From the NCBI RefSeq assembly GCF_000517085.1, contig NZ_KI912107.1:1178398-1242397 (forward strand): DNA of 64,000 nucleotides, written 5' to 3'. How positions within the stretch are numbered: position 1 is the first letter of the stretch; every line of letters starts with the position of its first letter. This DNA is from Saccharicrinis fermentans DSM 9555 = JCM 21142. Lineage in GTDB: Bacteria; Bacteroidota; Bacteroidia; Bacteroidales; Marinilabiliaceae. The translations under genes were made by a program, and so were the position numbers. The notes beneath the pieces are model-generated. The model had not been told where the DNA came from. It searched no databases and worked only from the letters and a program-made list of their open reading frames with translations. This document shows positions 1-64,000 of this stretch, in pieces.

Positions 1-483
1 GTGGACTTGATAGGTAGTGTCACTGCAGAAATAATTGAAGGAGCCAAGGTTCCTGTTTTAGCTGTTCCGGAGTGTTTTAAATATGAAGGGCTGGATAAAA
101 TTAATAGCATTGGATATCTTTCGGTATTTGGAGAAAGTGACTTTGGTTCTATACAAAAGTTATCCACTATCATAAAAGCACTTGATGTGGTGGTGAAATG
201 TGCACATATAACTGGTAGTGATAAGGTTGCGGTGAATAGAGTGAAAATGGATGGACTTGTGGATCATTTTGAGCATAATAAAATAGGTAAGGAGCTTGAT
301 TTTAGATTGATTGAGAATGAGGACTTTTGGGTGGGAGTAGAGAGTTTTGTTTTATCTGATCAAATAGATATTTTGGCCTTTACCACATTTAAACGAAGTC
401 TTATTTCAAGATTGTTAAATCCATCTATTGCCAAAAAAATGCTTTTTCATTCAACAACACCATTGTTGGTATTTCATTCATAA
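1..483 (+). CDS. Universal stress protein, C-terminal part (cut by window edge)
   Basis: The reading frame is open from base 1, so the true start is probably upstream. The first 25 residues (IGSVTAEIIEGAKVPVLAVP) look like the end of one Usp domain (the G-S-x(n)-P-V-L stretch that follows the nucleotide-binding loop). The final residues (MLFHSTTPLLVFHS) look like the end of a second one. This suggests a tandem two-domain UspA-like cytoplasmic protein of about 270-290 residues, as is common in Bacteroidota, of which we see the second domain. Usp proteins bind nucleotides and respond to stress; nothing here shows the specific trigger. The family call is fairly safe, the exact role is not. Confidence 0.7.
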   Translation: MDLIGSVTAEIIEGAKVPVLAVPECFKYEGLDKINSIGYLSVFGESDFGSIQKLSTIIKALDVVVKCAHITGSDKVAVNRVKMDGLVDHFEHNKIGKELDFRLIENEDFWVGVESFVLSDQIDILAFTTFKRSLISRLLNPSIAKKMLFHSTTPLLVFHS

Positions 484-507
484 TTTTCTATTTTAGGGCG
501 ACCTATA

Positions 508-1413
508 ATGTTGTTACCTAATATGGGAAAAACAATTTTTGTTGCATTTTTAATTTTCAAACTTGGATGTTTAACTATTCTGGGACAAGAATTGTACCCC
601 GTTAGAGGAACTGTTTATGTGAGGGAAGGTAAGGCGGTAAAAGTGAACCTATCTATTAGTAAGGAGGGCACTGAGAAACGAGTCCCTGTGGATGTGAATG
701 GTGATTTTGTGACATATCTCACCTGGAATGGTGTTTTTCAATTTCGGTTTTCTAAGCCGGGATATATTAGTAAAATAATAAGTTTTAGTACGCAGTTGCC
801 CGAGGAAGTAGATAAGAGTAATATCTTTCCATATGAAATTTTGGTGGAATTATTTCCTACTTTTCCAGAGGTGGATACCGCTTTTTTTAAGCGTCCTGTG
901 GCAAAAATTAAATATTCAAAAGAGGATAACGATTTTGTTTACGATCTGGATTATCAGCTGATTATTCAACGGAAAATGAAGCAGATCAAAACGCAATATG
1001 AAGCTTGGAAAAAGAATATTGTTGCGAAACCTAAAAGCTCAAGGGCTGCACTATTAAAAGAAAGAGAGGAAAGTGCCATTCGTTATCAGAAGAGCGTTGA
1101 GATTAAACAAAAAGGAGCTGCTCTGTCGACTTCAACAAAAGTGCCTTCCAAGTCTATAAAGTCAATTGTTAAAGAAGAAAGACCTTTTGATTTTCCTCCC
1201 TTGCAAGATTCTTATCCTGAGGGGAAATCCATTGAAATTCATGAATTAAAGGGGAAAGTTATTACCCGTGTGATTATCAAAAATGGAAAGTATCAAAAGA
1301 TATTTTATAAAGTGAAGCATAATTGGGGTGGTCTGTATTACTTTGTTCAAGAATCTCCATCTCATTATAGAAATATCTCGAAGTATAACTTTGAAAAGGC
1401 AACAAAAATTTAG
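508..1413 (+). CDS. Secreted hypothetical protein
   Basis: I do not recognise this 301-residue protein. The start at 508 gives MLLPN ahead of a second Met at 523. Starting at 523 (MGKTIFVAFLIF) would give a cleaner signal peptide: a Lys, a hydrophobic core, then a likely cleavage after ILGQ. Residues about 30-130 look beta-rich and resemble a small carboxypeptidase-regulatory or Ig-like fold (GTVYV..., a G-F start). The middle is Lys/Glu-rich and probably helical, and the C-terminus returns to aromatic beta-like segments. It lies 24 bp after the Usp gene and could be cotranscribed with it. It is probably periplasmic or envelope-associated; no catalytic motif is visible. Confidence 0.6.
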   Translation: MLLPNMGKTIFVAFLIFKLGCLTILGQELYPVRGTVYVREGKAVKVNLSISKEGTEKRVPVDVNGDFVTYLTWNGVFQFRFSKPGYISKIISFSTQLPEEVDKSNIFPYEILVELFPTFPEVDTAFFKRPVAKIKYSKEDNDFVYDLDYQLIIQRKMKQIKTQYEAWKKNIVAKPKSSRAALLKEREESAIRYQKSVEIKQKGAALSTSTKVPSKSIKSIVKEERPFDFPPLQDSYPEGKSIEIHELKGKVITRVIIKNGKYQKIFYKVKHNWGGLYYFVQESPSHYRNISKYNFEKATKI

Positions 1414-1618
1414 GGATGTGAAATGCCTTATATGTTGTTAGATAGTCGGTTTGATATGTTGGGATGCTTAATAGATGAGATGATCGTGTTGCTAAAAAAA
1501 TAGAAGTTCTTGTTGGCTGATGCGGATCAAAGAGAAACGAATGAGGTATGCCCGTAGTAAGTAAATGATTCATTTTTGTTATCAAAGCTTAAAATCATAG
1601 CAAAAGTCATGTTTTAAT

Positions 1619-1648
1619 TTTGTCGATTGAAATAAATCCCTATTTTTG
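1619..1648 (+). promoter_or_regulatory. Promoter of the threonine operon
   Basis: TTTG at 1619-1622 is followed after 18 bp by TATTTTTG at 1641-1648. This matches the Bacteroidota primary-sigma pattern TTTG / TAnnTTTG. Transcription should start near 1655, about 30 bases before the leader peptide ATG at 1684. Confidence 0.6.
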
Positions 1649-1683
1649 CATTATAAAATAAAAGCAAAATGCATTTATAGCTT

Positions 1684-1749
1684 ATGGTTTATAAATTAAC
1701 CCATATTACCTCTAATATTACTTCAGCCATTACCCCTTGGGGGGTCTAG
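1684..1749 (+). CDS. thrL: Threonine operon leader peptide (attenuator)
   Basis: A 21-codon ORF begins about 30 bases after the predicted transcription start and lies 185 bp before thrA. It begins MVYKLTHITSNITS and ends AITPWGV. It contains four Thr and three Ile codons in a repeating T/I pattern, the two amino acids that enteric thr operon leaders sense. In enteric bacteria ribosome stalling on such codons controls termination before thrA. Its last codons overlap a small GC stem (ACCCC TTGG GGGGT, 1732-1745), which could pair alternatively with CAGGAGGT at 1776-1783. I could not find a classic hairpin plus T-run terminator between 1750 and 1934, so the switching mechanism is inferred. The only other stem seen is AGCATT/AATGCT at 1811-1829. 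The gene is too short for standard gene finders. Confidence 0.6.
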   Translation: MVYKLTHITSNITSAITPWGV

Positions 1750-1934
1750 TTATTATTCTTCTGCCTTCAGGAGGTTTATTCGTATAAATACTACCTGGAA
1801 TTGTTTTAAAAGCATTTTAATAGAATGCTAATGTAAACATAGAAATAGTTCATTGAGCAATCGCAATCATCTTTTATAATAGTATAAAACATAAAGCCAT
1901 ATCTTTTAATATGGTTAATCAATATTCAAATCAT

Positions 1935-4367
1935 ATGAAGGTCTTAAAATTTGGGGGAACGTCCGTAGGTTCTTCGGAGAGTATATTAAAAGTTAAAAAT
2001 ATTGTTGAATCTCAACAGGAACAAATCATAGTAGTGGTTTCTGCAGTTGGTGGAATAACAGATCAGTTAATTAAAGCTGCCAACCTTGCCGAGAAAGGAG
2101 AGCAGGAGTGTTTTGATATATCCAGTGAGGTAAAAGAAAAGCATTACAAGATAATAAGTGAGCTTTTTCCCTTAGATCAGGCCCAAACTATTAAGTATAA
2201 AGTGGATCAGCTTTTTGAGGAAGTGAGTACCATTATTAAAGGAGTGTTCTTGTTGAAAGAAGTTTCTACCAAAAGTAAGGCCATTATTGCTAGTTTTGGG
2301 GAGAGGATTTCATCTTTTATTGTATCGGAACTGATACAGGGGGCTACCTTATTTGAATCGCAGCATTACATTGTCACCGATAATGTGTTCGGTAAGGATT
2401 CTGTTGATTTTGAAACCACCGAAACCCGTTTGAAAAATATACAGGAAGAGTTGGGGAATGTGGCTGTTTTTTCGGGTTTTATTGCTAGTAATAAGAATCA
2501 GGAAGTAACTACATTGGGCAGAGGTGGTTCTGATTATACTGCGGCGATTATTGCAGCTACCTATGATGCCTCTATTTTGGAAATATGGACCGATGTGAAT
2601 GGTTTTATGACAGCTGATCCTAGAATTATTAGTCGCGCCTATTGTATTGATCGTTTGAGTTATTCCGAAGCCATGGAACTCTCGCACTTTGGTGCGAAGG
2701 TGATTTTTCCGCCTACCATTTTGCCTGTTTATAAAAAAAATATACCGATTTTAATTAAAAATACTTTTAATCCAGAAGCAAAAGGTACCTTGATCAATGA
2801 TCAAAAGGAACCCATGCAAGGGAAAAAGATTAAAGGTATTTCTTCTATTAAAAATGTATCCTTGCTTACTGTGCAAGGTCTTGGAATGATCGGTGTTACA
2901 GGTATTGCCATGCGTTTGTTTAAATCGCTTGCACAAAAGAATATTAATGTTATACTAATTTCACAGGCTTCTTCTGAGAATTCGATTAGTGTGGTTATTG
3001 ATTCTCAAACCGCTGATATGGCGATTGATTTAGTGAAGGATGAGTTTGCTGCGGAAATAGTATTGAACCAAATCAATAATATCTCTGTGGAAATGAATAT
3101 GGCTATTATTGCCATTGTGGGTGAGAATATGAAGCGAACTACAGGTGTTTCTGGTACCTTGTTTGAAAGTATGGGGAAAAATGGAATCAATATTTTTGCC
3201 ATTGCCCAGGGCGCTTCTGAGTTAAATATTTCTTTTGTAGTAAAAGAAAAGGATCTTAAAAAAGGACTGAATACGGTACATGAAGCTTTCTTTCTGTCTG
3301 AATTTTCAAGGATTAATCTGTTTTTGGTTGGTACCGGAACGGTGGGGAAAATGTTGATTGAAAAAATTAACGCGCAAGCAGAAAAATTAATAAATGATAA
3401 TAAGCTTAATATTCGAATTGCAGGAATTACCAATAGCCGTAAAATGTTGTTGAATCCTCAGGGACTGGACGTAAAAAATGTATTGAACGATTTGATGGAA
3501 CTGGGAGAGACCGCTAATTTACAAGATTTTAAAAATCGTATCGTAGATTATAACCTGGCCAATAGTGTAATGGTGGACTGTACTGCCAACGAAACAATTG
3601 CCTCCATTTATCAGGATGTGTTAGATTCTAATGTGTCAGTGGTGACTGCGAATAAAATTGCTAGTTCTTCTCAATATGATTTGTATCAGAAATTAAAGTC
3701 AACCGCGCTGAACAAAGGTGTTAAATTCTTGTTTGAAACCAATGTAGGAGCAGGCTTGCCTATAATTGCTCCATTGAGGGATCTGGTGATGAGTGGTGAT
3801 AAAATACTGAAGTTGGAGGCCGTTTTATCAGGAACGCTTAATTATATAGTGAATACCGTTGATGAAAATAATCCTTTGTCTAAAGTTATTCAGGATGCCA
3901 AAGATTTAGGATATAGTGAGCCCGATCCTAGAATCGATCTGAGTGGTACCGATGTGGCACGTAAAATTCTTATTTTGGCCAGAGAGTCAGGTTATGCTTT
4001 GGAGATGAGCGATATTGAGGTGACACCATTTGTTCCGAAAAATTATATGGATGGAGGCTCTTTGGATGTATTTATGCAGGAAATAAAAAAGTATGATACC
4101 GTTTTTGAAGAGCATAGAAAATCATTGGTAGAGCAAGGTAAGAAACTGAGATATGGCGCTAAACTGGAACAAGGAAAAGCGGTGGTAGGTTTTATAGAAG
4201 TTGATCACAAACATCCTTTTTTCGAACTGGAAGGAAGTAACAATATTATATTGATTAACTCTGATCATTACAAAGAACATCCAATGCAAATAAAAGGTTA
4301 TGGTGCAGGAGCAGAAGTAACTGCAGCAGGAGTGTTTGCCGACATAATTAAAGTGGTGAATAAATAA
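1935..4367 (+). CDS. thrA: Bifunctional aspartokinase / homoserine dehydrogenase
   Basis: This fused enzyme phosphorylates aspartate and later reduces aspartate semialdehyde to homoserine, the first and third steps towards threonine and methionine. I chose the ATG at 1935 because it places the kinase motif KFGGTSVGS at residues 5-13, as in relatives; an in-frame ATG at 1911 adds eight residues. The kinase occupies about residues 1-290. Two ACT-type regulatory segments follow (about 310-460, with TVQGLGMIG and AIVGENM). The dehydrogenase begins at about residue 463 with the Rossmann motif VGTGTVGK, and its catalytic region has GLPIIAPLRDL and SGTLNYI. The 810-residue length fits the ThrA family. 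It is first in a thrA-apgM-thrC operon with 23 and 49 bp gaps. The upstream Thr/Ile leader argues for attenuation. Confidence 0.95.
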   Translation: MKVLKFGGTSVGSSESILKVKNIVESQQEQIIVVVSAVGGITDQLIKAANLAEKGEQECFDISSEVKEKHYKIISELFPLDQAQTIKYKVDQLFEEVSTIIKGVFLLKEVSTKSKAIIASFGERISSFIVSELIQGATLFESQHYIVTDNVFGKDSVDFETTETRLKNIQEELGNVAVFSGFIASNKNQEVTTLGRGGSDYTAAIIAATYDASILEIWTDVNGFMTADPRIISRAYCIDRLSYSEAMELSHFGAKVIFPPTILPVYKKNIPILIKNTFNPEAKGTLINDQKEPMQGKKIKGISSIKNVSLLTVQGLGMIGVTGIAMRLFKSLAQKNINVILISQASSENSISVVIDSQTADMAIDLVKDEFAAEIVLNQINNISVEMNMAIIAIVGENMKRTTGVSGTLFESMGKNGINIFAIAQGASELNISFVVKEKDLKKGLNTVHEAFFLSEFSRINLFLVGTGTVGKMLIEKINAQAEKLINDNKLNIRIAGITNSRKMLLNPQGLDVKNVLNDLMELGETANLQDFKNRIVDYNLANSVMVDCTANETIASIYQDVLDSNVSVVTANKIASSSQYDLYQKLKSTALNKGVKFLFETNVGAGLPIIAPLRDLVMSGDKILKLEAVLSGTLNYIVNTVDENNPLSKVIQDAKDLGYSEPDPRIDLSGTDVARKILILARESGYALEMSDIEVTPFVPKNYMDGGSLDVFMQEIKKYDTVFEEHRKSLVEQGKKLRYGAKLEQGKAVVGFIEVDHKHPFFELEGSNNIILINSDHYKEHPMQIKGYGAGAEVTAAGVFADIIKVVNK

Positions 4368-4390
4368 AAGTTATTGTTGTCTGATTTAAA

Positions 4391-5605
4391 ATGGTTAAAA
4401 TGAAGTATTTGATAATATTAGCAGATGGGGCTTCTGATGAACCCCTAAAGGAATTAGGTAATAAAACGCCATTAATGGCGGCTAAAACGCCACATATCGA
4501 TATGTTGTGTGCCAAAGGGGTATCAGGTCTATTAGATACGGTTCCGCCTTCATTGCACCCCGGGAGTGAAGTTGCCAATATGATGGTGATGGGTTATGAT
4601 GCTGCCAAATATTATCGGGGAAGAGGCGTGTTGGAGGCTGCGTCGATGGGTGTCAAGACATCTTTGGATGATTTGGTTTTTCGATGTAACTTGATTTCTG
4701 TGGAGGATGAAAAAATATTGAATCATTCATCCGGTCATATATCTACCGAAGAGGCCAAAGAGATTATGGAATTTCTTCAGGAAAAATTAGGTTCTGAAAC
4801 TGTGCATTTTTATCCAGGTGTGAGTTATCGTCATTTAATGGTTGTTAAGGGAGGCAGTGATCAAATAAACTGTGTTCCTCCACATGATGCGCTAGGAACA
4901 CCTATCAAGGATGTTTTTCCAACAGCAAAAGTGGGCGAAGCACAAGGAACAATAGATATTGTGGTGGATTTAATGCAAAAATCTAAGGAACTCCTAAAGG
5001 ATCATCCTATTAATGTAAAAAGAAGGGAAACAGGAAAGTGTACTGCCGATATGATTTGGCCATGGTCTGCCGGTAATACACCGGATATGCCAACCATGAA
5101 AGAGCTTTATGGAATTGAATCTGGAGTGGTGATTTCTGCCGTAGATTTGATCTACGGATTGGGGGCTTATGCTGGTTTAAAAGGTGTTCATGTGAAAGGC
5201 TCAACGGGTTTGTATGATACCAACTATGAAGGGAAAGCTGAAGCTGCTATAAAAGCCTTGAAAGAGAATCAATACGTATTTTTACATATTGAAGCCAGTG
5301 ATGAAGCAGGCCATGAAGGGGACCATGTTCTAAAAACAAAAACCATCGAATACTTGGATGAAAGAGTGGTGAAGTACCTTGTTGAGGAGGTCGAGAAAAT
5401 AGAAGAACCTGTTACTATTGCCCTATTACCAGACCATCCAACGCCGTGTGCTTTGAAAACTCATACCAGAGATGCGGTGCCATTTTTTATTGTTAAGCCG
5501 GGACAAGCGCCGGATGCAGTGATGGAGTATAATGAGGATGCCGCCAAAGAAGGTGCTTATGGCACTATTTATGGTCCGGAATTTATGCAATTGCTTTTAA
5601 AATAA
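4391..5605 (+). CDS. Cofactor-independent phosphoglycerate mutase-like homoserine kinase
   Basis: This 404-residue alkaline-phosphatase-superfamily protein belongs to the ApgM/COG3635 group. In organisms lacking the GHMP kinase ThrB it is thought to act as the homoserine kinase, supplying O-phosphohomoserine to ThrC. Visible family signatures are the metal-binding start ILADGASDEP, the nucleophile region HPGSEVANM, and late metal-ligand regions ASDEAGHEGD and LLPDHPTPC, with HTRDAVPFF after them. Its place between thrA and thrC strongly supports the threonine role over glycolysis. The ATG at 4391 gives MVKMKY; the second Met at 4400 matches relatives equally well. Function is inferred from context and family, not proven. 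Confidence 0.88.
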   Translation: MVKMKYLIILADGASDEPLKELGNKTPLMAAKTPHIDMLCAKGVSGLLDTVPPSLHPGSEVANMMVMGYDAAKYYRGRGVLEAASMGVKTSLDDLVFRCNLISVEDEKILNHSSGHISTEEAKEIMEFLQEKLGSETVHFYPGVSYRHLMVVKGGSDQINCVPPHDALGTPIKDVFPTAKVGEAQGTIDIVVDLMQKSKELLKDHPINVKRRETGKCTADMIWPWSAGNTPDMPTMKELYGIESGVVISAVDLIYGLGAYAGLKGVHVKGSTGLYDTNYEGKAEAAIKALKENQYVFLHIEASDEAGHEGDHVLKTKTIEYLDERVVKYLVEEVEKIEEPVTIALLPDHPTPCALKTHTRDAVPFFIVKPGQAPDAVMEYNEDAAKEGAYGTIYGPEFMQLLLK

Positions 5606-5654
5606 AATACTATTTGTCCATGGAGATGTACATCTCAAATAAGATATAAAAAAC

Positions 5655-6950
5655 ATGCAATTTTATAGTACCAATTCACCAGATGTTAAGGTAAGTTTAA
5701 AGGAAGCTGTATTAAGGGGACTGGCTTCAGATAAAGGACTATTTATGCCGGAGGTGATTCCGCATTTGGATGCTTCATTTTTTGGCGATATTCAAAATAA
5801 AAGCTTGCCAGAGATCGGTTTTGAGGTCTTGAAGCCCTTCTTTTGTCCGGATATACCTGAAGAAACTTTTAAAGCCATCGTTGAGGATGCATTAAATTTT
5901 CCTATCCCAACAGTGCCTGTAAGTAAGAATATTTACTCTTTGGAGTTGTTTCATGGACCAACTTTGGCTTTTAAAGATGTTGGAGCCCGATTTATGGCTC
6001 GAATATTATCTTATTTTGTTCAAGACCAAGAGAAAGAAATAAATATACTGGTAGCTACTTCTGGTGATACGGGAAGTGCTGTAGCCAACGGATTTTTCGA
6101 GGTACCAGGGATAAATGTTTTTGTTCTGTACCCTAAAGGCCTGGTTAGTCAAGTGCAAGAAAAGCAGTTTACTACTTTAGGTAAAAATATTACTTCAATA
6201 GAAGTGGATGGGACGTTTGATGACTGTCAGCGAATGGTGAAAGAGGCATTTTTAGATCAAGAACTTAATGATCAGTTGGTGCTGACATCTGCTAATTCAA
6301 TTAATCTGGCCCGTCTTTTGCCTCAATCGGTGTATTATCATCATGCCTATGCCCAATTAAAAAAGGCGGGTATCAAAGAGGATGTCGTATTTTGTGTTCC
6401 TAGTGGAAATTTTGGGAACTTAACAGCTGGATTAGTGGCACGAGAAATGGGGCTGCCGGTGAAAAAGTTTATTGCAGCGACCAATATAAATGATATTGTG
6501 CCTAAATATTTAGTGACGGGAGAATATGTGCCGGCTCCATCTAAATCGACAATTGCTAATGCGATGGACGTGGGTGATCCAAGTAATTTTGTGCGTATTA
6601 TGGATTTGTATGATGCAGATCATAGCTTGGTTAGTGCTAGGGTGGAGGGGTTATCCTATACCGATGACGAAATTAGAGTGGGTATTAAGCGTGTGGATGA
6701 TAGCTGTAGGTATGTAATGGATCCGCATGGAGCAACTGCATTCATGGCTCTAGAAAACAAACTAAAGAGCGGAGAAATGGGAGTTTTCTTAGAAACCGCT
6801 CACCCGGCTAAATTTCCAGAGGTGGTTGAGACCGTCATAGGTAGGGCAGTTGTCGTTCCTGAACGTTTACAGGCATTTATGAAAGGTGTGCCACAGAGTT
6901 CACGCCTGAGTGCAAATTTAAAGGAATTAAAAGCCTTTCTTTTAAAGTAG
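5655..6950 (+). CDS. thrC: Threonine synthase
   Basis: This PLP enzyme converts O-phosphohomoserine to threonine. The N-terminus (FYSTNSPDVKVSLKEAVLRG, then SDKGLFMPE) is typical of the ThrC family. The PLP-binding lysine is K107 in GPTLAFKDVG. The substrate and cofactor loops ATSGDTGSAVA and SGNFGNLTAG are present. At 431 residues it has the usual length of the bacterial long form. It is the last pathway gene of the thr operon, 49 bp after the kinase gene. The stop codon is followed by AT-rich sequence without a clear terminator, so some read-through into the next TPR gene is possible. Confidence 0.95.
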   Translation: MQFYSTNSPDVKVSLKEAVLRGLASDKGLFMPEVIPHLDASFFGDIQNKSLPEIGFEVLKPFFCPDIPEETFKAIVEDALNFPIPTVPVSKNIYSLELFHGPTLAFKDVGARFMARILSYFVQDQEKEINILVATSGDTGSAVANGFFEVPGINVFVLYPKGLVSQVQEKQFTTLGKNITSIEVDGTFDDCQRMVKEAFLDQELNDQLVLTSANSINLARLLPQSVYYHHAYAQLKKAGIKEDVVFCVPSGNFGNLTAGLVAREMGLPVKKFIAATNINDIVPKYLVTGEYVPAPSKSTIANAMDVGDPSNFVRIMDLYDADHSLVSARVEGLSYTDDEIRVGIKRVDDSCRYVMDPHGATAFMALENKLKSGEMGVFLETAHPAKFPEVVETVIGRAVVVPERLQAFMKGVPQSSRLSANLKELKAFLLK

Positions 6951-7072
6951 GCACGAAAATTGTATTTTTTTGTACGAATTGTTTCACGATTGTTAAGATT
7001 TTTAAAAAAAAAGTTATTTTTACAAATCATAAATCGTAAACACGTAATATAAAACAATAAAAGACAAAGATT

Positions 7073-7720
7073 ATGAAGAACATTTTATCGGTAACACTGT
7101 TGTTATTCACCATGTTAGGAGCTGTTTATGCGCAAGAGGAGAAAAGTGCAGCCGAATTAAAAAACGAAGGTAATGCTGCATTAAAAGCCAAGGACTATAA
7201 AACAGCATTGGCTTCTTTTGAAGCAGCCATAAAGGTTTGGGACGAATCGGAAGATATGGATGCTGCGATGTTATATAATACAGCAACCTGTGCTAGGAAA
7301 ATTAAGGATAATGAAAAGTCTCTTAAGTATTATGCAAAAGCCAAGGAGTTAGGTTATAAAGAAGATGTAGCTACGTTTTATTCAGGGATGGCCTATAAAT
7401 CAATGGGTAAAATGGATGAGATGGAAAAAGTTTTGTTAGGGGGAGTTGAAGAGTTTCCTAATAGTAAGTACATTGGTTATATGAAAAAAGAGCTTGGTAA
7501 GCATTATGTGAAACAAGCCAATGAATATTTCACCAAAGGAATATCTATTTTGAATACCAGAACAGAAGGAAATCGTGATCAATGGGATGCTATTAAAGAG
7601 AAGGCCAAAGTTGAATTCGATCAAGCTGATGGTCTTGCAGATAAGGCACTTGGTTTTGACGCCAAAAATAGTGCAGCTCAAACAATTAAAAATAAAATCG
7701 TAGAGCTGTTAAAGAGTTAG
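7073..7720 (+). CDS. Secreted tetratricopeptide-repeat protein
   Basis: This 215-residue protein begins with a signal peptide (MKNILSVTLLLFTMLGAVYAQ) and is then Lys/Glu/Ala-rich helical sequence. TPR-like helical pairs are visible (LKNEGNAALKAKDYKTALAS at residues 28-47, then AMLYNTATCARKIKDNEKSL and DVATFYSGMAYKSMGKM). It is probably a periplasmic protein-interaction scaffold, with no catalytic motif. It lies 122 bp after thrC and is followed by a strong hairpin, so it is either a separate transcript or the end of the thr transcript. No specific partner can be named. Confidence 0.75.
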   Translation: MKNILSVTLLLFTMLGAVYAQEEKSAAELKNEGNAALKAKDYKTALASFEAAIKVWDESEDMDAAMLYNTATCARKIKDNEKSLKYYAKAKELGYKEDVATFYSGMAYKSMGKMDEMEKVLLGGVEEFPNSKYIGYMKKELGKHYVKQANEYFTKGISILNTRTEGNRDQWDAIKEKAKVEFDQADGLADKALGFDAKNSAAQTIKNKIVELLKS

Positions 7721-7829
7721 TATTTCGCTTATCAGTAATGAGGTCATAAATAGTATTCCTTATTTACGGAAATATCTATGATGGCAATTTATTTGAGAAT
7801 GAGAAAATAAATGAGAATACTTAATTGAT

Positions 7830-7866
7830 AAGAAAGGATTGTTCGGTGAACAATCCTTTTCTTGTT
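7830..7866 (+). terminator. Transcription terminator after TPR gene
   Basis: A near-perfect hairpin with arms AAGAAAGGATTGTTC and GAACAATCCTTTTCTT around a GGT loop is followed by a T-rich run. It lies about 110 bp after the TPR gene and probably ends the thr/TPR transcription unit. Confidence 0.7.
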
Positions 7867-7908
7867 TAACCAAACCATTTATTTGGTATCTATGACCTTT
7901 GAAAATTT

Positions 7909-8015
7909 AATTATAATCATATGAAACGAGCCATGAGAGTAATCTCTCACACAGGGGGATGATTATCCGGCGAGTTCCATATGGCAACTGAAAAACAAAT
8001 TATAATCATATGAAA
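7909..8015 (+). promoter_or_regulatory. Repeat-flanked structured 5' region of mgsA
   Basis: The 18-base sequence AATTATAATCATATGAAA occurs twice, at 7909-7926 and 7998-8015. The second copy contains the mgsA start codon. The 71 bases between can fold: GCCAT (7930-7934) can pair with ATGGC (7980-7984), enclosing the hairpins GAGAG-TAAT-CTCTC and GGAT-GATT-ATCC. The first copy opens a 13-codon ORF (MKRAMRVISHTGG). Two readings fit: a structured regulatory leader, or a small palindromic insertion with an 18-bp target duplication. A possible -10-like GACCTTTG lies just upstream at about 7895-7901. I do not recognise a known riboswitch class. Confidence 0.4.
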
Positions 8016-8381
8016 ATAGCAGTAATAGCCCACGATGGTAAAAAAGCCGAAATGGTTTCTTTTTTAAATAAAAATTTAAGTGTATTGGATAGTGCTAATA
8101 TAGAAATAGTAGCAACGGGTACAACAGGTAAGCATGCCCAAAATGCCGGATTAAAGGTGGAACGGGTTCAATCAGGTCCCTTGGGGGGTGACGCTCAAAT
8201 TGCCGCCCAAATTGTAGAAGGTATCGTTAAAGGGGTTTTCTTTTTCAGAGATCCGTTAGATAAGCATCCGCACGAACCAGATATCAATATGTTGATGCGT
8301 ATTTGCGACGTGCACAATATACCATTAGCTACTAATCCAGCCACTGCTGAATTGGTTTTGAAAGGGATCGTGTTTGAATAA
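8010..8381 (+). CDS. mgsA: Methylglyoxal synthase
   Basis: This enzyme converts dihydroxyacetone phosphate to methylglyoxal and phosphate, a bypass that relieves phosphate limitation in glycolysis. The catalytic Asp is D61 in GPLGGDAQIA, and the substrate-binding His is H88 in PHEPD. The ends of the protein (IPLATNPATAELVLKG) are typical. At 123 residues it is shorter than the E. coli enzyme (152) but covers the whole fold, as in many Gram-positive and Bacteroidota forms. The start lies inside the second copy of an 18-base repeat, so an inserted or structured leader precedes it. It is followed by a terminator shared with the convergent rhaT gene. Confidence 0.93.
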   Translation: MKIAVIAHDGKKAEMVSFLNKNLSVLDSANIEIVATGTTGKHAQNAGLKVERVQSGPLGGDAQIAAQIVEGIVKGVFFFRDPLDKHPHEPDINMLMRICDVHNIPLATNPATAELVLKGIVFE

Positions 8382-8401
8382 ACACAGATGAAGAGAAGAA
8401 C

Positions 8402-8443
8402 AACGGCTGTTAGGTGAATGTATAACAGCCGTTATTACATTTT
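8402..8443. terminator. Terminator between convergent mgsA and rhaT
   Basis: Perfect 11-bp arms AACGGCTGTTA (8402-8412) and TAACAGCCGTT (8423-8433) are followed by ATTACATTTTTG. The hairpin sits between two convergent genes. The + strand T-rich tail suggests it mainly ends mgsA transcription. Confidence 0.7.
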
Positions 8444-8445
8444 TG

Positions 8446-9507
8446 TTAATGTTGACTATTTAGTTCTCCTATGTAACTGCCATAGGTCATGATTACAAAT
8501 GAACTTACCAGTACACATAGGGCAATAATCAGTAAGGTATAGGTTTTTTTGTTAACACCTTTCCATTCTTTCATGATAACGCCAATGATATAACTGAAAA
8601 ATATAAGCATTGACATATGTAATACCCAACTGGCAAACTGAAAATTTCCCATTCTAACGTGGCCTAAACCATAAAAGAAAAATTGAAAATACCACATGGA
8701 ACCTGCCATGATGGAGAGTATAAAGTTTTTTGAATATCTTGCTTTTCCAATTTCTTTGATGTTAAAAAGGGCTTTGATGGAACCATCTTTTATGGTGGAA
8801 TTAATAAACCAACATAAATTAGTCAATAAGCATCCTAAACTTGAAACAATAAGTTTGGCATTACCTTCAAAATGTCCAGCACCATGTTGGGCAGCTATAT
8901 CTGAGATAGGTTGGCCAAGCTCCAGAGAAAGTCCCCATACAGCTGATAAGGCACCTGCAATAATGGTTAGCAATAGGCCCTTTTTCATGTTAAAGGCCGA
9001 TGTACTTTGGCTTTGGGATATGTTTTGCTCTTTCAAAAAACCTGCCCTTCCACACATAGCTACCCCTAATATGGAGACCGTCATCCCTAATAATACAATA
9101 CCACCTCCGTTTTTCGAAAATTGTTCTACTAGTTCACCTTTTATAATTAACGGTATAATGGTTCCTAATACTGCAGAAATGCCGATTGAGATTGTGTAAG
9201 TTAGAGAATAACCAATGTTGCGGATGGCATAACCAAATGACAAACCGCCAAAGCCATAGACAGCACCTAGTAAAAATGCACTCCATAGGGCGGCAGGAGG
9301 AGAGCTTATTATAACTGTATATAAATCAGGTACGGTTAAATATCCGATGAGTAAGGGCATGATTAACCAGGCGAAAATAGATTGTATGATCCAAAAAACG
9401 CCCCAAGACCAGTTTTTTACCTTTTCAAATGGCATGTAACAACTGGCGGCAGACATTCCGCCTATGGAATGTAATCCTGTGCCTAAAATGGGATTTGTAG
9501 ATATCAT
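8446..9507 (-). CDS. rhaT: RhaT-like sugar/proton symporter
   Basis: This 353-residue integral membrane protein has about ten hydrophobic segments and resembles the L-rhamnose/H+ symporter RhaT of the drug/metabolite transporter superfamily. Matching regions are the N-terminus (NPILGTGLHSIGGMSAASCY), the PFEKVKNWSWG loop, and GYAIRNIGYSLTYTISIGIS. It would import a deoxysugar or related monosaccharide across the inner membrane. It lies 21 bp after a UroD-family gene on the same strand and divergent from an AraC regulator. No rhamnose catabolic genes (rhaA, rhaB, rhaD) are in view, so the substrate could be another sugar or a methylated compound. Confidence 0.8.
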   Translation of the reverse strand: MISTNPILGTGLHSIGGMSAASCYMPFEKVKNWSWGVFWIIQSIFAWLIMPLLIGYLTVPDLYTVIISSPPAALWSAFLLGAVYGFGGLSFGYAIRNIGYSLTYTISIGISAVLGTIIPLIIKGELVEQFSKNGGGIVLLGMTVSILGVAMCGRAGFLKEQNISQSQSTSAFNMKKGLLLTIIAGALSAVWGLSLELGQPISDIAAQHGAGHFEGNAKLIVSSLGCLLTNLCWFINSTIKDGSIKALFNIKEIGKARYSKNFILSIMAGSMWYFQFFFYGLGHVRMGNFQFASWVLHMSMLIFFSYIIGVIMKEWKGVNKKTYTLLIIALCVLVSSFVIMTYGSYIGELNSQH

Positions 9508-9528
9508 AGTATATAATTTTTGGTAAAC

Positions 9529-10560
9529 TTATTGTTTGACTGCTTGAAACAAAGCTTCAATGTTTTCTGGTGCTATGTCGGGTAATATTGCTTCGTGACT
9601 GGGAGATATTATGAGGCCAGTCGGAAATAGCTTTTTAAGCTCTAAAATACGTTTTTTAATATCTTCTGGTGTTCCATTGACTAATAATTCTTGTGCGTCT
9701 ACAGCTCCGCAAAAGGCACCTTTTTTAAATTCTTTGCTTAAGTGCTCTGCACTCATATCAGAGGCTAAGGCTTGAATAGGATGCACGATATCCACACCCA
9801 TGTCGTATAAGTCTTGTATAATTGGAAAAATAGAGCCGCAAGAGTGGTGTACTACTTTTAATCCGTAGCTTTTGGCTTGGTCTATTAGTTTTTTGGTTCC
9901 TGGGAAAACGTAGCTACGTAACATGTCTGGATCTACCATAAGTGCGGTTTGGCTGCCAAAATCGTTGCCTATTAATACCGCATCGAGCTTACCTTTTGTG
10001 GCTTCGTAAAAAAGGCCATTCAATTCCAGATAGAAGTCTGTGATTCTGTTAATAACAGCTTGAAACATGTCTGGATACATCATCATTGTGGTGAGGGCAT
10101 CTTCCATGCCAAATGCAGAGCATGTGTCTTGAAAATGTGCGCTCCACATAATGCCCATCTTAAAATATTCATCAGATACCTCTTCGACAGATTGTTTTGC
10201 TTTTTCAATATCCAAATAGTCGGATGGATTGGGCCAGTTGAAACTATCTATTTCTGAAGGATCGGTTTTACCTCTAAAGAATCCGGGCGCAGTCAGGGTT
10301 CTTTCATCTTGTGTGCCTCCTTCTGTAAGCTCAGCAAATTGCAATGCACAGCCAACATCATTAAAAGGCGCATTGTTGTATGGAACCTCAATGGGCCAAA
10401 TATCATCGTTAATATTTCTTTTAAGTTCCGGAATGCTGTTTACTTTGAAATAGCGATAGAGGTTAGGAATGGCAGCAGGAACAGGCAATCCAAGCCATGA
10501 GGCTGGATAATCCACATCTTTTCTGTTTAAGGTTGCTAAAACTCTTTCTTTTGATGTCAT
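9529..10560 (-). CDS. Uroporphyrinogen decarboxylase-family protein (methyltransferase-like)
   Basis: This 343-residue TIM-barrel protein is of the UroD/MtaA/CmuA superfamily. The likely zinc-binding motif VVHHSCGSI (about residues 239-247) is characteristic of the corrinoid-dependent methyltransferase branch rather than of true HemE. The invariant HemE N-terminal arginines (RxPVWxMRQAGR) are absent: the protein begins with TSKERVLATLNRKDVDYPAS, the usual start of the catabolic branch. It heads a two-gene unit with rhaT, divergent from an AraC activator. That suggests a regulated catabolic role, perhaps on a methoxylated or sugar-derived substrate; this is inference. No corrinoid protein gene is adjacent. 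Confidence 0.75.
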   Translation of the reverse strand: MTSKERVLATLNRKDVDYPASWLGLPVPAAIPNLYRYFKVNSIPELKRNINDDIWPIEVPYNNAPFNDVGCALQFAELTEGGTQDERTLTAPGFFRGKTDPSEIDSFNWPNPSDYLDIEKAKQSVEEVSDEYFKMGIMWSAHFQDTCSAFGMEDALTTMMMYPDMFQAVINRITDFYLELNGLFYEATKGKLDAVLIGNDFGSQTALMVDPDMLRSYVFPGTKKLIDQAKSYGLKVVHHSCGSIFPIIQDLYDMGVDIVHPIQALASDMSAEHLSKEFKKGAFCGAVDAQELLVNGTPEDIKKRILELKKLFPTGLIISPSHEAILPDIAPENIEALFQAVKQ

Positions 10561-10675
10561 ATTGTATGTTTTAATCGTTATAATTAGATGAAGCTAAATT
10601 ACCTTGATATTGTTTTTTGATGGCTTAATTATCCGATGGCTTTTTGTACTAATCCGATAATAAGGTTTATATTTG

Positions 10676-11569
10676 ATGTCGGATCAAAAAATGCAATTGT
10701 ATATGTTAGCGCCTCGATTAATTGATGATATAAGGGTTCATATTTTTAATGCTTCTAAAATTACGGTGGGTACCGAGTGGAATTATTCAAACATAGTTAG
10801 TCCATTCTCCCGTATCTATCTGATTGAGGATGGAGAGGGTGTAATCACACCTAAAAATAAAATGCACCAGTTGAAACCTGGTTATTTGTATTTGGTGCCA
10901 AGCTATACTCTTTGTGGCTATCACTGTGTTGATTCGATTTCGCAGTATTATTTGCATTTTTCTCATCAATTGTCTGATGGAATAAAAATATTTGATCGTA
11001 TTTCTATAAAAAGTGAGGTAAAGGCTCTTGATATTGATTACTTGCTCTTTGAACGATTATTAGAAATTAATCCTGATATGGCCTTGAAATATTCAGACCC
11101 CAATGTTTATGAACAACGAAACTGGACTACCAATAATATGAGCACTTCTTCTAATAGTGTTCAACTGGAAACAATTGGCATATTAAAACAATTATTTTCT
11201 CGCTTTATTGAGGGTAAGTTAAACGAAAAAGTGAACCTAAAAACGCAATATAAGTTGACCAATGTGTTTCAGCATATTGCTACTCATTTATATCGTGAGA
11301 TTAAGTTGGAAGAGTTGGCCGAGATTGCTTGTTGTTCTAAAGATCATTTTTCTCGGCAGTTTAAAAGAATTACAGGAATGCTTCCCAATGATTATATCAA
11401 CAGCAAACGTATTGAACGAGCGCAAGAATTACTGATCACTACATCAAAAACACAAAAACAGATCAGTGAAGAGGCCGGATTTAATAGTCAACAGTATTAT
11501 ACGAGAATTTTTAAGCGTCTGATAGGTACTACTCCTGCCGAATATCGAAAGATGGGAGGATTAATATAG
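10676..11569 (+). CDS. AraC-family transcriptional regulator
   Basis: The protein has an N-terminal cupin-like sensor domain (about residues 30-110, with SRIYLIEDGEGVITP and LKPGYLYLVP). It ends in a double helix-turn-helix AraC domain (about 195-297), with EELAEIACCSKDHFSRQFKR and the conserved end ISEEAGFNSQQYYTRIFKRL...GTTPAEYRK. The ATG at 10676 is used; a TTG one codon earlier is in frame. It is divergent from the UroD-like/rhaT pair across a 115-bp gap, so it probably activates them in response to a sugar or its derivative. The intervening region (10561-10675) has no obvious repeated operator that I can see. Confidence 0.88.
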   Translation: MSDQKMQLYMLAPRLIDDIRVHIFNASKITVGTEWNYSNIVSPFSRIYLIEDGEGVITPKNKMHQLKPGYLYLVPSYTLCGYHCVDSISQYYLHFSHQLSDGIKIFDRISIKSEVKALDIDYLLFERLLEINPDMALKYSDPNVYEQRNWTTNNMSTSSNSVQLETIGILKQLFSRFIEGKLNEKVNLKTQYKLTNVFQHIATHLYREIKLEELAEIACCSKDHFSRQFKRITGMLPNDYINSKRIERAQELLITTSKTQKQISEEAGFNSQQYYTRIFKRLIGTTPAEYRKMGGLI

Positions 11570-11862
11570 TTATACAACATGATTTCTCATATGGCTTATA
11601 TGAATGGTTGGATAAGATTATGAGATTAAGTCTTTTGTGTCTGATTATTAGGTAATAAGAAAGGTGTTGTTCGTTTGGTAGTGTAAGAGTCTAAATAAGT
11701 GTTAAATCGTAAATAATAAGTGGTATTTTTTTTTAATCTGAAAAAATATGAACAATTTTGCACACGTTTAAATCGGTTGGGTTGCAATGAGTTTATACTT
11801 AATTGATTGAAAAGTTATTATGTAAGATTATTTTCTAAAAACTATATTTTAATTTGAATAAG

Positions 11863-13509
11863 ATGATTAAAAGTCCACTTCAAATCGCACGCGAGAGTTA
11901 CTCTCCAAAGTTGCCAAAGGCACTTAAAGGATCTGTAAAAATTGTAGAAGGAAAAAATACTGAGTCAGTCGCTGATCAGTCTGATATCCAAAAGCTTTTT
12001 CCTAATACATATGGAATGCCGGTATTAAGCTTCGAAGCAGGAGATTCTTCTGCAAACAACGAAGTAATGAACGTTGGTTTAATTTTATCTGGGGGACAGG
12101 CTCCTGGAGGGCATAATGTAATTTCAGGTATTTATGATGGCTTGAAAAAACTCAACCCGGCCAATAAAGTTTATGGTTTCCTGGGCGGTCCTGGTGGATT
12201 GGTTGATAATAAATATATGGAATTGACCGATGATATTGTTGATCATTATCGTAATACTGGTGGTTTCGATATCATTGGTTCTGGTCGTACTAAATTGGAA
12301 GAAGAGGCACAATTTGATAAAGGACTTGAGAATTGTAAGGCGCTAGGAATTAATGCTTTGGTTATTATTGGTGGTGATGATTCAAATACCAATGCTTGCG
12401 TTTTAGCAGAATATTATAAGCAAAAAAATGCAGGGGTTCAAGTTATTGGTTGTCCAAAAACAATTGATGGTGACCTTAAAAACGAAATGATTGAAACATC
12501 ATTTGGTTTTGATACGGCTTGTAAAGTATATAGTGAGTTGATCGGTAATATTCAACGTGATGCTAATTCAGCAAAAAAATATTGGCACTTTATTAAATTG
12601 ATGGGACGTTCTGCTTCTCATATTGCCTTGGAATGTGCACTGCAAACACAGCCTAATGTTACCATCATTTCTGAAGAGGTTGAAGCGAACAATATGACGC
12701 TTGACCAAGTGGTGGAATATATTGCTAATATTGTTGCTAAACGTGCTGCTAATGGTGAAAATTTCGGAACCGTTTTGATTCCAGAAGGATTGGTGGAATT
12801 TATTCCTGCCATGAAAAAATTGATTTCAGAATTGAACGACTTGTTGGCACATCATGAAGAGGAAGTGAATGCTTTTGAATCAAACAAAGAGAAGAGAGAG
12901 TTTGTAGTAACAAAATTAAGCCCTGAAATGGCTGAGGTTTTCAAAAGTCTTCCGAATACTTTCGCTAACCAGTTAATGTTAGACCGTGATCCACATGGAA
13001 ATGTGCAGGTTTCTATGATTGAAACAGAAAAATTATTGATCGATATGGTGAAGGCAAAACTGAAAAAAATGAAGAAGGCAGGTCTTTATGCAGGTAAGTT
13101 CTCTGCACAAGGTCATTTCTTCGGTTATGAAGGACGTTGTGCTTCACCTTCTAATTTTGATGCCGATTATTGCTATTCATTGGGATATACCGCTTCTGTT
13201 CTGATCGCTGAAGGTAAAACGGGTTATATGGCTTCGGTTCGTAATTTAACGGCTTCTGCTGATGAGTGGATTGCTGGGGGAGTACCTGTAACTATGATGA
13301 TGAACATGGAGCGCCGACATGGAGCAATGAAACCTGTGATTCAAAAGGCATTGGTTCTTTTAGATGGTGCACCATTTAAGGCTTTAGCCGATAATCGTGA
13401 AGATTGGGCAATTAATACAAAATATGTTTATCCTGGTCCTATTCAATATTTTGGACCAACCGAAGTTTGTGATTTGCCTACTAAAACATTGATTGAAGAA
13501 AGCAAATAA
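11863..13509 (+). CDS. pfp: Pyrophosphate--fructose-6-phosphate 1-phosphotransferase
   Basis: This enzyme phosphorylates fructose 6-phosphate with pyrophosphate instead of ATP, reversibly, in glycolysis/gluconeogenesis. The family marks are [16 protein letters not shown] (about residues 70-85), [10 protein letters not shown] (the GGDDS of PPi-using enzymes, where ATP-dependent enzymes have GGDGS), the catalytic loop [10 protein letters not shown], and the [14 protein letters not shown] segment. The 548-residue length is that of the long plant-beta-like bacterial PFP. The first ATG of the frame is at 11863; a TTG at 11854 is less likely. It stands alone with a strong terminator. The 293 bases upstream contain no gene that I can see. 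Confidence 0.93.
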
Positions 13510-13535
13510 GCAACTCGTTTTTGTGATATAATAGA

Positions 13536-13564
13536 CCTGCACTTTATAAGTGCGGGTTTTTTTA
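13536..13564 (+). terminator. Terminator of the PPi-PFK gene
   Basis: Hairpin CCTGCACTT-TAT-AAGTGCGGG followed by seven or more T residues, starting 27 bp after the stop codon. It is a textbook factor-independent terminator. Confidence 0.85.
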
Positions 13565-13667
13565 TGTTCAATTTACTGTGGAAGACTTTTATTTACCAAT
13601 CCAAATCGTTTAATTTGCAGCAGTAAACAACCAATTGGTATTTTAGCATTCATTAATATAGTCTCAA

Positions 13668-14066
13668 ATGTCCAAAATTATAACACTATCCGAAGCTGCT
13701 TCTATTGCCTTGCATGGTATGGTTCTAGTTGCTAAAACTGACCATAAGTTAAATGTCAATCAGATTGCTGAAGTGATTGACAGTTCTAGGCATCATGTGG
13801 CCAAAGTATTTCAACGATTGGCAAAGGAACATTTTGTTGCCTCTAATAGGGGACCAAGTGGTGGGTTTGTTATGAAAAAAGACCCTAAGGATATTACTCT
13901 TTTGGAGTTGTATGAGGTCATTGAAGGTCCGGTTGAAGTTCAAGGTTGTCCTGGAAATAAAGAACGATGTCCGTTTGATAAATGTATCATGGGAGATTTG
14001 GCCGCAGCATTGGCGTGTGAGTTTCGAGATTTCTTGGCACGTCAAACTTTGGCCGATTATATTTGA
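13668..14066 (+). CDS. Rrf2-family transcriptional regulator with a cysteine cluster
   Basis: This 132-residue winged-helix protein is of the Rrf2 family (IscR/NsrR/RsrR relatives). The recognition region SSRHHVAKVFQRLAKEHFV and the wing GPSGGFVM are present. Three cysteines in C-x(6)-C-x(4)-C spacing (GCPGNKERCPFDKC, about residues 86-98) match the iron-sulfur ligand cluster of Rrf2 regulators, so it probably senses redox state, NO or Fe-S status. It stands alone; its targets cannot be told from context. Its stop lies two bases from the end of the convergent rsmE gene, with no terminator between. Confidence 0.85.
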   Translation: MSKIITLSEAASIALHGMVLVAKTDHKLNVNQIAEVIDSSRHHVAKVFQRLAKEHFVASNRGPSGGFVMKKDPKDITLLELYEVIEGPVEVQGCPGNKERCPFDKCIMGDLAAALACEFRDFLARQTLADYI

Positions 14067-14068
14067 TT

Positions 14069-14767
14069 TTATTGATTGATTATGTTTATCGTAGCACACC
14101 CGATGGTGGCAGCTGTTTCGGTTCTTAATCGTTCTTTTCCCAGACTAATGGTTCTTATTTGATGCTCCATGGCCATGTTAATTTCTCGAGTAGAAAAGTC
14201 CCCTTCTGGCCCTATTAATATAATAGCATCTGTATGAGCTTTGTATGCTATTTTTAACAGCTCTTTGGGCAGCTCCTCACAATGTGCTATATAGCTGTTG
14301 CTGGCCGGTATTTTTTTTATAAATTCACTGAATCCAGTAAGTGTATTCAACTTAGGTGTGTATGCCTTCCGTGATTGTTTGGAGGCTGCTATTATAACTT
14401 TTTCTAATCTTTCTGGTTTTATTACCTTCCTTTCGGAACGATCGCATAAAAGTGGTGTAATCTCTTCAATACCCATTTCTGTTGCCTTTTCTAAAAACCA
14501 CTCAAAACGATCTATGTTTTTTGTGGGCGCTACGGCCATGTGTATAGCATAAGGTCTTCGCTCTTCGTGTTTTGTTTTTTCTATGCTAAGTAGGCATTTC
14601 TTGGGATTTGCGTCTATAATTTTAGCAGAATATAAAGATCCTTTACCGTCCATCACCGAAATTAAATCTCCTACTTGGTGGCGTAATACACGAATGCAGT
14701 GTTTTGATTCATCTTGGGATAGACAATTGCCATTGCTTGAAAAATCGGGCTCGTAAAAAAGATACAT
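14069..14767 (-). CDS. rsmE: 16S rRNA (uracil-1498-N3)-methyltransferase
   Basis: This 232-residue SPOUT-class enzyme methylates U1498 of 16S rRNA using SAM. The N-terminal PUA-like part has SKHCIRVLRHQVGD. The middle has FLEKATEMGIEEITPL and RSERKVIKPERL. The C-terminal trefoil knot that binds SAM has IILIGPEGDFS and ISLGKERLRTETAA. The length is normal. It converges on the Rrf2 gene and faces a long AT-rich spacer upstream. Confidence 0.92.
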   Translation of the reverse strand: MYLFYEPDFSSNGNCLSQDESKHCIRVLRHQVGDLISVMDGKGSLYSAKIIDANPKKCLLSIEKTKHEERRPYAIHMAVAPTKNIDRFEWFLEKATEMGIEEITPLLCDRSERKVIKPERLEKVIIAASKQSRKAYTPKLNTLTGFSEFIKKIPASNSYIAHCEELPKELLKIAYKAHTDAIILIGPEGDFSTREINMAMEHQIRTISLGKERLRTETAATIGCATINIINQ

Positions 14768-15187
14768 TTTAAAGTTGTTTTAATATGCTATTGCTAAATG
14801 GCAACAAATATAATCCTTTTGATTTATTTAATTGAATCTCCTTTTAAGAATCATTTCTTTTATATCTACTCATATTTTACAAGTATATTCTAAGTGGTGA
14901 TTATTGATTTTAAATTATAGTATCTCATATCCATATATTTTGTCTATTTGTTAAATGAATATCTCTTATATTTAATTAATACTTCTATATTTTTTAAATA
15001 CGATTTCTAAGATTTAATTGAAGGTTTCTAAATATAAAAATGATTCAACATTCAAATATTAGATTCTTACATTAAAATTTAATATTGAATTTATTTGTTA
15101 AAATGAATTTTTTAATTTTATTTTGCTCAATGATTTAAAATTTCCTGACCTTTGAATTTAATTAGTCAAATACAATTAATTTATTAT
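14768..15187. other. AT-rich intergenic region
   Basis: About 420 bases, very AT-rich, with no ORF, RNA gene or hairpin that I can support. Near its right end CTGACCTTTGAATTTAATTA (15145-15164) resembles the TGACCTTTGAA sequence before mgsA and may be a promoter for the next gene. Confidence 0.4.
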
Positions 15188-15841
15188 ATGCATTATACTA
15201 AACATACTAAGCAGGAATATTTGTATAAGCTGAAGGATATTACATCGATGAGTGTAAATGTGGATGATATTCGTAAAGTAGTAGGGGGATATGGATATGA
15301 CAGCAGAAAACTGGCAGAAGGCAAGAGATTAGCGGAAGGACTGGAACGTTTGAATAGTGAGGTGGCCAAGCAGAGTCTCGTGAAAAAACGAATGTTTGCA
15401 GAGAAGAAGAGAGTTCAAAATGAGGTGCATAAAAAATATATGAAATTTTTAAAGTTATCAAGAATTGCTTTTTCTGATGATGTGGAGGCGCAAGGGGCGC
15501 TATTATTGACCGGTGCCCGAGCAAGGACTTATGAAAAATGGATGACGCAGGTAAGTGTATTTGTTGATAATTTATTGGTAAATCGAAAATATATAAAAAC
15601 ATTGGAAGGGTTCGGTGTGAGTTGTAAAGAAATTGAGGATGTTAAAGTCCGTTTGAAACAACTGAATGCACTTTCATCGGAATGCGTTAAAATTACTGGA
15701 GTAGTGCGAATGCTCAATCATAAAGTAAAAAAGGATACGGTAGTAATGCAGCATTGGATAAGTAGTTACATTAAAGTTGCTCGAATTGCAATGGAAGAAA
15801 ATCCGAAGGTGGGAAAGCTTATTAAGCAGGTGATAGGATAG
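15188..15841 (+). CDS. Hypothetical helical protein
   Basis: I do not recognise this protein. From the ATG at 15188 it is 217 residues; an in-frame TTG at 15152 would add twelve. It is rich in Lys, Glu, Val and Leu and is predicted to be almost all helical, with coiled-coil-like stretches (residues about 40-90, LAEGKRLAEGLERLNSEVAK). There is no signal peptide or membrane segment, so it is probably cytoplasmic. It stands alone between two AT-rich spacers. The Gly-rich GGYGYDSRK segment near residue 33 and the absence of Cys clusters give no functional clue. Confidence 0.6.
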   Translation: MHYTKHTKQEYLYKLKDITSMSVNVDDIRKVVGGYGYDSRKLAEGKRLAEGLERLNSEVAKQSLVKKRMFAEKKRVQNEVHKKYMKFLKLSRIAFSDDVEAQGALLLTGARARTYEKWMTQVSVFVDNLLVNRKYIKTLEGFGVSCKEIEDVKVRLKQLNALSSECVKITGVVRMLNHKVKKDTVVMQHWISSYIKVARIAMEENPKVGKLIKQVIG

Positions 15842-16366
15842 GGCTTTGCTTGTTGATTTTTGGCCTGTGTTTCTTTCAGTATTTATTGGCTGAATTATAG
15901 TGTAGTGTTTGTAGGTACTGATAAATAGAATGTAAGCATTATAACTGGGTGATTGTTTATGGTTGGTTTTAAACATTGATTTTTGGTGATAGCATATCGA
16001 ATATGCGTAGTTGACAAAAAAAAATATAGAATACCCAGGTATTGAAACTAATAAGCAGTTTGTTCGTAGAAAATGATAAAACTACCTTTGTTTTGTAAAT
16101 GGTTGTTTTTATGTTGCATTAATATAGAAAACAGAGACTTGATTTGTTCTAAATGAACGGCAAGTTTTTTTATAAATAACAAAATGTCTATTGAAAGTAG
16201 ATATTTATTGGAATTTGATATATTTATTGAACATTTAGGGTGAAAGATGAAAGATTTTGCCGTATACGTTACCTTTGGGGGACAATGGTGGCGTTTTGTT
16301 GTTCTGTTAATTCCTGATTTGTATTGAATTTTATTATTGAACCCAGGAGTCATTAATCATTATAGG
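15842..16366. other. Long leader region before the giant surface-protein gene
   Basis: About 525 bases without a supportable gene. TACCTTTG at 16270-16277 matches the Bacteroidota -7 box and would give a leader of about 85 bases before the ATG at 16367. No well-spaced -33 TTTG is seen (the nearest TTTG is only 10 bp upstream). Confidence 0.4.
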
Positions 16367-19300
16367 ATGAGAAAAATAAACCTTACACTATTCATTTATT
16401 TAGTATTAAATTTACTAGGTGTTTCGTCGGTTTCTTTTGGACAAACAACCGAAGAATTGCAAGCTTACTCTAAAGCTCAAGGTGATTTTTATCAAGATGC
16501 TTTTGAAAAGGGATTTCCTTCCTTAAAAGGAGCTGGAGGTTCGAATCCGAGTATTGCTGATAGCTACTGTTCGGAAACCGGGCAGGTTGATATTACGCCA
16601 GACAATTTGCCAGCAAATGCTGCTATAGTTACTTGGCAAATACGTACAGTGGTTGGAGGCGCTGAATATCATCCCGATTGGGGGGATGTTGTTGGTAGTG
16701 GTAGCTCTACTGTCCTGCAATTTCATACTGATAGAGTGGAATCTAAGTATTTCGGAAAAAGAATATATTTTGATTATTATATCTATGATTCTGGATATAC
16801 TCCGCTTGTGGTTGGATCTGATTATACTTTTGTTTATCAAACACCTACATTGTTTGATTTAACCACTGTCGATTCTTCTATTTGTCCAGGGGAATCTGTC
16901 GTTTTAAAGTTAGAGGATTCTGAGTCAGGAATAGACTATCAATTAAAGGATTCGGATGATAATGATATCGGCTTTTTAATAAATGGAAGTGCTAGTGAAA
17001 TAGAGTTTACTGTAAGTCCAAGTGTTAGTACAAGTTATTATGTAGCAGCAGTAAACTCTTTAAATAATTCGTGTTATAAGAAAATGAACGGGGATATACT
17101 TGTTACTGTTAATGATAACCCTGTTATCACTTCTTCAAGTTCTGATCCTGAAATTTGTTTAGGGAATTCATCTACTCTTAGTGCTACTACGGATATGGAT
17201 CCTGATGTGGATTATATATGGGATGATGGAGCGGGAAACACGCATAGCGGTTCGACCTGGACCGTTACTCCAATTTCTACTACAACGTATACTGTAACGG
17301 CAACTAATAGAAATACAGGGTGTAGTTCTAAAAATACAGAAACTATTACGGTCAACACAAATCCAACTATCACAGCTTCAGGTAATAGTCCGGTTTGTGA
17401 GGGTTCTAATATTTCATTAACTTCTGCTGCCAGTGGTGGTTCAGGATCTTATTCTTCCTATAGTTGGACGGGTCCTAATAGCTATACTGCCAGTAGTCAG
17501 AACGCCATCATCACTGGTGCTACTTCGCTTCAGGCAGGTGATTATTTTGTTACAGTAACTGACGATAACGGATGTTCCAGTGATGCTACAGATTTTACTA
17601 CGGTTGTAGTCAATGAACGACCTACAGTTTTGGTAAGCTACAATGCACCGGTTTGTAACGGTACAAATCTTGTTTTGACAGCTAGTCCTTCAGGTGGCAG
17701 TGGAACTTATACGAGTTATATATGGACAAAAAATAGTGTTGAGATAGTCGGAGAAACTGGAGCAACGCTCACGATCAGTAGTACAACAGCTTCCGATGCG
17801 GGCACTTATGGAGTTAAAGTGGAGGATGCTGCTGGTTGTATTAGTGACGAACAGACTGTTACAGTGACGATTCATTCCTTACCTGTGCCAACAGCTGGCA
17901 ATGATGGTCCAGTTTGTGAAGGAGGAACTATTCAGCTTACAGGAGGTCCCAATGGTATTTCTTATGCCTGGACAGGTCCCAACAGTTTTAGCAGTACAGT
18001 TCAAAATCCGGTTGTAAATAATATTACCCTGGCCGATGCTGGTACTTATACTTTAACGGTGACTGACGGTAATAGTTGTGAAGCGAGTGTCACAACAGAT
18101 GTAGTTGTAAATGCCAACCCAACTATCACAGCTTCAAGTAATAGTCCTGTTTGTGAGGGATCTAATATTTCATTAACTTCTGCTGCAAGTGGTGGCTCTG
18201 GATCTTATTCTTCTTACAATTGGTCGGGACCCAATAGTTATACCGCCAGTAGTCAGAATGCCATCATTACTGGTGCCACCTCGCTTCAGGCAGGTGATTA
18301 TTTTGTTACAGTAACTGACGATAACGGATGTTCCAGTGATGCTACAGATTTTACTACGGTTGTAGTCAATGAACGACCTACAGTTTTGGTAAGCTACAAT
18401 GCGCCGGTTTGTAACGGTACAAATCTTGTTTTGACAGCGAGTGCTTCTGGTGGCAGTGGATCTTATGCGAGTTATATATGGACAAAAAATAGTGTTGAGA
18501 TAGTCGGAGAAACTGGAGCAACGCTCACGATCAGTAGTACAACGGCTTCCGATGCCGCTACTTACGGAGTTAAAGTGGAGGATGCTGCTGGTTGTATTAG
18601 TGACGAACAGACTGTTACAGTGACGATTCATTCTTTACCTGTGCCAACAGCGGGTAATGATGGTCCTGTTTGTGAAGGAGAGACGATCAATCTTACAGGA
18701 GGGCCTAATGGTATTTCTTATGCCTGGACAGGTCCCAACAGTTTTAGCAGTACAGTTCAAAATCCGGTTGTAAATAATATTACCCTGGCCGATGCTGGTA
18801 CTTATACTTTAACAGTGACTGACGGTAATAGTTGTGAGGCGAGTGTCACAACAGATGTAGTTGTAAATACCAACCCAACCATCACAGCCTCAAGTAATAG
18901 TCCTGTTTGTGAGGGATCTAATATTTCATTAACTTCTGCTGCAAGTGGTGGTTCAGGATCTTATTCTTCCTATAGTTGGACGGGTCCCAATAGTTACACC
19001 GCTAGTAGTCAGAATGCCATCATCACAGGTGCTACCTCGCTTCAGGCAGGTGATTATTTTGTTACAGTAACTGATGATAATGGATGTTCTAGTGATGCAA
19101 CTACCTTTACTTCTGTCATAGTAAATGAACGACCTACTGTTTCGGTAAGCTACAATGCACCGGTTTGTAACGGTACAAATCTTGTTTTGACAGCGAGTGC
19201 TTCTGGTGGCAGTGGATCTTATGCAAGTTATATATGGACAAAAAATAATGTTGAGATAGTCGGCGAAACAGGAGCAACGCTCACCATCAGTAGTACAACG

Positions 19301-22300
19301 GCTTCTGATGCCGCTACTTACGGAGTTAAAGTGGAGGATGCTGCTGGTTGTATTAGTGACGAACAGACTGTTATAGTGACGATTCATTCTTTACCTGTGC
19401 CAACAGCCGGTAATGATGGTCCTGTTTGTGAAGGAGGGACGATCAATCTTACAGGAGGGCCTAATGGTATTTCTTATGCTTGGTCAGGCCCTAATAGTTT
19501 CAGTAGTACGGATCAAAATCCGATTGTAAATAATATTACCCTGGCCGATGCTGGTACTTATACTTTAACGGTGACTGACGGTAATAGTTGTGAGGCGAGT
19601 GTCACAACTGATGTAGTTGTAAATGCTAATCCAACCATCACAGTCTCAAGTAATAGCCCTGTTTGTGAGGGATCTAATATTTCATTAACTTCTGCAGCAA
19701 GTGGTGGTTCAGGATCTTATTCTTCGTATAGTTGGACGGGTCCCAATAGTTATACCGCTAGTAGTCAGAATGCCATCATCACTGGTGCTACCTCGCTTCA
19801 GGCAGGTGATTATTTTGTTACAGTAACTGACGATAATGGATGTTCTAGTGATGCAACTGTTTTTACTACGGTGTCTGTTAATGAAAGACCTACGGTTAGT
19901 TTAGCTTATAATAGTCCGGTTTGTTTGAATACAACATTGGAACTCACGGCTACAGCCTCAGGAGGGACTGGTAATTATGTAAATTACATATGGACCAAAG
20001 ATGGAAGCCCCATCGTAGGAGAAAACGCCTCTGTTTTAACTATTGACCCAGCAGCAATTAGTGATGCGGGTTCTTACGGGGTTATAGTGGAAGATGATGC
20101 AGGTTGTAGTAGTGATGAGCAGAGCGTTGCAGTTACTATTCATTCCTTACCTGTGCCAACAGCCGGTAATGATGGACCTGTCTGTGAAGGAGGAACAATT
20201 CAGCTTTCGGGAGGTCCCAATGGAATCTCTTATGCTTGGACAGGCCCAAACAGTTTCAGTAGTGCCGATCAAAATCCGGTTATCAATAATATTACCCTGG
20301 CTGATGCTGGTACTTATACTTTAACAGTCACTGACGGTAATAGTTGTGAGGCAAGTGTTACGACGGATGTAGATGTAAATGCTAATCCAACCATCATAGC
20401 CTCAAGTAATACCCCTGTTTGTGAGGGATCTAATATTTCATTAACTTCTGCTGCAAGTGGCGGTTCAGGATCTTATTCTTCTTACAGTTGGACGGGTCCT
20501 AATAGTTACACCGCTGGTAGTCAGAATGCCATCATCACTGGTGCTACTTCGCTTCAGGCAGGTGATTATTTTGTAACAGTAACTGACGATAATGGTTGTT
20601 CCAGTGATGCAACAGCTTTTACTACGGTTGCAGTCAATGAACGACCTACGGTTAGTTTAGCTTATAATAGTCCGGTTTGTTTGAATACAACATTAGTATT
20701 GACTGCTACAGCGTCAGGAGGGACTAATAATTATGTAAATTATATATGGACTAAGGATGGAAGTGTTATAGTCGGAGAAAATTCATCTACTTTAACAATT
20801 GACCCTGCTGCGGTTAGTGATGCAGGATCTTATGGTGTTACGGTGGAAGATGATGCCGGATGTAGTAGTGACGAAACTACCCTAGCTGTTTCCATTAGTG
20901 CTTTGCCTGTTGTAACAGCAAGTAATGATGGACCCGTTTGTGTAGGAGAGGATGTGACTTTGTCTGCTAGTGTCAGTGGTACAGTATCTTATAACTGGTC
21001 TGGACCTAACAGTTTTAGTAATGTTTCTAAAGATCCTGTTATTAATTCGGTTACTTTATCCGATGCTGGAACTTTTACAGTTGAAGTAACGGATGGTAAT
21101 GGGTGTGTTGGTTCTGCTTCCACAGATGTAATTGTGAATGATCTTTCATCTGCTATTAGTGTAAGTGCTCCATCACCTGGCTTGACCACTATTTGTGCTC
21201 GTGATACAGTGAGTTTTAATGCTTCTGGTTCAGATGGTTCAGGATCATATACGTACGATTTTCATTTGGTTAGAGGAGCTAGTGACTCTTCAGAACAAAA
21301 TAATTCCACCAATGTATTTACTACCTCTAGTTTACAGGATGGTGATAAGGTTTATGTGGTTGTAAATGATGTGATTAATGGCTGTACTCACACCTCTGGT
21401 GCCATCGAGATGACAGTAATTAGTAATCCTATACCGACTTTGAGTATTACAAGCTCAGGCGGCTCTACAATATGTTCAGGAGAAACTGTTGACTTTTTAG
21501 CCACACCAGGTACATTTAGTAGATATGTTTTTATGCGTAATGGAACAGATACTTTGCAAGATGGGACATCTAATCTGTTGTCAATTAATACTTTAAATGA
21601 TGGGGATGAAATTACAGTTGTTGCTTATGCAGGATCTTGTTTTGGTACTTCTACTGCTACTAAGATACAAGTGAATCCATTACCTACGTCTGACTTAGTT
21701 GCCGATAAAACGACTGTTTGTCAAAATGAGGTAGTCACTTTTACTGCTACAGCTGGAGGTACCGGACCTTTCCAATATCAATTTTATATTGATGGTGTGG
21801 CTCAGGGTGTTCAAGGTACCAATACATTTACGCATTCTGCAAGCTCTGATTTTTCAGTGGAAGCTGAAGTTTTCGATGGAAATAACTGTAGTGTGCTCAG
21901 TGCTCCAGTGGATATTAATATTAGTATTCCTGTTGCTGGTCTGATTGCTGATAAAACAAGTATCTGTGCAGGTGAAGAGGTGACTTTCACGGCTACAGGA
22001 GGTGTTTCGTATGAGTTTTTTGTGGATGGTGTATCTGTTCAAGGGCCTGATGTGAATGATGTTTATATATTATCTACCATACTTGATAATGATAATGATA
22101 ATGTAACCGTTACTGTTACCAATGCGACAGGTTGTACTGCTTCTCATGCGGGTATTAAGTTGACTGTTAATCCGATACCAACAGTTTCTATTAGCAGTTC
22201 TGATGCTGACAATACTATTTGTGCTGGAGATGAAGTGATTTTTACTGCCAGTGGTGGAGATGTATTTGAATGGTTTGTAGATGGAGTTTCGGTACAGGGG

Positions 22301-25300
22301 CCAGATGCTAATAATCAATATGTTACAACATCTTTGAATGATGGCGAAAAAGTTTCGGCACTTGTAAGTTATAGCTCTAGTTCTTGTGGAAGTCTCACTT
22401 CCGAAATTATTACTACTGTTCATCCTTTACCGGTACCTATTTTGAATGTAAGTCCATCTAGCACAGTGATTAGTGGAACGATGCTTACATTTACAGCGTC
22501 AGGTGGTGACGAGTATACATTTTTTGTAAATGGTACCGTAGTGCAAGCAAGAAGTACTAACAATGTCTATCAGACTGATCTTCTGGTTGATGGTGATGTA
22601 GTAAGCATAGATGCTTATAATAGTTTTGATTGTTATACCTCTCTAAATACAACAGTGACTGTCTTAGATGGTATTGAGAAGAAAGATGTTAAGGTAATTG
22701 ATGATCGTATCGACTATTGTGCTGGGGATGGTGGTTCTAGTGTTTATGTTGATGATCCGCAAGATGGTATTACCTATGAGTTAGTTAGAACATCAGATGA
22801 TGGCCTGGAGGGTTCTGCTATTACGTATAGCTCTATCAGCCCGGTAGCTGTTCAATGGGATGATGTACTTGGTACAGATGAGTATAGGGTAGAGGCTTAT
22901 TATGCATCTGTTCCTGCCGAAAGAGAGGCGATGAACAATAGAGTGACCATCACAAGTCATCCTTTGCCTACTGCTTTTTCATTATCATCACCTAGTGCTA
23001 GTCCTGCTACAGGATGTAACGGTGGTGCAGGACACGATATTGATCTGTCAGGTTCGCAATTAGATTTTATATATAGATTATTGGTGAACGGCATAGAAGA
23101 GGACCAAATGATTGGAACAGGTGCTGCCATTTCTTTTAAAGGGAACAATGTAGTTGGCTTATATACCATTGAGGCAGAAGATAATGTTTCAGGATGTACG
23201 CGATTGATGAATGGAGCTTTTGAAATTAAAAGCGATGGCTCAGATGTGACTTTTAATTTGGAAGTAGTGGATCCAGCTGATTCAAGTGACCCCACTGATG
23301 GCCGTTACTGTATGGGAGGTTCAGGTGTGGAATTACAACTGGATGGATCTTTAGATAATTCTGTTAGTTATATATTATTTTTAGATGGGGTTGATACTGG
23401 TATTTCGGTTCCAGGAGCAGATGGGGCCGCCATTTCTTTTGGTACAGTAACTGCCGAAGGTACATATACAGTAAGAGTAGCTTCTTCTTCCGGTTGTCAG
23501 TTTCCTATGGATGGTCAGGCTAATGTATCTATTGTAGACCTGCCACAAAGCTTTTCTATTATTACTGACAATGCGTTGGATCCAACAAGTGGTCATTATT
23601 GTGCCGGAGAATCAGGCGTATATATTAGTGTGGATGGTCAAGAAGACGGAATAGCGTATACTTTATTACATGATGGACTTGAAGTGGAAACCTTAACAGG
23701 TGCTTCGACGCCAGCCTTGCCATTAACATTTAGTGGACCCTTGAGTACCGAAGGAACATATACGGTGGAGGCAAGAGTTCCACAAGTAGGTTGTTCAATT
23801 TCTATGGATAATCCAATTGAAGTAGTTATTGATGCTTTGCCTAGTGTTTTTGATGCCTATAATGATAATGATACCTATTGCGCAGGAGAATCTACTAGTA
23901 TTTATATTTTAGACTCTGAAGCCGATGTAGAATATTGGTGGGAAGACAATTTGGGTAATACAGGTGTTGCACAAAAAGGGAATAACAGTAAATTAGAATT
24001 TACTATTACTGCTTCTGGTGAATATAACATTATGGCCAGAAGAACCGATGGGATTACGGGTTGTAGTAGCGTGATGAAGAATGGTCCATTTGTTATCACT
24101 GAAAATCCCTTGCCAGTGGATGTAGCGCTTAAATTAGCAGACGCCGGTACAGGATGTGATCATGGAGACTCCTTATATGTGGAAGGACCTGAAGTTGGAG
24201 TGGAATATATATTAGTAAAAAAAGTAGGAACCGATTATTATCCTGCAATCGATATATCTTCCGTGGTTTCAACAGACGGAACGGATGTAGGTTTCGATAG
24301 AATAGTGGATACCGGTGCAATTTACTCAATTCAGGCTATTAAGAATGGTTGTAGCATATACGCTTCTTCAGAAGTTGCGGTAAATGTGCCTGGCGCCATT
24401 GCCAAACAAAAAGTAACAGGTTCAGGTGAAATATGTAATGGTGACCCGGGAGTTGCTTTTGGATTAGAAGATACAGAACTAGGTGTTAATTATGAATTAT
24501 GGAAAGCGGGTGATGCAACTGCATTGGAAACTATCGCAGGTACTGGTTCTACGATTAGCTTTACTGAGGTAATTGACGAAGGAGAATATTATGTGATGGC
24601 TGTCAATGGTCTTTGTGATATGGAAATGGCTAATCGTGTTCAGTTGAATGTAAATCCATTACCACTCGCTTATTCTATGTTCGGTTCGGGTATAACTTGT
24701 GATCTTAGTGGAGGTGGTGCTTTATTAGGGCTTGTAGGATCAGAAGAGGATTTTACGTATCGATTACAATTTGACAATGGAGGTGGTGTGCTTAGTGTTG
24801 AAACCATTATTCCTGGTAGATCCGATAGTGATTCTTTGAAGTATGTTGTAAACACTGAAGGCACCTATAGTTTTATAGCCATCAGTGACAAGGGATGTAC
24901 CTCTAATATGAATGGTAGCATTACCGTTGTTGAAGAGAGTGAACCGCTTGAACAAACCATCGTTCCATTGGCTACTAACAAATATTGTTCAGGTAGTGGT
25001 GGTATCGAACTACAATTGGAGAATAATGAACTGGATGTTATTTATCAGGTGAGAGATGAAAGTAATAATGTGGTGAGTCAAGTGCATGGTACCAATACCG
25101 ATACCTCTGTTCCACAAGTTCTACCTTTCCCTGATTTATTGAAAGCAGGAAGTTATACGATCTGGAAGTTAAGAGAGGGTGATGCTTGTGTGGCACAAAC
25201 CAATAATAATGAGGTTATTGTGCTTGAAGAAGAGTTAGAGCCTTCTAATTATAATGTTTTGGCGGATGTTTATACTGTTTGCGAAAATACTGAAGTTACC

Positions 25301-26812
25301 ATCTCATTGGATGGGTTTGATCCTGGTGTTAGTTATAGGTTAGAATCAGATTCAGAAGGTGCTATTCTTGATACCATAACGGATGCTGATAGAGGTTCCA
25401 TTTATTGGAAAGTGAATCAAACAGGTATTGAAATATATGAAGTCATCGCCATGTCAGAAAGTGGTGGTTGTGATAATCCGATGGGTTCTGTTATGATTGA
25501 GTTTAAAGATGCACCGGATGATCCAAGCTATGTCTTGTCAGGAGATTCTTTTTGCGAGGGAGAAGACGGTGTAACCGTAGGTATTAAAAATACAGAAAGT
25601 GATGTCGAATATTTTATTATGCGTTCTGATGATAGCTCTCTTGGTCTATATATAAAAGGGGACGGAAGCGATATTGATTTTGTTAATAAAATTACAGAGG
25701 GCGAGTATTATATCATTGCTCGCAATGGCGATACAGGATGCGAGGCACTGAGTACAGATATGTTTACAATCACTATAAATGAGAATCCTGAAGTGTTTGA
25801 TTTAGAGCTAGAAGACGGATTGGATTGTACGACCTTATGTTATGGACTTGTTGATACTGATGAACTAATTCTTTCAAGTTCAGTAAATACCGATGTTTAT
25901 AGTCTGCTCCTAGACGAGACGGTAATTACGCCAGATGCTGTGGATATTGCAGGAACTGGTAATATGCTTAATTTCGGAACCAGATCAGATGAAGGTAGCT
26001 ATAGTGTTGTAGCGACAAGTGCAGAAGGATGTAGTGTTAAAATGAATGGTACAGTAATATTAGAACAAAGTCCACTTGAGGCAGTAGATGACTATTTGAA
26101 TCTCAATGGAACGAATACCGGAGTAGTATTGGTTCCTGGGTTAGATTATAGTGTTAATGATAAGTGGAATCCTATAATAGATACATTAGCTACCGATATT
26201 ACTGATACTGATGGAAACGTAATAGGCACAATCTCTGGTAACTTAAGGTTTAGTTTCACATCAAATGGATCCAATGAAATAAGCCTTAATACTGGTACAG
26301 CATCCATTGATAATAACACGGGTATTTTAATATATACTAAGAAACCAGATTTCTTTGGGATGGATTCTGTTCAATATACTATTGAAAATATAAACTTCCC
26401 GGAAAGTAGACCTAGAGTAGATTCTGCTTGGGTGTATATTTTTGTAGGAAATAAAGATATCAATGAAGATAAATCATTCTTAATACCCAATGCTTTTTCT
26501 CCAAATGGAGATGGAATTAACGATTATTTCAGGATTTCAGGTATCGAGGAAGTTGGAGTCTTTAGTGCAACAAAATCATCTCTTGAAGTTTTCAATAGAT
26601 GGGGTACTTTGGTATATCGCTCAAAAAGTGATATATATGGTGAAGATGGAGAATGGTGGGATGGGAAGTCTACTACATCTAATATGGTTTCCATAGGAAG
26701 CGATTTGCCCAATGGTACATATTTCTATGTATATACTGTGAAAGTGAATATGCCTGACGAAGATGATCCACAAACGAAGGAATATAGTGGATATATAGAA
26801 CTTAGGAGGTAA
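16367..26812 (+). CDS. Giant type IX-secreted surface protein with Ig-like repeats
   Basis: A 3,481-residue protein with a signal peptide (MRKINLTLFIYLVLN..., cleavage after SFGQ). I chose the ATG at 16367 because the in-frame TTG at 16337 would spoil the signal peptide. Residues 332-1590 are five 252-residue super-repeats, each of three Ig/PKD-like modules marked by SPVCEG, WTGPNS, DAGxYxLTVTDGNxC. Residues about 1590-3200 are many diverged modules of about 75-95 residues with CxG and G-x-Y signatures. A cadherin-like segment follows (GLDYSVNDKW to DFFGMDSVQY). From about residue 3367 there is a gliding-motility C-terminal domain (PNAFSPNGDGINDYF, then FNRWG, DLPNGTYFY, GYIELRR), the type B signal for type IX secretion. 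It is probably an adhesin or gliding-related surface filament. PorP/SprF and OmpA-like partners follow directly. Confidence 0.9.
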   Translation: MRKINLTLFIYLVLNLLGVSSVSFGQTTEELQAYSKAQGDFYQDAFEKGFPSLKGAGGSNPSIADSYCSETGQVDITPDNLPANAAIVTWQIRTVVGGAEYHPDWGDVVGSGSSTVLQFHTDRVESKYFGKRIYFDYYIYDSGYTPLVVGSDYTFVYQTPTLFDLTTVDSSICPGESVVLKLEDSESGIDYQLKDSDDNDIGFLINGSASEIEFTVSPSVSTSYYVAAVNSLNNSCYKKMNGDILVTVNDNPVITSSSSDPEICLGNSSTLSATTDMDPDVDYIWDDGAGNTHSGSTWTVTPISTTTYTVTATNRNTGCSSKNTETITVNTNPTITASGNSPVCEGSNISLTSAASGGSGSYSSYSWTGPNSYTASSQNAIITGATSLQAGDYFVTVTDDNGCSSDATDFTTVVVNERPTVLVSYNAPVCNGTNLVLTASPSGGSGTYTSYIWTKNSVEIVGETGATLTISSTTASDAGTYGVKVEDAAGCISDEQTVTVTIHSLPVPTAGNDGPVCEGGTIQLTGGPNGISYAWTGPNSFSSTVQNPVVNNITLADAGTYTLTVTDGNSCEASVTTDVVVNANPTITASSNSPVCEGSNISLTSAASGGSGSYSSYNWSGPNSYTASSQNAIITGATSLQAGDYFVTVTDDNGCSSDATDFTTVVVNERPTVLVSYNAPVCNGTNLVLTASASGGSGSYASYIWTKNSVEIVGETGATLTISSTTASDAATYGVKVEDAAGCISDEQTVTVTIHSLPVPTAGNDGPVCEGETINLTGGPNGISYAWTGPNSFSSTVQNPVVNNITLADAGTYTLTVTDGNSCEASVTTDVVVNTNPTITASSNSPVCEGSNISLTSAASGGSGSYSSYSWTGPNSYTASSQNAIITGATSLQAGDYFVTVTDDNGCSSDATTFTSVIVNERPTVSVSYNAPVCNGTNLVLTASASGGSGSYASYIWTKNNVEIVGETGATLTISSTTASDAATYGVKVEDAAGCISDEQTVIVTIHSLPVPTAGNDGPVCEGGTINLTGGPNGISYAWSGPNSFSSTDQNPIVNNITLADAGTYTLTVTDGNSCEASVTTDVVVNANPTITVSSNSPVCEGSNISLTSAASGGSGSYSSYSWTGPNSYTASSQNAIITGATSLQAGDYFVTVTDDNGCSSDATVFTTVSVNERPTVSLAYNSPVCLNTTLELTATASGGTGNYVNYIWTKDGSPIVGENASVLTIDPAAISDAGSYGVIVEDDAGCSSDEQSVAVTIHSLPVPTAGNDGPVCEGGTIQLSGGPNGISYAWTGPNSFSSADQNPVINNITLADAGTYTLTVTDGNSCEASVTTDVDVNANPTIIASSNTPVCEGSNISLTSAASGGSGSYSSYSWTGPNSYTAGSQNAIITGATSLQAGDYFVTVTDDNGCSSDATAFTTVAVNERPTVSLAYNSPVCLNTTLVLTATASGGTNNYVNYIWTKDGSVIVGENSSTLTIDPAAVSDAGSYGVTVEDDAGCSSDETTLAVSISALPVVTASNDGPVCVGEDVTLSASVSGTVSYNWSGPNSFSNVSKDPVINSVTLSDAGTFTVEVTDGNGCVGSASTDVIVNDLSSAISVSAPSPGLTTICARDTVSFNASGSDGSGSYTYDFHLVRGASDSSEQNNSTNVFTTSSLQDGDKVYVVVNDVINGCTHTSGAIEMTVISNPIPTLSITSSGGSTICSGETVDFLATPGTFSRYVFMRNGTDTLQDGTSNLLSINTLNDGDEITVVAYAGSCFGTSTATKIQVNPLPTSDLVADKTTVCQNEVVTFTATAGGTGPFQYQFYIDGVAQGVQGTNTFTHSASSDFSVEAEVFDGNNCSVLSAPVDINISIPVAGLIADKTSICAGEEVTFTATGGVSYEFFVDGVSVQGPDVNDVYILSTILDNDNDNVTVTVTNATGCTASHAGIKLTVNPIPTVSISSSDADNTICAGDEVIFTASGGDVFEWFVDGVSVQGPDANNQYVTTSLNDGEKVSALVSYSSSSCGSLTSEIITTVHPLPVPILNVSPSSTVISGTMLTFTASGGDEYTFFVNGTVVQARSTNNVYQTDLLVDGDVVSIDAYNSFDCYTSLNTTVTVLDGIEKKDVKVIDDRIDYCAGDGGSSVYVDDPQDGITYELVRTSDDGLEGSAITYSSISPVAVQWDDVLGTDEYRVEAYYASVPAEREAMNNRVTITSHPLPTAFSLSSPSASPATGCNGGAGHDIDLSGSQLDFIYRLLVNGIEEDQMIGTGAAISFKGNNVVGLYTIEAEDNVSGCTRLMNGAFEIKSDGSDVTFNLEVVDPADSSDPTDGRYCMGGSGVELQLDGSLDNSVSYILFLDGVDTGISVPGADGAAISFGTVTAEGTYTVRVASSSGCQFPMDGQANVSIVDLPQSFSIITDNALDPTSGHYCAGESGVYISVDGQEDGIAYTLLHDGLEVETLTGASTPALPLTFSGPLSTEGTYTVEARVPQVGCSISMDNPIEVVIDALPSVFDAYNDNDTYCAGESTSIYILDSEADVEYWWEDNLGNTGVAQKGNNSKLEFTITASGEYNIMARRTDGITGCSSVMKNGPFVITENPLPVDVALKLADAGTGCDHGDSLYVEGPEVGVEYILVKKVGTDYYPAIDISSVVSTDGTDVGFDRIVDTGAIYSIQAIKNGCSIYASSEVAVNVPGAIAKQKVTGSGEICNGDPGVAFGLEDTELGVNYELWKAGDATALETIAGTGSTISFTEVIDEGEYYVMAVNGLCDMEMANRVQLNVNPLPLAYSMFGSGITCDLSGGGALLGLVGSEEDFTYRLQFDNGGGVLSVETIIPGRSDSDSLKYVVNTEGTYSFIAISDKGCTSNMNGSITVVEESEPLEQTIVPLATNKYCSGSGGIELQLENNELDVIYQVRDESNNVVSQVHGTNTDTSVPQVLPFPDLLKAGSYTIWKLREGDACVAQTNNNEVIVLEEELEPSNYNVLADVYTVCENTEVTISLDGFDPGVSYRLESDSEGAILDTITDADRGSIYWKVNQTGIEIYEVIAMSESGGCDNPMGSVMIEFKDAPDDPSYVLSGDSFCEGEDGVTVGIKNTESDVEYFIMRSDDSSLGLYIKGDGSDIDFVNKITEGEYYIIARNGDTGCEALSTDMFTITINENPEVFDLELEDGLDCTTLCYGLVDTDELILSSSVNTDVYSLLLDETVITPDAVDIAGTGNMLNFGTRSDEGSYSVVATSAEGCSVKMNGTVILEQSPLEAVDDYLNLNGTNTGVVLVPGLDYSVNDKWNPIIDTLATDITDTDGNVIGTISGNLRFSFTSNGSNEISLNTGTASIDNNTGILIYTKKPDFFGMDSVQYTIENINFPESRPRVDSAWVYIFVGNKDINEDKSFLIPNAFSPNGDGINDYFRISGIEEVGVFSATKSSLEVFNRWGTLVYRSKSDIYGEDGEWWDGKSTTSNMVSIGSDLPNGTYFYVYTVKVNMPDEDDPQTKEYSGYIELRR
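17360..21136 (+). repeat. Five tandem 756-bp coding super-repeats
   Basis: Units start at 17360, 18116, 18872, 19628 and 20384, each exactly 756 bp (252 codons) from the last; the fifth is 3 bp shorter. Each unit encodes three modules: A (NPTITAS...SPVCEG), B (ERPTV...) and C (LPVPTAGNDGPVCEG). Modules A and C are nearly identical at DNA level along the array. Module B is of one type in units 1-3 (VSYNAPVCNGTNL) and another in units 4-5 (LAYNSPVCLNTTL). Module C of unit 5 is diverged. Confidence 0.92.
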
Positions 26813-26865
26813 TTGTTACGCATGTGGATATTATTGAAGCGAACTATTGAATAATTAAACTGACC

Positions 26866-27804
26866 ATGATATATATGCAATTGAAAAGAATAATTATAAG
26901 CGTGGTGCTTGTTATAACGACATGTTTTGTCCACGGGCAAGACATGGTTCAATATAATCATTATATAGCCAATCAGGGCTTGTTGAACCCGGCTTATAAT
27001 GGTACACGTGATGTCATCAGTGGTTTGCTGATTCATCGTAGCCAGTGGGTTGGTGTTGAAGGTGCTCCTATGAACCAATCATTAAATGTACATGGTCCCA
27101 TCGAAGATACGAATTTGGGGGTGGGATTAAGTATAACCAATGATGCTATCGGTTTTACAAATAACTTTGATGCTTTTGCATCTGCTTCCTATAAGTTAAT
27201 GATGGATAGACGTAAATTTATTTCATTTGGTCTGCAATTAGGGGTAAGTTCATATGTCTATGACGGGAATAAAGCGATTACAGAGCAATATGGTGATCCG
27301 CTTTTTAGTGGGAAGGAATCTAAAATTGGTCTTAACGTAGGCTTTGGTACCTATTTATACGGTGAAGATTATTTTGCGGGTTTTTCTGTGCCCCGAATGT
27401 TTTCTAATAATTTTGATGAAGCAGGTGATGTATATAAAAATACGCTAGATTTTAAGAATATGCACATGTACTTGTATGGTGGCTATGTTATTGATTGGAG
27501 CGACGTGAAAATTAAACCTACCCTGTTGTTTCGTGAGGTGTACGGTGCTCCTTTGCAATTTGATGTTTCGGCAAATGTTCTTTTGGCGGAAACTTTGTGG
27601 TTAGGGGTATCGTACCGTTCTGTATCAGAAATGGTTTTCTTGTCTGAATATATTATTAATCGTCAGTTTACGGTGCGCTATTCCTTCGATTATGCGCTTA
27701 ATAATTTGAATACATATGCGAAATATGGATCTCATGAGATAAGTCTACAATTCGACTTTACCTTTAACCGGAGAGCCGGAATGCGATCAATTAGGTATTT
27801 TTAG
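26866..27804 (+). CDS. PorP/SprF family type IX secretion membrane protein
   Basis: A 312-residue outer-membrane beta-barrel protein of the PorP/SprF family. It has a signal peptide (QLKRIIISVVLVITTCFVHG) followed by the family hallmark QYNHYIANQGLLNPAYNGT and the later RSQWVG. Amphipathic beta-strands run to the C-terminus. Such proteins are often encoded next to type B-CTD substrates and are thought to help secrete or anchor them. The 53-bp spacing after the giant gene supports a dedicated pair. The ATG at 26866 gives MIYMQL; the second Met at 26875 is equally plausible. Confidence 0.88.
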   Translation: MIYMQLKRIIISVVLVITTCFVHGQDMVQYNHYIANQGLLNPAYNGTRDVISGLLIHRSQWVGVEGAPMNQSLNVHGPIEDTNLGVGLSITNDAIGFTNNFDAFASASYKLMMDRRKFISFGLQLGVSSYVYDGNKAITEQYGDPLFSGKESKIGLNVGFGTYLYGEDYFAGFSVPRMFSNNFDEAGDVYKNTLDFKNMHMYLYGGYVIDWSDVKIKPTLLFREVYGAPLQFDVSANVLLAETLWLGVSYRSVSEMVFLSEYIINRQFTVRYSFDYALNNLNTYAKYGSHEISLQFDFTFNRRAGMRSIRYF

Positions 27805-27827
27805 TTGATTATAGACTAAAGATGCTT

Positions 27828-27835
27828 TAAATTTG
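27828..27835 (+). promoter_or_regulatory. Candidate promoter of the OmpA/PD40 gene
   Basis: TAAATTTG matches the TAnnTTTG -7 box in the 147-bp gap after the PorP gene. It would give a leader of about 110 bases. A canonical -33 TTTG is not clear (TTTA near 27800). Confidence 0.4.
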
Positions 27836-27951
27836 CGGATGATTTTATTTGTTCGTTTAAAAATTATAATGATTTATTACTGTTAACCCGTTCCTTTACA
27901 GGGACAGAAAGAAAGACTCAGGTCCGGATCACTCAACTAATATCTTTTATC

Positions 27952-30033
27952 ATGAAGAATGTTGCCCGTTATATAATTTTTTCACTTGTGCTGTTGGTTG
28001 GTATGCAGACATTAGATGCGCAAGGAAAAAATATTTCAAAAGGAGATAAACTATACAAAAAAGGAGAGTATTATCTTGCGTTAATGTCTTATAATAAAGC
28101 GAAAGAGGAAGGAGAAAATATCAGTAAGGCCGTAACTACAAAAATAGCCAACTGTTATTTTCAGTTGAATGACATTGATAATGCCTTTGTAAGTTTTAAT
28201 GAGGTGGAAGATGAACTGAAGGGACAGGACTTGTTAACCTATGCGAAAACATTACATAAAACGGTAGGTGGTTACGAAATGGCTTTGGCTGTTTATGAAA
28301 GAGCAAAGTCGGAGGCTGTGGGTGTCAATGTGGAAGAGATTAATGATTTAATTGAATCTTGTAAATGGGCTCTGGAACATAACCAGGTGAATCAAAATGT
28401 GCGGGTTATCCCTTCTGCTGTGTATACGGGAGGACAGTCTTTTGGTACTGTCTATTATAAGGATGGTGTTGTGTACTCATCTGCACCTCAGGATAATGGT
28501 AGTAGTAAAGTAGATAAAACAGGTAAGGTTTTTTTGGATCTGTATTATAGTGATTTGGTAAATGATGAAATACAGAACGGTCATTTGTTATCCGAAAAAT
28601 TGCAGTTTCAATACCATATTGGAGCTATCTCTTTTACTTCGGACTATAGTATTATGTATTTTACTTTATCGGTGAGGGTTAAGAATGATACCAGACTAAA
28701 AATATTTGAAGTTAAACATGATGGTGATGATTGGGGTAAGTCTGTTGAACTTCCGTTTAATAGTGATGAGTATGATTGTGCCATGCCTGCAGTTTCTCCC
28801 GATGATAAGTTTTTGTATTTTGTGTCTAATAAAAAAGGTGGCGAGGGAGGTAAAGATATTTATAGAGTGGAACGTCTTCGTGGTGGTAAATATGGAGCAA
28901 TGAGAAATATTGGCCCGGCCATTAATACTTTTGGGGATGAGCAGTTTCCTTCTTTCAGTAAAGATAATGAGTTTTATTTTTCTTCGGATGGACACATGGG
29001 GTATGGAGGTCTAGACATTTATAAGGCCGAATATAAGGATGGTAAATGGACGAATCCTCAAAACCTGTTACAGCCTTTTAACTCTTCTAAAGATGACTTT
29101 TCCTATACAATCAACCCCAATAATCCTAATCGCGGTTTTTTATCGAGTAACAGAAGGGGCGCCAATGATGATATATTCTATGTTGAAATACTTGGAAAAG
29201 AAACACCGAAACATGAAGCTCCTATTGTTAAGGAAGAGGTGACAGAACCTCAGGTGGGTGATGTTATTGATATAACAGCATTACCCGAAGTGAAACCGGA
29301 ACCAGAAATTAAACCGGAACCTCAAATAGAACCGGAACCAGAAGTCAAGGAAGCGCCTGTGGATCTTTCGATATTTCCATCAGCTTTGGCTACCAAAATT
29401 AAATCTACTTTTAATAATGAGATGGCTGCTGGAGTTAAGGTGGAGATCCTTGATGACGTTACAGGTAAGAAGGTTGCAAGCGCTGTTTCGGATGCCAATG
29501 GTAATTTCAATATCCTTATTCCTGATGAATTTAAAAAAGAAGGACAGGAGTTTGAATTAGTATTTTCAAAGGAAGGGGAGTATAATTCAAAACGAATGAT
29601 TGTTAATATTATGGAAATCAAAGATATTAACGATAAAGGTATATCTATGACGCCTGTTTTTAATGATAATGTGCTGGATGATATCAGTGGAATGATTTTG
29701 TATTACAATGGTAACGAATTATTGGAAGAAAGTAAGAAAACCTTAGATAGATTGGCCACTTACTTACAAAGCAATCCTCAAATAGTTGTGAAATTAAATA
29801 CACATTCTGATGCACGGGGTAGTAAATTGGATAACCTTATGAAAACCCAAAAAATGGGTGAAAAGGTTGAAGGTTTGCTACAAGCGAAAGGTGTGGATGA
29901 AGACTCTACCATTCCAAGAGGCTATGGAGAACGGTATATAGTTAATAGGTGCAAAAGAGGTATTCTTTGTAGCGAAGAAGAACAACAGAAGAATAAAAGA
30001 ATTGAAGTGGTAGTTTGGAAGGTTAAAAAATAA
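27952..30033 (+). CDS. OmpA-family outer-membrane protein with TPR and PD40 repeats
   Basis: A 693-residue exported protein (signal ending TLDAQ). It begins with TPR-like helices (residues about 25-130, GDKLYKKGEYYLALMSYNKA). A six-bladed PD40/WD40-like propeller follows (about 150-410, with PAVSPDDKFLYFVSN, FPSFSKDNEFYFSSD and GGLDIYKA). Then come a Pro/Glu linker (about 440-465), a carboxypeptidase-regulatory-like Ig fold (about 470-555) and a C-terminal OmpA domain (about 565-693, with LNTHSDARGS and QQKNKRIEVVVW) that would bind peptidoglycan. This architecture resembles the PorE-type proteins of type IX systems and probably anchors the secretion or surface complex to the cell wall. It forms a cassette with the giant protein, PorP/SprF and the SPOR protein. 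Confidence 0.88.
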   Translation: MKNVARYIIFSLVLLVGMQTLDAQGKNISKGDKLYKKGEYYLALMSYNKAKEEGENISKAVTTKIANCYFQLNDIDNAFVSFNEVEDELKGQDLLTYAKTLHKTVGGYEMALAVYERAKSEAVGVNVEEINDLIESCKWALEHNQVNQNVRVIPSAVYTGGQSFGTVYYKDGVVYSSAPQDNGSSKVDKTGKVFLDLYYSDLVNDEIQNGHLLSEKLQFQYHIGAISFTSDYSIMYFTLSVRVKNDTRLKIFEVKHDGDDWGKSVELPFNSDEYDCAMPAVSPDDKFLYFVSNKKGGEGGKDIYRVERLRGGKYGAMRNIGPAINTFGDEQFPSFSKDNEFYFSSDGHMGYGGLDIYKAEYKDGKWTNPQNLLQPFNSSKDDFSYTINPNNPNRGFLSSNRRGANDDIFYVEILGKETPKHEAPIVKEEVTEPQVGDVIDITALPEVKPEPEIKPEPQIEPEPEVKEAPVDLSIFPSALATKIKSTFNNEMAAGVKVEILDDVTGKKVASAVSDANGNFNILIPDEFKKEGQEFELVFSKEGEYNSKRMIVNIMEIKDINDKGISMTPVFNDNVLDDISGMILYYNGNELLEESKKTLDRLATYLQSNPQIVVKLNTHSDARGSKLDNLMKTQKMGEKVEGLLQAKGVDEDSTIPRGYGERYIVNRCKRGILCSEEEQQKNKRIEVVVWKVKK

Positions 30034-30051
30034 TTTATAAAGAAAGAGATC

Positions 30052-30678
30052 ATGACTAAATATATTTTATCCTTTTTATTGATTATTGGCCTTTCTGGGG
30101 TACATGCACAATCAAAAAAAGATAAATTAGGGGCGTTACGGACATCAAAAAAAATCGTAAGTGTTTCATCTATTCCTGGAAAGGATGATTTTGCGGTGCA
30201 AATTATTGCCTTACGTTTGCCTGCAGGTGAACCTGGTTTTTTTAAAAATATTGAGCAGGCCCGAGAATTTAAATGTGTAGATGGTTTTGTACGATATACA
30301 GTAGGTAGTTATCCAAATTATGAGGAGGCTAAGAAAGAAGTGTTATACTATAAAGATCTGGGGTATGTACAAGCTTTTGTAGTTAATACGGCTTTATATA
30401 ATTTAAGGACTAGCGCTAAACGTCGTGGCTTTGTACCGGATCCGAATAAAAGATATACCATACAGTTGAGTGCCTTTAGGTTTCCTGTTTATTTAAGCCA
30501 TTTTAAAGGTATTGATCATGTTAAGGAGTTTTACTTGAAAGATCGTATTTATCGTTATACTGTTGGGGATTACTCTTATGAGGATGCAGAAAAAGCGTTA
30601 AAGGCTATCAAAGATAAAGGGTATCCTAAAGCCTTTGTGACAGAGTTGGATGCGTATTTACCCTTTCAAATAGAATAG
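30052..30678 (+). CDS. Exported SPOR-domain-like protein
   Basis: A 208-residue protein with a signal peptide (MTKYILSFLLIIGLSGVHAQ) followed by two tandem SPOR-like units (about residues 42-110 and 130-205). Each has an opening beta strand (FAVQIIALRLP; YTIQLSAFRFP), the aromatic turn RYTVGSYPNYEEAKKE / RYTVGDYSYEDAEKA, and a closing FVxxxxxY. SPOR domains bind peptidoglycan stripped of stem peptides. It lies 18 bp after the OmpA gene, so it is the last member of the surface cassette and is probably periplasmic. Confidence 0.8.
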   Translation: MTKYILSFLLIIGLSGVHAQSKKDKLGALRTSKKIVSVSSIPGKDDFAVQIIALRLPAGEPGFFKNIEQAREFKCVDGFVRYTVGSYPNYEEAKKEVLYYKDLGYVQAFVVNTALYNLRTSAKRRGFVPDPNKRYTIQLSAFRFPVYLSHFKGIDHVKEFYLKDRIYRYTVGDYSYEDAEKALKAIKDKGYPKAFVTELDAYLPFQIE

Positions 30679-30739
30679 ATATGCCAAAGTCTTCTCACTA
30701 AATAAAGCCCTCAATAAACCATAGCTGTTATATTTTTAC

Positions 30740-30747
30740 TATTTTTG
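30740..30747 (+). promoter_or_regulatory. Promoter of rnpB
   Basis: TATTTTTG matches the Bacteroidota -7 box exactly and lies five bases before the 5' end of the RNase P RNA, as expected for its transcription start. Confidence 0.65.
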
Positions 30748-30751
30748 CAGT

Positions 30752-31151
30752 AATAGCAAGTCAGTCTATCGCCGCAATGACCGAATCGTTCTTTGGATGT
30801 TTCGTGTAATTGAGGAGGAAAGTCCGGGCAATAAAGGGCACCTTGCTTCCTAACAGGAAGATATCCGTGAGGGTATAGTAATGCAGCAGAAAATAACCGT
30901 CAGGCTTTGCTTGATAAGGGTGAGAAGGTGAGGTAAGAGCTCACCGGTATCCGTGGTAACACAGATAGCCGTGCAACTCAAGGATTGCAAGACCAAATAT
31001 ATCACGATTTCGTAAGATACGGAGCGGCCCGTTCTGGTGTTTCGGCAGTCGTGAGGGGTAGGTTGCTGAAGGTCATGAGTGATCATGATCGTAGACAAAT
31101 GATAGACCGCTCTTTTGGGAGCGACAGAACCCGGCTTATCGACTTGCTATT
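30752..31151 (+). ncRNA. rnpB: RNase P RNA (class A)
   Basis: The catalytic RNA of RNase P, which trims tRNA 5' leaders. Conserved cores are present: GAGGAAAGTCCGGGC near the 5' end (P4/CR-I region) and ACAGAACCCGGCTTATCG near the 3' end. The outermost stem pairs AATAGCAAGTC (30752-30762) with GACTTGCTATT (31141-31151). The length of about 400 nt is right, and a T-run follows immediately and should end transcription. Apparent protein ORFs inside it are spurious. Confidence 0.95.
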
Positions 31152-31212
31152 TTTTTCTTCTTTAAATTCATTTATTTCCGGCTTAAGGCCTATTAACGCT
31201 ACATGATATAAT

Positions 31213-32520
31213 ATGAAGGAGTACTTCTCGAAGATGATAAAATACCTCACGGAAGATATGTGGAGGATTCAGAAGGTAGAGTTGTCTCGACCTCATTTAA
31301 TCATCGTAAATATTCTAAGAATCCTGTACTTGGCCGTAAAAGGTTTTATCTATGATAAGTGCCAGCAAAAGGCTTCTGCTTTAACATTTTATTCTTTGAT
31401 GTCGGTGGTACCAATGGTAGCTATGCTATATGGTATTGCCCTTGGTTTTGGATTTGATAAAACTTTAGAAAATGAATTGGCCAAAAGAATGGCTGGCCAA
31501 CAAGAAGTTTTACAATACATCTTAGAGCTGGCTGAAATGTATATTAAGAGCACCAAAAGTGGTTTAATTATTGGCGTGGGTTTGGTGATATTGTTTTGGT
31601 CTGTGATGCAAATGTTGGGTAATATTGAACAAAGTTTTAATGATATATGGGAAGTGAAGCGATCTCGTAATTTTGCACGTAAGTTTACCGATTACATCTC
31701 GCTGATGATTGTGGCCTTGTTATTTTTGGTGTCCAGCAGTAGTATGGTTGTGTTTGTTTCAGCCAAATTTAATGATTACGCCGCCTTAAGTTATGTGGGG
31801 AAGTTGGTGTCTTCTATCTTACCTTATTTACTGATTTGTATTGTGTTTACCATGCTTATTTTGATTATGCCCAATACAAAAGTTAATTTTCTTTCTGCAC
31901 TGGTGGGGGGAGTTGTTGCGGGGGTATTGTTCCAAATACTGCAATTTTATTTTATCAACTTCATGGTTGGAGTATCGAGGTACAACGCGATTTATGGTAG
32001 TTTTGCTGCTTTACCTTTATTCTTGTTTTGGATGCAAGCAAGCTGGTTAATTGTGATGTTTGGGGCAGAGGTGTCCTTTGCCGTTCAAAATGTAAGTAGC
32101 TTTGAGTTTGAGGCGGATACAAAAAACGTGAGTGTGGAGTACAAGAGAGTCATTGCTTTGTTGCTCACTTACAATATTATTAAACGTTTTGAAAATGGTG
32201 AAAAACCTATGATTCCATTGGAATTGTCGAAGGAGTTAAAAATACCTATCCGTTTGATCAATGAAATTTTATTTACTTTGGTAAAATGTGAAGTGTTGGT
32301 AGAGGTAAATAATGACTCGGGAACGGTTACTGCTTATCAACCTGCATTGGATATTCATAAGTTAAAGGTATCTACGGTATTGGATATGCTGGAAACTTAT
32401 GGTACTGATAACCTTCATTTCGAAGAAACAGAAAGCCTTTCTAAGGTTAAAGCGGTGGTGCAGGAATTTAAAGCACTCCGATTGAAAGCTCAAAGTAATG
32501 TGCTATTAAAGGATTTGTAG
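31213..32520 (+). CDS. YihY/BrkB-family inner-membrane protein
   Basis: A 435-residue protein with a YihY/BrkB domain: six hydrophobic helices between about residues 45 and 300. Family marks include KASALTFYSLMSVVPMVAML, the LFWSVMQMLGNIEQSFNDIW region and SRYNAIYGSFAALPLFLFWM. Older annotation as RNase BN is a historical error. The last 130 residues are a soluble domain that looks like a winged helix (IPLELSKELKIPIRLINEIL). The function is unknown, perhaps envelope transport. It starts 62 bp after rnpB. Confidence 0.88.
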   Translation: MKEYFSKMIKYLTEDMWRIQKVELSRPHLIIVNILRILYLAVKGFIYDKCQQKASALTFYSLMSVVPMVAMLYGIALGFGFDKTLENELAKRMAGQQEVLQYILELAEMYIKSTKSGLIIGVGLVILFWSVMQMLGNIEQSFNDIWEVKRSRNFARKFTDYISLMIVALLFLVSSSSMVVFVSAKFNDYAALSYVGKLVSSILPYLLICIVFTMLILIMPNTKVNFLSALVGGVVAGVLFQILQFYFINFMVGVSRYNAIYGSFAALPLFLFWMQASWLIVMFGAEVSFAVQNVSSFEFEADTKNVSVEYKRVIALLLTYNIIKRFENGEKPMIPLELSKELKIPIRLINEILFTLVKCEVLVEVNNDSGTVTAYQPALDIHKLKVSTVLDMLETYGTDNLHFEETESLSKVKAVVQEFKALRLKAQSNVLLKDL

Positions 32521-32617
32521 CAAGGTATTGAACCATTGTTATGGGCGTGTAAAATTATACGGAAGCATGCAAGCGCCCGGATTAAAGGAATCATGGCTTT
32601 GGTGTCTAAAAGCATAG

Positions 32618-32773
32618 ATAGGTGTTACTGGTTTGGAGTTTGGTGATTGTTGTGTCTATTTTTATGGCAATGACAAACTAGCGAAGCCTGATCATGAGAG
32701 CCTTTTAAAACAAGCCTTCCCGAATAAAAAGGACGTGTCGATAATTTCTAATCTTGAAAACAAATTCAAGTAA
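32618..32773 (+). pseudogene. Possible gene remnant in a 475-bp spacer
   Basis: Bases 32521-32935 hold no full gene. One frame is open for 51 codons without an ATG (IGVTGLEFGDCCVYFYGNDK, then a helical end finishing SNLENKFK). Its protein-like composition suggests a decayed gene, but I cannot name a family. The rest of the spacer shows nothing recognisable up to the terminator at 32936. Confidence 0.25.
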
Positions 32774-32935
32774 AATATAGAGGGTGACAATTTATCCATA
32801 ACCATATTCAATAATTTTCAATATTTGCATGACAACTATAAACAACATTTATACCCAACTTTTGGCACTGACCCGTTATCATGAGGACCATTAAAATTAT
32901 TTGTAAGAAAAAGCTGCAATAGAAGCCTGTAGAAT

Positions 32936-32980
32936 AAAGAAAAAGGTTACCTCCAGTATTGGAAATAACCTTTTTCTTTA
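32936..32980. terminator. Terminator downstream of tpiA
   Basis: Arms AAAGAAAAAGGTTA (32936-32949) and TAACCTTTTTCTTTA (32966-32980) are nearly perfect complements. The hairpin lies 17 bp after the tpiA stop (minus strand) and carries A/T runs on both sides, so it can act in both directions. Confidence 0.75.
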
Positions 32981-32996
32981 TATGCTATATATTGAC

Positions 32997-33752
32997 TTAA
33001 AAAGCATCAATAATGCCAGCAAAGTCTTCAGCTTTCAGTGAAGCACCACCGATCAAACCGCCGTCAACATCAGGCTTGGCAAATAATTCTTTTGCGTTAC
33101 TTGGTTTACAGCTTCCTCCATAAAGGATGGTTGTATTGTCAGCTACTTCAGCACCGAATTTGTCAGCTACAACAGAACGAATATATGCGTGAATTTCTTG
33201 CGCTTGTTCAGGAGAAGCAACCTTACCAGTTCCGATGGCCCAAACAGGTTCGTATGCCAATACTATTTTTGCAAAATCTTCAGCTGAAAGATGAAATAAA
33301 GCTTCTTCGATTTGGCTTTTTACCACTTCGTTTTGTTTGTTTGCTTCTCTTTCTTCCAATACTTCGCCAATACAGAAAATAGGAGCCAAACCGTTGGCCA
33401 AGGCCAAATCTGTTTTTACTTTTAATGTTTCATTGGTTTCTCCATAATACTCTCTTCTTTCTGAGTGACCAAGAATTACATAAGCAGCACCTGTAGATTT
33501 TACCATAGAAGCAGAAATCTCTCCTGTGTATGCACCTGATTCGTGGTCTGCACAGTTTTGAGCAGCAACACCAATTTTTTCGGTATCCACTGCTTTAACC
33601 ACCTCTGTGATATGAGTAGCAGGTACACCTACCACAACACCACAATTGGCTTTCTTTGAAGCTAAAATGTCGTTTAATTCAGTTGCTAATTTTACACCCT
33701 CTTGAAGGGTTTTGTTCATTTTCCAGTTACCTGCAACAATGTTTTGTCTCAT
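32997..33752 (-). CDS. tpiA: Triosephosphate isomerase
   Basis: This glycolytic enzyme interconverts dihydroxyacetone phosphate and glyceraldehyde 3-phosphate. The catalytic residues are K11 (GNWKMN), H96 (GHSERR) and E168 ([11 protein letters not shown]). The phosphate loop GGASLK is near the C-terminus. The 251-residue length is normal. It lies 36 bp after the DoxX-like gene, so it is the last gene of a three-gene minus-strand operon closed by a terminator. Confidence 0.96.
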
Positions 33753-33788
33753 CGTAAAAATGTTTGTTATTGAAATTATATGTATTAT

Positions 33789-35012
33789 TTATTTTTTTTG
33801 CATGAATAGGATTAAAAATATCAAGCCACCCAAAGCATAGCATAACAGTAGCAATAGGTTTTGCTGCTGAATCAACTGTCCTAAGCTGTATGAAATAGGA
33901 TTCTTAAAAGAGGCAGGGTCGGGGAGATCGTTATAATGCCATTTTCCCATTACATTACCTTTTTGGAGCAGTACCAACCCCGGGTTAGAACGAATCACTG
34001 TTTTTAACATGGTTTCATCCGCATTTAAATAGTCAAAACCAGCGTCTCCATCAAATTCAAATTTGGTAATTTGGTCATCACTGGAAGCCGTTAAAAAATG
34101 AGTATGAATCCCCTGTTCATATAATTTTTGTTTTAATTCAATTATATTTTCTAATATTCCGTTTTGCCAATGGCCTTTATTGATTTGTGAAGAAATAACC
34201 AGTAAAACAGGAGCTTCACTGTTTAGTATATTTTGTGCTTGATCAACACCTTCCAAATCGTTCAACACAAAATCATGTATGGGTGGCTCATAGCCTTCCT
34301 TAATTATTTTTGTGTCATTGCTAACGAATACCCAAGTAGTATCTGTATAAGGATAATTTTCAGCTGTAAAAGATTTTTGTTTTCCATCTTTTTCCAAAAT
34401 AAATGTAGTTTCGTACTCTGGCTGCTCGGCACCTTCGGGAATTTGCATTCCTTCGTTTATATTATTCCCAATTTTATAAGGTCTGAAATCAATGATGGGT
34501 AGATGTTGCAGACTATAGTAGGTGATACCCAGTATGGCTCCGGTAAAAAATAGGGTAATAATAAGTTTATTTAAATTTTTAATAGCTTCATTGAATTGTT
34601 TACGCTTGACAAATATAAATAGAGTAGGAAGAAGCAGTATGATATTTTTGAAGAATGTCTCCCAATTACTCAACTTGAGGGCGTCACCAAAACAACCACA
34701 ATCGGTCACCGGATTTTTAATGGCAATAAAAAGGGTTAGTGGTGTAAAAATTGTCATAAAAATCAATGCCAATATCGAAGATGTCTTGATTCTAATTCCC
34801 AATAGAAGGTGCAATCCTGTTAAAAATTCAAGTGCTGCAACTACAAATGCGGCAGGCATTACCAGTCCCATTAAACTTTCTGTTCCAAATGCGCTTAAGT
34901 AGTCTCCAAATTTGATAGCACTTCCGGTTGGGTCAACTGCTTTTACAAATCCAGAGAATATAAAGGTGATACCTACTAAAATTCTACTAACAACAAATAA
35001 AGATCTAGTCAT
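33789..35012 (-). CDS. DoxX-like membrane protein (BT_3928 type)
   Basis: A 407-residue protein with a four-helix DoxX/MauE-like membrane part (residues about 1-150; GFVKAVDPTGSAIKFGDYL is typical). The DCGCFGDALKLSNWETFFKN loop has paired cysteines, as in MauE-like proteins that work with disulfide or quinone chemistry. The rest is a predicted thioredoxin-like soluble domain without a CxxC, and a final helix. The arrangement with a DUF1599 gene and tpiA is recurrent in Bacteroidota. It is probably an inner-membrane redox-related protein, with unknown substrate. It lies four bases after the DUF1599 gene. Confidence 0.75.
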   Translation of the reverse strand: MTRSLFVVSRILVGITFIFSGFVKAVDPTGSAIKFGDYLSAFGTESLMGLVMPAAFVVAALEFLTGLHLLLGIRIKTSSILALIFMTIFTPLTLFIAIKNPVTDCGCFGDALKLSNWETFFKNIILLLPTLFIFVKRKQFNEAIKNLNKLIITLFFTGAILGITYYSLQHLPIIDFRPYKIGNNINEGMQIPEGAEQPEYETTFILEKDGKQKSFTAENYPYTDTTWVFVSNDTKIIKEGYEPPIHDFVLNDLEGVDQAQNILNSEAPVLLVISSQINKGHWQNGILENIIELKQKLYEQGIHTHFLTASSDDQITKFEFDGDAGFDYLNADETMLKTVIRSNPGLVLLQKGNVMGKWHYNDLPDPASFKNPISYSLGQLIQQQNLLLLLCYALGGLIFLILFMQKK

Positions 35013-35015
35013 AAT

Positions 35016-35579
35016 TTATTCTTTTGGCGGTTGTGATTCTGGAAAGTCAAGTTGAATCATTGCAAATATGGCGTAGTTGATGATATCCAAATAATTTGCA
35101 TCAATACCTTCCGAGATAATTGTTTTTCCTTGGTTATCTTCAATCTGCTTGGTACGGTGAAGTTTCATTAATATCAAATCCGTGAATGAGCTGATACGCA
35201 TATGTCGCCATGCCTCATCATAATCATGATTTTTGTCCGACATGAGATTTTTGGCTCGGTAAATATTATCCAAATATAGCTGTAAGGCTTTATTGTCGTC
35301 CATCTCGGGTTGGTCACTGGGACCGTTTTCTAGTTGGATGATAGCCATTGCGGCATAATTAATAATACCGATAAACTCAGAACGTACCCCTTCATCCACC
35401 ATGGTAACTCCTTTGGTTTCAATGCTCCTGATGCGTTGAGCCTTGATGAAAATCTGATCGGTCATGGAAGAAGGGCGGAGAATGCGCCATGCTGTGCCGT
35501 AATCCTTCATCTTTTTGATAAAGATATCTTTGCAGACATTAATTACATGCTCAAACTGTTGATCTGTTTTTTGCGACAT
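35016..35579 (-). CDS. DUF1599 domain protein
   Basis: A 187-residue protein made of two related halves: residues about 8-85 (CKDIFIKKMKDYGTAWRILR) and about 100-180 (NLMSDKNHDYDEAWRHMRIS). Each has a KxxDYxxAWR motif followed by an RxxQIE or RSIETKG element. This internal duplication is typical of the DUF1599 family in Bacteroidota, which has no proven function. It is probably cytoplasmic and is the first gene of the operon with the DoxX-like protein and tpiA. Confidence 0.75.
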   Translation of the reverse strand: MSQKTDQQFEHVINVCKDIFIKKMKDYGTAWRILRPSSMTDQIFIKAQRIRSIETKGVTMVDEGVRSEFIGIINYAAMAIIQLENGPSDQPEMDDNKALQLYLDNIYRAKNLMSDKNHDYDEAWRHMRISSFTDLILMKLHRTKQIEDNQGKTIISEGIDANYLDIINYAIFAMIQLDFPESQPPKE

Positions 35580-35649
35580 AATTGTTTTTAAAATTGATGG
35601 GTAAAAGTATCAAAATTTCGCTAAACTGAGGTATTTTATGATCATCACT

Positions 35650-37287
35650 TTAGGATATTTTGTTTTTGGCATGAAGAACGGCATCTTCAAAGCGTTCAAA
35701 TATATTATTTTCCCCAATTTTACGTATAATATCACTTTTGGTAAATGTTTTGCTAACATCTTCATTTACACCTGAAAGTATGATTAATACATTGGACTTT
35801 TGTAAAGTCTTGATGGTGCTCTTGAAATTGTGGATAGCTGTTTGATCAACAAATGACACATGTCTCATTCTAATAATGAGTATTTTATGTTTTAACCCAA
35901 TGCTCTCTATTACACGAGTATAGGTTTTGGCTGTTCCAAAAAATAGAGGACCGCTAATTTCGTAAATAGTAACTCCATCAGGAATATCGGAATAGTCTTC
36001 AATCACATCAGTATCTACTCCATGACCAATCTTTTTTTCTGCGATGTCTGACATTCGTTTCATAAACAAAATAGCTGATAATACCACGCCAACCTCAATG
36101 GCAACGGTCAAATCCACGAGTACTGTAAGTAAAAAAGTGGTAATCAATATGATGATGTCGAACCAAGAGGCTTTTAAGATGGATGCGAAGGAACGCCATT
36201 CACTCATGTTATAGGCTACGACAATCAAAATACCAGCCAAACATGACATAGGAATCAGTTTCGCCCATTTTCCAAAGAAAAGCATAATGACCAAAAGTGT
36301 AATGGCGTGAACGATTCCTGCAATGGGTGTTCTTCCTCCGTTTTTTATGTTGGTAGCGGTTCTGGCAATGGCGCCCGTGGCTGGAATACCACCAAAGAAG
36401 GGTGTGAATACGTTGGCTACGCCCTGTGCGATTAATTCTGTATTCGAACGGTGCTTTCCTCCAATCATACCATCTGCAACCACAGCAGACAGTAAGGATT
36501 CAATACCTCCTAATAGTGCTATGGTGATGGCTGGCTCAATATATTGTGAAAGTCCGTCTACTTGAAACGAAGGTAAGGCAAAGGATATTTTATTGGGTAT
36601 ATCTCCAAAAAAGGTCTCAATAGTAGTCACAGGTAGATCTAATAGCTGTACTAAAACAGTCATCACAATGATGGCTATAAATGATCCAGGTACTTTAGAA
36701 ACTATTTTTCTGGAATAAACAGAAAGTAGAATGGTGACCACAGTAATACCTAAAGCATAAAAATTAGTGCTGTGCATATTGGAAAAGAAAACACTCCATT
36801 TTTCGATAAAGTCCGAAGGTACATGCTCAACATTTAATCCTAATGCATCTTTAATTTGAGTAGAAAATATTACCAGTGCAATACCACTGGTAAAGCCTAC
36901 AATTAGTGGTTGGGGGATGTATTTAAGTAAGGTGCCTAGTTTGAGTAATCCGAATATAATTAACAGGATACCGGCAAAAATGGTGGATATCATCAATCCA
37001 TTTATACCGTATTGTTGAAGGATGCCAAATACGATGACAATAAATGCGCCGGTAGGTCCACCGATCTGAACGCGACTACCTCCTAACATGGCAATGATAA
37101 ACCCGGCGACAACAGCTGTTATTAAACCTTTTTCCGGTGAAACACCTGAGGCTACCGCAAAGGCAATTGCTAAAGGCAAAGCTACTATACCGACAACGAT
37201 GCCGGCCATAATATCTGATGTGATCTGTTTTTTGTTGAGTCCAGTTTTAATCAACGTGAAAAACTTAGGACTAAATGTCTTGTTCAT
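35650..37287 (-). CDS. SulP-family anion transporter with STAS domain
   Basis: A 545-residue protein with 10-14 hydrophobic segments (residues about 25-420), characteristic of SulP (SLC26) transporters. It has the signatures AGIVVGIVALPLAIAFAVASG and GGSRVQIGGPTGAFIVIV. The C-terminal STAS domain (about 440-540) contains the MRHVSFVDQTAIHNF stretch. It probably moves sulfate, bicarbonate or another anion with Na+ or H+; the substrate cannot be told. It is monocistronic, and a 400-bp spacer precedes it. Confidence 0.9.
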   Translation of the reverse strand: MNKTFSPKFFTLIKTGLNKKQITSDIMAGIVVGIVALPLAIAFAVASGVSPEKGLITAVVAGFIIAMLGGSRVQIGGPTGAFIVIVFGILQQYGINGLMISTIFAGILLIIFGLLKLGTLLKYIPQPLIVGFTSGIALVIFSTQIKDALGLNVEHVPSDFIEKWSVFFSNMHSTNFYALGITVVTILLSVYSRKIVSKVPGSFIAIIVMTVLVQLLDLPVTTIETFFGDIPNKISFALPSFQVDGLSQYIEPAITIALLGGIESLLSAVVADGMIGGKHRSNTELIAQGVANVFTPFFGGIPATGAIARTATNIKNGGRTPIAGIVHAITLLVIMLFFGKWAKLIPMSCLAGILIVVAYNMSEWRSFASILKASWFDIIILITTFLLTVLVDLTVAIEVGVVLSAILFMKRMSDIAEKKIGHGVDTDVIEDYSDIPDGVTIYEISGPLFFGTAKTYTRVIESIGLKHKILIIRMRHVSFVDQTAIHNFKSTIKTLQKSNVLIILSGVNEDVSKTFTKSDIIRKIGENNIFERFEDAVLHAKNKIS

Positions 37288-37695
37288 TATAGACGTAATA
37301 AAGGTTTATAAAATAGAATAGTGCAAAATTGAAAGTTATCAACTGCTACTACCTGTAAAATCAGAATAAGTGATGTGCTCGCTTGACTACAATACGGAAA
37401 TTAGCAGGATGAAGAAAGCTGTACGAAAGGCTTTCTTACGCAGAAGATATGTGAAACATTAAATGCACCAGCGTTGCGTTTTGTATTTGAGAGCACAAAA
37501 GTAATACTTCCAAATTCAAAAGAAGATTGTGACGATAATTTTAAGACAAATTAACGTTATAAAAGCATAGACGTACCTAATAGAGCAAAAGAAATGCTAT
37601 ATTTATTCATGCACGGTGTCATAAAAATGTAGTTTCGCCGATATCTGATTTTTTTATTTAAAGTAAGAACAAGGAATTAGTAGCTGATGGATATC
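37288..37695. other. Intergenic region, no gene seen
   Basis: About 400 bases between the metallophosphoesterase and SulP genes, both on the minus strand. One small hairpin is visible (GAAAGC / GGCTTTC, about 37413-37435). I see no ORF, RNA or recognisable remnant, and no clear promoter box for SulP. Confidence 0.4.
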
Positions 37696-38856
37696 TTATT
37701 CGAACTCCAACGTAAAGGCTAATATTTCAGGTCTATTTCCTATGCGTACCGGAGGCCCCCAGGTACCATAACCTGTGCTTACATAAAAATGTGTATTTCC
37801 CTTTTGTTTATAACCTCGGCTAACTTCAAATATTTTTTGCGTAATATAACCTAAGGGCCATAATTGACCATGATGTGTGTGGCCGCTGATTTGTAAGTCT
37901 ACACCGGCTTCTTGGGCCAACTCCAGATGGAATGGTTGATGATCAAGTAATATGATTGGTTTTTGCTTGTCAAGAGGAGATAGTAATTCGCGAACGGTTT
38001 TTCGGGGTACACTGGTGAATGAGGTTTTTTCTTTATCCTCTCTACCTACCAGGTAAAAGCAGCTATCTAAAAAGACGGTTTCATCTCGAAGTATGTTTAT
38101 ACCATGACTTTCAAGATATTGAACGGCTTCTTCTGCTCCACCAATATATTCATGGTTTCCGGTAGAAGCATATACACCCAATGGAGCTTTTAGGTGTAAT
38201 AGGTTTTTACCTAAGTTTTGCTCAATAACAGGTTTGACATCTTCATCGACCACATCTCCTGCAAACAAAATAATGTCGGGCTTTAATGAATTGATGGTGT
38301 TTACTAATTTAGCCGTTTTTCTTGGGCCAATGATGGTTCCTAAGTGAATGTCCGATGCAGCTACGATCTTAAGTGTTTTTCGCTCACCTCCCGCTTTGTG
38401 TATGTGAATTGTTTTTTTTACAATTTTAGGTGTCCATGCGTTTATATGTCCCAGTAAAACAGTCACCACCACCAAGGCACTTGCGACATAGGTGGTGATG
38501 AGTTTTATGTGGGTATAATTACTGCTTAGCTTGTCAGGCATAAAATGAAACAACATATTACTCCATCTAAATAAGTCCAGGGTAAAAATAATTAAGACAA
38601 AATAGAGCATTCCGGCAAACCAAAAGGCGCCACTCCAATGAATAAAGGAAGAAATGGGAGAATACCATATTTTTTCTAAGAAACGACCAGCGGGATAGGC
38701 TAGTGTGAGGAATAACATGATTCCTCGTAAATAGGGAAGGAGTTGGGGCATTGCCCCTAATCCCTGAACGCCTCTTTTGTATATATAAAAGTTGACCAAA
38801 AAATGAATTCCCAATATTATTCCAAAGAAGATTAAAAAACGCATATTCTTATTCAT
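37696..38856 (-). CDS. Membrane-anchored metallophosphoesterase
   Basis: The protein has four to five hydrophobic helices in its first 150 residues. A calcineurin-like phosphoesterase domain follows with all metal-binding motifs: ASDIHLG, GDVVDE, GNHEY and GHTHHGQ. It resembles YaeI/YkuE-type lipid-linked phosphoesterases that face the cell surface. I chose the Met at 38856 (MNKNMRFLIFFG), which gives a normal membrane start; the longer frame to 38901 adds a charged tail. It could act on a lipid A or isoprenoid pyrophosphate substrate; this is family knowledge, not shown here. Confidence 0.85.
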   Translation of the reverse strand: MNKNMRFLIFFGIILGIHFLVNFYIYKRGVQGLGAMPQLLPYLRGIMLFLTLAYPAGRFLEKIWYSPISSFIHWSGAFWFAGMLYFVLIIFTLDLFRWSNMLFHFMPDKLSSNYTHIKLITTYVASALVVVTVLLGHINAWTPKIVKKTIHIHKAGGERKTLKIVAASDIHLGTIIGPRKTAKLVNTINSLKPDIILFAGDVVDEDVKPVIEQNLGKNLLHLKAPLGVYASTGNHEYIGGAEEAVQYLESHGINILRDETVFLDSCFYLVGREDKEKTSFTSVPRKTVRELLSPLDKQKPIILLDHQPFHLELAQEAGVDLQISGHTHHGQLWPLGYITQKIFEVSRGYKQKGNTHFYVSTGYGTWGPPVRIGNRPEILAFTLEFE

Positions 38857-38936
38857 TGTAAAGTGTCTATTTCTGCCTTCGTAATTTTTAGTGGAAAGCA
38901 TGTATTGTGAACCGAAAAGTAAAGAAAATGTTTATT

Positions 38937-41021
38937 TTACTTTAGGTACGTGTCGAGCCATCTAAAAAACTCCCTGTGCCAAAGAATACCGTTTTGTGGC
39001 GACAGCACCCAATGACTTTCTTCTGGAAAATACAGAAAACGAGCTGGAATATCTCTTAATTTGGCTGTGTTATAGGCGCCCATACCTTGGGTATATGGTA
39101 TTCTAAAATCTTTTTGTCCATGGATAACAAGGATAGGGGTATCCCAATTAGCCACAAACTTATGGGGTGAATTGGCATAGGTGTTTTGGGCTATTTTGTT
39201 ATCTTTTTCCCAATAAGGGCCTTTCATATCGAAGTTTACAAAAAACATCTCTTCTGTGGTGGAGTACATTTGTTCAAAGTTGAATATTCCGCAATGTGCC
39301 ACAAATGCTTTAAAACGTTTGTTATGATTTCCGGCCAACCAGTAAACAGAGAAACCTCCATAGCTGGCACCAATGGCTCCCAATCGATCTTGATCTACAT
39401 AAGGTTCTTTGGCCATAACATCAATGGCAGTAAGGTAGTCTTTCATGTTTTGTCCGCCATAATCACCGCTTATTTGTTCATTCCATTCTTGTCCAAATCC
39501 AGGTAGTCCATGTCTGTTAGGGGCAACTACAATATATCCTTGTGCTGCCATTAATTGAAAATTCCATCGTAAGCTCCAAAATTGACTAATGGTACTTTGA
39601 GGTCCTCCTTGACAATATAGCAAGGTGGGGTACTTTTTATTCGCATCAAAGTCTGGAGGATAGATGATCCAGGTTTGCATTTGCTTTTTGTCGGTGGTCT
39701 CGATCCATCGACTTTCTACCTGACCCATTTTTAGTTGCGATAGCACCTCTTTGTTGACAAACGATAATTCTTGCTCCTCACCTGTTTGTGTGTTGATGGA
39801 ATATATTTCGGTGGGGTGGTTCATGGTGGTTTTTGTGGCGATGACCTGATGCTGCATGGGCATGACAGAGGTGTAATTCTGACGGCCTTTTGTAATTTGA
39901 TTTATCAGACCCGAAGAAAGATCCACCTGATATATCTGGAACGGTCCCTCGTGATTGCTGGTAAACCAAATTTTGTCACTTTCTTCAGACCAGCTCAGAG
40001 TGCCCACATTTTGATCGAAATCAAGTGTCAAATCTTTTTTCTTTCCAGAACGGAGGTCCAGTAGAAATAAACGGTTTTTATCTGCTTCGTATCCGTCTCT
40101 TTCCATGCTTTCCCATGCCATATATTTGCCATCGGGTGAAAAGGTGGGGTTTAAATCATAACCAACCATTCCTTTGGTTAGATTGGTAGTGGAATTGTCT
40201 TCAATATTATATAAATAAATATCCGCATTGGTGGAAAGGGCATAGTCCTTACCGGATAGTTTTTTACATGAATAGGCAATTTTTTTAGAATCTATTGACC
40301 AGTTGATTTGTTCTATTCCGCCAAAGGGATTCAAAGGGGAGTCAAATCTTTCGTTTTTCATGATATCAATGTAATTGTTACTTATCATGCCTTCTTCTGT
40401 TGCTGCGATAAATATATGGCTATAAGCTCCATCTTCCCAACTGTCCCAATGACGGTACATTAGGTCGTTTTCAATTCTCGCATCTGCCAAGGGAAGGTCG
40501 GGATATAAATCATGAATGTCTTTATCTAGTGGAACGGATGCTGTGAAAGCCAGGTGTTTCATGTCTGGAGAGTACAGATAGTTAGTGATCCCTCCCTTAA
40601 TATTGGTCACCTGTTTCTTATGAGATGCATTCAGATCCATCTCCCATAACTGCACCGATCCTGATTCAGATGAAAGAAAATTAATTTTACTTCCATCCGG
40701 ACTGAATTTCACACTTGTTTCATTTATTGCGGAATTTGTTAGTTGTGTTGTTTTGCCAGATTTAAGTGTGATCTTGTAAATGTCTGTATATGATTTGTTT
40801 TCTTTTATATTGGTATAGGCCACCGTATATAGCACTTCTTCTTTATCTGGTGATAAGGAAACATTACCGACCCTGCCTAACTGCCATATGAGTTCAGGTG
40901 TGAGTTTGTCGCTATATAGTTTTATTCCTTTGTTTGTAAAGCCACTTTCAGTCGAGGATTGTGGACTGTTGCAAGCGCACAAAATAATCAATAGCATTAA
41001 TGTTACGTGTATAAGTTTCAT
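38937..41021 (-). CDS. S9-family peptidase lipoprotein (acylaminoacyl/dipeptidyl peptidase type)
   Basis: A 694-residue serine peptidase with a lipoprotein signal (MKLIHVTLMLLIILCAC, lipobox LCAC). An N-terminal beta-propeller of PD40-like repeats (about residues 40-400: SPDGSKINFLSSESG, SPDGKYMAWES) precedes an alpha/beta-hydrolase domain (about 440-694). The nucleophile is the Ser of GASYGGF, the Asp lies in HGQKDFRIPY, and the His in PEESHWV. It probably releases dipeptides or oligopeptides in the periplasm or at the outer membrane. It stands alone on the minus strand. Confidence 0.9.
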   Translation of the reverse strand: MKLIHVTLMLLIILCACNSPQSSTESGFTNKGIKLYSDKLTPELIWQLGRVGNVSLSPDKEEVLYTVAYTNIKENKSYTDIYKITLKSGKTTQLTNSAINETSVKFSPDGSKINFLSSESGSVQLWEMDLNASHKKQVTNIKGGITNYLYSPDMKHLAFTASVPLDKDIHDLYPDLPLADARIENDLMYRHWDSWEDGAYSHIFIAATEEGMISNNYIDIMKNERFDSPLNPFGGIEQINWSIDSKKIAYSCKKLSGKDYALSTNADIYLYNIEDNSTTNLTKGMVGYDLNPTFSPDGKYMAWESMERDGYEADKNRLFLLDLRSGKKKDLTLDFDQNVGTLSWSEESDKIWFTSNHEGPFQIYQVDLSSGLINQITKGRQNYTSVMPMQHQVIATKTTMNHPTEIYSINTQTGEEQELSFVNKEVLSQLKMGQVESRWIETTDKKQMQTWIIYPPDFDANKKYPTLLYCQGGPQSTISQFWSLRWNFQLMAAQGYIVVAPNRHGLPGFGQEWNEQISGDYGGQNMKDYLTAIDVMAKEPYVDQDRLGAIGASYGGFSVYWLAGNHNKRFKAFVAHCGIFNFEQMYSTTEEMFFVNFDMKGPYWEKDNKIAQNTYANSPHKFVANWDTPILVIHGQKDFRIPYTQGMGAYNTAKLRDIPARFLYFPEESHWVLSPQNGILWHREFFRWLDTYLK

Positions 41022-41317
41022 AGGTAAATATTTTGTATTTATATGGAGTGAGAATTAAATCAGAAAAATGCACTAGAAAATTTATTGCGATGTTCTAATG
41101 CTTCTTGCAGATTAAATGAAGCGCAATTTAAAACCTGTTTTAGAAAGTTCCAAATATTCAGCTTCAGAGAATTTCCTAGGGGATGCATTCATATCTATCT
41201 GTCGAAAGAAAGTGGATCATGTTTCTGTTCAGACTGATTGTTATATTTATGATGGATATTGAGATATTTGTCTGTTGTGTTGTTATACCGAATTTAAGTG
41301 TGACCAAGTAAAAGAAG
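41022..41317. other. Intergenic region with a doubtful 48-codon ORF
   Basis: This spacer separates two minus-strand genes. The only ORF of note is on the plus strand at 41116-41262 (MKRNLKPVLESSKY..., 48 codons); it has plausible residues but no promoter or relatives I know. I do not call it a gene. Confidence 0.3.
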
Positions 41318-41710
41318 CTATAAACTTATGTGATTTTTATTGTAAAACAACTGCATATCATTTTCACTAAGGTCCACCTCCTCTAGAATAGATCTTCCAT
41401 TGGGGAAGTGCTTGCAGGTCCATTGCCAATCTTCGATAATTCTAATTTTTCCATTGGACATTATTTCGGGGGTAGAAACGCAAATGCCTGTAATTAATTC
41501 ATTTTTTATGTTGGTATGGTAGTATTGCATTTGTAGATTACCCCATTTATCCGCACTGGCCTCCACAAAACCGAGTTTAATATAACCTCCTTTGTAGGTG
41601 GCGCTAACTCTATTTCCGCTTTGTTTGTAAAAATATATGGTTTCTTCAGTGGTGTCTCCACTGCTTGAATTACTTATCGTAACAAATGTTTTGTTGTTGT
41701 AATTAATCAT
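41318..41710 (-). CDS. Conserved hypothetical protein, DUF-type beta-rich
   Basis: A 130-residue soluble protein, beta-rich, starting NNKTFVTISNSSSGDTTEET. Relatives found in Bacteroidota and Bacillota are often labelled N-acetylglutamate synthase, but nothing here looks like a GNAT or amino-acid kinase fold, so I treat that name as a misannotation. It has repeated hairpin-like segments (IYFYKQSGNRVSATYKGGYI; IRIIEDWQWTCK) that suggest a small beta-barrel of the lipocalin/avidin kind. It has no signal peptide and is monocistronic. Confidence 0.6.
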   Translation of the reverse strand: MINYNNKTFVTISNSSSGDTTEETIYFYKQSGNRVSATYKGGYIKLGFVEASADKWGNLQMQYYHTNIKNELITGICVSTPEIMSNGKIRIIEDWQWTCKHFPNGRSILEEVDLSENDMQLFYNKNHISL

Positions 41711-41863
41711 GGGTAACAGTTTGGTAAAATGTCACTGGCAATTTATCAGTTTTTACCAAATAATAAAAGAAAAAACAGTAGAAATATATTTATAAGAATA
41801 ATATTTATTTACTATAGCCCCATGAATTATGGACGAATATATAAGTTATGAGGTGTTAAAAAA

Positions 41864-42760
41864 TTATAGGTTCATTTTATGTCTTTTTTTTTCCAAAATT
41901 AGGGAATAAACATAGATGGCAATGGCTAGCCAGATAATAGCAAAAGATACGACATGGCTTAGTTTGAAAGGCTCATGATATATAAAGATGCCAATGAGTA
42001 ACATGATGGTGGGTGCCAGGTATTGAAAAAATCCAACGGTGGTTAGATTTACTATTTTTGCTCCTTTTGTAAACCAGTATAAGGGCATGATGGTAATGAT
42101 GCCGGTGCCTATGAGTAGAAGAGTTGAAGGGAACTCAAAAATAGATGATGAAATAGTATTTGTTAACCAAAGGTATGCTTGATATGTAATGGCGAAAGGT
42201 AAAAGGATAGTGGTTTCAAAGGCCAGGGATGGCAGGGTATCTACTTTGGTTGTTTTTTTGATCAAACCATAAAATCCAAAAGAAAATGCCAGAAGAAGTG
42301 AGATGTAAGGAAACTCTCCAACTTTTAAAGTGAGAAACAAAATAGAGCCGGAAACCATGATTAAAGCCAACGTTTTCATTTTCGTTAGTCTTTCTTTTAA
42401 AACAGTAATTCCTAAGAACATATTTACCAGAGGGGTCATGTAATACCCCAGTCCCGCTTGAACAATTTTATCGGTATTGACTGCATAAATAAATACTCCC
42501 CAATTGATACCAATTAGGAGAGAAGTCGTTAAAAGAGAATAACGATTTCTCTTGTTTTTCCATATGCTATTAAACTGGTTGTTATTTGTAACAGTTAAAT
42601 AAATGGTTAGTATAATAAAGGACCAGATTACTCTATGCGATAAAAGTTCCCATTCTCCAATGTTCTTGAGTAATTTCCAATATATGGCCAGTACTCCCCA
42701 CATTAAAAACGCTTGAAGTACATATAAATAACCTTTGATGCTTTGATGTTCTTTTTTCAT
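41864..42760 (-). CDS. rarD: EamA/DMT transporter RarD
   Basis: A 298-residue inner-membrane protein with ten predicted helices in two EamA halves. The RarD signatures include GYLYVLQAFLMWGVLAIYWKLL, SHRVIWSF, and NWGVFIYAVNTDKIVQAGLGYY. RarD is a putative permease of the drug/metabolite superfamily whose substrate is not settled. The gene is isolated from its upstream neighbour by a strong terminator at 42764-42792, so it should have its own promoter, which must overlap that short region. Confidence 0.88.
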   Translation of the reverse strand: MKKEHQSIKGYLYVLQAFLMWGVLAIYWKLLKNIGEWELLSHRVIWSFIILTIYLTVTNNNQFNSIWKNKRNRYSLLTTSLLIGINWGVFIYAVNTDKIVQAGLGYYMTPLVNMFLGITVLKERLTKMKTLALIMVSGSILFLTLKVGEFPYISLLLAFSFGFYGLIKKTTKVDTLPSLAFETTILLPFAITYQAYLWLTNTISSSIFEFPSTLLLIGTGIITIMPLYWFTKGAKIVNLTTVGFFQYLAPTIMLLIGIFIYHEPFKLSHVVSFAIIWLAIAIYVYSLILEKKRHKMNL

Positions 42761-42763
42761 GGT

Positions 42764-42792
42764 AAAAAAAAAGCCGGGTTTTAACCCGGCCC
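42764..42792 (-). terminator. Terminator downstream of recA
   Basis: Read on the minus strand, GCCGGGTT-(AA)-AACCCGGC is followed by a run of nine T residues. It lies 250 bp after the recA stop and right before the rarD start. The 250 bases in between (42793-43042) form an unusually long recA 3' region in which I find no convincing gene. Confidence 0.75.
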
Positions 42793-43042
42793 GTCTATTA
42801 TTAAAGAGTTAATATGCATTTGTATCAAGACTTATATTTAAATATAAGTTGGATGACAACAGATGACGTCTATGCTATCTTAATTAGTGGCTGCAAGAAA
42901 ACTACTGTTTTTTCTGTCTTTGATAAGAAAGCTTCAAAGACAAGGCTTTCGATATTTTTGAAACCAAGGAGTTTACTGATTGTAAATGACTGTTTCAAAA
43001 ATGAGAATAACGCAGTATTTGGAGTTTTCTTGCAAAGACTAA

Positions 43043-44050
43043 TTATTTTTTACTACTGGCCTCTATAATCTTTTGTTCCAGTTCGTCCATTAGTTCCGGA
43101 TTATCTTTGATAACTCCCTTCACAGCTTCTCTTCCTTGTCCTAATTTAGTTTCGCCATAACTAAACCACGAGCCACTTTTTTTAATGATTTCCAGATCAA
43201 CACCCAGGTCAAGAACTTCACCAACTTTAGAAATACCCTCACCATACATGATGTCGAATTCTGCTTTTCTAAATGGAGGAGCTACCTTGTTTTTCACCAC
43301 TTTTACCCTTGTGTGGTTACCAATCACATCTTCTCCGTCTTTAATTTGGGAGGCCCTGCGGATATCAATCCTTATGGAAGCATAAAACTTAAGTGCATTT
43401 CCACCGGTTGTTGTCTCAGGGTTGCCGAACATAACCCCAATTTTTTCTCTTAACTGGTTAATGAATATGCAACAAGTATTGGTTTTGTTAATGGTTGATG
43501 TCAGTTTTCTTAAAGCTTGTGACATTAGTCTTGCCTGAAGTCCCATTCGTGAGTCTCCCATTTCTCCTTCAATTTCAGCTTTAGGTGTTAGGGCTGCTAC
43601 CGAGTCTACTACAATGATATCTATTGCAGAAGAACGAATAAGTTGATCGGCAATTTCCAAGGCCTGTTCACCGTTATCTGGCTGAGAAATCAACAAGTTT
43701 TCTATATCAACGCCTAATTTTTCTGCGTAGAAACGATCGAAGGCATGTTCTGCATCAATAAAGGCTGCAATACCTCCTGCTTTTTGAGCTTCGGCAATGG
43801 CATGTATGGCCAATGTTGTTTTACCAGATGATTCGGGACCGTATATTTCGATTACTCTCCCTTTGGGAAAACCACCAACACCCATAGCCATGTCCAACGA
43901 CAATGAACCTGTTGATATAACAGGAATATCAACAATGGCATTTTCACCCATTTTCATGATTGTTCCTTTACCATAGGCTTTATCTATTTTGTCCATGGTA
44001 AGTTGCAGTGCTTTTAATTTTTCCTTGTTAACTTCTTGTTTATCTGCCAT
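43043..44050 (-). CDS. recA: RecA recombinase
   Basis: The strand-exchange and SOS-coprotease protein. Walker A GPESSGKT is at residues 71-78. Walker B ([12 protein letters not shown]), the [15 protein letters not shown] loop, and the L2/DNA-binding region ([29 protein letters not shown]) follow. The 335-residue length is normal, ending in an acidic tail ([14 protein letters not shown]). It lies 9 bp after bcp and is probably cotranscribed with it from the promoter at 44548-44555. I saw no LexA-like palindrome in the short upstream gap. Confidence 0.97.
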
Positions 44051-44059
44051 ATTTATCTT

Positions 44060-44527
44060 TTAAATTAATTCCAGTTCTTTGTATATTTGTTGGGTATGAT
44101 CTTTTGTCTTTACCTTTTTTATGATCTTTTCAATAATGCCTTCTTCATTGATTATAAAAGTAGTTCTTAGAACACCCATGTATTCTTTTCCGTATAGTTT
44201 TTTTAAGCCCCATGCATTATATAACTCCAGTATTTCTTTTTGAGTATCTGCAATAAGGTTAAATTGCAAATTGTGCTTGGCTATAAATTTTAAATGTGAG
44301 GCTGTACTGTCAGGACTTATACCAATTACTTCAAATCCTTTTTGACTAAGTTCACCATAGTTATCATTTAAATTACAGGACTCAGCTGTACAACCTGGTG
44401 TGTTGTCTTTGGGGTAAAAATAGAGAATTACTTTTTTGCCCGCAAAATCACTTAATGAAATTAATTGATTGTCTTGGTTTATTCCGGTAAAAGCGGGAGC
44501 TTTATCCCCTTCCTTTAAAATATCCAT
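44060..44527 (-). CDS. bcp: Thioredoxin-dependent thiol peroxidase (Bcp/PrxQ)
   Basis: A 155-residue peroxiredoxin of the PrxQ type that reduces hydroperoxides using thioredoxin. The peroxidatic Cys is C46 and the resolving Cys is C51 in TPGCTAESCN, the spacing of E. coli BCP (C45/C50). The FYPKDNTPGC and GVLRTTFIINEEGII regions are typical. It precedes recA by 9 bp; the pairing of a peroxidase with recA in one transcript links oxidant defence with DNA repair. Confidence 0.94.
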   Translation of the reverse strand: MDILKEGDKAPAFTGINQDNQLISLSDFAGKKVILYFYPKDNTPGCTAESCNLNDNYGELSQKGFEVIGISPDSTASHLKFIAKHNLQFNLIADTQKEILELYNAWGLKKLYGKEYMGVLRTTFIINEEGIIEKIIKKVKTKDHTQQIYKELELI

Positions 44528-44547
44528 GCTTTTGAATTTAAGATTAC

Positions 44548-44555
44548 AAATATAT
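44548..44555 (-). promoter_or_regulatory. Promoter of the bcp-recA operon
   Basis: On the minus strand TATATTTG matches the TAnnTTTG -7 box. It lies about 20 bases before the bcp start codon, giving a very short leader. The -33 region is T-rich but lacks a clear TTTG. Confidence 0.5.
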
Positions 44556-44805
44556 TCCTTAAAAACTATTAATAAACGGTATGGTTCAAAAGAGTTATCA
44601 ACAAGTCGTTAAGAAAGAATAAATATATGCAGATTGTCTTAAAAATAATAATTGATTTTTAGAAGGAATGTCATTGGAGATGGCGGAATAACGATTGTGT
44701 GCAGACATATGTAATTTTATGAAATACCTTTGTCCCTGTTAGGTATTTGATCTTATATTTATAATTTTGACGATGATTTGTTTTTCAAAAGTTTTAAGAG
44801 AAGTT

Positions 44806-47313
44806 ATGATTAAATATTTAAGCACATTTTTATTTTGGCTATTGGTCGTTGTAATGGGAAATTTTTCTTCAGTACTGGCGCAAGAGTCTGTATATACACC
44901 AAAAAAAGGCTTGGAATATATTAAGAATGAAGATTTTAAAAATGCACAATTAGTATATGCTCATTTACTGAAAAAATATCCTAAAGATGCAGCATATAAT
45001 TATTATATGGGTATCTGCTTATTAAATAACAAGGGGGACTTATCTCAGGCTGTAAAAATGTTGAATTTTGCCCAAATTAAAAGGGTAAGTAATAAAGTTA
45101 GTTATTACTTAGGTAGGGCGCATCAGTTGTCTTTTCGTTTTGAGGAAGCCATACATAATTATGAAAAGTTTTTAAAAAGTAAGTCGTCGGATAGTGAGAA
45201 GAATGAGAAGGCTAACTATTATCTGGAACAATGCAGAGATAGTAGAAGGATTTCAACAAAGATTTATGAGTTAAGCGTATTGGATAGGTCATCAGTGCCA
45301 AGAGAAGACATTTTGGAGATGTATTCTCCTGCTAAGGATGTGGGGCGATTTTATAAAAATGGTGATTTCTTCGAATCAGGAGTTAATCCGAACCATATTC
45401 TTTTTGAAACAGAACGTGGTGATGTGGTCTACTTTTCCATGGCTCAAAGTTCGGAAGATACTATGAGTATTTATAAAATTCAGAAATTATTGGATGGATG
45501 GGGAGATAGTGAAATTGTAGGAGAGCCTGTTAGTTCCGCTTATAATGACGCTTATCCCTTTATGGCTTCCGACGGATTAACATTTTATTTTGCCTCGGAT
45601 AGACCCGGTGGTTTTGGAGGTTTTGATATTTATAAGGTTTATTACGATAATGAAATGCAGGGGTTTTTGGATCCCATTAATATGGGCGTTCCTTTTAATT
45701 CACCCGAGGATGACTTTTTGTTTGTTTCGGACGAGTTTAATGAAGTGGCTTGGTTTTCTTCGAATCGAGAAACCACAGGAGATACTGTTATGGTTTATAA
45801 AGTAAAATGGGATGGAAGCCAGGTGCGAAACATGGTAGATGATCCTATTCAAATAATTGAATCGGCTCGCCTAAAATTAGATAGTGATCAGTCTGATGAG
45901 TATGGCAATGGGCGGCGATCAAGAACTAACAAAGGGGAGAGAGATGAGTCGAAAAAGCAAGGCTTGTTCCGTTTTGATATCAATGATACGCTTCAATATG
46001 TTGATTTCGATAATTTTTTAAATCCTGAAGCTCTTTCTTTGTTCAAAGCTGGATATATGATGGATCAACAAAGAGATAGTTTGGCTTTTTTAATGAAAAG
46101 TAGAAGGGCTGATTTTGAACGAGTGAGCAATGAGTCGGATAGGAATAAAATTGTGAATGAGATTTTGAATTTGGAGAATAGGGTATACAAGCTAGATGAT
46201 CAAATTCAAGAAAAGTACTTATTGTCGAGACAAAAAGAATTAAATGAGATTCAAGATAGAATAAAACAAGGAAATTATGAAGGATTGGGAGGTAGGAGTG
46301 ATGAGTCTACTACATTGAACTTTGATGGTGTTTTTGTTCCTGAAAAATATAGCTTTCATATTAGTGATGAATTTGAGAGGCATTATGCGAAGCGGGCAGA
46401 TATGTATAAAAGCTTGTTTTCAGAAAATGACATAGCTAGCTTGCGTTATGCTGATTCGCTGTATGTTTGGGCTAATATTTTAAATTTAGAATCAGCATGT
46501 CTTTTGGAGCATTCAACACAAGTACAGGACTCTGAACCCATGAAGCTGGGAAATATATTGAAAAAGGAAGATAGTTTAGGAGATGACGAGGTCGGAAAAA
46601 CAGCTCAGATGATGAAAGAGTCCAAGGAATTGAAGATTCTTTCTAATCGTATTTATCATAAGGCTCTGGATAAAAAATACCCTATTTATTATCTCAAATT
46701 AAAAGATATATCGCGCAATTTAAATGATGCAAACAGTAAAAATATTTTGGTGTTGTCGCAACAGGGAAATGCGTATTTTAGAGAGGCAAAAGGTATTTTA
46801 AATGGCCCCGAAGGACTAAATTTTGAGTCGTACGAAAGGGCTGGTACCATAAAAAAAGCTGGTGTTGAGAAACAGGAACAGGCATTGTACTTATATAGTG
46901 ATACAGACAATGAAAGGGTGGATGAGATTAAGAAAGAGCCTCGGGGGGTCATACAAAAATCATATAGCGAAATTCATAGGGGAGAGGTTTCTGAGAAGAA
47001 AGATAAAGAACCAGCGCTAGCCCCAGAGGTAGATGTGGTTCCTGAAAAGGTAGTGAAAGCCACCGAAGAGGAGGTTTTTAAAATTCAGATTGGTGTTTTT
47101 AGAAATCCTCCTAAGCAAGAAGCATTGGATAAAATACCGGAGGTGTCTAAAGTAGAGTTGGTAGGGAGAGGTTTGACAAAGTATTTTTCAGGAAGTTATG
47201 ATTCGTATGAAGAAGCGCAAAAAGTGATACCGGAAATTATTGATGCCGGCTTTACAGGCGCATTTGTTGTTTACTTTAAAGGAGGTAAGCAAAGTTCAAT
47301 GCCACAAAAATAA
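44806..47313 (+). CDS. Large secreted TPR/PD40/SPOR protein
   Basis: An 836-residue exported protein (MIKYLSTFLFWLLVVVMGNF..., cleavage after VLAQ). I chose 44806 over the TTG at 44767 because it leaves a clean signal peptide. TPR helices cover residues about 25-130 (GLEYIKNEDFKNAQLVYAHL). PD40 propeller motifs appear at about 230-340 (YPFMASDGLTFYFASDRPGG; GFDIYKVYYD). A long, charged, probably helical region follows (about 360-740), and a SPOR domain ends the protein (about 755-830; FKIQIGVFRNPP, FSGSYDSYEEAQK). Such a design would bridge surface complexes and the cell wall. It parallels the surface cassette at 16-31 kb but lies far from it. Confidence 0.8.
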   Translation: MIKYLSTFLFWLLVVVMGNFSSVLAQESVYTPKKGLEYIKNEDFKNAQLVYAHLLKKYPKDAAYNYYMGICLLNNKGDLSQAVKMLNFAQIKRVSNKVSYYLGRAHQLSFRFEEAIHNYEKFLKSKSSDSEKNEKANYYLEQCRDSRRISTKIYELSVLDRSSVPREDILEMYSPAKDVGRFYKNGDFFESGVNPNHILFETERGDVVYFSMAQSSEDTMSIYKIQKLLDGWGDSEIVGEPVSSAYNDAYPFMASDGLTFYFASDRPGGFGGFDIYKVYYDNEMQGFLDPINMGVPFNSPEDDFLFVSDEFNEVAWFSSNRETTGDTVMVYKVKWDGSQVRNMVDDPIQIIESARLKLDSDQSDEYGNGRRSRTNKGERDESKKQGLFRFDINDTLQYVDFDNFLNPEALSLFKAGYMMDQQRDSLAFLMKSRRADFERVSNESDRNKIVNEILNLENRVYKLDDQIQEKYLLSRQKELNEIQDRIKQGNYEGLGGRSDESTTLNFDGVFVPEKYSFHISDEFERHYAKRADMYKSLFSENDIASLRYADSLYVWANILNLESACLLEHSTQVQDSEPMKLGNILKKEDSLGDDEVGKTAQMMKESKELKILSNRIYHKALDKKYPIYYLKLKDISRNLNDANSKNILVLSQQGNAYFREAKGILNGPEGLNFESYERAGTIKKAGVEKQEQALYLYSDTDNERVDEIKKEPRGVIQKSYSEIHRGEVSEKKDKEPALAPEVDVVPEKVVKATEEEVFKIQIGVFRNPPKQEALDKIPEVSKVELVGRGLTKYFSGSYDSYEEAQKVIPEIIDAGFTGAFVVYFKGGKQSSMPQK

Positions 47314-47385
47314 TATACCGAATAATTTTAATTAAGATGGCTTTTTAATTAAAAAGTGCTATTTTGTAACATAAATTTATAGCAG

Positions 47386-47661
47386 ATGGTAGCTTTTAGT
47401 AAAAAATGGAAAAAAGATGAGCTGGACAAAAGTACTGGAAAACAAAAAATGCTCATTTTACACAATGATAGTGTGAATTCTTTCGATTACGTAATTAAAA
47501 CATTATGTGAGGTTTGTGACCATGATACTATCCAAGCCGAGCAATGTGCTTTTTTAACCCATTTCAAAGGTCAGTGTGAAATTGCGGTGGGAGAAGTTGC
47601 TGATTTAGTCCCATTGAAAAATAAGTTGTTAAATAAAAATCTGATCGTATCTATTCATTAA
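47386..47661 (+). CDS. clpS: ATP-dependent Clp protease adaptor ClpS
   Basis: A 91-residue adaptor that delivers N-degron substrates to ClpA(P). The Asn/Asp substrate-binding lip is visible in LHNDSVNSFDYVI; HFKGQCEIAVGE and the Bacteroidota-type ending LIVSIH follow. The length is that of the family. It stands 6 bp before nfeD and 72 bp after the large SPOR protein. An AT-rich hairpin (TTTTAATTAA ... TTTAATTAAAA, about 47325-47355) in that gap may end the previous transcript. Confidence 0.9.
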   Translation: MVAFSKKWKKDELDKSTGKQKMLILHNDSVNSFDYVIKTLCEVCDHDTIQAEQCAFLTHFKGQCEIAVGEVADLVPLKNKLLNKNLIVSIH

Positions 47662-47667
47662 CTGTTT

Positions 47668-48135
47668 ATGACTACCATAGTAATTATACTGCTTATTTTA
47701 TTGGGGCTCTTCTTATTGGTTCTGGAGTTTTTTGTGTTGCCTGGCATTACCTTTGCTGGCATTGGAGGTACATTATTTATTGGTGCTGGAATTTTTATGG
47801 CTTACAATGAGTTTGGGACTACGGGTGGAAATGCTACCTTAGTTGCAACCATGCTAATTATGGTGCTCGCCATCGTTTGGTCACTTCGTTCTGGTACATG
47901 GAATAAATTAATGCTCAAAGCGTCTGTTGATGGTCAGGTGGAGGTGAAAGAGGATAAGGATATTTGTGTAGGCGACGAAGCGGTGTCCATTACCCGATTA
48001 AATCCAGTAGGAAAAGCTAGTGTAAATAATATTATTATTGAAGCAAGATGTCCGGGTCATTTTGTGGATGAGAATACAATTCTTGAAGTTCAGAAAGTTT
48101 TTAAAACTTATATAATCGTTAAACCTAAAAGTTGA
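47668..48135 (+). CDS. NfeD-family membrane protein
   Basis: A 155-residue protein with two to three hydrophobic helices (residues about 1-75; [17 protein letters not shown]) and a C-terminal OB-like NfeD domain (about 90-153, with [20 protein letters not shown]). This short type lacks the ClpP-like protease domain. NfeD and the flotillin FloA work together in membrane microdomains; the floA gene starts 5 bp downstream, which supports a pair. Confidence 0.88.
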
Positions 48136-48139
48136 TATT

Positions 48140-49126
48140 ATGATGGAAGGCTTAGGATTTTTTGGCCTGTTAGCAGTCATTATTGTACTGTTTTTTTTAT
48201 TTCTGTATTATGTGCCTGTCTTACTTTGGTTTTCAGCCTTGGTTTCAGGAGTGCGTATTTCCCTAATTCAGTTGGTATTGATGCGGGTTCGTAAAGTGCC
48301 ACCTTCGGTGATTGTACGTGCCTTGATTGAAGCCAATAAAGCTGGGATAAATAGCATTAAGCGTGATGAACTGGAGGCCCACTATTTAGCGGGGGGGCAC
48401 GTGACCAGTGTAGTACATGCATTGGTATCTGCTGCAAAGGCAAATATAGACCTTACATTTCAAATGGCAACGGCTATTGATTTGGCCGGACGTGATGTGT
48501 TTGAGGCGGTTCAAATGTCGGTTAACCCAAAGGTGATTGACACACCTCCAGTTGCAGCCGTTGCAAAGGATGGTATTCAGTTGATCGCAAAGGCGAGGGT
48601 AACTGTGCGTGCCAGTATTAAACAATTGGTGGGGGGTGCCGGTGAAGAAACGGTTCTTGCCCGTGTTGGTGAAGGTATTGTGTCATCTATTGGATCATCC
48701 ATGTCGCACAAAGGTGTACTGGAAAACCCGGATTCTATTTCTAAAGTAGTTTTGGAAAAAGGATTGGATGCAGGTACTGCATTCGAAATTCTTTCTATTG
48801 ATATTGCGGATGTGGACATAGGTAAAAATATTGGTGCGGTGCTTCAAATAGACCAGGCTGATGCTGATAAAAATATTGCTCAGGCGAAAGCTGAAGAACG
48901 AAGAGCAATGGCTGTGGCATTAGAACAGGAAATGAAAGCCAAAGCACAAGAAGCTAGAGCCAAGGTGATCGAAGCTGAAGCAGAGGTTCCATTGGCCATG
49001 GCAGATGCCTTTAGAAAAGGTAATTTGGGAGTGATGGATTATCTAAAAATGAAAAATGTGGAAGCAGATACTTCCATGAGAGACGCCATTTCTAAATCAC
49101 CTTCGGACAAACCGAATAAAAAATAA
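48140..49126 (+). CDS. floA: Flotillin-like protein FloA
   Basis: A 328-residue flotillin-like protein (formerly UPF0365) that organises membrane microdomains. One N-terminal hairpin helix (residues about 5-45) anchors it. The SPFH/PHB domain follows with [18 protein letters not shown] and [18 protein letters not shown]. The C-terminal third is a helical, Ala/Glu-rich oligomerisation region ([20 protein letters not shown]). It is coupled to nfeD and closed by a strong terminator. Confidence 0.93.
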
Positions 49127-49130
49127 AAAA

Positions 49131-49163
49131 AAACAAAGGGGCTTCGTTAGCCCCTTTGTTTTT
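49131..49163 (+). terminator. Terminator of the clpS-nfeD-floA unit
   Basis: ACAAAGGGGCT and AGCCCCTTTGT form a perfect stem around TCGTT, followed by TTTTT, a few bases after the floA stop. The A-run upstream would also allow action on the other strand. Confidence 0.85.
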
Positions 49164-49256
49164 GTAATACAATTTGTTACAAAAACTGAACAAGACAGGG
49201 CGGAAAAATTGCCTATTTTTTTTTATAAAATGTATTGCAGCATTAAAACATTTTCC

Positions 49257-49264
49257 TACATTTG
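49257..49264 (+). promoter_or_regulatory. Promoter of the tRNA cluster
   Basis: TACATTTG matches the -7 box TAnnTTTG and lies about 64 bases before tRNA-Ser. No clear -33 TTTG is seen. It is well placed to drive the three tRNAs. Confidence 0.5.
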
Positions 49265-49327
49265 CACTCGCAATAACGAAATAAGTGTTGCATACTGAGC
49301 TTGAAAAGTGAGGCTCTGAGTAGTATT

Positions 49328-49422
<95 letters not shown>

Positions 49423-49447
49423 ATTGTAATATCAAAGAAAACATCAA

Positions 49448-49522
49448 CGGGGTGTAGCGCAGTCCGGTTAGCGCACCTGGTTTGGGACCAGGGGGTCGGG
49501 AGTTCGAATCTCTCCACCCCGA
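49448..49522 (+). tRNA. tRNA-Pro (TGG), copy 1
   Basis: The acceptor CGGGGTG pairs with CACCCCG. The anticodon stem CCTGG/CCAGG encloses TTTGGGA, with anticodon TGG for proline codons CCN. The T arm is intact (TCGGGAGTTCGAATCTCTCCA region), and CCA is not encoded. It is identical over all 75 bases to the second copy that begins 107 bp later. Confidence 0.95.
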
Positions 49523-49554
49523 CAGATTTTTTTGATGATATTGTGTAATTGTTT

Positions 49555-49629
49555 CGGGGTGTAGCGCAGTCCGGTTAGCGCACCTGGTTTGGGACCAGGG
49601 GGTCGGGAGTTCGAATCTCTCCACCCCGA
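49555..49629 (+). tRNA. tRNA-Pro (TGG), copy 2
   Basis: A 75-base exact duplicate of the upstream tRNA-Pro. Only the flanks differ. It is the last conserved gene before the integrase, so it is the likely insertion target of the element that follows, or a copy regenerated by integration. A strong terminator lies 24 bp downstream. Confidence 0.95.
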
Positions 49630-49652
49630 CGAAACAAATATTAGTTTGTATC

Positions 49653-49690
49653 AAAAGCTTGTAAACTGTATGGTTTACAAGCTTTTTTGT
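49653..49690 (+). terminator. Terminator after the tRNA cluster
   Basis: AAAGCTTGTAAAC and GTTTACAAGCTTT form a 13-bp perfect stem around TGTATG, followed by TTTTGTTTTTT. Confidence 0.85.
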
Positions 49691-49732
49691 TTTTTAGTAA
49701 ATTAGTTTAAACTAATATAATACATATTTGAG

Positions 49733-50068
49733 GTGTAACTTGAGTGTAACCTAAGTTTTTTATACTTTTAAGTTACACTTGTAGATGTTGATAATTTATT
49801 CTGTTTTTAACTCGTTTTTAAGCCAAGTGTAACTTCCATTGATTTTGATTGATATTGATTGTGAAAAAATGACTTCAGGTGTAACCTGATGAAAATGATT
49901 TATTAACCACAATTAATTTATATGTCATGTCAGGCAATCAACTACTTTTTGTAAAGTTCTTTATAAGAGCGACTAAGAATGATCCTAGCATAGGGGTATT
50001 GTACCTTCGGATATCTTATAATGCTAAGAGAGTGGACTTTTCTTTTAACCATCGTGTAAGTGTAACTT
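49733..50068. repeat. Six GTGTAAC repeats: candidate integrase arm sites
   Basis: The motif A/G-GTGTAACYT occurs at 49733-49740, 49744-49752, 49771-49778 (inverted), 49825-49835, 49879-49887 and 50058-50068. The last copy lies inside the start of the integrase gene. Several short copies in direct and inverted order next to a tyrosine recombinase and a tRNA are the usual layout of arm-type binding sites for integrase or excisionase. Confidence 0.6.
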
Positions 50069-51189
50069 CTTGGGATCGTAAGAGTGATTTAGTAAAGTCG
50101 AGCGGGAAAGATTATCTGCGTATTAATAGAGCTATAGTTTCAGCAAAGACTAAGATTTATAGTATCTATGAAAAGTTGAGATATGAAGAAAAGCTAATTA
50201 CAGCAGAGATTCTGAAAAATATGTTTTTAGGAAGTAAAGAGGAGGGTAAAACTCTTTTATATCTTATGCAATATCATAATGAGTCACAGTCTAATATTTT
50301 GAGTCCTGGAACACTAAAAAATTATTTTACGACAGAGAAGTATCTGATAACTTATCTAAATGAAATTAAGAGGGTGGATGATATCTATCTTAGAGATCTA
50401 AATTATCAATTTATAACTGAGTTTGAGGCTTATTTGAGAAGTTATAAACCGATAGATCATCATAAGGCTTTATCAAATAATGGGGTGATGAAGCATTTGG
50501 AAAGGTTGCGGAAAGTGACTAGTATGGCTGTACGTTTAGGTTGGCTGGAAAAGGATCCTTTTGAAAAGTATAAGTTATCTTTCGTGAAGGTTGATCGCGA
50601 GTTTTTAACTGATAGGGAGCTTGAGATATTGAGGGAGAAAAGGTTTCGGATTAAAAGGCTGCAGTTTGTGAAAGATTTATTTGTTTTTTCGTGTTATACT
50701 GGTTTGTCTTATATCGATGTGCATAATTTAAAGCGCGATAATTTGATTTTAGGTATTGATGGCGAGTATTGGATCCAGACCATTAGACAAAAGACTCATA
50801 TGGTTGTTAATATTCCGATTTTACCCGTTGCGTGGGGAATTATTAATAAGTATATGGATGATCCAAGAGCTGTTAATAATGGGACTGTTTTTCCAAGATT
50901 ATCGAATCAGAGGTTGAATAGTTATTTGAAAGAGGTTGCTGATTTGTGTGGAATATCTAAGACTTTAACGTTTCATATGGCTCGACATACGTTTGCTACA
51001 ACTGTTACCTTGAGTAATGGAGTGCCTATTGAAACGGTTAGTAAGGTGTTAGGGCATAGTAATTTATCGACAACCATGATTTATGCGAGGGTGTTGAAGG
51101 ATAAGATAAGTGCTGATATGAAAGATTTGAAGCAGGTGTTGCAAAATAAAGAGGATAATACGGGGTTGAACAGGCATGTTAATAGATAA
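49927..51189 (+). CDS. Tyrosine recombinase / integrase (IntDOT-like group)
   Basis: A 420-residue site-specific integrase with an N-terminal arm-binding domain, a SAM-like core-binding domain (about residues 110-210) and a C-terminal catalytic domain (about 225-400). The catalytic H-x-x-R is in FHMARHTFAT, the H of GHSNLS follows, and the nucleophile Tyr is in TTMIYARV. The first Arg is replaced: the box reads CYTGLSYIDVHNL, the Ser-type variant known from the CTnDOT integrase. The ATG at 49927 is used; ATG at 49922 is out of frame. Its place right after tRNA-Pro suggests integration there. Confidence 0.93.
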   Translation: MSGNQLLFVKFFIRATKNDPSIGVLYLRISYNAKRVDFSFNHRVSVTSWDRKSDLVKSSGKDYLRINRAIVSAKTKIYSIYEKLRYEEKLITAEILKNMFLGSKEEGKTLLYLMQYHNESQSNILSPGTLKNYFTTEKYLITYLNEIKRVDDIYLRDLNYQFITEFEAYLRSYKPIDHHKALSNNGVMKHLERLRKVTSMAVRLGWLEKDPFEKYKLSFVKVDREFLTDRELEILREKRFRIKRLQFVKDLFVFSCYTGLSYIDVHNLKRDNLILGIDGEYWIQTIRQKTHMVVNIPILPVAWGIINKYMDDPRAVNNGTVFPRLSNQRLNSYLKEVADLCGISKTLTFHMARHTFATTVTLSNGVPIETVSKVLGHSNLSTTMIYARVLKDKISADMKDLKQVLQNKEDNTGLNRHVNR

Positions 51190-51286
51190 TTTTTGATCAG
51201 TATTGTTGGCATTTAGTCGTTGAATTATTATGTTTATGGTTGGGATCTCTACAAATCAACCATTTTATATTCAAACAGACTGAAAA

Positions 51287-52447
51287 ATGCCGTACTTATT
51301 GGAACAATTTGAAAGGGTTGTTGAGTATATCGGCAACCCTAAAAACTGTGGTGTTAAATTTCAATTTGAGAACGAAAAGCAACTCGTTTATAGCATAAGT
51401 TTATTTGATTTAAAGCAAGGTTTGTTGCTTTTGGCTGCATCTAAAGCCTTGCCGGGTATTGTGTGTCAGCAGGTACGATTGTATCAGAGTAGTTCGATAA
51501 GAATGCTAAAGCGTTTGCATGATAGACCTGATTGTTGTTGTTACTCATCAAGGTGTTGGGGTGATATTTTTTATGGGGTTGTGAATACACTTATTAGTTT
51601 CATCAACTTTTTGCATATGCAATTTCCGGAGTATTTTGATAAAGAGTTGATTGCTCCGGCGCTCTACTATGATTACTATAGGGTTCGTTTTAAAGATAAA
51701 GTAGAGAAGATATTGAAATTAAAGGTTGATGCTGAAAAGCTTGAATCTATAAAGAAGGTTGTTGATTATTTTAAGGAGTTGGGGTATACAAATTGTTCGT
51801 TTAGAAGAATCTGGTATATTGATAAACTACTTTCTAAGATCAATACAAAGATTTGTAATGAGCATGTAATGGGTGATAAATTTGAAGAATTAGTTAAGCT
51901 GATTATTTCGTATAATTTTAATTCAACAGAGGTTTATCATCAAATCATTGAATGGATCAAGCGCGATTTAGCCATGGAGACCAATGTGAATGCTGTGTTT
52001 GAAAAGTTACAATGTTATAAAAAGCAAGTATCGCAGATTATGGTGATAAAAGGCGATGGTTTTTCGCGTAAATCAAAAAAATTAAAAATATCGATTATTA
52101 ATTGGATCAATAAGGAAATGAATTCATTTACTTATCAGGTTCATATATTTGATGAGGTTAAGAAGGTAAAGGAACCGGAGCAACCCTATATTAGGCCTCA
52201 AAAAATACAGACTAATTTATCTGTTGCTGAGATAGCATGTGTGCTTAGGCAGTTCATTGAAGTGGGTATTATATACGCAGATAACAAAAAAGAAATCTTT
52301 AGATTGGTTTCTGAGATTTTTGCATCAAAGCATAATCATCAAATATCATATAAGAGCTTAAATAATAACTTTTTTAATATTGAACTTTCCACATATAAAT
52401 CAACCAAACAGCTGTTTCTTAAACTTTTCAGGTCCATCGAAGAATGA
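51287..52447 (+). CDS. RteC-like protein of the integrative element
   Basis: A 386-residue protein that I cannot name with certainty. Its last 90 residues (LSVAEIACVLRQFIEVGIIYADNKKE, then ISYKSLNNNFFN) resemble the C-terminal region of RteC, a regulator of Bacteroides conjugative-transposon excision. The N-terminal 300 residues are helical and Lys-rich, with a Cys pair near residue 84 (DCCCYSSRCW). The gene sits directly after the integrase, where such regulators occur. The resemblance is by eye only. It could instead be a replication or relaxation accessory. Confidence 0.5.
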   Translation: MPYLLEQFERVVEYIGNPKNCGVKFQFENEKQLVYSISLFDLKQGLLLLAASKALPGIVCQQVRLYQSSSIRMLKRLHDRPDCCCYSSRCWGDIFYGVVNTLISFINFLHMQFPEYFDKELIAPALYYDYYRVRFKDKVEKILKLKVDAEKLESIKKVVDYFKELGYTNCSFRRIWYIDKLLSKINTKICNEHVMGDKFEELVKLIISYNFNSTEVYHQIIEWIKRDLAMETNVNAVFEKLQCYKKQVSQIMVIKGDGFSRKSKKLKISIINWINKEMNSFTYQVHIFDEVKKVKEPEQPYIRPQKIQTNLSVAEIACVLRQFIEVGIIYADNKKEIFRLVSEIFASKHNHQISYKSLNNNFFNIELSTYKSTKQLFLKLFRSIEE

Positions 52448-52537
52448 TATGATTTGGATATACATTTTATGGTTTAGGTATCTTAAAAGTTTGTGGTTAA
52501 AAAAAAATATCCTTGTAACTTGTTGATAATCTATGGG

Positions 52538-52567
52538 GTTGTTGGGGGTTGTACAACCCCCAACAAC
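52538..52567. repeat. Perfect 30-bp palindrome with T-run
   Basis: GTTGTTGGGGGTTGT (52538-52552) is followed at once by its exact reverse complement ACAACCCCCAACAAC (52553-52567), then by TGTTTTTG. It lies in the 177-bp gap between the RteC-like gene and the HTH gene. It could be a terminator, or a single-strand initiation or recognition hairpin of the element; sequence alone does not decide. Confidence 0.8.
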
Positions 52568-52624
52568 TGTTTTTGTATTGCTTTTGTATTTTTCTTTGTG
52601 TCATATCAATATTAATCAATAAAT

Positions 52625-52894
52625 ATGGCAACAGAAATTATTACAACAGACGATTTGCGGGAGTTTAAAATTGAACTTCTGGAAGAATTTGAGAAGCTTC
52701 TCAAACAGAACTCAGGGAGTCAGCAAAAGAAATGGTTGAAATCCTATGAGGTGAAGGAACTTTTAAATGTGTCTTCTGGTACACTTCAACATTTGCGAGT
52801 GAGTGGTATGCTGCCCTATACGAAAGTTGGAGGTACCATCTATTACGATTACCAAGATATTCAGAATATGATTACTCAAAACAAATGTGGGTAA
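52625..52894 (+). CDS. Small helix-turn-helix protein (excisionase-like)
   Basis: An 89-residue protein with an N-terminal helical stretch and a MerR/HTH_17-type winged helix (residues about 39-85: WLKSYEVKELLNVSSGTLQHLRVSG, with the wing LPYTKVGGTIYYDYQDI). Such proteins in Bacteroidota elements act as excision or regulatory factors. It is the first gene of a cluster with the replication proteins, 21 bp before the DnaD-like gene. Confidence 0.8.
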   Translation: MATEIITTDDLREFKIELLEEFEKLLKQNSGSQQKKWLKSYEVKELLNVSSGTLQHLRVSGMLPYTKVGGTIYYDYQDIQNMITQNKCG

Positions 52895-52915
52895 TGCTTT
52901 TTCAAACAATAGGTT

Positions 52916-53623
52916 ATGAACTTCATCCAACATTTGCTGGATGCGTTTGCGAAAATGGACAGGGAAAAGCTTCTGAAAGCATATCATGTAAGCCTTTATA
53001 TTTCACTGTTTAGGATATGGAACCGCAACCGTTTCGATAATCCCATTTGGGTAAATCGAGATGAGTTAAAAACTATGTCAAAGATTGGGTCTAATAATAC
53101 TTACTACAAGGCTCTTAAAACATTGGAGGATTGTGGTTTTATTAAGTATACTCCCTCTTTTGATCCGCAGGTAGCTAGTAAAGTTTACCTGTACACTTTT
53201 GATATAGGTACCTGTACACCACCTATATCAAAAGTGAACCCTTTATATAAACATATAAAACATATATACTCTATATATAGTAATGAAGAAAATCAAAATG
53301 AGATGAAAGAAACTAATATGAATGATAAGCCTAAAAAAGCGTTTCAGAAACCACCAATTGAGCATATTCAAATCTATTTTGAACAAAAAGGTTATTCGGA
53401 AATTGAAGCGCAACGATTTTTTAATTATTACGAAAGCAATGGCTGGATGGTAGGAGGTAGATCGGAAATGAAAGATTGGAAAGCAGCTGCTCGTAATTGG
53501 ATGCTCAATATTCAGCGTTATCGAGAAAATTCATTTGAGAAGAAAGGAACCAATGGACAGGCCAAAATAGCATCGAAGGAACAAAGGAATTTTTCTGCGC
53601 GGAATTACAATGAACCTCTTTGA
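52916..53623 (+). CDS. DnaD-like replication initiation protein
   Basis: A 235-residue protein with an N-terminal winged-helix region (residues about 20-100; ISLFRIWNRNRFDNPIWVNR, then NTYYKALKTLEDCGFIKYTP). A linker and a C-terminal element (IQIYFEQKGYSEIEAQRFFNYY, then WKAAARNWM) follow. The C-terminal element is typical of phage and plasmid replication organisers that recruit the helicase loader. The linker codons (about 53187-53283) coincide with direct and inverted repeats and an AT-rich run, like an origin inside its own initiator gene. The next gene is a DnaC-like ATPase, 30 bp away, which fits a two-part initiator and loader module. Confidence 0.72.
   Translation: MNFIQHLLDAFAKMDREKLLKAYHVSLYISLFRIWNRNRFDNPIWVNRDELKTMSKIGSNNTYYKALKTLEDCGFIKYTPSFDPQVASKVYLYTFDIGTCTPPISKVNPLYKHIKHIYSIYSNEENQNEMKETNMNDKPKKAFQKPPIEHIQIYFEQKGYSEIEAQRFFNYYESNGWMVGGRSEMKDWKAAARNWMLNIQRYRENSFEKKGTNGQAKIASKEQRNFSARNYNEPL
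53187..53283 (+). other. Candidate replication origin inside the DnaD-like gene
   Basis: A perfect 16-bp inverted repeat pairs CACTTTTGATATAGGT (53194-53209) with ACCTATATCAAAAGTG (53221-53236). ACCTGTACA occurs twice in direct orientation (53187-53195 and 53210-53218). An AT-rich run with several TATATA steps (53241-53283) follows. No T-run follows the stem, and it lies mid-gene, so it is not a terminator. Phage lambda and others carry origins within initiator genes in this manner. Confidence 0.5.
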
Positions 53624-53656
53624 ATTTTTTAAATATGGAAATTAAAAATAAGCGTG

Positions 53657-54304
53657 ATGTTTTACCATATCCACGATAACTGTATCGTCTATAACTATCA
53701 AAAGAGCCTCGATTTTATAGTAAAGAAGGGTAGGGAGATATATGGTGATTGTTTTTGTTTAGCGCATGAGGATATGCCTATTATTCGAAAATTGTTTGTT
53801 TACATGATTCGGGATAAAAATCTAATGGCTGAGGAAGGTTTAGATTCGCGAAAAGGCATAATGCTATGTGGACCTATTGGGGTAGGAAAAACTTCTTTGA
53901 TGCATTTATTGAGGTTGATTTTGCCAGAAAGCAAAAGCTATATGATAAAATCATGTAGAGATATCAGTTTTGAATTTCATAGAGATGGTTATGATGTAAT
54001 TGACAGATATAGTAAAAAAAGTCTCAAGTTTAATCATGGAATAAAGAAAAAACAGACCATCTGTTTTGATGACTTGGGAGCGGAGCAAAACTTAAAACAT
54101 TTTGGCAATGAATGCAATGTGTTGTCTGAAATATTATTATCGAGATATGATTTGTTTATTTCCGATCATCTGATGACCCATATAACTACAAACCTAAATG
54201 CTACTGAGATAGAAAAGCAATATGGAGTTAGGGTAAGAAGCCGTTTAAGAGAAATGATGAATGTGGTTTCTTTTCCGGATGAGGCACCAGATAAGCGTAG
54301 ATAA
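53657..54304 (+). CDS. DnaC-like helicase-loader ATPase
   Basis: A 215-residue AAA+ ATPase. Walker A is GPIGVGKTS (about residues 75-83) and Walker B is CFDDLGAE. The sensor region (HITTNLNATEIEKQYG) and the Arg-finger-like RVRSRLREM follow, as in DnaC/IstB-type loaders. I use the ATG at 53657; a GTG one codon upstream is in frame. It directly follows the DnaD-like gene and probably loads the host DnaB helicase at the element's origin. Confidence 0.78.
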   Translation: MFYHIHDNCIVYNYQKSLDFIVKKGREIYGDCFCLAHEDMPIIRKLFVYMIRDKNLMAEEGLDSRKGIMLCGPIGVGKTSLMHLLRLILPESKSYMIKSCRDISFEFHRDGYDVIDRYSKKSLKFNHGIKKKQTICFDDLGAEQNLKHFGNECNVLSEILLSRYDLFISDHLMTHITTNLNATEIEKQYGVRVRSRLREMMNVVSFPDEAPDKRR

Positions 54305-54316
54305 AATAGATTTGTT

Positions 54317-54877
54317 ATGAAGAAAAATTTATTAAAATCAACTTTATTACAAAAAGGACTTCCTCTATTGGCTAATGTACTTACTGGAGGAACAGCCAAG
54401 CCGGCTTTTGAAGTGGTGAAATCGATATTGGGTTTAAAGGTTAATGATGACGATGGTTTTTTAGAGGAGTTAACTCAAAAGCCTGACCTCATCGAGAAAC
54501 TCAGAGAATTTGAGCTTAATCAAGAGTTAGAGCTTCAAAAATTAGCTTTACAATCAACTCGCTTAGAGATTGAAGAATCAAAAGCGTATTTACTAGATAA
54601 GCAGAGTGCACGTTTAAGAGAAACGCAGTTGGCACAGGCGACGGGACAACGTGATTGGTTAATGTTGTCGTTGGCGATTGTTGTCGTAATAGGATTTTTT
54701 AGCCTGATTTCTATCATGATATTAGGCGATAATGCTCAAAAAGTGACCAATAATGGACCCGTCAATCAATTGTTTGGAGCTTTGGTTGCAGGGTTTAGTA
54801 TGGTACTATCGTACTTTTTTGGATCGAGTAAAAGTTCGGCAGATAAAAATAAAACGATTGCTAATCAAAGGATATAA
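54317..54877 (+). CDS. Holin-like small membrane protein
   Basis: A 186-residue protein. The first part (residues about 1-60) has LPLLANVLTGGTAKPAFEVV, followed by a long charged coiled-coil-like stretch (65-110, with FELNQELELQKLALQSTRLE). Two hydrophobic helices follow: residues about 115-135 (WLMLSLAIVVVIGFFSLISI) and 150-170 (LFGALVAGFSMVLSYFFGS), with a polar tail. This layout matches the holin-of-3TMs type seen in prophages of Bacteroidota and gene transfer agents. It could instead be a structural membrane protein. The following DUF5675 gene supports a phage-like context. Confidence 0.6.
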   Translation: MKKNLLKSTLLQKGLPLLANVLTGGTAKPAFEVVKSILGLKVNDDDGFLEELTQKPDLIEKLREFELNQELELQKLALQSTRLEIEESKAYLLDKQSARLRETQLAQATGQRDWLMLSLAIVVVIGFFSLISIMILGDNAQKVTNNGPVNQLFGALVAGFSMVLSYFFGSSKSSADKNKTIANQRI

Positions 54878-54884
54878 GTTTATT

Positions 54885-55346
54885 ATGGATTTAACAGTTT
54901 TACGTTATAGTTCAGGGGCAGACAGTACCCTGGGCTTGTTGTATATGGATCGAAAATTTGCTTGTTATACCCTTGAAGATGAACATCGGGAGAAGAAAGT
55001 GTATGGAGAAACCAGGATACCTGCAGGTAGGTATCGGGTTGTACTCAGAACAGTAGGCTCTCATCATGAGCGTTACAAGCAAAAGTTCCCAGAGTTTCAC
55101 AAAGGTATGCTACACATTACCAACGTACCTAATTTTACAGATATCCTGATTCATATAGGAAATACAGATGATGATACAGCTGGTTGTCTGCTAGTGGGAG
55201 AATCGAGTTATTCAAATGTAAATCAACCAGGGAGAATTAATAGTAGTACAGTGGCTTATAAAAGAATTTATCCCATCATTGTTAGTGCATTAGAAAAAGG
55301 CGATGAGGTTTGGATAAGCTATTTGGATGAGGTAAATTTTGAATGA
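54885..55346 (+). CDS. DUF5675 family protein
   Basis: A 153-residue protein. I start it at the ATG at 54885 (MDLTVLRYSSGADSTLGLLY), seven bases after the holin-like gene; the longer frame from 54753 would overlap that gene. The conserved elements are ACYTLEDEHREKKVYGETRIPAG, the FHKGMLHITNVPNFTDILIHIG stretch, the DDTAGCLLVG motif and the terminal YPIIVSAL. The DUF5675 family is found in phages and in Bacteroidota mobile elements. The G-E-T-R-I-P-x-G and HxxN/IHIGNTxxDTxGCxLVG pattern resembles L,D-transpeptidase-like folds, but this is unproven. Confidence 0.75.
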   Translation: MDLTVLRYSSGADSTLGLLYMDRKFACYTLEDEHREKKVYGETRIPAGRYRVVLRTVGSHHERYKQKFPEFHKGMLHITNVPNFTDILIHIGNTDDDTAGCLLVGESSYSNVNQPGRINSSTVAYKRIYPIIVSALEKGDEVWISYLDEVNFE

Positions 55347-55412
55347 ATATAAACTGGACTAAAATGAATGAGATTTGAGAATGGGGAGTGATAAATAAGG
55401 AAAAGGGATCAT

Positions 55413-55616
55413 TTAATCATAGAGATATTCTTGAATGATTTCAATTGAAATGCCAGAGTATTGGGCAAATTCTTTAACCGTGATGAATTGATGTTTCTCT
55501 TTTCCTAATTCCTTTTTCATTTTTGTTAAGAGTCGTTGAGCGGATTTTTCACTTTTCCCGGTTATTCTTTGAATATCTTTAGGATAAATGCAAATCCGTT
55601 TTAGTTTAATGTCCAT
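55413..55616 (-). CDS. Small DNA-binding-like protein
   Basis: A 67-residue protein with two helix-turn-helix-like segments: IYPKDIQRITGKSEKSAQRLLTK and FITVKEFAQYSGISIEIIQ. It is divergent from the gene at 55794, and the gap holds repeats (see the operator feature), which fits a local repressor. Small proteins of this type recur in Bacteroidota mobile elements. Function not known. Confidence 0.65.
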   Translation of the reverse strand: MDIKLKRICIYPKDIQRITGKSEKSAQRLLTKMKKELGKEKHQFITVKEFAQYSGISIEIIQEYLYD

Positions 55617-55633
55617 GATGCATTATCGATGCT

Positions 55634-55679
55634 TTATCTATACTGTATTCATACTTTTGTATGGTTTAATCTATACTCT
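55634..55679. promoter_or_regulatory. Operator/promoter region between divergent genes
   Basis: TTTATCTATACTGTA and TTTAATCTATACTCTA (about 55633-55647 and 55664-55679) form an imperfect direct repeat. Between them TACTTTTG (55652-55659) matches the TAnnTTTG -7 box on the plus strand, inside CATAC-TTTT-GTATG. The gap to the next ATG (55794) is about 135 bases. Downstream GGTCAAAAC/GGTCAAAAA occurs in tandem at about 55699-55715. Confidence 0.4.
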
Positions 55680-55793
55680 AAGATAATGAAAATTTAGGGT
55701 CAAAACGGTCAAAAAGGGACAAATTGGACACTGTAATTTGCAAATAAGGTGATAATGCTATTACATTAAAGGTGTTGTTTAAATTTGTTGATT

Positions 55794-56552
55794 ATGGCAA
55801 GGCAAAAGAGTATTTTGAAACTAGAAGGAAGTATTGGGGATGTTTCTTTTTACAAAAGTGGAGGGGAATATTTGGCCCGAACAAAAGGGGGCGTAGATGG
55901 TGATCGAATTAAAACGGATCCAGCATTTGCACGTACCCGTGAAAATGGAGCTGAGTTTGGGGTTGCTGGTAAGGCAAGTAAATTGTTGCGTACTGCATTT
56001 AAAGCTCCTGTTGCAGCGATTGCAGATAACAGGGTTGCTAGTAGGTTAACTACCCAAATGTTGAAAGTGGTGCAGTCTGATACTGTGCATTCGAGAGGAG
56101 AGAGGACTGTTCAGGATGGTAACTTAAGTCTTATTCAAGGTTTTGAGTTTAATGTGAATACAGGATTGGAAGATGTTGTGAAAGCTGCTTATTCTGTAGC
56201 GTTTGATAGGGTTTCTGGAGAAGCTAGTGTTACTATAGATTTTAGTAATCCAAGTTTAGAGTTGAATCAGGTTGAGGGTGCTGACCAGGCACAAATACTT
56301 ATTGGGGTGGCAGCAGTTGATTTTGAGAATAATGAGTATGAGGTGGATGTGTTAGAGGCAGATGCTGTTAGTATGGCGTCAACAGAAGCAGTTTTGGTTC
56401 AACAAACGGCTAGTGTTTCGGCTAATAGTACTCGTCCTGTATTTGTGATTGTTGGAGTTATGTATTATCAATCGGTTAATGATGAGTTATATCTTATCAA
56501 TAGCCAGGATAGCAGGGCACTTGCGTTAGTAGCGGTAGACCAACCTGAATAA
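55794..56552 (+). CDS. Hypothetical protein of the element (MARQK family)
   Basis: A 252-residue protein of no known function that I remember as a recurrent family in Bacteroidota genomes. I start it at the ATG at 55794. The N-terminus (MARQKSILKLEGSIGDVSFY) is the family's mark, followed by a Gly-rich loop and RIKTDPAFARTRENGAEFGV. A helical part (residues about 60-110) and a beta-rich C-terminal half with no Cys follow. It has no signal peptide or membrane helix. The size and fold, mainly beta with an ordered N-terminal extension, are compatible with a virion or coat-like protein, but this is speculation. A membrane mini-protein follows directly. Confidence 0.6.
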   Translation: MARQKSILKLEGSIGDVSFYKSGGEYLARTKGGVDGDRIKTDPAFARTRENGAEFGVAGKASKLLRTAFKAPVAAIADNRVASRLTTQMLKVVQSDTVHSRGERTVQDGNLSLIQGFEFNVNTGLEDVVKAAYSVAFDRVSGEASVTIDFSNPSLELNQVEGADQAQILIGVAAVDFENNEYEVDVLEADAVSMASTEAVLVQQTASVSANSTRPVFVIVGVMYYQSVNDELYLINSQDSRALALVAVDQPE

Positions 56553-56603
56553 TTTGGTTATGAGAGTTAATTTTGTAAAGTATCGTGTTTAAAATAGGAT
56601 CAA

Positions 56604-56774
56604 ATGGATAGTAAAGTTGGGTTTATAGGAGGGAGTTTGGTTGCTATTGTGAAAAGTATTACTTTGCATAATATTGTTGAAACAGTAGTGTATACTGTTA
56701 TAGGAACAGTAGTAAGTTACTTTGTTTCTTTGTTTTTACGATGGATGTTTGGTAAGTCGAGGTTTGGTAGCTAG
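56604..56774 (+). CDS. 56-residue membrane mini-protein
   Basis: ATG at 56604 opens 56 codons (MDSKVGFIGGSLVAIVKSI..., ending KSRFGS). One long hydrophobic helix (about residues 24-46, VETVVYTVIGTVVSYFVSLF) follows a shorter amphipathic one, with Lys/Arg at the ends. It lies 51 bp after the preceding gene and before a terminator. Its position and codon pattern make it real in my judgement; it is too short for usual gene finders. Possible roles are a holin partner, spanin or membrane anchor. Confidence 0.6.
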   Translation: MDSKVGFIGGSLVAIVKSITLHNIVETVVYTVIGTVVSYFVSLFLRWMFGKSRFGS

Positions 56775-56798
56775 GATAGATTGTTAGGTTTGGTATAA

Positions 56799-56831
56799 AG
56801 GTCTTTACATTGTTGTAAAGGCCTTTTTTTT
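56799..56831 (+). terminator. Terminator closing the small element
   Basis: GGTCTTTACA and TGTAAAGGCC form a stem (one G-T pair) followed by eight T residues. It ends the transcript of the MARQK gene and mini-protein, and is the last feature that I assign to the element. Confidence 0.8.
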
Positions 56832-56853
56832 GGGTATTTGAAATGTTTGATAA

Positions 56854-56976
56854 TGGTTTAAATTTAAAAAACAAGTGCCACAGGATTACTTACGGCAGAA
56901 AATACAAACAGCAGATTCCCCGTTAAAGAAAGGATTGTTTAGTAATATCGTTGACTTGCTTGATAAGCTTAAATAA
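56854..56976 (+). pseudogene. Gene remnant between element and defence locus
   Basis: An open frame of 40 codons without a start, reading VPQDYLRQKIQTADSPLKKG and ending SNIVDLLDKLK before TAA. Protein-like composition suggests the C-terminal end of a broken gene; the family is unknown. It may mark the junction of two insertions. Confidence 0.3.
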
Positions 56977-57032
56977 TACCCTTCAATAAAGTTAGCTACT
57001 TTAGATAATCATAAATTGAGAATAACATAAAA

Positions 57033-57100
57033 TTTCAACTGGCAACCAACTGGTTTGTTGAAGTTTTTTTTATATATTTGACATAAAGTGACAAGACAAA
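57033..57100 (+). promoter_or_regulatory. Terminator-like hairpin and promoter before the RM operon
   Basis: TTCAAC (57034-57039) and GTTGAA (57057-57062) enclose a weak stem ahead of eight T residues. TATATTTG at 57073-57080 matches the -7 box, giving a start near 57087. TGACAtaaagTGACAag, beginning at 57079, is a short direct repeat with 10-bp spacing that could be the operator of the XRE protein encoded next. Confidence 0.45.
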
Positions 57101-57109
57101 AATTTGTGA

Positions 57110-57397
57110 ATGAATATACTTGGCAAAAAGTTAAGGGAATTAAGAGAAGAACAAGGACTATTATTAAGGCAGATTGCAGCCATTTTAGAGGTTGATACTG
57201 CCTTAATGAGTAAGCTTGAAAGAGGTGAACGGAGAGCGCAACGTGAACACATCAAACAATTAGCATCAGTATTAAAAGTTCAAGAAAATGAACTGGTAAT
57301 TCTATGGTTAGCTGATAAGATAAAAGATGTGGTACGAAATGAACCTCTGGGGCTTGAAGCATTAAAATTAGTAGAACAAGATATTATACAAGAATAA
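57110..57397 (+). CDS. XRE-family regulator of the restriction operon
   Basis: A 95-residue protein with an N-terminal Cro/C1 helix-turn-helix (residues about 4-60; LGKKLRELREEQGLLLRQIA, DTALMSKLERGERRA) and a helical tail. It ends directly before the hsdM start (TAA then ATG), so translation is probably coupled. Its position resembles C-proteins that delay restriction until methylation is established. Self-regulation through the repeat at 57079-57095 is an inference. Confidence 0.85.
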   Translation: MNILGKKLRELREEQGLLLRQIAAILEVDTALMSKLERGERRAQREHIKQLASVLKVQENELVILWLADKIKDVVRNEPLGLEALKLVEQDIIQE

Positions 57398-58942
57398 ATG
57401 GCAAAGAAGAAGAACGGAAACGGAGTGGAAGAAACGCTCGAAAAGAAGTTGTGGACTACCGCAGATAAATTGCGTAAAAATATTGATGCAGCCGAATACA
57501 AACATGTTGTATTGGGCTTAATCTTTTTGAAATATATTTCTGATGCTTTCGAGGAGCATTATGCCAAGCTTGTAGTCGGAGAGGGCGAATATGCAGGTGC
57601 TGACCCTGAGGACAAAGATGAGTATGGTGCTGAAAATGTATTCTTCGTTCCAGAGAAAGCAAGGTGGGCTTTTATTCAATCGCAAGCAAAGATGCCAAAC
57701 ATTGGTAAGCTGATTGACGATGCCATGGATTTGATTGAAGCGGATAATGCTACACTGAAAGGGATTCTTCCTAAAACCTTTGGACGTTCTAACCTTGACC
57801 CACAAACATTGGGCGGTTTAATTGATACCATTGGTACAGTAGCACTGGGCGATGAAAAAGCAAAAAGCCAGGATGTGCTTGGACGTGTATATGAATACTT
57901 TTTAGGTCAGTTTGCTTTGGCAGAAGGTCAGAAAGGTGGACAGTTCTATACTCCGGAGAGTATTGTAAAACTTTTGGTGGAAATGTTAGAACCATACAAA
58001 GGACGTGTTTATGACCCTTGTTGTGGTTCCGGTGGAATGTTTGTACAAAGTGAAAAGTTTATTGATAGCCACCAAGGACGTTTGGATGATATTTCGGTAT
58101 ATGGACAGGAAAGTAACCAGACCACTTACCGCTTATGCCGTATGAACCTTGCCATACGTGGTATTGATGGTTCTAATATTAAGTGGAATACAGAAGGTTC
58201 ATTCCTGAATAATGCGCATAAAGATTTAAAAGCCGATTATATCATTGCTAATCCTCCTTTTAACGTAAGTGATTGGAGTGGTGAATTGTTACATGATGAT
58301 GCTCGTTGGCAATTTGGAGTACCACCAGCAGGCAATGCTAACTTTGCATGGGTGCAACACTTCTTATATCACTTAAAGCCCGATGGCGGACATGCTGGGT
58401 TTGTTTTGGCTAACGGCTCATTAAGTTCCAATACAGGTGGTGAAGGTGCTATACGCCAAAAGTTAGTAGAAAACGACCTAGTAGAATGTATTGTAATGCT
58501 ACCTAAAGCTTTGTTCTTTAATACTGGTATCCCTGCTTGTTTATGGTTTTTGCGTAGAGGTAAAAAGCAACGCAATGGCGAAACTTTATTTATTGATGCT
58601 TCTGAATTGGGTTACATGATTAACCGTAAAAACAGGGTATTAGATGAAGAAAAAGATGTAAAGAAGATTGCAGATACTTATCACAAATGGCTAAACCAAA
58701 GTGACGAATATGAAGATGTAAAGGGATTTTGCAAATCGGCGACCATTGAAGATATACAAAAACACAAGTTTGTATTAACACCTGGGCGTTATGTGGGAAT
58801 CCCTGACGAAGAAGATGATGGTATTCCGTTTCAGGAAAAAGTTGATACACTTACTTCCCGATTACGTGAGCAAATGAACCAAGCCCAAGTTTTGGATAAA
58901 GAGATTGCAGAGCAGTTAAGTAAAATCGGCATCAAAATTTAG
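57398..58942 (+). CDS. hsdM: Type I restriction-modification methyltransferase subunit HsdM
   Basis: A 514-residue N6-adenine methyltransferase. It has the N-terminal HsdM helical domain (residues about 10-150, [20 protein letters not shown]), the SAM-binding motif I DPCCGSGG at 206-213, the catalytic NPPF at 285-288, and [15 protein letters not shown] before motif I. The C-terminal tail [15 protein letters not shown]...LSKIGIKI interacts with HsdS in known systems. A diverged copy of this tail appears again at 60741. It would pair with the HsdS at 60897; hsdR is not in the window. Confidence 0.95.
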
Positions 58943-59061
58943 CTAAAAAGTAAAACGAAATAAGGTAAGAGGTAACAGGTTCCATACATCAAAGACCTTG
59001 TACCTTTTAGCTTGTACCTTTTACCTAATACTTAATACCTTTTACCTCTTTAAAGTAAATT
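58943..59061. repeat. TACCTTTTACC tract before the AlbA_2 gene
   Basis: Copies of ACCTTTTAC/ACCTTTTAGC (for example TACCTTTTAGC, TACCTTTTACCT, TACCTTTTACCTC) fill the gap between the hsdM stop and the next ATG. A similar tract follows the gene (about 60671-60724), so the gene is bracketed by the same sequence family. A short ORF over this stretch (58998-59201) is a by-product of the repeats. Confidence 0.6.
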
Positions 59062-60627
59062 ATGAAAATATCAGAACTGATAGCCAAAGGAGAAAGCAAA
59101 ATATTGGAGCTAAAAGAGGCTTTGCCAAAAAACGAGAATATTGCAAAAACAGTAATTGCCTTTTCAAATACGAGTGGAGGAAAGCTCATTATTGGTGTTA
59201 ACGATAAACGAGAAATTGTTGGAATTGACGATGCCGAACTGTTTCAAATGCAGGATAAAATAGCCTCCATTATTGCCGATAATTGCTCTCCGGGTATTAT
59301 GCCCGAAATATACAGCATAAATATCGAAGGCAAACTGGTATTAGTTATTGAGGTGGTACGTGGAAATCTGAAACCCTACTTTTTTAAGAACCAAGGAAAA
59401 GTCGATGGTACATATATCCGTTTAGGAGCAACCAACCGAATAGCCGACCAAGAAACCATTTCCGAACTTGAACGCCAAAAACGACACATCAGTTTTGATG
59501 AAGAAATATGTTACGAGCTTGAATATTCGCAATTAGATGTTTCGCCTTTGCTTAACAAATTCGAAAGCATTGGTAAGCCATTAAACAACGAGAAGCTTGA
59601 AAACTTAAAACTCATAAAGTCTGAAAATGGCAAGGTATATCCTACCAATGCTTTGATGATTATTTTAGGAAAATTTATGCACTGCACCGTAAAATGTGCA
59701 AGGTTCAAAGGCACAACCATGTCTGTTTTTATTGATAAAAAAGAATATGGTGGTGATGTGTTCTCTATTTTAGATAATACACAGCACTTTGTACTGAACC
59801 ACATTAACTTGGGTGCTGAAATAAAAGGTCTGTACCGCAAAGACATCTACGAAATACCTGAAATAGCCTTGCGTGAAGCACTTGTAAATGCCATTATTCA
59901 CCGTGATTATGTGCATGGAGGCAGAGATATTAAAGTGGGTGTTTACGATGACATTGTAAACATTGTGTCTCCGGGGTGTATCCCTAATAATATTTCGTTG
60001 GAAGATATATTTAATGGACGAAGCGAAGCTCGAAACCGTGTGGTGTCGAATATATTTAAAGAGCTTGGTTTAATTGAACAATGGGGCAGCGGAATTAATC
60101 GTATTATCTCTGCCTGTGAAGAGCATGAATTAAAAACGCCTAAAATCGCAGAAGAAAACGATTTCTTTGATATTGAATTTTATCGTCCACGGACGATTAC
60201 GGACGAAAAAATGTCGGGAAACGTCAGGAAACCGTCGGGAAAGCCCGAGTTGCAGCCTGAGTCTAAATCGGCACAGCCCGAGTTGCAGCAAGAGCTGAAA
60301 GCCCTATTAAAACAGGGTATTGAGAAAGAACAGCAAGAGTTACAGCAAGAATTTAAAGACCGACAGCCTGAGTTGCAGCCTGAGTCTTTATACGCAGCCT
60401 TAGTTCTAAGGCTGGCAGAAAATAACCTTTCAAAACAAGGTTTGGCTGATGCGCTAGGGCATAAAAGCATTTCAGGACAATTAAAAGTGGTAATTGCTAA
60501 GTTACTAGATGACCAACTAATAGAATGGACTATCCCTGAAAAACCCAACAGCTCAAAACAAAAGTACAAACTCACCAAACGAGGAGTTGCATTTTATGCG
60601 CTAATTAAGGTAAAAGATAAAAAGTAA
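59062..60627 (+). CDS. AlbA_2/HATPase-type ATP-binding regulator inside the RM locus
   Basis: A 521-residue protein with an N-terminal Schlafen-like AlbA_2 putative DNA/RNA-binding domain (about residues 10-125; LELKEALPKNENIAKTVIAF, SGGKLIIGVND). A helical middle and a HATPase_c_4-like domain (about 270-375; LREALVNAIIHRDYVHGG, GLIEQWGSGINRI) follow. Then comes a repetitive Gln/Glu-rich linker with recurring PELQPE/PELQQE blocks (about 392-435), and finally a winged helix (about 440-520). Such proteins are often found within type I RM loci with no fixed function. It has its own repeat-rich flanks, and a second copy of the hsdM tail follows it, so it looks inserted between hsdM and hsdS. Confidence 0.85.
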   Translation: MKISELIAKGESKILELKEALPKNENIAKTVIAFSNTSGGKLIIGVNDKREIVGIDDAELFQMQDKIASIIADNCSPGIMPEIYSINIEGKLVLVIEVVRGNLKPYFFKNQGKVDGTYIRLGATNRIADQETISELERQKRHISFDEEICYELEYSQLDVSPLLNKFESIGKPLNNEKLENLKLIKSENGKVYPTNALMIILGKFMHCTVKCARFKGTTMSVFIDKKEYGGDVFSILDNTQHFVLNHINLGAEIKGLYRKDIYEIPEIALREALVNAIIHRDYVHGGRDIKVGVYDDIVNIVSPGCIPNNISLEDIFNGRSEARNRVVSNIFKELGLIEQWGSGINRIISACEEHELKTPKIAEENDFFDIEFYRPRTITDEKMSGNVRKPSGKPELQPESKSAQPELQQELKALLKQGIEKEQQELQQEFKDRQPELQPESLYAALVLRLAENNLSKQGLADALGHKSISGQLKVVIAKLLDDQLIEWTIPEKPNSSKQKYKLTKRGVAFYALIKVKDKK

Positions 60628-60659
60628 CAGGAAAAAGTATGAGAAACGATATGGTATTA

Positions 60660-60724
60660 TTAAAACAAGGCGGTAAAAAAAACTTTTACCTTTTACCTTT
60701 TACCTATAACCTTTTACTTTTCAA
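60660..60724. repeat. Second TACCTTTTACC tract after the AlbA_2 gene
   Basis: CTTTTACCTTTTACCTTTTACC and related units (each unit about 6-7 bp) fill the gap. The sequence matches the tract at 58943-59061, including GGTAAAA-type inverted units near 60670. Together they bracket the AlbA_2 gene. Confidence 0.5.
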
Positions 60725-60740
60725 GAATGGAGGATAAGGT

Positions 60741-60821
60741 ATGAGCGAACAAATGAACCAAGCACAAGAGCTTGACCAAGAAATTAAAGAGCAGTTAGGT
60801 AAAATTGGAATAAAACTTTAG
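60741..60821 (+). pseudogene. Diverged duplicate of the hsdM 3' end
   Basis: A 26-codon ORF that starts with ATG and reads SEQMNQAQELDQEIKEQLG, then KIGIKL. It matches the last residues of HsdM at 58868-58942 in about 19 of 24 positions, and the DNA in both is clearly related. It lies between the AlbA_2 gene and hsdS. I read it as the tail of a second hsdM lineage, left by recombination that brought in the AlbA_2 gene. It may still be translated but is too short to be a working methylase. Confidence 0.75.
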
Positions 60822-60825
60822 GCAG

Positions 60826-60900
60826 ATGACAACAGGTAAAATTACAAATGATTTAACTGCCCCGAAGGGATGGCAGACTAAAATTGGGATTGAGTTATGA
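60826..60900 (+). pseudogene. Detached N-terminal piece of hsdS (frameshifted)
   Basis: A 24-codon ORF (MTTGKITNDLTAPKGWQTKI, then GIEL) overlaps the hsdS start by the ATGA at 60897-60900. APKGWQTK is how HsdS proteins usually begin (PKGWxxxxLxE). The following frame begins MSELIELANYISRG, which would be its natural continuation. I infer that the original N-terminus was split by a frameshift and translation now restarts at 60897, possibly by coupling through the overlap. Confidence 0.5.
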
Positions 60901-62486
60901 GTGAATTAATTGAATTAGCAAATTACATTTCAAGAGGAATCACACCTAAATATACCGAGAGTGCTGACGGTTTTGGAGTAATAAATCAAAGGTGTATTAG
61001 AAATGGAGTTATTGATTTTAGCCTTGTTAGAAATACGGACTTGACAAAGAAGAAAGTTTCTGAGGATAAAATGTTAAAGAAATTCGATATTCTTATAAAC
61101 TCTACAGGCGATGGTACTTTAGGTAGGGTCTCGCAATATTTTGGAGAAGACAATAAGTATACTGTTGATTCACATGTTACAATTGTACGTCCGAACAGTT
61201 CACTAATCAACCCAGTATTTCTTGGTTTCAATTTATTTTCAAAACAAAGGTTCATTGAAAAGTTAGCAGAGGGTTCAACAGGTCAATTAGAACTTCCTAG
61301 GATTAGCGTAGGTAATATTGAAGTAAATGATGTAGATAAGGAATTGCAAGACCTTTCTGCAATATTATTGTTTAACATTCAAAATAAAATCACTCTTCTC
61401 CGCCAACAAAACCAAGACTTAGAAGAACTGGCCCAAACCCTTTTTAAACGTTGGTTTGTAGAGTTTGAGTTTCCCTGCCTTCCCTCGGACTATCGTCCTC
61501 ACGGGCAGGTAAACCTTGTAGATATGGCTAAGGTTTGTACTTATTCGCGAGTGGGTAATTTGCCTTCTCCAGATGATAAAAGTTGGTTTGTTTATGTGCT
61601 TTTGTGTGAAGATGGGTCATTCTATAAAGGCATGACAAATGATTTGTATCATAGGTTTTATGTGCATTACATTGGAGAAGGCGCTAACCATACTAAAACT
61701 CATAGACCTGTTAAAGTCATTCATTGGGAACAATTTGATACACAAGATGAAGCTCGCAAACGCGAAGAAGAGTTAAAAACAGGTTATTGTAGAACATGGC
61801 TTCAGCACCAATGGGATATAGCTAAAGGTGATTTACCTGCCCCTAAGTGCCAACTCAGAATGGCAGGCAAAATGGTGGAAAGTGAATTGGGTGAAATTCC
61901 GGAGGGGTGGAAATGCAATGAGTTACAAGAGTTAGTTACAGTAAAAAGAGGTGGTTCACCTAGACCAATTCAAGATTTCTTAGTTAAAGAAGGATTACCA
62001 TGGGTAAAAATATCTGATGCAACTGCCACATCTTCTCCATTCCTTATGAGTACAAAAGAATTTATTAAGGAAGAAGGCTTGTCAAAGACTGTGTATTTAA
62101 AAAAAGGAAGTTTGATTTTATCCAATAGTGCAACACCAGGTCTACCTAAATTTCTTGAGCTTGATGCATGTATTCATGATGGATGGCTCTATTTTCCAAA
62201 GATATCAGTAATTACTCAGAATTATATGTATTTATTATTTCTGCACCTGAAAAAGCATATTGTACAGCAGGGAAGTGGAAGTGTTTTTACAAATTTAAAA
62301 ACGGATATTTTAAAAGAGCAATTATTACCTGTTGCAACCACTGAAATTATAAAATCATTCGATTCTTTGATAGATTCATATTTTAATAAAATAAGAAACA
62401 ATACAAACGAAATTCAAACCCTTACTCAGTTACGAGATACCTTGTTGCCTAAGCTAATGAGTGGAGAGTTGAGAGTTACGAAATAA
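60897..62486 (+). CDS. hsdS: Type I specificity subunit HsdS with an embedded GIY-YIG module
   Basis: A 529-residue specificity subunit. The first target recognition domain covers residues about 1-155. A conserved helical spacer follows (NQDLEELAQTLFKRWFVEFE, 172-191), then an inserted segment at about 193-324. The second domain begins at GKMVESELGEIPEGWK (about 324-339), and the C-terminal helix ends LRDTLLPKLMSGELRV. Without the insert the protein would be about 398 residues, the normal HsdS length. The insert contains a GIY-YIG nuclease domain (residues about 230-305) with its key residues intact: Y233, Y243, R253 and a Glu in KREEELK. Whether the chimera still works as a specificity subunit is open. 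It would act with HsdM and an unseen HsdR. Confidence 0.9.
   Translation: MSELIELANYISRGITPKYTESADGFGVINQRCIRNGVIDFSLVRNTDLTKKKVSEDKMLKKFDILINSTGDGTLGRVSQYFGEDNKYTVDSHVTIVRPNSSLINPVFLGFNLFSKQRFIEKLAEGSTGQLELPRISVGNIEVNDVDKELQDLSAILLFNIQNKITLLRQQNQDLEELAQTLFKRWFVEFEFPCLPSDYRPHGQVNLVDMAKVCTYSRVGNLPSPDDKSWFVYVLLCEDGSFYKGMTNDLYHRFYVHYIGEGANHTKTHRPVKVIHWEQFDTQDEARKREEELKTGYCRTWLQHQWDIAKGDLPAPKCQLRMAGKMVESELGEIPEGWKCNELQELVTVKRGGSPRPIQDFLVKEGLPWVKISDATATSSPFLMSTKEFIKEEGLSKTVYLKKGSLILSNSATPGLPKFLELDACIHDGWLYFPKISVITQNYMYLLFLHLKKHIVQQGSGSVFTNLKTDILKEQLLPVATTEIIKSFDSLIDSYFNKIRNNTNEIQTLTQLRDTLLPKLMSGELRVTK
61473..61867 (+). mobile_element. GIY-YIG module with palindromic ends inserted in hsdS
   Basis: The insert in hsdS is framed by two palindromic stretches. 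On the left, CCTGCC (61474-61479) pairs with GGCAGG (61504-61509) around an inner GGAC-TATC-GTCC hairpin. On the right, CCTGCC (61836-61841) pairs with GGCAGG (61862-61867). The inner edges are an 11-bp inverted repeat, GGGCAGGTAAA (61503-61513) and TTTACCTGCCC (61832-61842). Between them lies the GIY-YIG coding part, with an in-frame internal Met at 61524. The whole insert is in frame. Ends of this type recall REP-like palindromes mobilised by a linked nuclease; that role is an inference. Confidence 0.65.
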
Positions 62487-62502
62487 GAAAGGAACAATTA
62501 AT

Positions 62503-63456
62503 ATGGCAAAGGCAGACCAAATAAAAAACTTAATTAAGATGCACTTTGATGGGCAAAACGAACGCTTCATCACTATTGCATTGCAGATAGCTGCACATGA
62601 AGCTAAGTTGGGTCATACAAAGCTTGCAGATGACATCAAGAAAATTATAGATAGTGCTAAAACACAAAAACCGAAGCTAAAGCCTTTAAATAGAGATTTA
62701 CAAGAATTGGTTATTGAGGTAGAACCAATTGAACGTATTTCAGATTTAATAGTTTCGGATAATATGTCTGAAAGAATTCAACGTATAGTAACTGAATATG
62801 TAAAGTTAAATACTTTAAGAAAGCATAATTTAACAAATAGAAGAAAACTACTCTTAACTGGCCCTCCAGGTACAGGAAAAACAATGACTGCATCTATTAT
62901 TTCAAATGAATTGAACCTGCCGTTAAATATTGTTCTAATGGATAAAATGGTTACGAAATTCATGGGAGAAACAAGTGCTAAATTAAGGCAAGTATTTGAA
63001 ATTATTTCTGAAAACAAGGCGGTATATCTATTTGATGAGTTTGATGCAATTGGAACTAATAGAAATGCGGAGAATGATGTAGGAGAAATGAGGCGTGTCC
63101 TAAATTCCTTTTTACAGTTCATTGAACAAGATAAATCAGAAAGCCTTATTGTCGCAGCTACAAACAATTTAAAACTGTTAGACCAAGCATTATTTAGACG
63201 TTTTGATGATGTTATTCATTACCATTTACCTAATGATGATGAAGTTTTACTTCTTCTAAATAATAAATTAGGTTCGTATAAAGATGATATTCAACTGGAA
63301 ACAATAATAAAAAAATGTCATGGTTTAAGCCATGCAGAAATATCCTTGGCATGTATGGATACTATAAAATCTTGCATTTTAAGTGATAAGAAAAAAATTA
63401 CAAAAACAATGCTTGTAAAAACAATTGAAGAAAGGAAACAAGCCTACATAAAATAG
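62503..63456 (+). CDS. ietA: AAA+ ATPase of an ietAS-like defence pair
   Basis: A 317-residue AAA+ ATPase. An N-terminal helical region (about residues 1-65) precedes Walker A GPPGTGKT (120-127), Walker B YLFDEFDAIG (D178, E179), sensor 1 AATNN, and the arginine-finger region LFRRFDD. It belongs to the FtsH/Cdc48-like classic AAA group. It lies 16 bp after hsdS and 7 bp before a gene that looks like the start of a subtilisin-type protease. That layout is the IetA-IetS defence pair, commonly carried next to or inside type I RM loci. The symbol rests on this arrangement. Confidence 0.8.
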   Translation: MAKADQIKNLIKMHFDGQNERFITIALQIAAHEAKLGHTKLADDIKKIIDSAKTQKPKLKPLNRDLQELVIEVEPIERISDLIVSDNMSERIQRIVTEYVKLNTLRKHNLTNRRKLLLTGPPGTGKTMTASIISNELNLPLNIVLMDKMVTKFMGETSAKLRQVFEIISENKAVYLFDEFDAIGTNRNAENDVGEMRRVLNSFLQFIEQDKSESLIVAATNNLKLLDQALFRRFDDVIHYHLPNDDEVLLLLNNKLGSYKDDIQLETIIKKCHGLSHAEISLACMDTIKSCILSDKKKITKTMLVKTIEERKQAYIK

Positions 63457-63463
63457 CTAAACC

Positions 63464-64000
63464 ATGAACGAACCTCAAGAGCATATCTTCATAGAAAACA
63501 GACATGAAACGCTAAAATATACGACAACCCAAACAGGTAGAGGAAATACAGTAATTCCTGAAAGAGATCGGCAAACTCATTCACAAAAATTATTAGCGAA
63601 ATTTGATGATATATGGAATTCTCAACAAAGCCTGAAAGACAATCGTCAAGCGGTATCTTTGTCGACAAGAAGTGGTATGTATCTTGAATTTAGAAGTGGA
63701 AAAAATGCAGACCTTATTACTAAGAGTATTGAGGATATGCGACAAAATATTAGGCTACTAAATATTAGGACAGAGGAAGTTGAGCAAGGTTCTTCGGTAT
63801 GTAAAGCTACAGTTTATATTCCAGAAAGTAAACAAAGCAAGTTTCTAAAAAAAATCAATGATTACGCATTAGAAGATACTAAATTAGGAAAACCAAAAAA
63901 CAAAGACTTGGTTAATAGTATCGAAGATGTTGAATTAGCAATAATAGAATCTCTATGGACTGATAAAAAAGAACTTATCCCAAATCAAATCCCAAGATGG
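63464..64000 (+). CDS. ietS: Putative IetS (S8 peptidase-associated protein), N-terminal part
   Basis: An ATG at 63464 opens a frame of 179 codons that runs off the window end without a stop. The segment begins MNEPQEHIFIENRHETLKYT, then has RSGMYLEFRSGKNADLITKS and RTEEVEQGSSVCKATVYIPE. It resembles the N-terminal region of S8 family peptidases coupled to AAA+ ATPases (IetS-type). The catalytic Asp/His/Ser would lie beyond the window, so the protease call depends on context. It is 7 bp after the ATPase and almost certainly cotranscribed. Confidence 0.6.
   Translation, partial: MNEPQEHIFIENRHETLKYTTTQTGRGNTVIPERDRQTHSQKLLAKFDDIWNSQQSLKDNRQAVSLSTRSGMYLEFRSGKNADLITKSIEDMRQNIRLLNIRTEEVEQGSSVCKATVYIPESKQSKFLKKINDYALEDTKLGKPKNKDLVNSIEDVELAIIESLWTDKKELIPNQIPRW

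Follow-up and report, generated by a model that had tools for sequence, protein, structure and literature searches.

In-frame GIY-YIG nuclease domains with hairpin ends in type I restriction-modification genes: a putative homing-like guest of HsdS

The specificity gene hsdS of a type I restriction-modification (R-M) locus in Saccharicrinis fermentans has a GIY-YIG nuclease domain between its two recognition halves, and the question that it raises is how a nuclease domain with palindromic ends came to lie there without breaking the gene. The gene is part of a stretch of 64,000 nucleotides, which is referred to here as the window. A first-pass annotation of the window had proposed that a palindrome-bounded GIY-YIG element hops into coding sequence and leaves it unbroken. 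The features discussed here, including related insertions found elsewhere, are listed in Table 1; the inserted segment is called the guest.

Table 1. Features of the window (forward strand) and in-frame GIY-YIG nests in type I R-M genes
Feature	Position	Strand	Basis or members
hsdM, same type I R-M locus as window hsdS	57398..58942	+	
hsdS with nested GIY-YIG domain	60897..62486	+	single ORF, 529 aa; Pfam Methylase_S and GIY-YIG; PADLOC Specificity_I models
HsdS first half: recognition domain 1 and long conserved helix, ending ...KRWFVEFEFP	60897..61475	+	
5' palindrome CCTGCC...GGCAGG, inner stem GGAC/GTCC, coding	61474..61509	+	pattern search; compensatory changes in 5 alleles
Left arm of element-level inverted repeat, GGGCAGGTAAA	61503..61513	+	
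GIY-YIG nuclease domain, aa 230-295	61584..61781	+	motif tyrosines, Arg and Glu present
Right arm of element-level inverted repeat, TTTACCTGCCC	61832..61842	+	
3' palindrome CCTGCC...GGCAGG, coding; window copy has a partly decayed inner stem	61836..61867	+	compensatory changes, 5 alleles
HsdS second half: GKMVESELGEIPEGW, recognition domain 2, second conserved helix	61868..62486	+	
HsdS centre nests			window; L084 Marinilabilia salmonicolor; L087 Bacteroidales MAG; L085 Saprospirales MAG; L086 Flavobacteriaceae F08102
HsdR site 1 nests, inside helicase domain, EcoEI-type family			L067, L069, L071, L072, L073, L078, L208
HsdR site 2 nests, HindI-type family			L070, L255, L256
HsdR site 3 nest, EcoR124-type family			L077
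HsdM nest near C-terminus			L257

The reading frames of hsdM, hsdS and hsdR are all open, with hsdR lying outside the window (L259:4375-7596). One open reading frame runs through both edges of the guest, and Pfam detects both GIY-YIG (E 5.6e-13) and Methylase_S in the protein, the latter in two stretches, the best being aa 335-510. This agrees with the first-pass annotation, which had placed the domain in frame between the HsdS recognition halves. The guest amounts to about 130 codons between the end of the first half and the start of the second. The annotation had spoken of about 130 extra residues; the residues are indeed extra, but the net gain is about 119, since the distance from LFKRW to the W of EIPEGW is 157 residues in the filled allele and 38 in the standard empty allele. 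Filled hsdS lacks about 11 residues (NENGEPYKSSG) that are present in empty alleles, and the insertion at the hsdS site is therefore of the replacement type. Without the guest the protein was expected to be of normal HsdS length, and so it is: guest-free HsdS proteins in the alignment have 398-460 aa, compared with 529 aa for the filled form.

The features that define HsdS membership, namely two recognition domains and two long conserved helices, are present in the window protein, the helices being taken from a weak AlphaFold2 model (14 sequences, mean pLDDT 73, pTM 0.38). The predicted order is a recognition domain, a long helix (aa 148-189), a flexible linker, the GIY-YIG fold, a second flexible linker, the other recognition domain and its long helix (aa 482-521). 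Modelling the chimera had been put forward as a check on the spacer helices; both long helices and the GIY-YIG fold are seen in the model, but the relative placement of the domains is unreliable. In a Foldseek search with the model the best matches were HsdS structures, and the UPF0213 protein 1zg2 was also matched. The nuclease domain belongs to the GIY-YIG superfamily (PF01541), UPF0213/Slx1-like branch, by profile and motif residues. The solved structures that it matches by sequence are the UPF0213 proteins 1ywl and 1zg2, and 1zg2 is also found by fold (E 7e-4).

Several familiar origins of such an insert were considered and rejected. No group I intron or other known RNA was matched by Rfam up to E 1 in positions 61300-62000, and no intein splicing domain was found in the window protein by Pfam up to E 1. 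A tyrosine transposase, the RAYT feature, is absent from the hsdS frame, in which only Methylase_S and GIY-YIG scored above the Pfam cut-off (the search covered this frame only). A phage or plasmid origin was also discarded. Viral contigs yielded no relative of the window guest, and a profile scan of them gave a single weak hit of 29% identity; the two plasmid matches of the window guest are distant (about 41% identity). Of the window, L072 and L077 guests only the last was run against phages. It matched 3 plasmid records besides 13 from phages, and 8 plasmid records were matched by the L072 guest, all below 60% identity.

Empty alleles were located with the hsdS helix that lies just upstream of the guest, which gave 30 places in 22 of the 71 genomes of the family. 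Twelve of the 30 hsdS centres fitted the text pattern and could be read; the other 18 were not inspected in this comparison. Two of the twelve are filled (the window and G045), eight have a standard empty centre, which is FPNENGEPYKSSGGKMVESELGEIPEGW or a close variant, and two have other short inserts, so that the guest is absent from ten. One of the standard empty centres belongs to an hsdS paralogue in the window's own genome (L136). The first-pass annotation would have been refuted by a lack of empty alleles; they exist, one of them in the same genome. Presence and absence among alleles at one site, a feature of homing elements, is thus observed. One of the two centres with other short inserts, in an hsdS gene from the window's genus (L115), has two short hairpins in opposite orientation with no GIY-YIG domain, the first at TTTCCC...GGGTAAACC, which is the exact position of the window's 5' hairpin.

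The palindromes and the 11-bp inverted repeat described for the edges of the guest were both located, and both passed shuffle controls. The pattern CCTGCCN{10,30}GGCAGG occurs twice in the window compared with 0.02 expected. The inner inverted repeat can be extended to 16 nt with 88% complementarity (61498-61513 with 61832-61847), which was equalled in none of 200 shuffles. The same pair of hairpins surrounds the guest in hsdS of four other species, among which one 5' and two 3' hairpins have altered, mostly compensated arms. Across the five hsdS alleles, compensatory changes are observed in both hairpins, with five pairs changed on both sides in each. The covariation rests on five sequences only, and the shuffles leave their relatedness in place. 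It might be supposed that the palindromes arose by chance beside an ordinary domain fusion, given that their six-base arms are short and that the inner stem of the window's 3' hairpin is poor. We consider this very improbable: two copies of the pattern were obtained in none of 100 shuffles, and the paired changes were equalled in only 1 (5' hairpin) and 4 (3' hairpin) of 500.

As a further ground for refutation the annotation had named the absence of its palindromes from beside any other GIY-YIG gene. This condition does not hold either: apart from the four other hsdS genes, the hsdR guests L070 and L077 are flanked by related CCTGC-type inverted ends. In its exact form, the hairpin was found beside no GIY-YIG gene other than the hsdS guests. 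The window's own genome has the pattern at four places, of which two are the window element and the other two are not near any of the genome's four GIY-YIG domains; the idea that it is a dispersed REP-like repeat of this genome was therefore rejected. Inverted-repeat ends are not universal among the nests. In six of the 17 (L084, L085, L086, L255, L257 and L069) the ends match no better than in shuffles, 6 to 130 of 200 shuffles scoring as high, and in L256 and L078 the best end match differs from the palindrome.

The 17 in-frame nests comprise 5 in HsdS, 7 at HsdR site 1, 3 at HsdR site 2, 1 at HsdR site 3 and 1 in HsdM, and in all 17 Pfam detects both GIY-YIG and the R-M host domain. In-frame nesting is thus a direct observation, although the state is partly ascertained by selection: nests were chosen by long open frames, and out-of-frame insertions are consequently invisible to the census. 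In one round of nest reading 14 of 30 fetched loci were read, and the frame of L073 runs off the end of its contig. L084 is on the same contig as L013/L079, and L087 on the same contig as L076. Distant empty alleles, when set against the filled forms of HsdR site 2 and HsdM, suggest a clean insertion directly after an Asp codon (WKTKD|GKT and PD|AWYD); the window's own HsdR has no guest at site 2. The census covered 26 distinct ORFs with a minimum length of 250 aa, and in 15 of them the domain is flanked by host sequence on either side. The remainder are 7 N-terminal fusions (two to HsdS and one each to a DprA-like protein, a MobA-like transferase, an FGE-sulfatase-domain protein, a PLP enzyme and RlaP), 1 with a repeat tail only and 3 that are apparently a spurious upstream frame. 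Two further N-terminal GIY-YIG fusions are to PurK, one of them checked by Pfam.

Residues Y6, Y16, G18, R26 and E63 are invariant in ten guests. Values of dN/dS could be obtained for 16 of 31 pairs and are 0.04-0.15, synonymous sites being saturated in the other 15; the set did not include the guests of HsdR sites 2 and 3 or of HsdM. These values show that the guest nuclease is under strong purifying selection. No conserved start codon precedes the GIY-YIG domain across the nests, and within 45 codons upstream L084, L086, L077 and L208 have no start codon at all. In six of the seven HsdR site 1 copies there is an ATG 26-33 codons upstream, which fits the QTFM of the host itself. The idea that the nuclease is expressed on its own from an internal start was therefore rejected, and the nuclease, having no conserved start, is probably translated only as part of the host protein.

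Guests of HsdS and of HsdR sites 2 and 3 form a clade with 100/99 support (7 members). With all ten members, HsdM added, it again has 100/99 and stands apart from 30 other GIY-YIG domains. All ten are nested in type I R-M genes: HsdS 5, HsdR 4 (at two sites) and HsdM 1. A profile of seven clade members was run against 395 genomes of the class, with at most 13 candidates scored per genome; matches at E 1e-15 came from 97 genomes. Nested guests take the first four places, each with E 1.3e-30 or better (the window HsdS, two HsdR and one HsdM); the fifth hit (E 1.9e-21) is in a frame of 103 aa. In seven genomes of one order, a guest of this clade occurs in one. Within the data searched, this nuclease clade is found only in R-M genes. 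Its relatives are nested in all three R-M proteins, and the guest therefore appears to be selfish, living inside defence genes.

The same confinement could be read differently, as an accessory nuclease fused to type I R-M proteins for useful cutting and kept by selection for defence rather than by selfish spread. The 15 two-sided hosts are without exception type I R-M genes and include each of the three subunits; moreover, the reading frame is preserved and purifying selection acts on the domain. In addition, among 96 fetched GIY-YIG loci that are not nests (some fetched twice), 8 distinct loci have a type I R-M-like neighbour within about 1.5 kb, so that the link to R-M is wider than nesting. 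These neighbours were sought by tblastn with halves of six R-M proteins (9 hit, 8 distinct), and there is no background estimate; with the same six proteins, no R-M gene split out of frame by GIY-YIG was found among the 96. We nevertheless regard an accessory role as unlikely, though still possible. Hosts with and without the domain are interleaved, close relatives included, the domain occupies unrelated positions in the three subunits, including the motor domain of HsdR, and a plain fusion would not predict hairpin ends.

The histories of guest and host were compared at HsdR site 1. Of 30 loci fetched there, 25 were readable, and GIY-YIG is present in 5 of these and absent from 20; the other 5 were off the text pattern and were not inspected here. 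The alleles without GIY-YIG include some that are 95% identical to the query over 98-99 residues. On a tree of 25 HsdR proteins with the insert removed, the filled alleles do not cluster, and 6 changes of state are required to account for them, at least 3 being forced by well-supported branches. (The filled row L153, which is the same copy as L073, was too short to be included.) The seven guests, on the other hand, form one clade, with 99/97 support in a tree of 67 GIY-YIG domains, from which 17 of 84 sequences were omitted as near-duplicates or distant, and 95/86 in a second tree. The second tree has 40 rows, including 23 other genes picked by hand; 3 of the 9 best non-nested hits from the class that were tried could be extracted. 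A single guest clade in hosts that are scattered among empty alleles means that the guest has moved between alleles or has been lost repeatedly.

A conflict between the two trees is observed. The host topology is rejected by the guest data (AU 0.024; 88 columns, 7 rows), and the guest topology is rejected by the host data (AU 6.8e-7). The 21 guest and host pairwise identities, which are not independent, are uncorrelated (rho 0.10, p 0.65), and L071 and L208 have guests that are 85% identical in HsdR hosts that are 60% identical. The flanks of filled alleles are slightly more similar near the insert, but not significantly so (permutation p 0.057; pairs more than 85% identical were excluded, and L073 was unusable). 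As a comparison of trees, the pattern at site 1 agrees with lateral movement of the guest, and does not exclude repeated loss together with recombination; spread independent of the host allele, as expected of a homing element, is further left in some doubt by the shortness of the guest alignment.

A recombination passenger must also be considered, that is, one old insertion per site that has spread with whole alleles as hsdS halves were shuffled, the guest itself being inert. The five hsdS guests, from five species, share one position and have different recognition halves, and the HsdR site 1 guests are a single clade, both of which would be expected of a passenger. A passive guest should, however, decay, which is hard to reconcile with the low dN/dS, and the tree conflict at site 1 also speaks against it. 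We consider an inert passenger quite unlikely.

The hairpins at HsdR site 1 are of another family, with the loop TTCGACARGCTCA and a variable stem, inverted at the two ends of the guest; they are worn in L069. The family also occurs beside many other GIY-YIG genes. Among 94 distinct sites, 79, 80 and 84 show pairing at stem positions 1, 2 and 3, respectively, where 32-44 were expected. The motif is found in 44 of 71 genomes of the family, with 0 or 1 matches per strand for a reversed control, and reaches its maximum in G044 (41 copies, control 0). The window's genome has four copies, three of them beside its other small GIY-YIG gene. Hairpins with this loop lie within 400 bp of 25 of 53 GIY-YIG loci, and their density there is 1.10 per kb, compared with 0.18 per kb farther off, 0.03 per kb in 52 control loci and zero in shuffled sequence; the density near GIY-YIG is thus 6 times that of more distant sequence and about 35 times that of the control loci. 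The sample consists of the 53 of 100 listed loci that could be placed by pattern; four are HsdR nests (L045, L054, L058 and L062), a few are N-terminal fusions, and one place in G514 is counted twice (L186 and L238). The enrichment means that a palindrome family linked to GIY-YIG exists. The CCTGCC family of the window is of a different, non-dispersed kind.

These hairpins raise the possibility of REP-type transposition, in which the hairpins are the mobile units, the GIY-YIG protein recognises them and so takes the role that a RAYT has for REPs, and single hairpins and hairpin-GIY-hairpin units both insert. A fixed loop, a covarying stem and a high density near GIY-YIG genes would all follow, as would hairpins without GIY-YIG at guest spots, such as the two in hsdS L115 and one in hsdR L147. 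Against this, 28 of the 53 GIY-YIG loci have no TTCGACARGCTCA hairpin nearby, and the window's CCTGCC hairpin is not a dispersed repeat. We retain REP-type transposition as a tentative possibility. It overlaps with the explanation that we prefer, and the two are not mutually exclusive.

Our preferred explanation, which we hold to be probable without being secure, is a hairpin-bounded GIY-YIG guest that spreads in a homing-like manner through type I R-M genes without splicing. The guest consists of a GIY-YIG reading frame between two hairpins, and the frame that is read is free of stop codons. On this view it entered the conserved hsdS centre in frame, giving an HsdS with about 120 extra residues and a nuclease domain between the recognition halves. 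Within the host protein, the nuclease domain may nick or cut an empty allele, or the hairpin of single-stranded DNA, and repair could then copy the guest into the cut site in the style of homing, while an insertion point that keeps the frame would leave the host protein usable. We propose that what makes R-M genes suitable hosts is their length, the tolerance of their loops, their non-essential nature and their frequent exchange between species, and that the guest is tolerated because it enters loops. The cutting, the homing or copying, the role of the hairpins, the choice of R-M genes as hosts, and the working state and function of the host protein are inferred. What the first-pass annotation had claimed, a palindrome-bounded element that enters coding sequence unbroken, is thus supported by in-frame nests at five sites, by hairpins and by empty alleles, whereas movement and cutting of the palindromes have not been shown. 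If the proposal is right, it becomes testable whether guests change recognition or cutting by restriction systems. For protein engineering it is useful that the sites of insertion indicate which loops in HsdS, HsdR and HsdM apparently accept a whole domain.

A mobile nuclease that resides within a gene usually depends on an intron or intein if the gene is not to be harmed. A guest merely translated as one more domain, in genes directed against invaders, would solve the problem of harm to the host in a different way. It is possible, at somewhat less than even confidence, that these guests represent a new class of mobile elements, in which homing nucleases bounded by hairpins colonise the three genes of type I R-M systems without splicing. 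They would be permanently translated inside the host proteins, keep their own activity and leave the host working. The element fails the defining features of intron and intein homing (splicing) and of RAYT systems (a tyrosine transposase in the element), and we class it as a homing-like nuclease guest. RAYTs are tyrosine transposases, and REP/RAYT systems are short palindromes linked to an enzyme gene; the present element likewise has short palindromes and a linked enzyme, but the enzyme is GIY-YIG. The Ssn family of Neisseria comprises site-specific single-strand GIY-YIG nucleases tied to repeated genomic sequences. Our guests resemble them in being GIY-YIG nucleases tied to repeats and differ in their nesting in coding sequence, which to our knowledge has not been described for Ssn.

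No paper was found in the open-access literature that couples GIY-YIG with "repetitive extragenic palindromic" or that joins a GIY-YIG insertion in R-M genes with in-frame palindromic elements, and four 13-letter sequence strings had no match in paper texts there. Rickettsia palindromic elements (RPEs) are inserted in frame in protein genes, are about 150 bp long and encode a conserved peptide, according to a review (PMC10969869). In-frame insertion of a palindromic element in protein genes is also seen here. As far as that source describes them, the hosts of RPEs are unrelated metabolic genes; the present guests differ in carrying a nuclease gene, and their two-sided hosts are R-M genes.

GIY-YIG homing endonucleases reside in introns and inteins (Dunin-Horkawicz et al. 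2006, PMC1564403). The present guests share with them a site-specific presence and absence and an apparent spread between alleles, but homing of introns and inteins involves splicing, whereas here no intron or intein was found and the guest stays in the protein. The nearest precedent is in the same paper, where ORF MCA0838 of Methylococcus capsulatus is described as an HsdR into which a GIY-YIG domain has been inserted. An empty close homologue exists, the insertion was called very recent and unique, and its authors doubted its relevance to the host and asked whether further members may be molecular parasites. The first-pass annotation knew of no description of the combination, which is only partly right because of this case. 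In the open-access literature searched, we met no description of several sites, three subunits, hairpin ends or spread at the same site, and the string "palindrom" is absent from the text of PMC1564403. MCA0838 resembles the present cases in that GIY-YIG lies in a type I R-M gene of which an empty homologue is known. It is a single case in a single subunit, compared with the guests described here at five sites in three subunits, with their hairpin ends, tree conflict and selection, and homing-like spread would give the single insertion of 2006 a general explanation.

Hairpin-bounded GIY-YIG domains are nested in frame in HsdR as well as HsdS, and in one such hsdR (L208, genome G566) the sequence surrounding the hairpins is amplified in tandem, in frame, on both flanks of the domain, the amplified repeats being STSSPTAEDIEENSY and PELVDSV. 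An hsdS from the same genus as the window (L115, genome G007) carries a pair of hairpins in opposite orientations, in frame at the spot occupied by the guest in the window hsdS, without a GIY-YIG gene. The pair may represent the element in a GIY-less form.

The Saccharicrinis fermentans genome encodes a second GIY-YIG, which is joined N-terminally to a short HsdS by a linker composed of TTCGACAAGCTCA-type hairpins, and a DDE transposase gene lies downstream of the fusion. In-frame N-terminal GIY-YIG fusions were also seen to PurK (L111 and L112, Ferruginibacter; L112 was judged by eye only), RlaP (L258), a PLP enzyme (L209) and a MobA-like transferase (L065). Small GIY-YIG genes adjoin, and are not nested in, type I restriction-modification-like genes that are HsdM-like (L048, L051, L052, L055 and L056), HsdS-like (L039 and L047) or HsdR-like (L194).

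Coordinates of features in the window and in other loci of the same genome (L080; L259, past the window end)
Feature	Locus	Coordinates
Five-copy direct repeat	window	17351-20674
Schlafen/AlbA_2 gene	window	59062-60627
Repeat of HsdM C-terminus	window	60741-60821
IetA/IetS-like pair	window and L259	62503-63456 and L259:1862-4363
Second GIY-YIG, joined to HsdS	L080	6356-7408

The direct repeat has a period of 756 bp, which if coding would be a 252-residue protein repeat; copies 2-5 are 86-92% identical to the first.

Between hsdM and hsdS in the window is a Schlafen/AlbA_2 gene, followed by a 26-codon reading frame that repeats the C-terminus of HsdM (identity 19/26), as if entry of the gene had been accompanied by duplication of the hsdM tail. 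The IetA/IetS-like anti-phage pair lies between hsdS and hsdR, and a gene for a PifA-like NTPase comes after hsdR. Together with these genes, the type I restriction-modification locus is a nested defence island.
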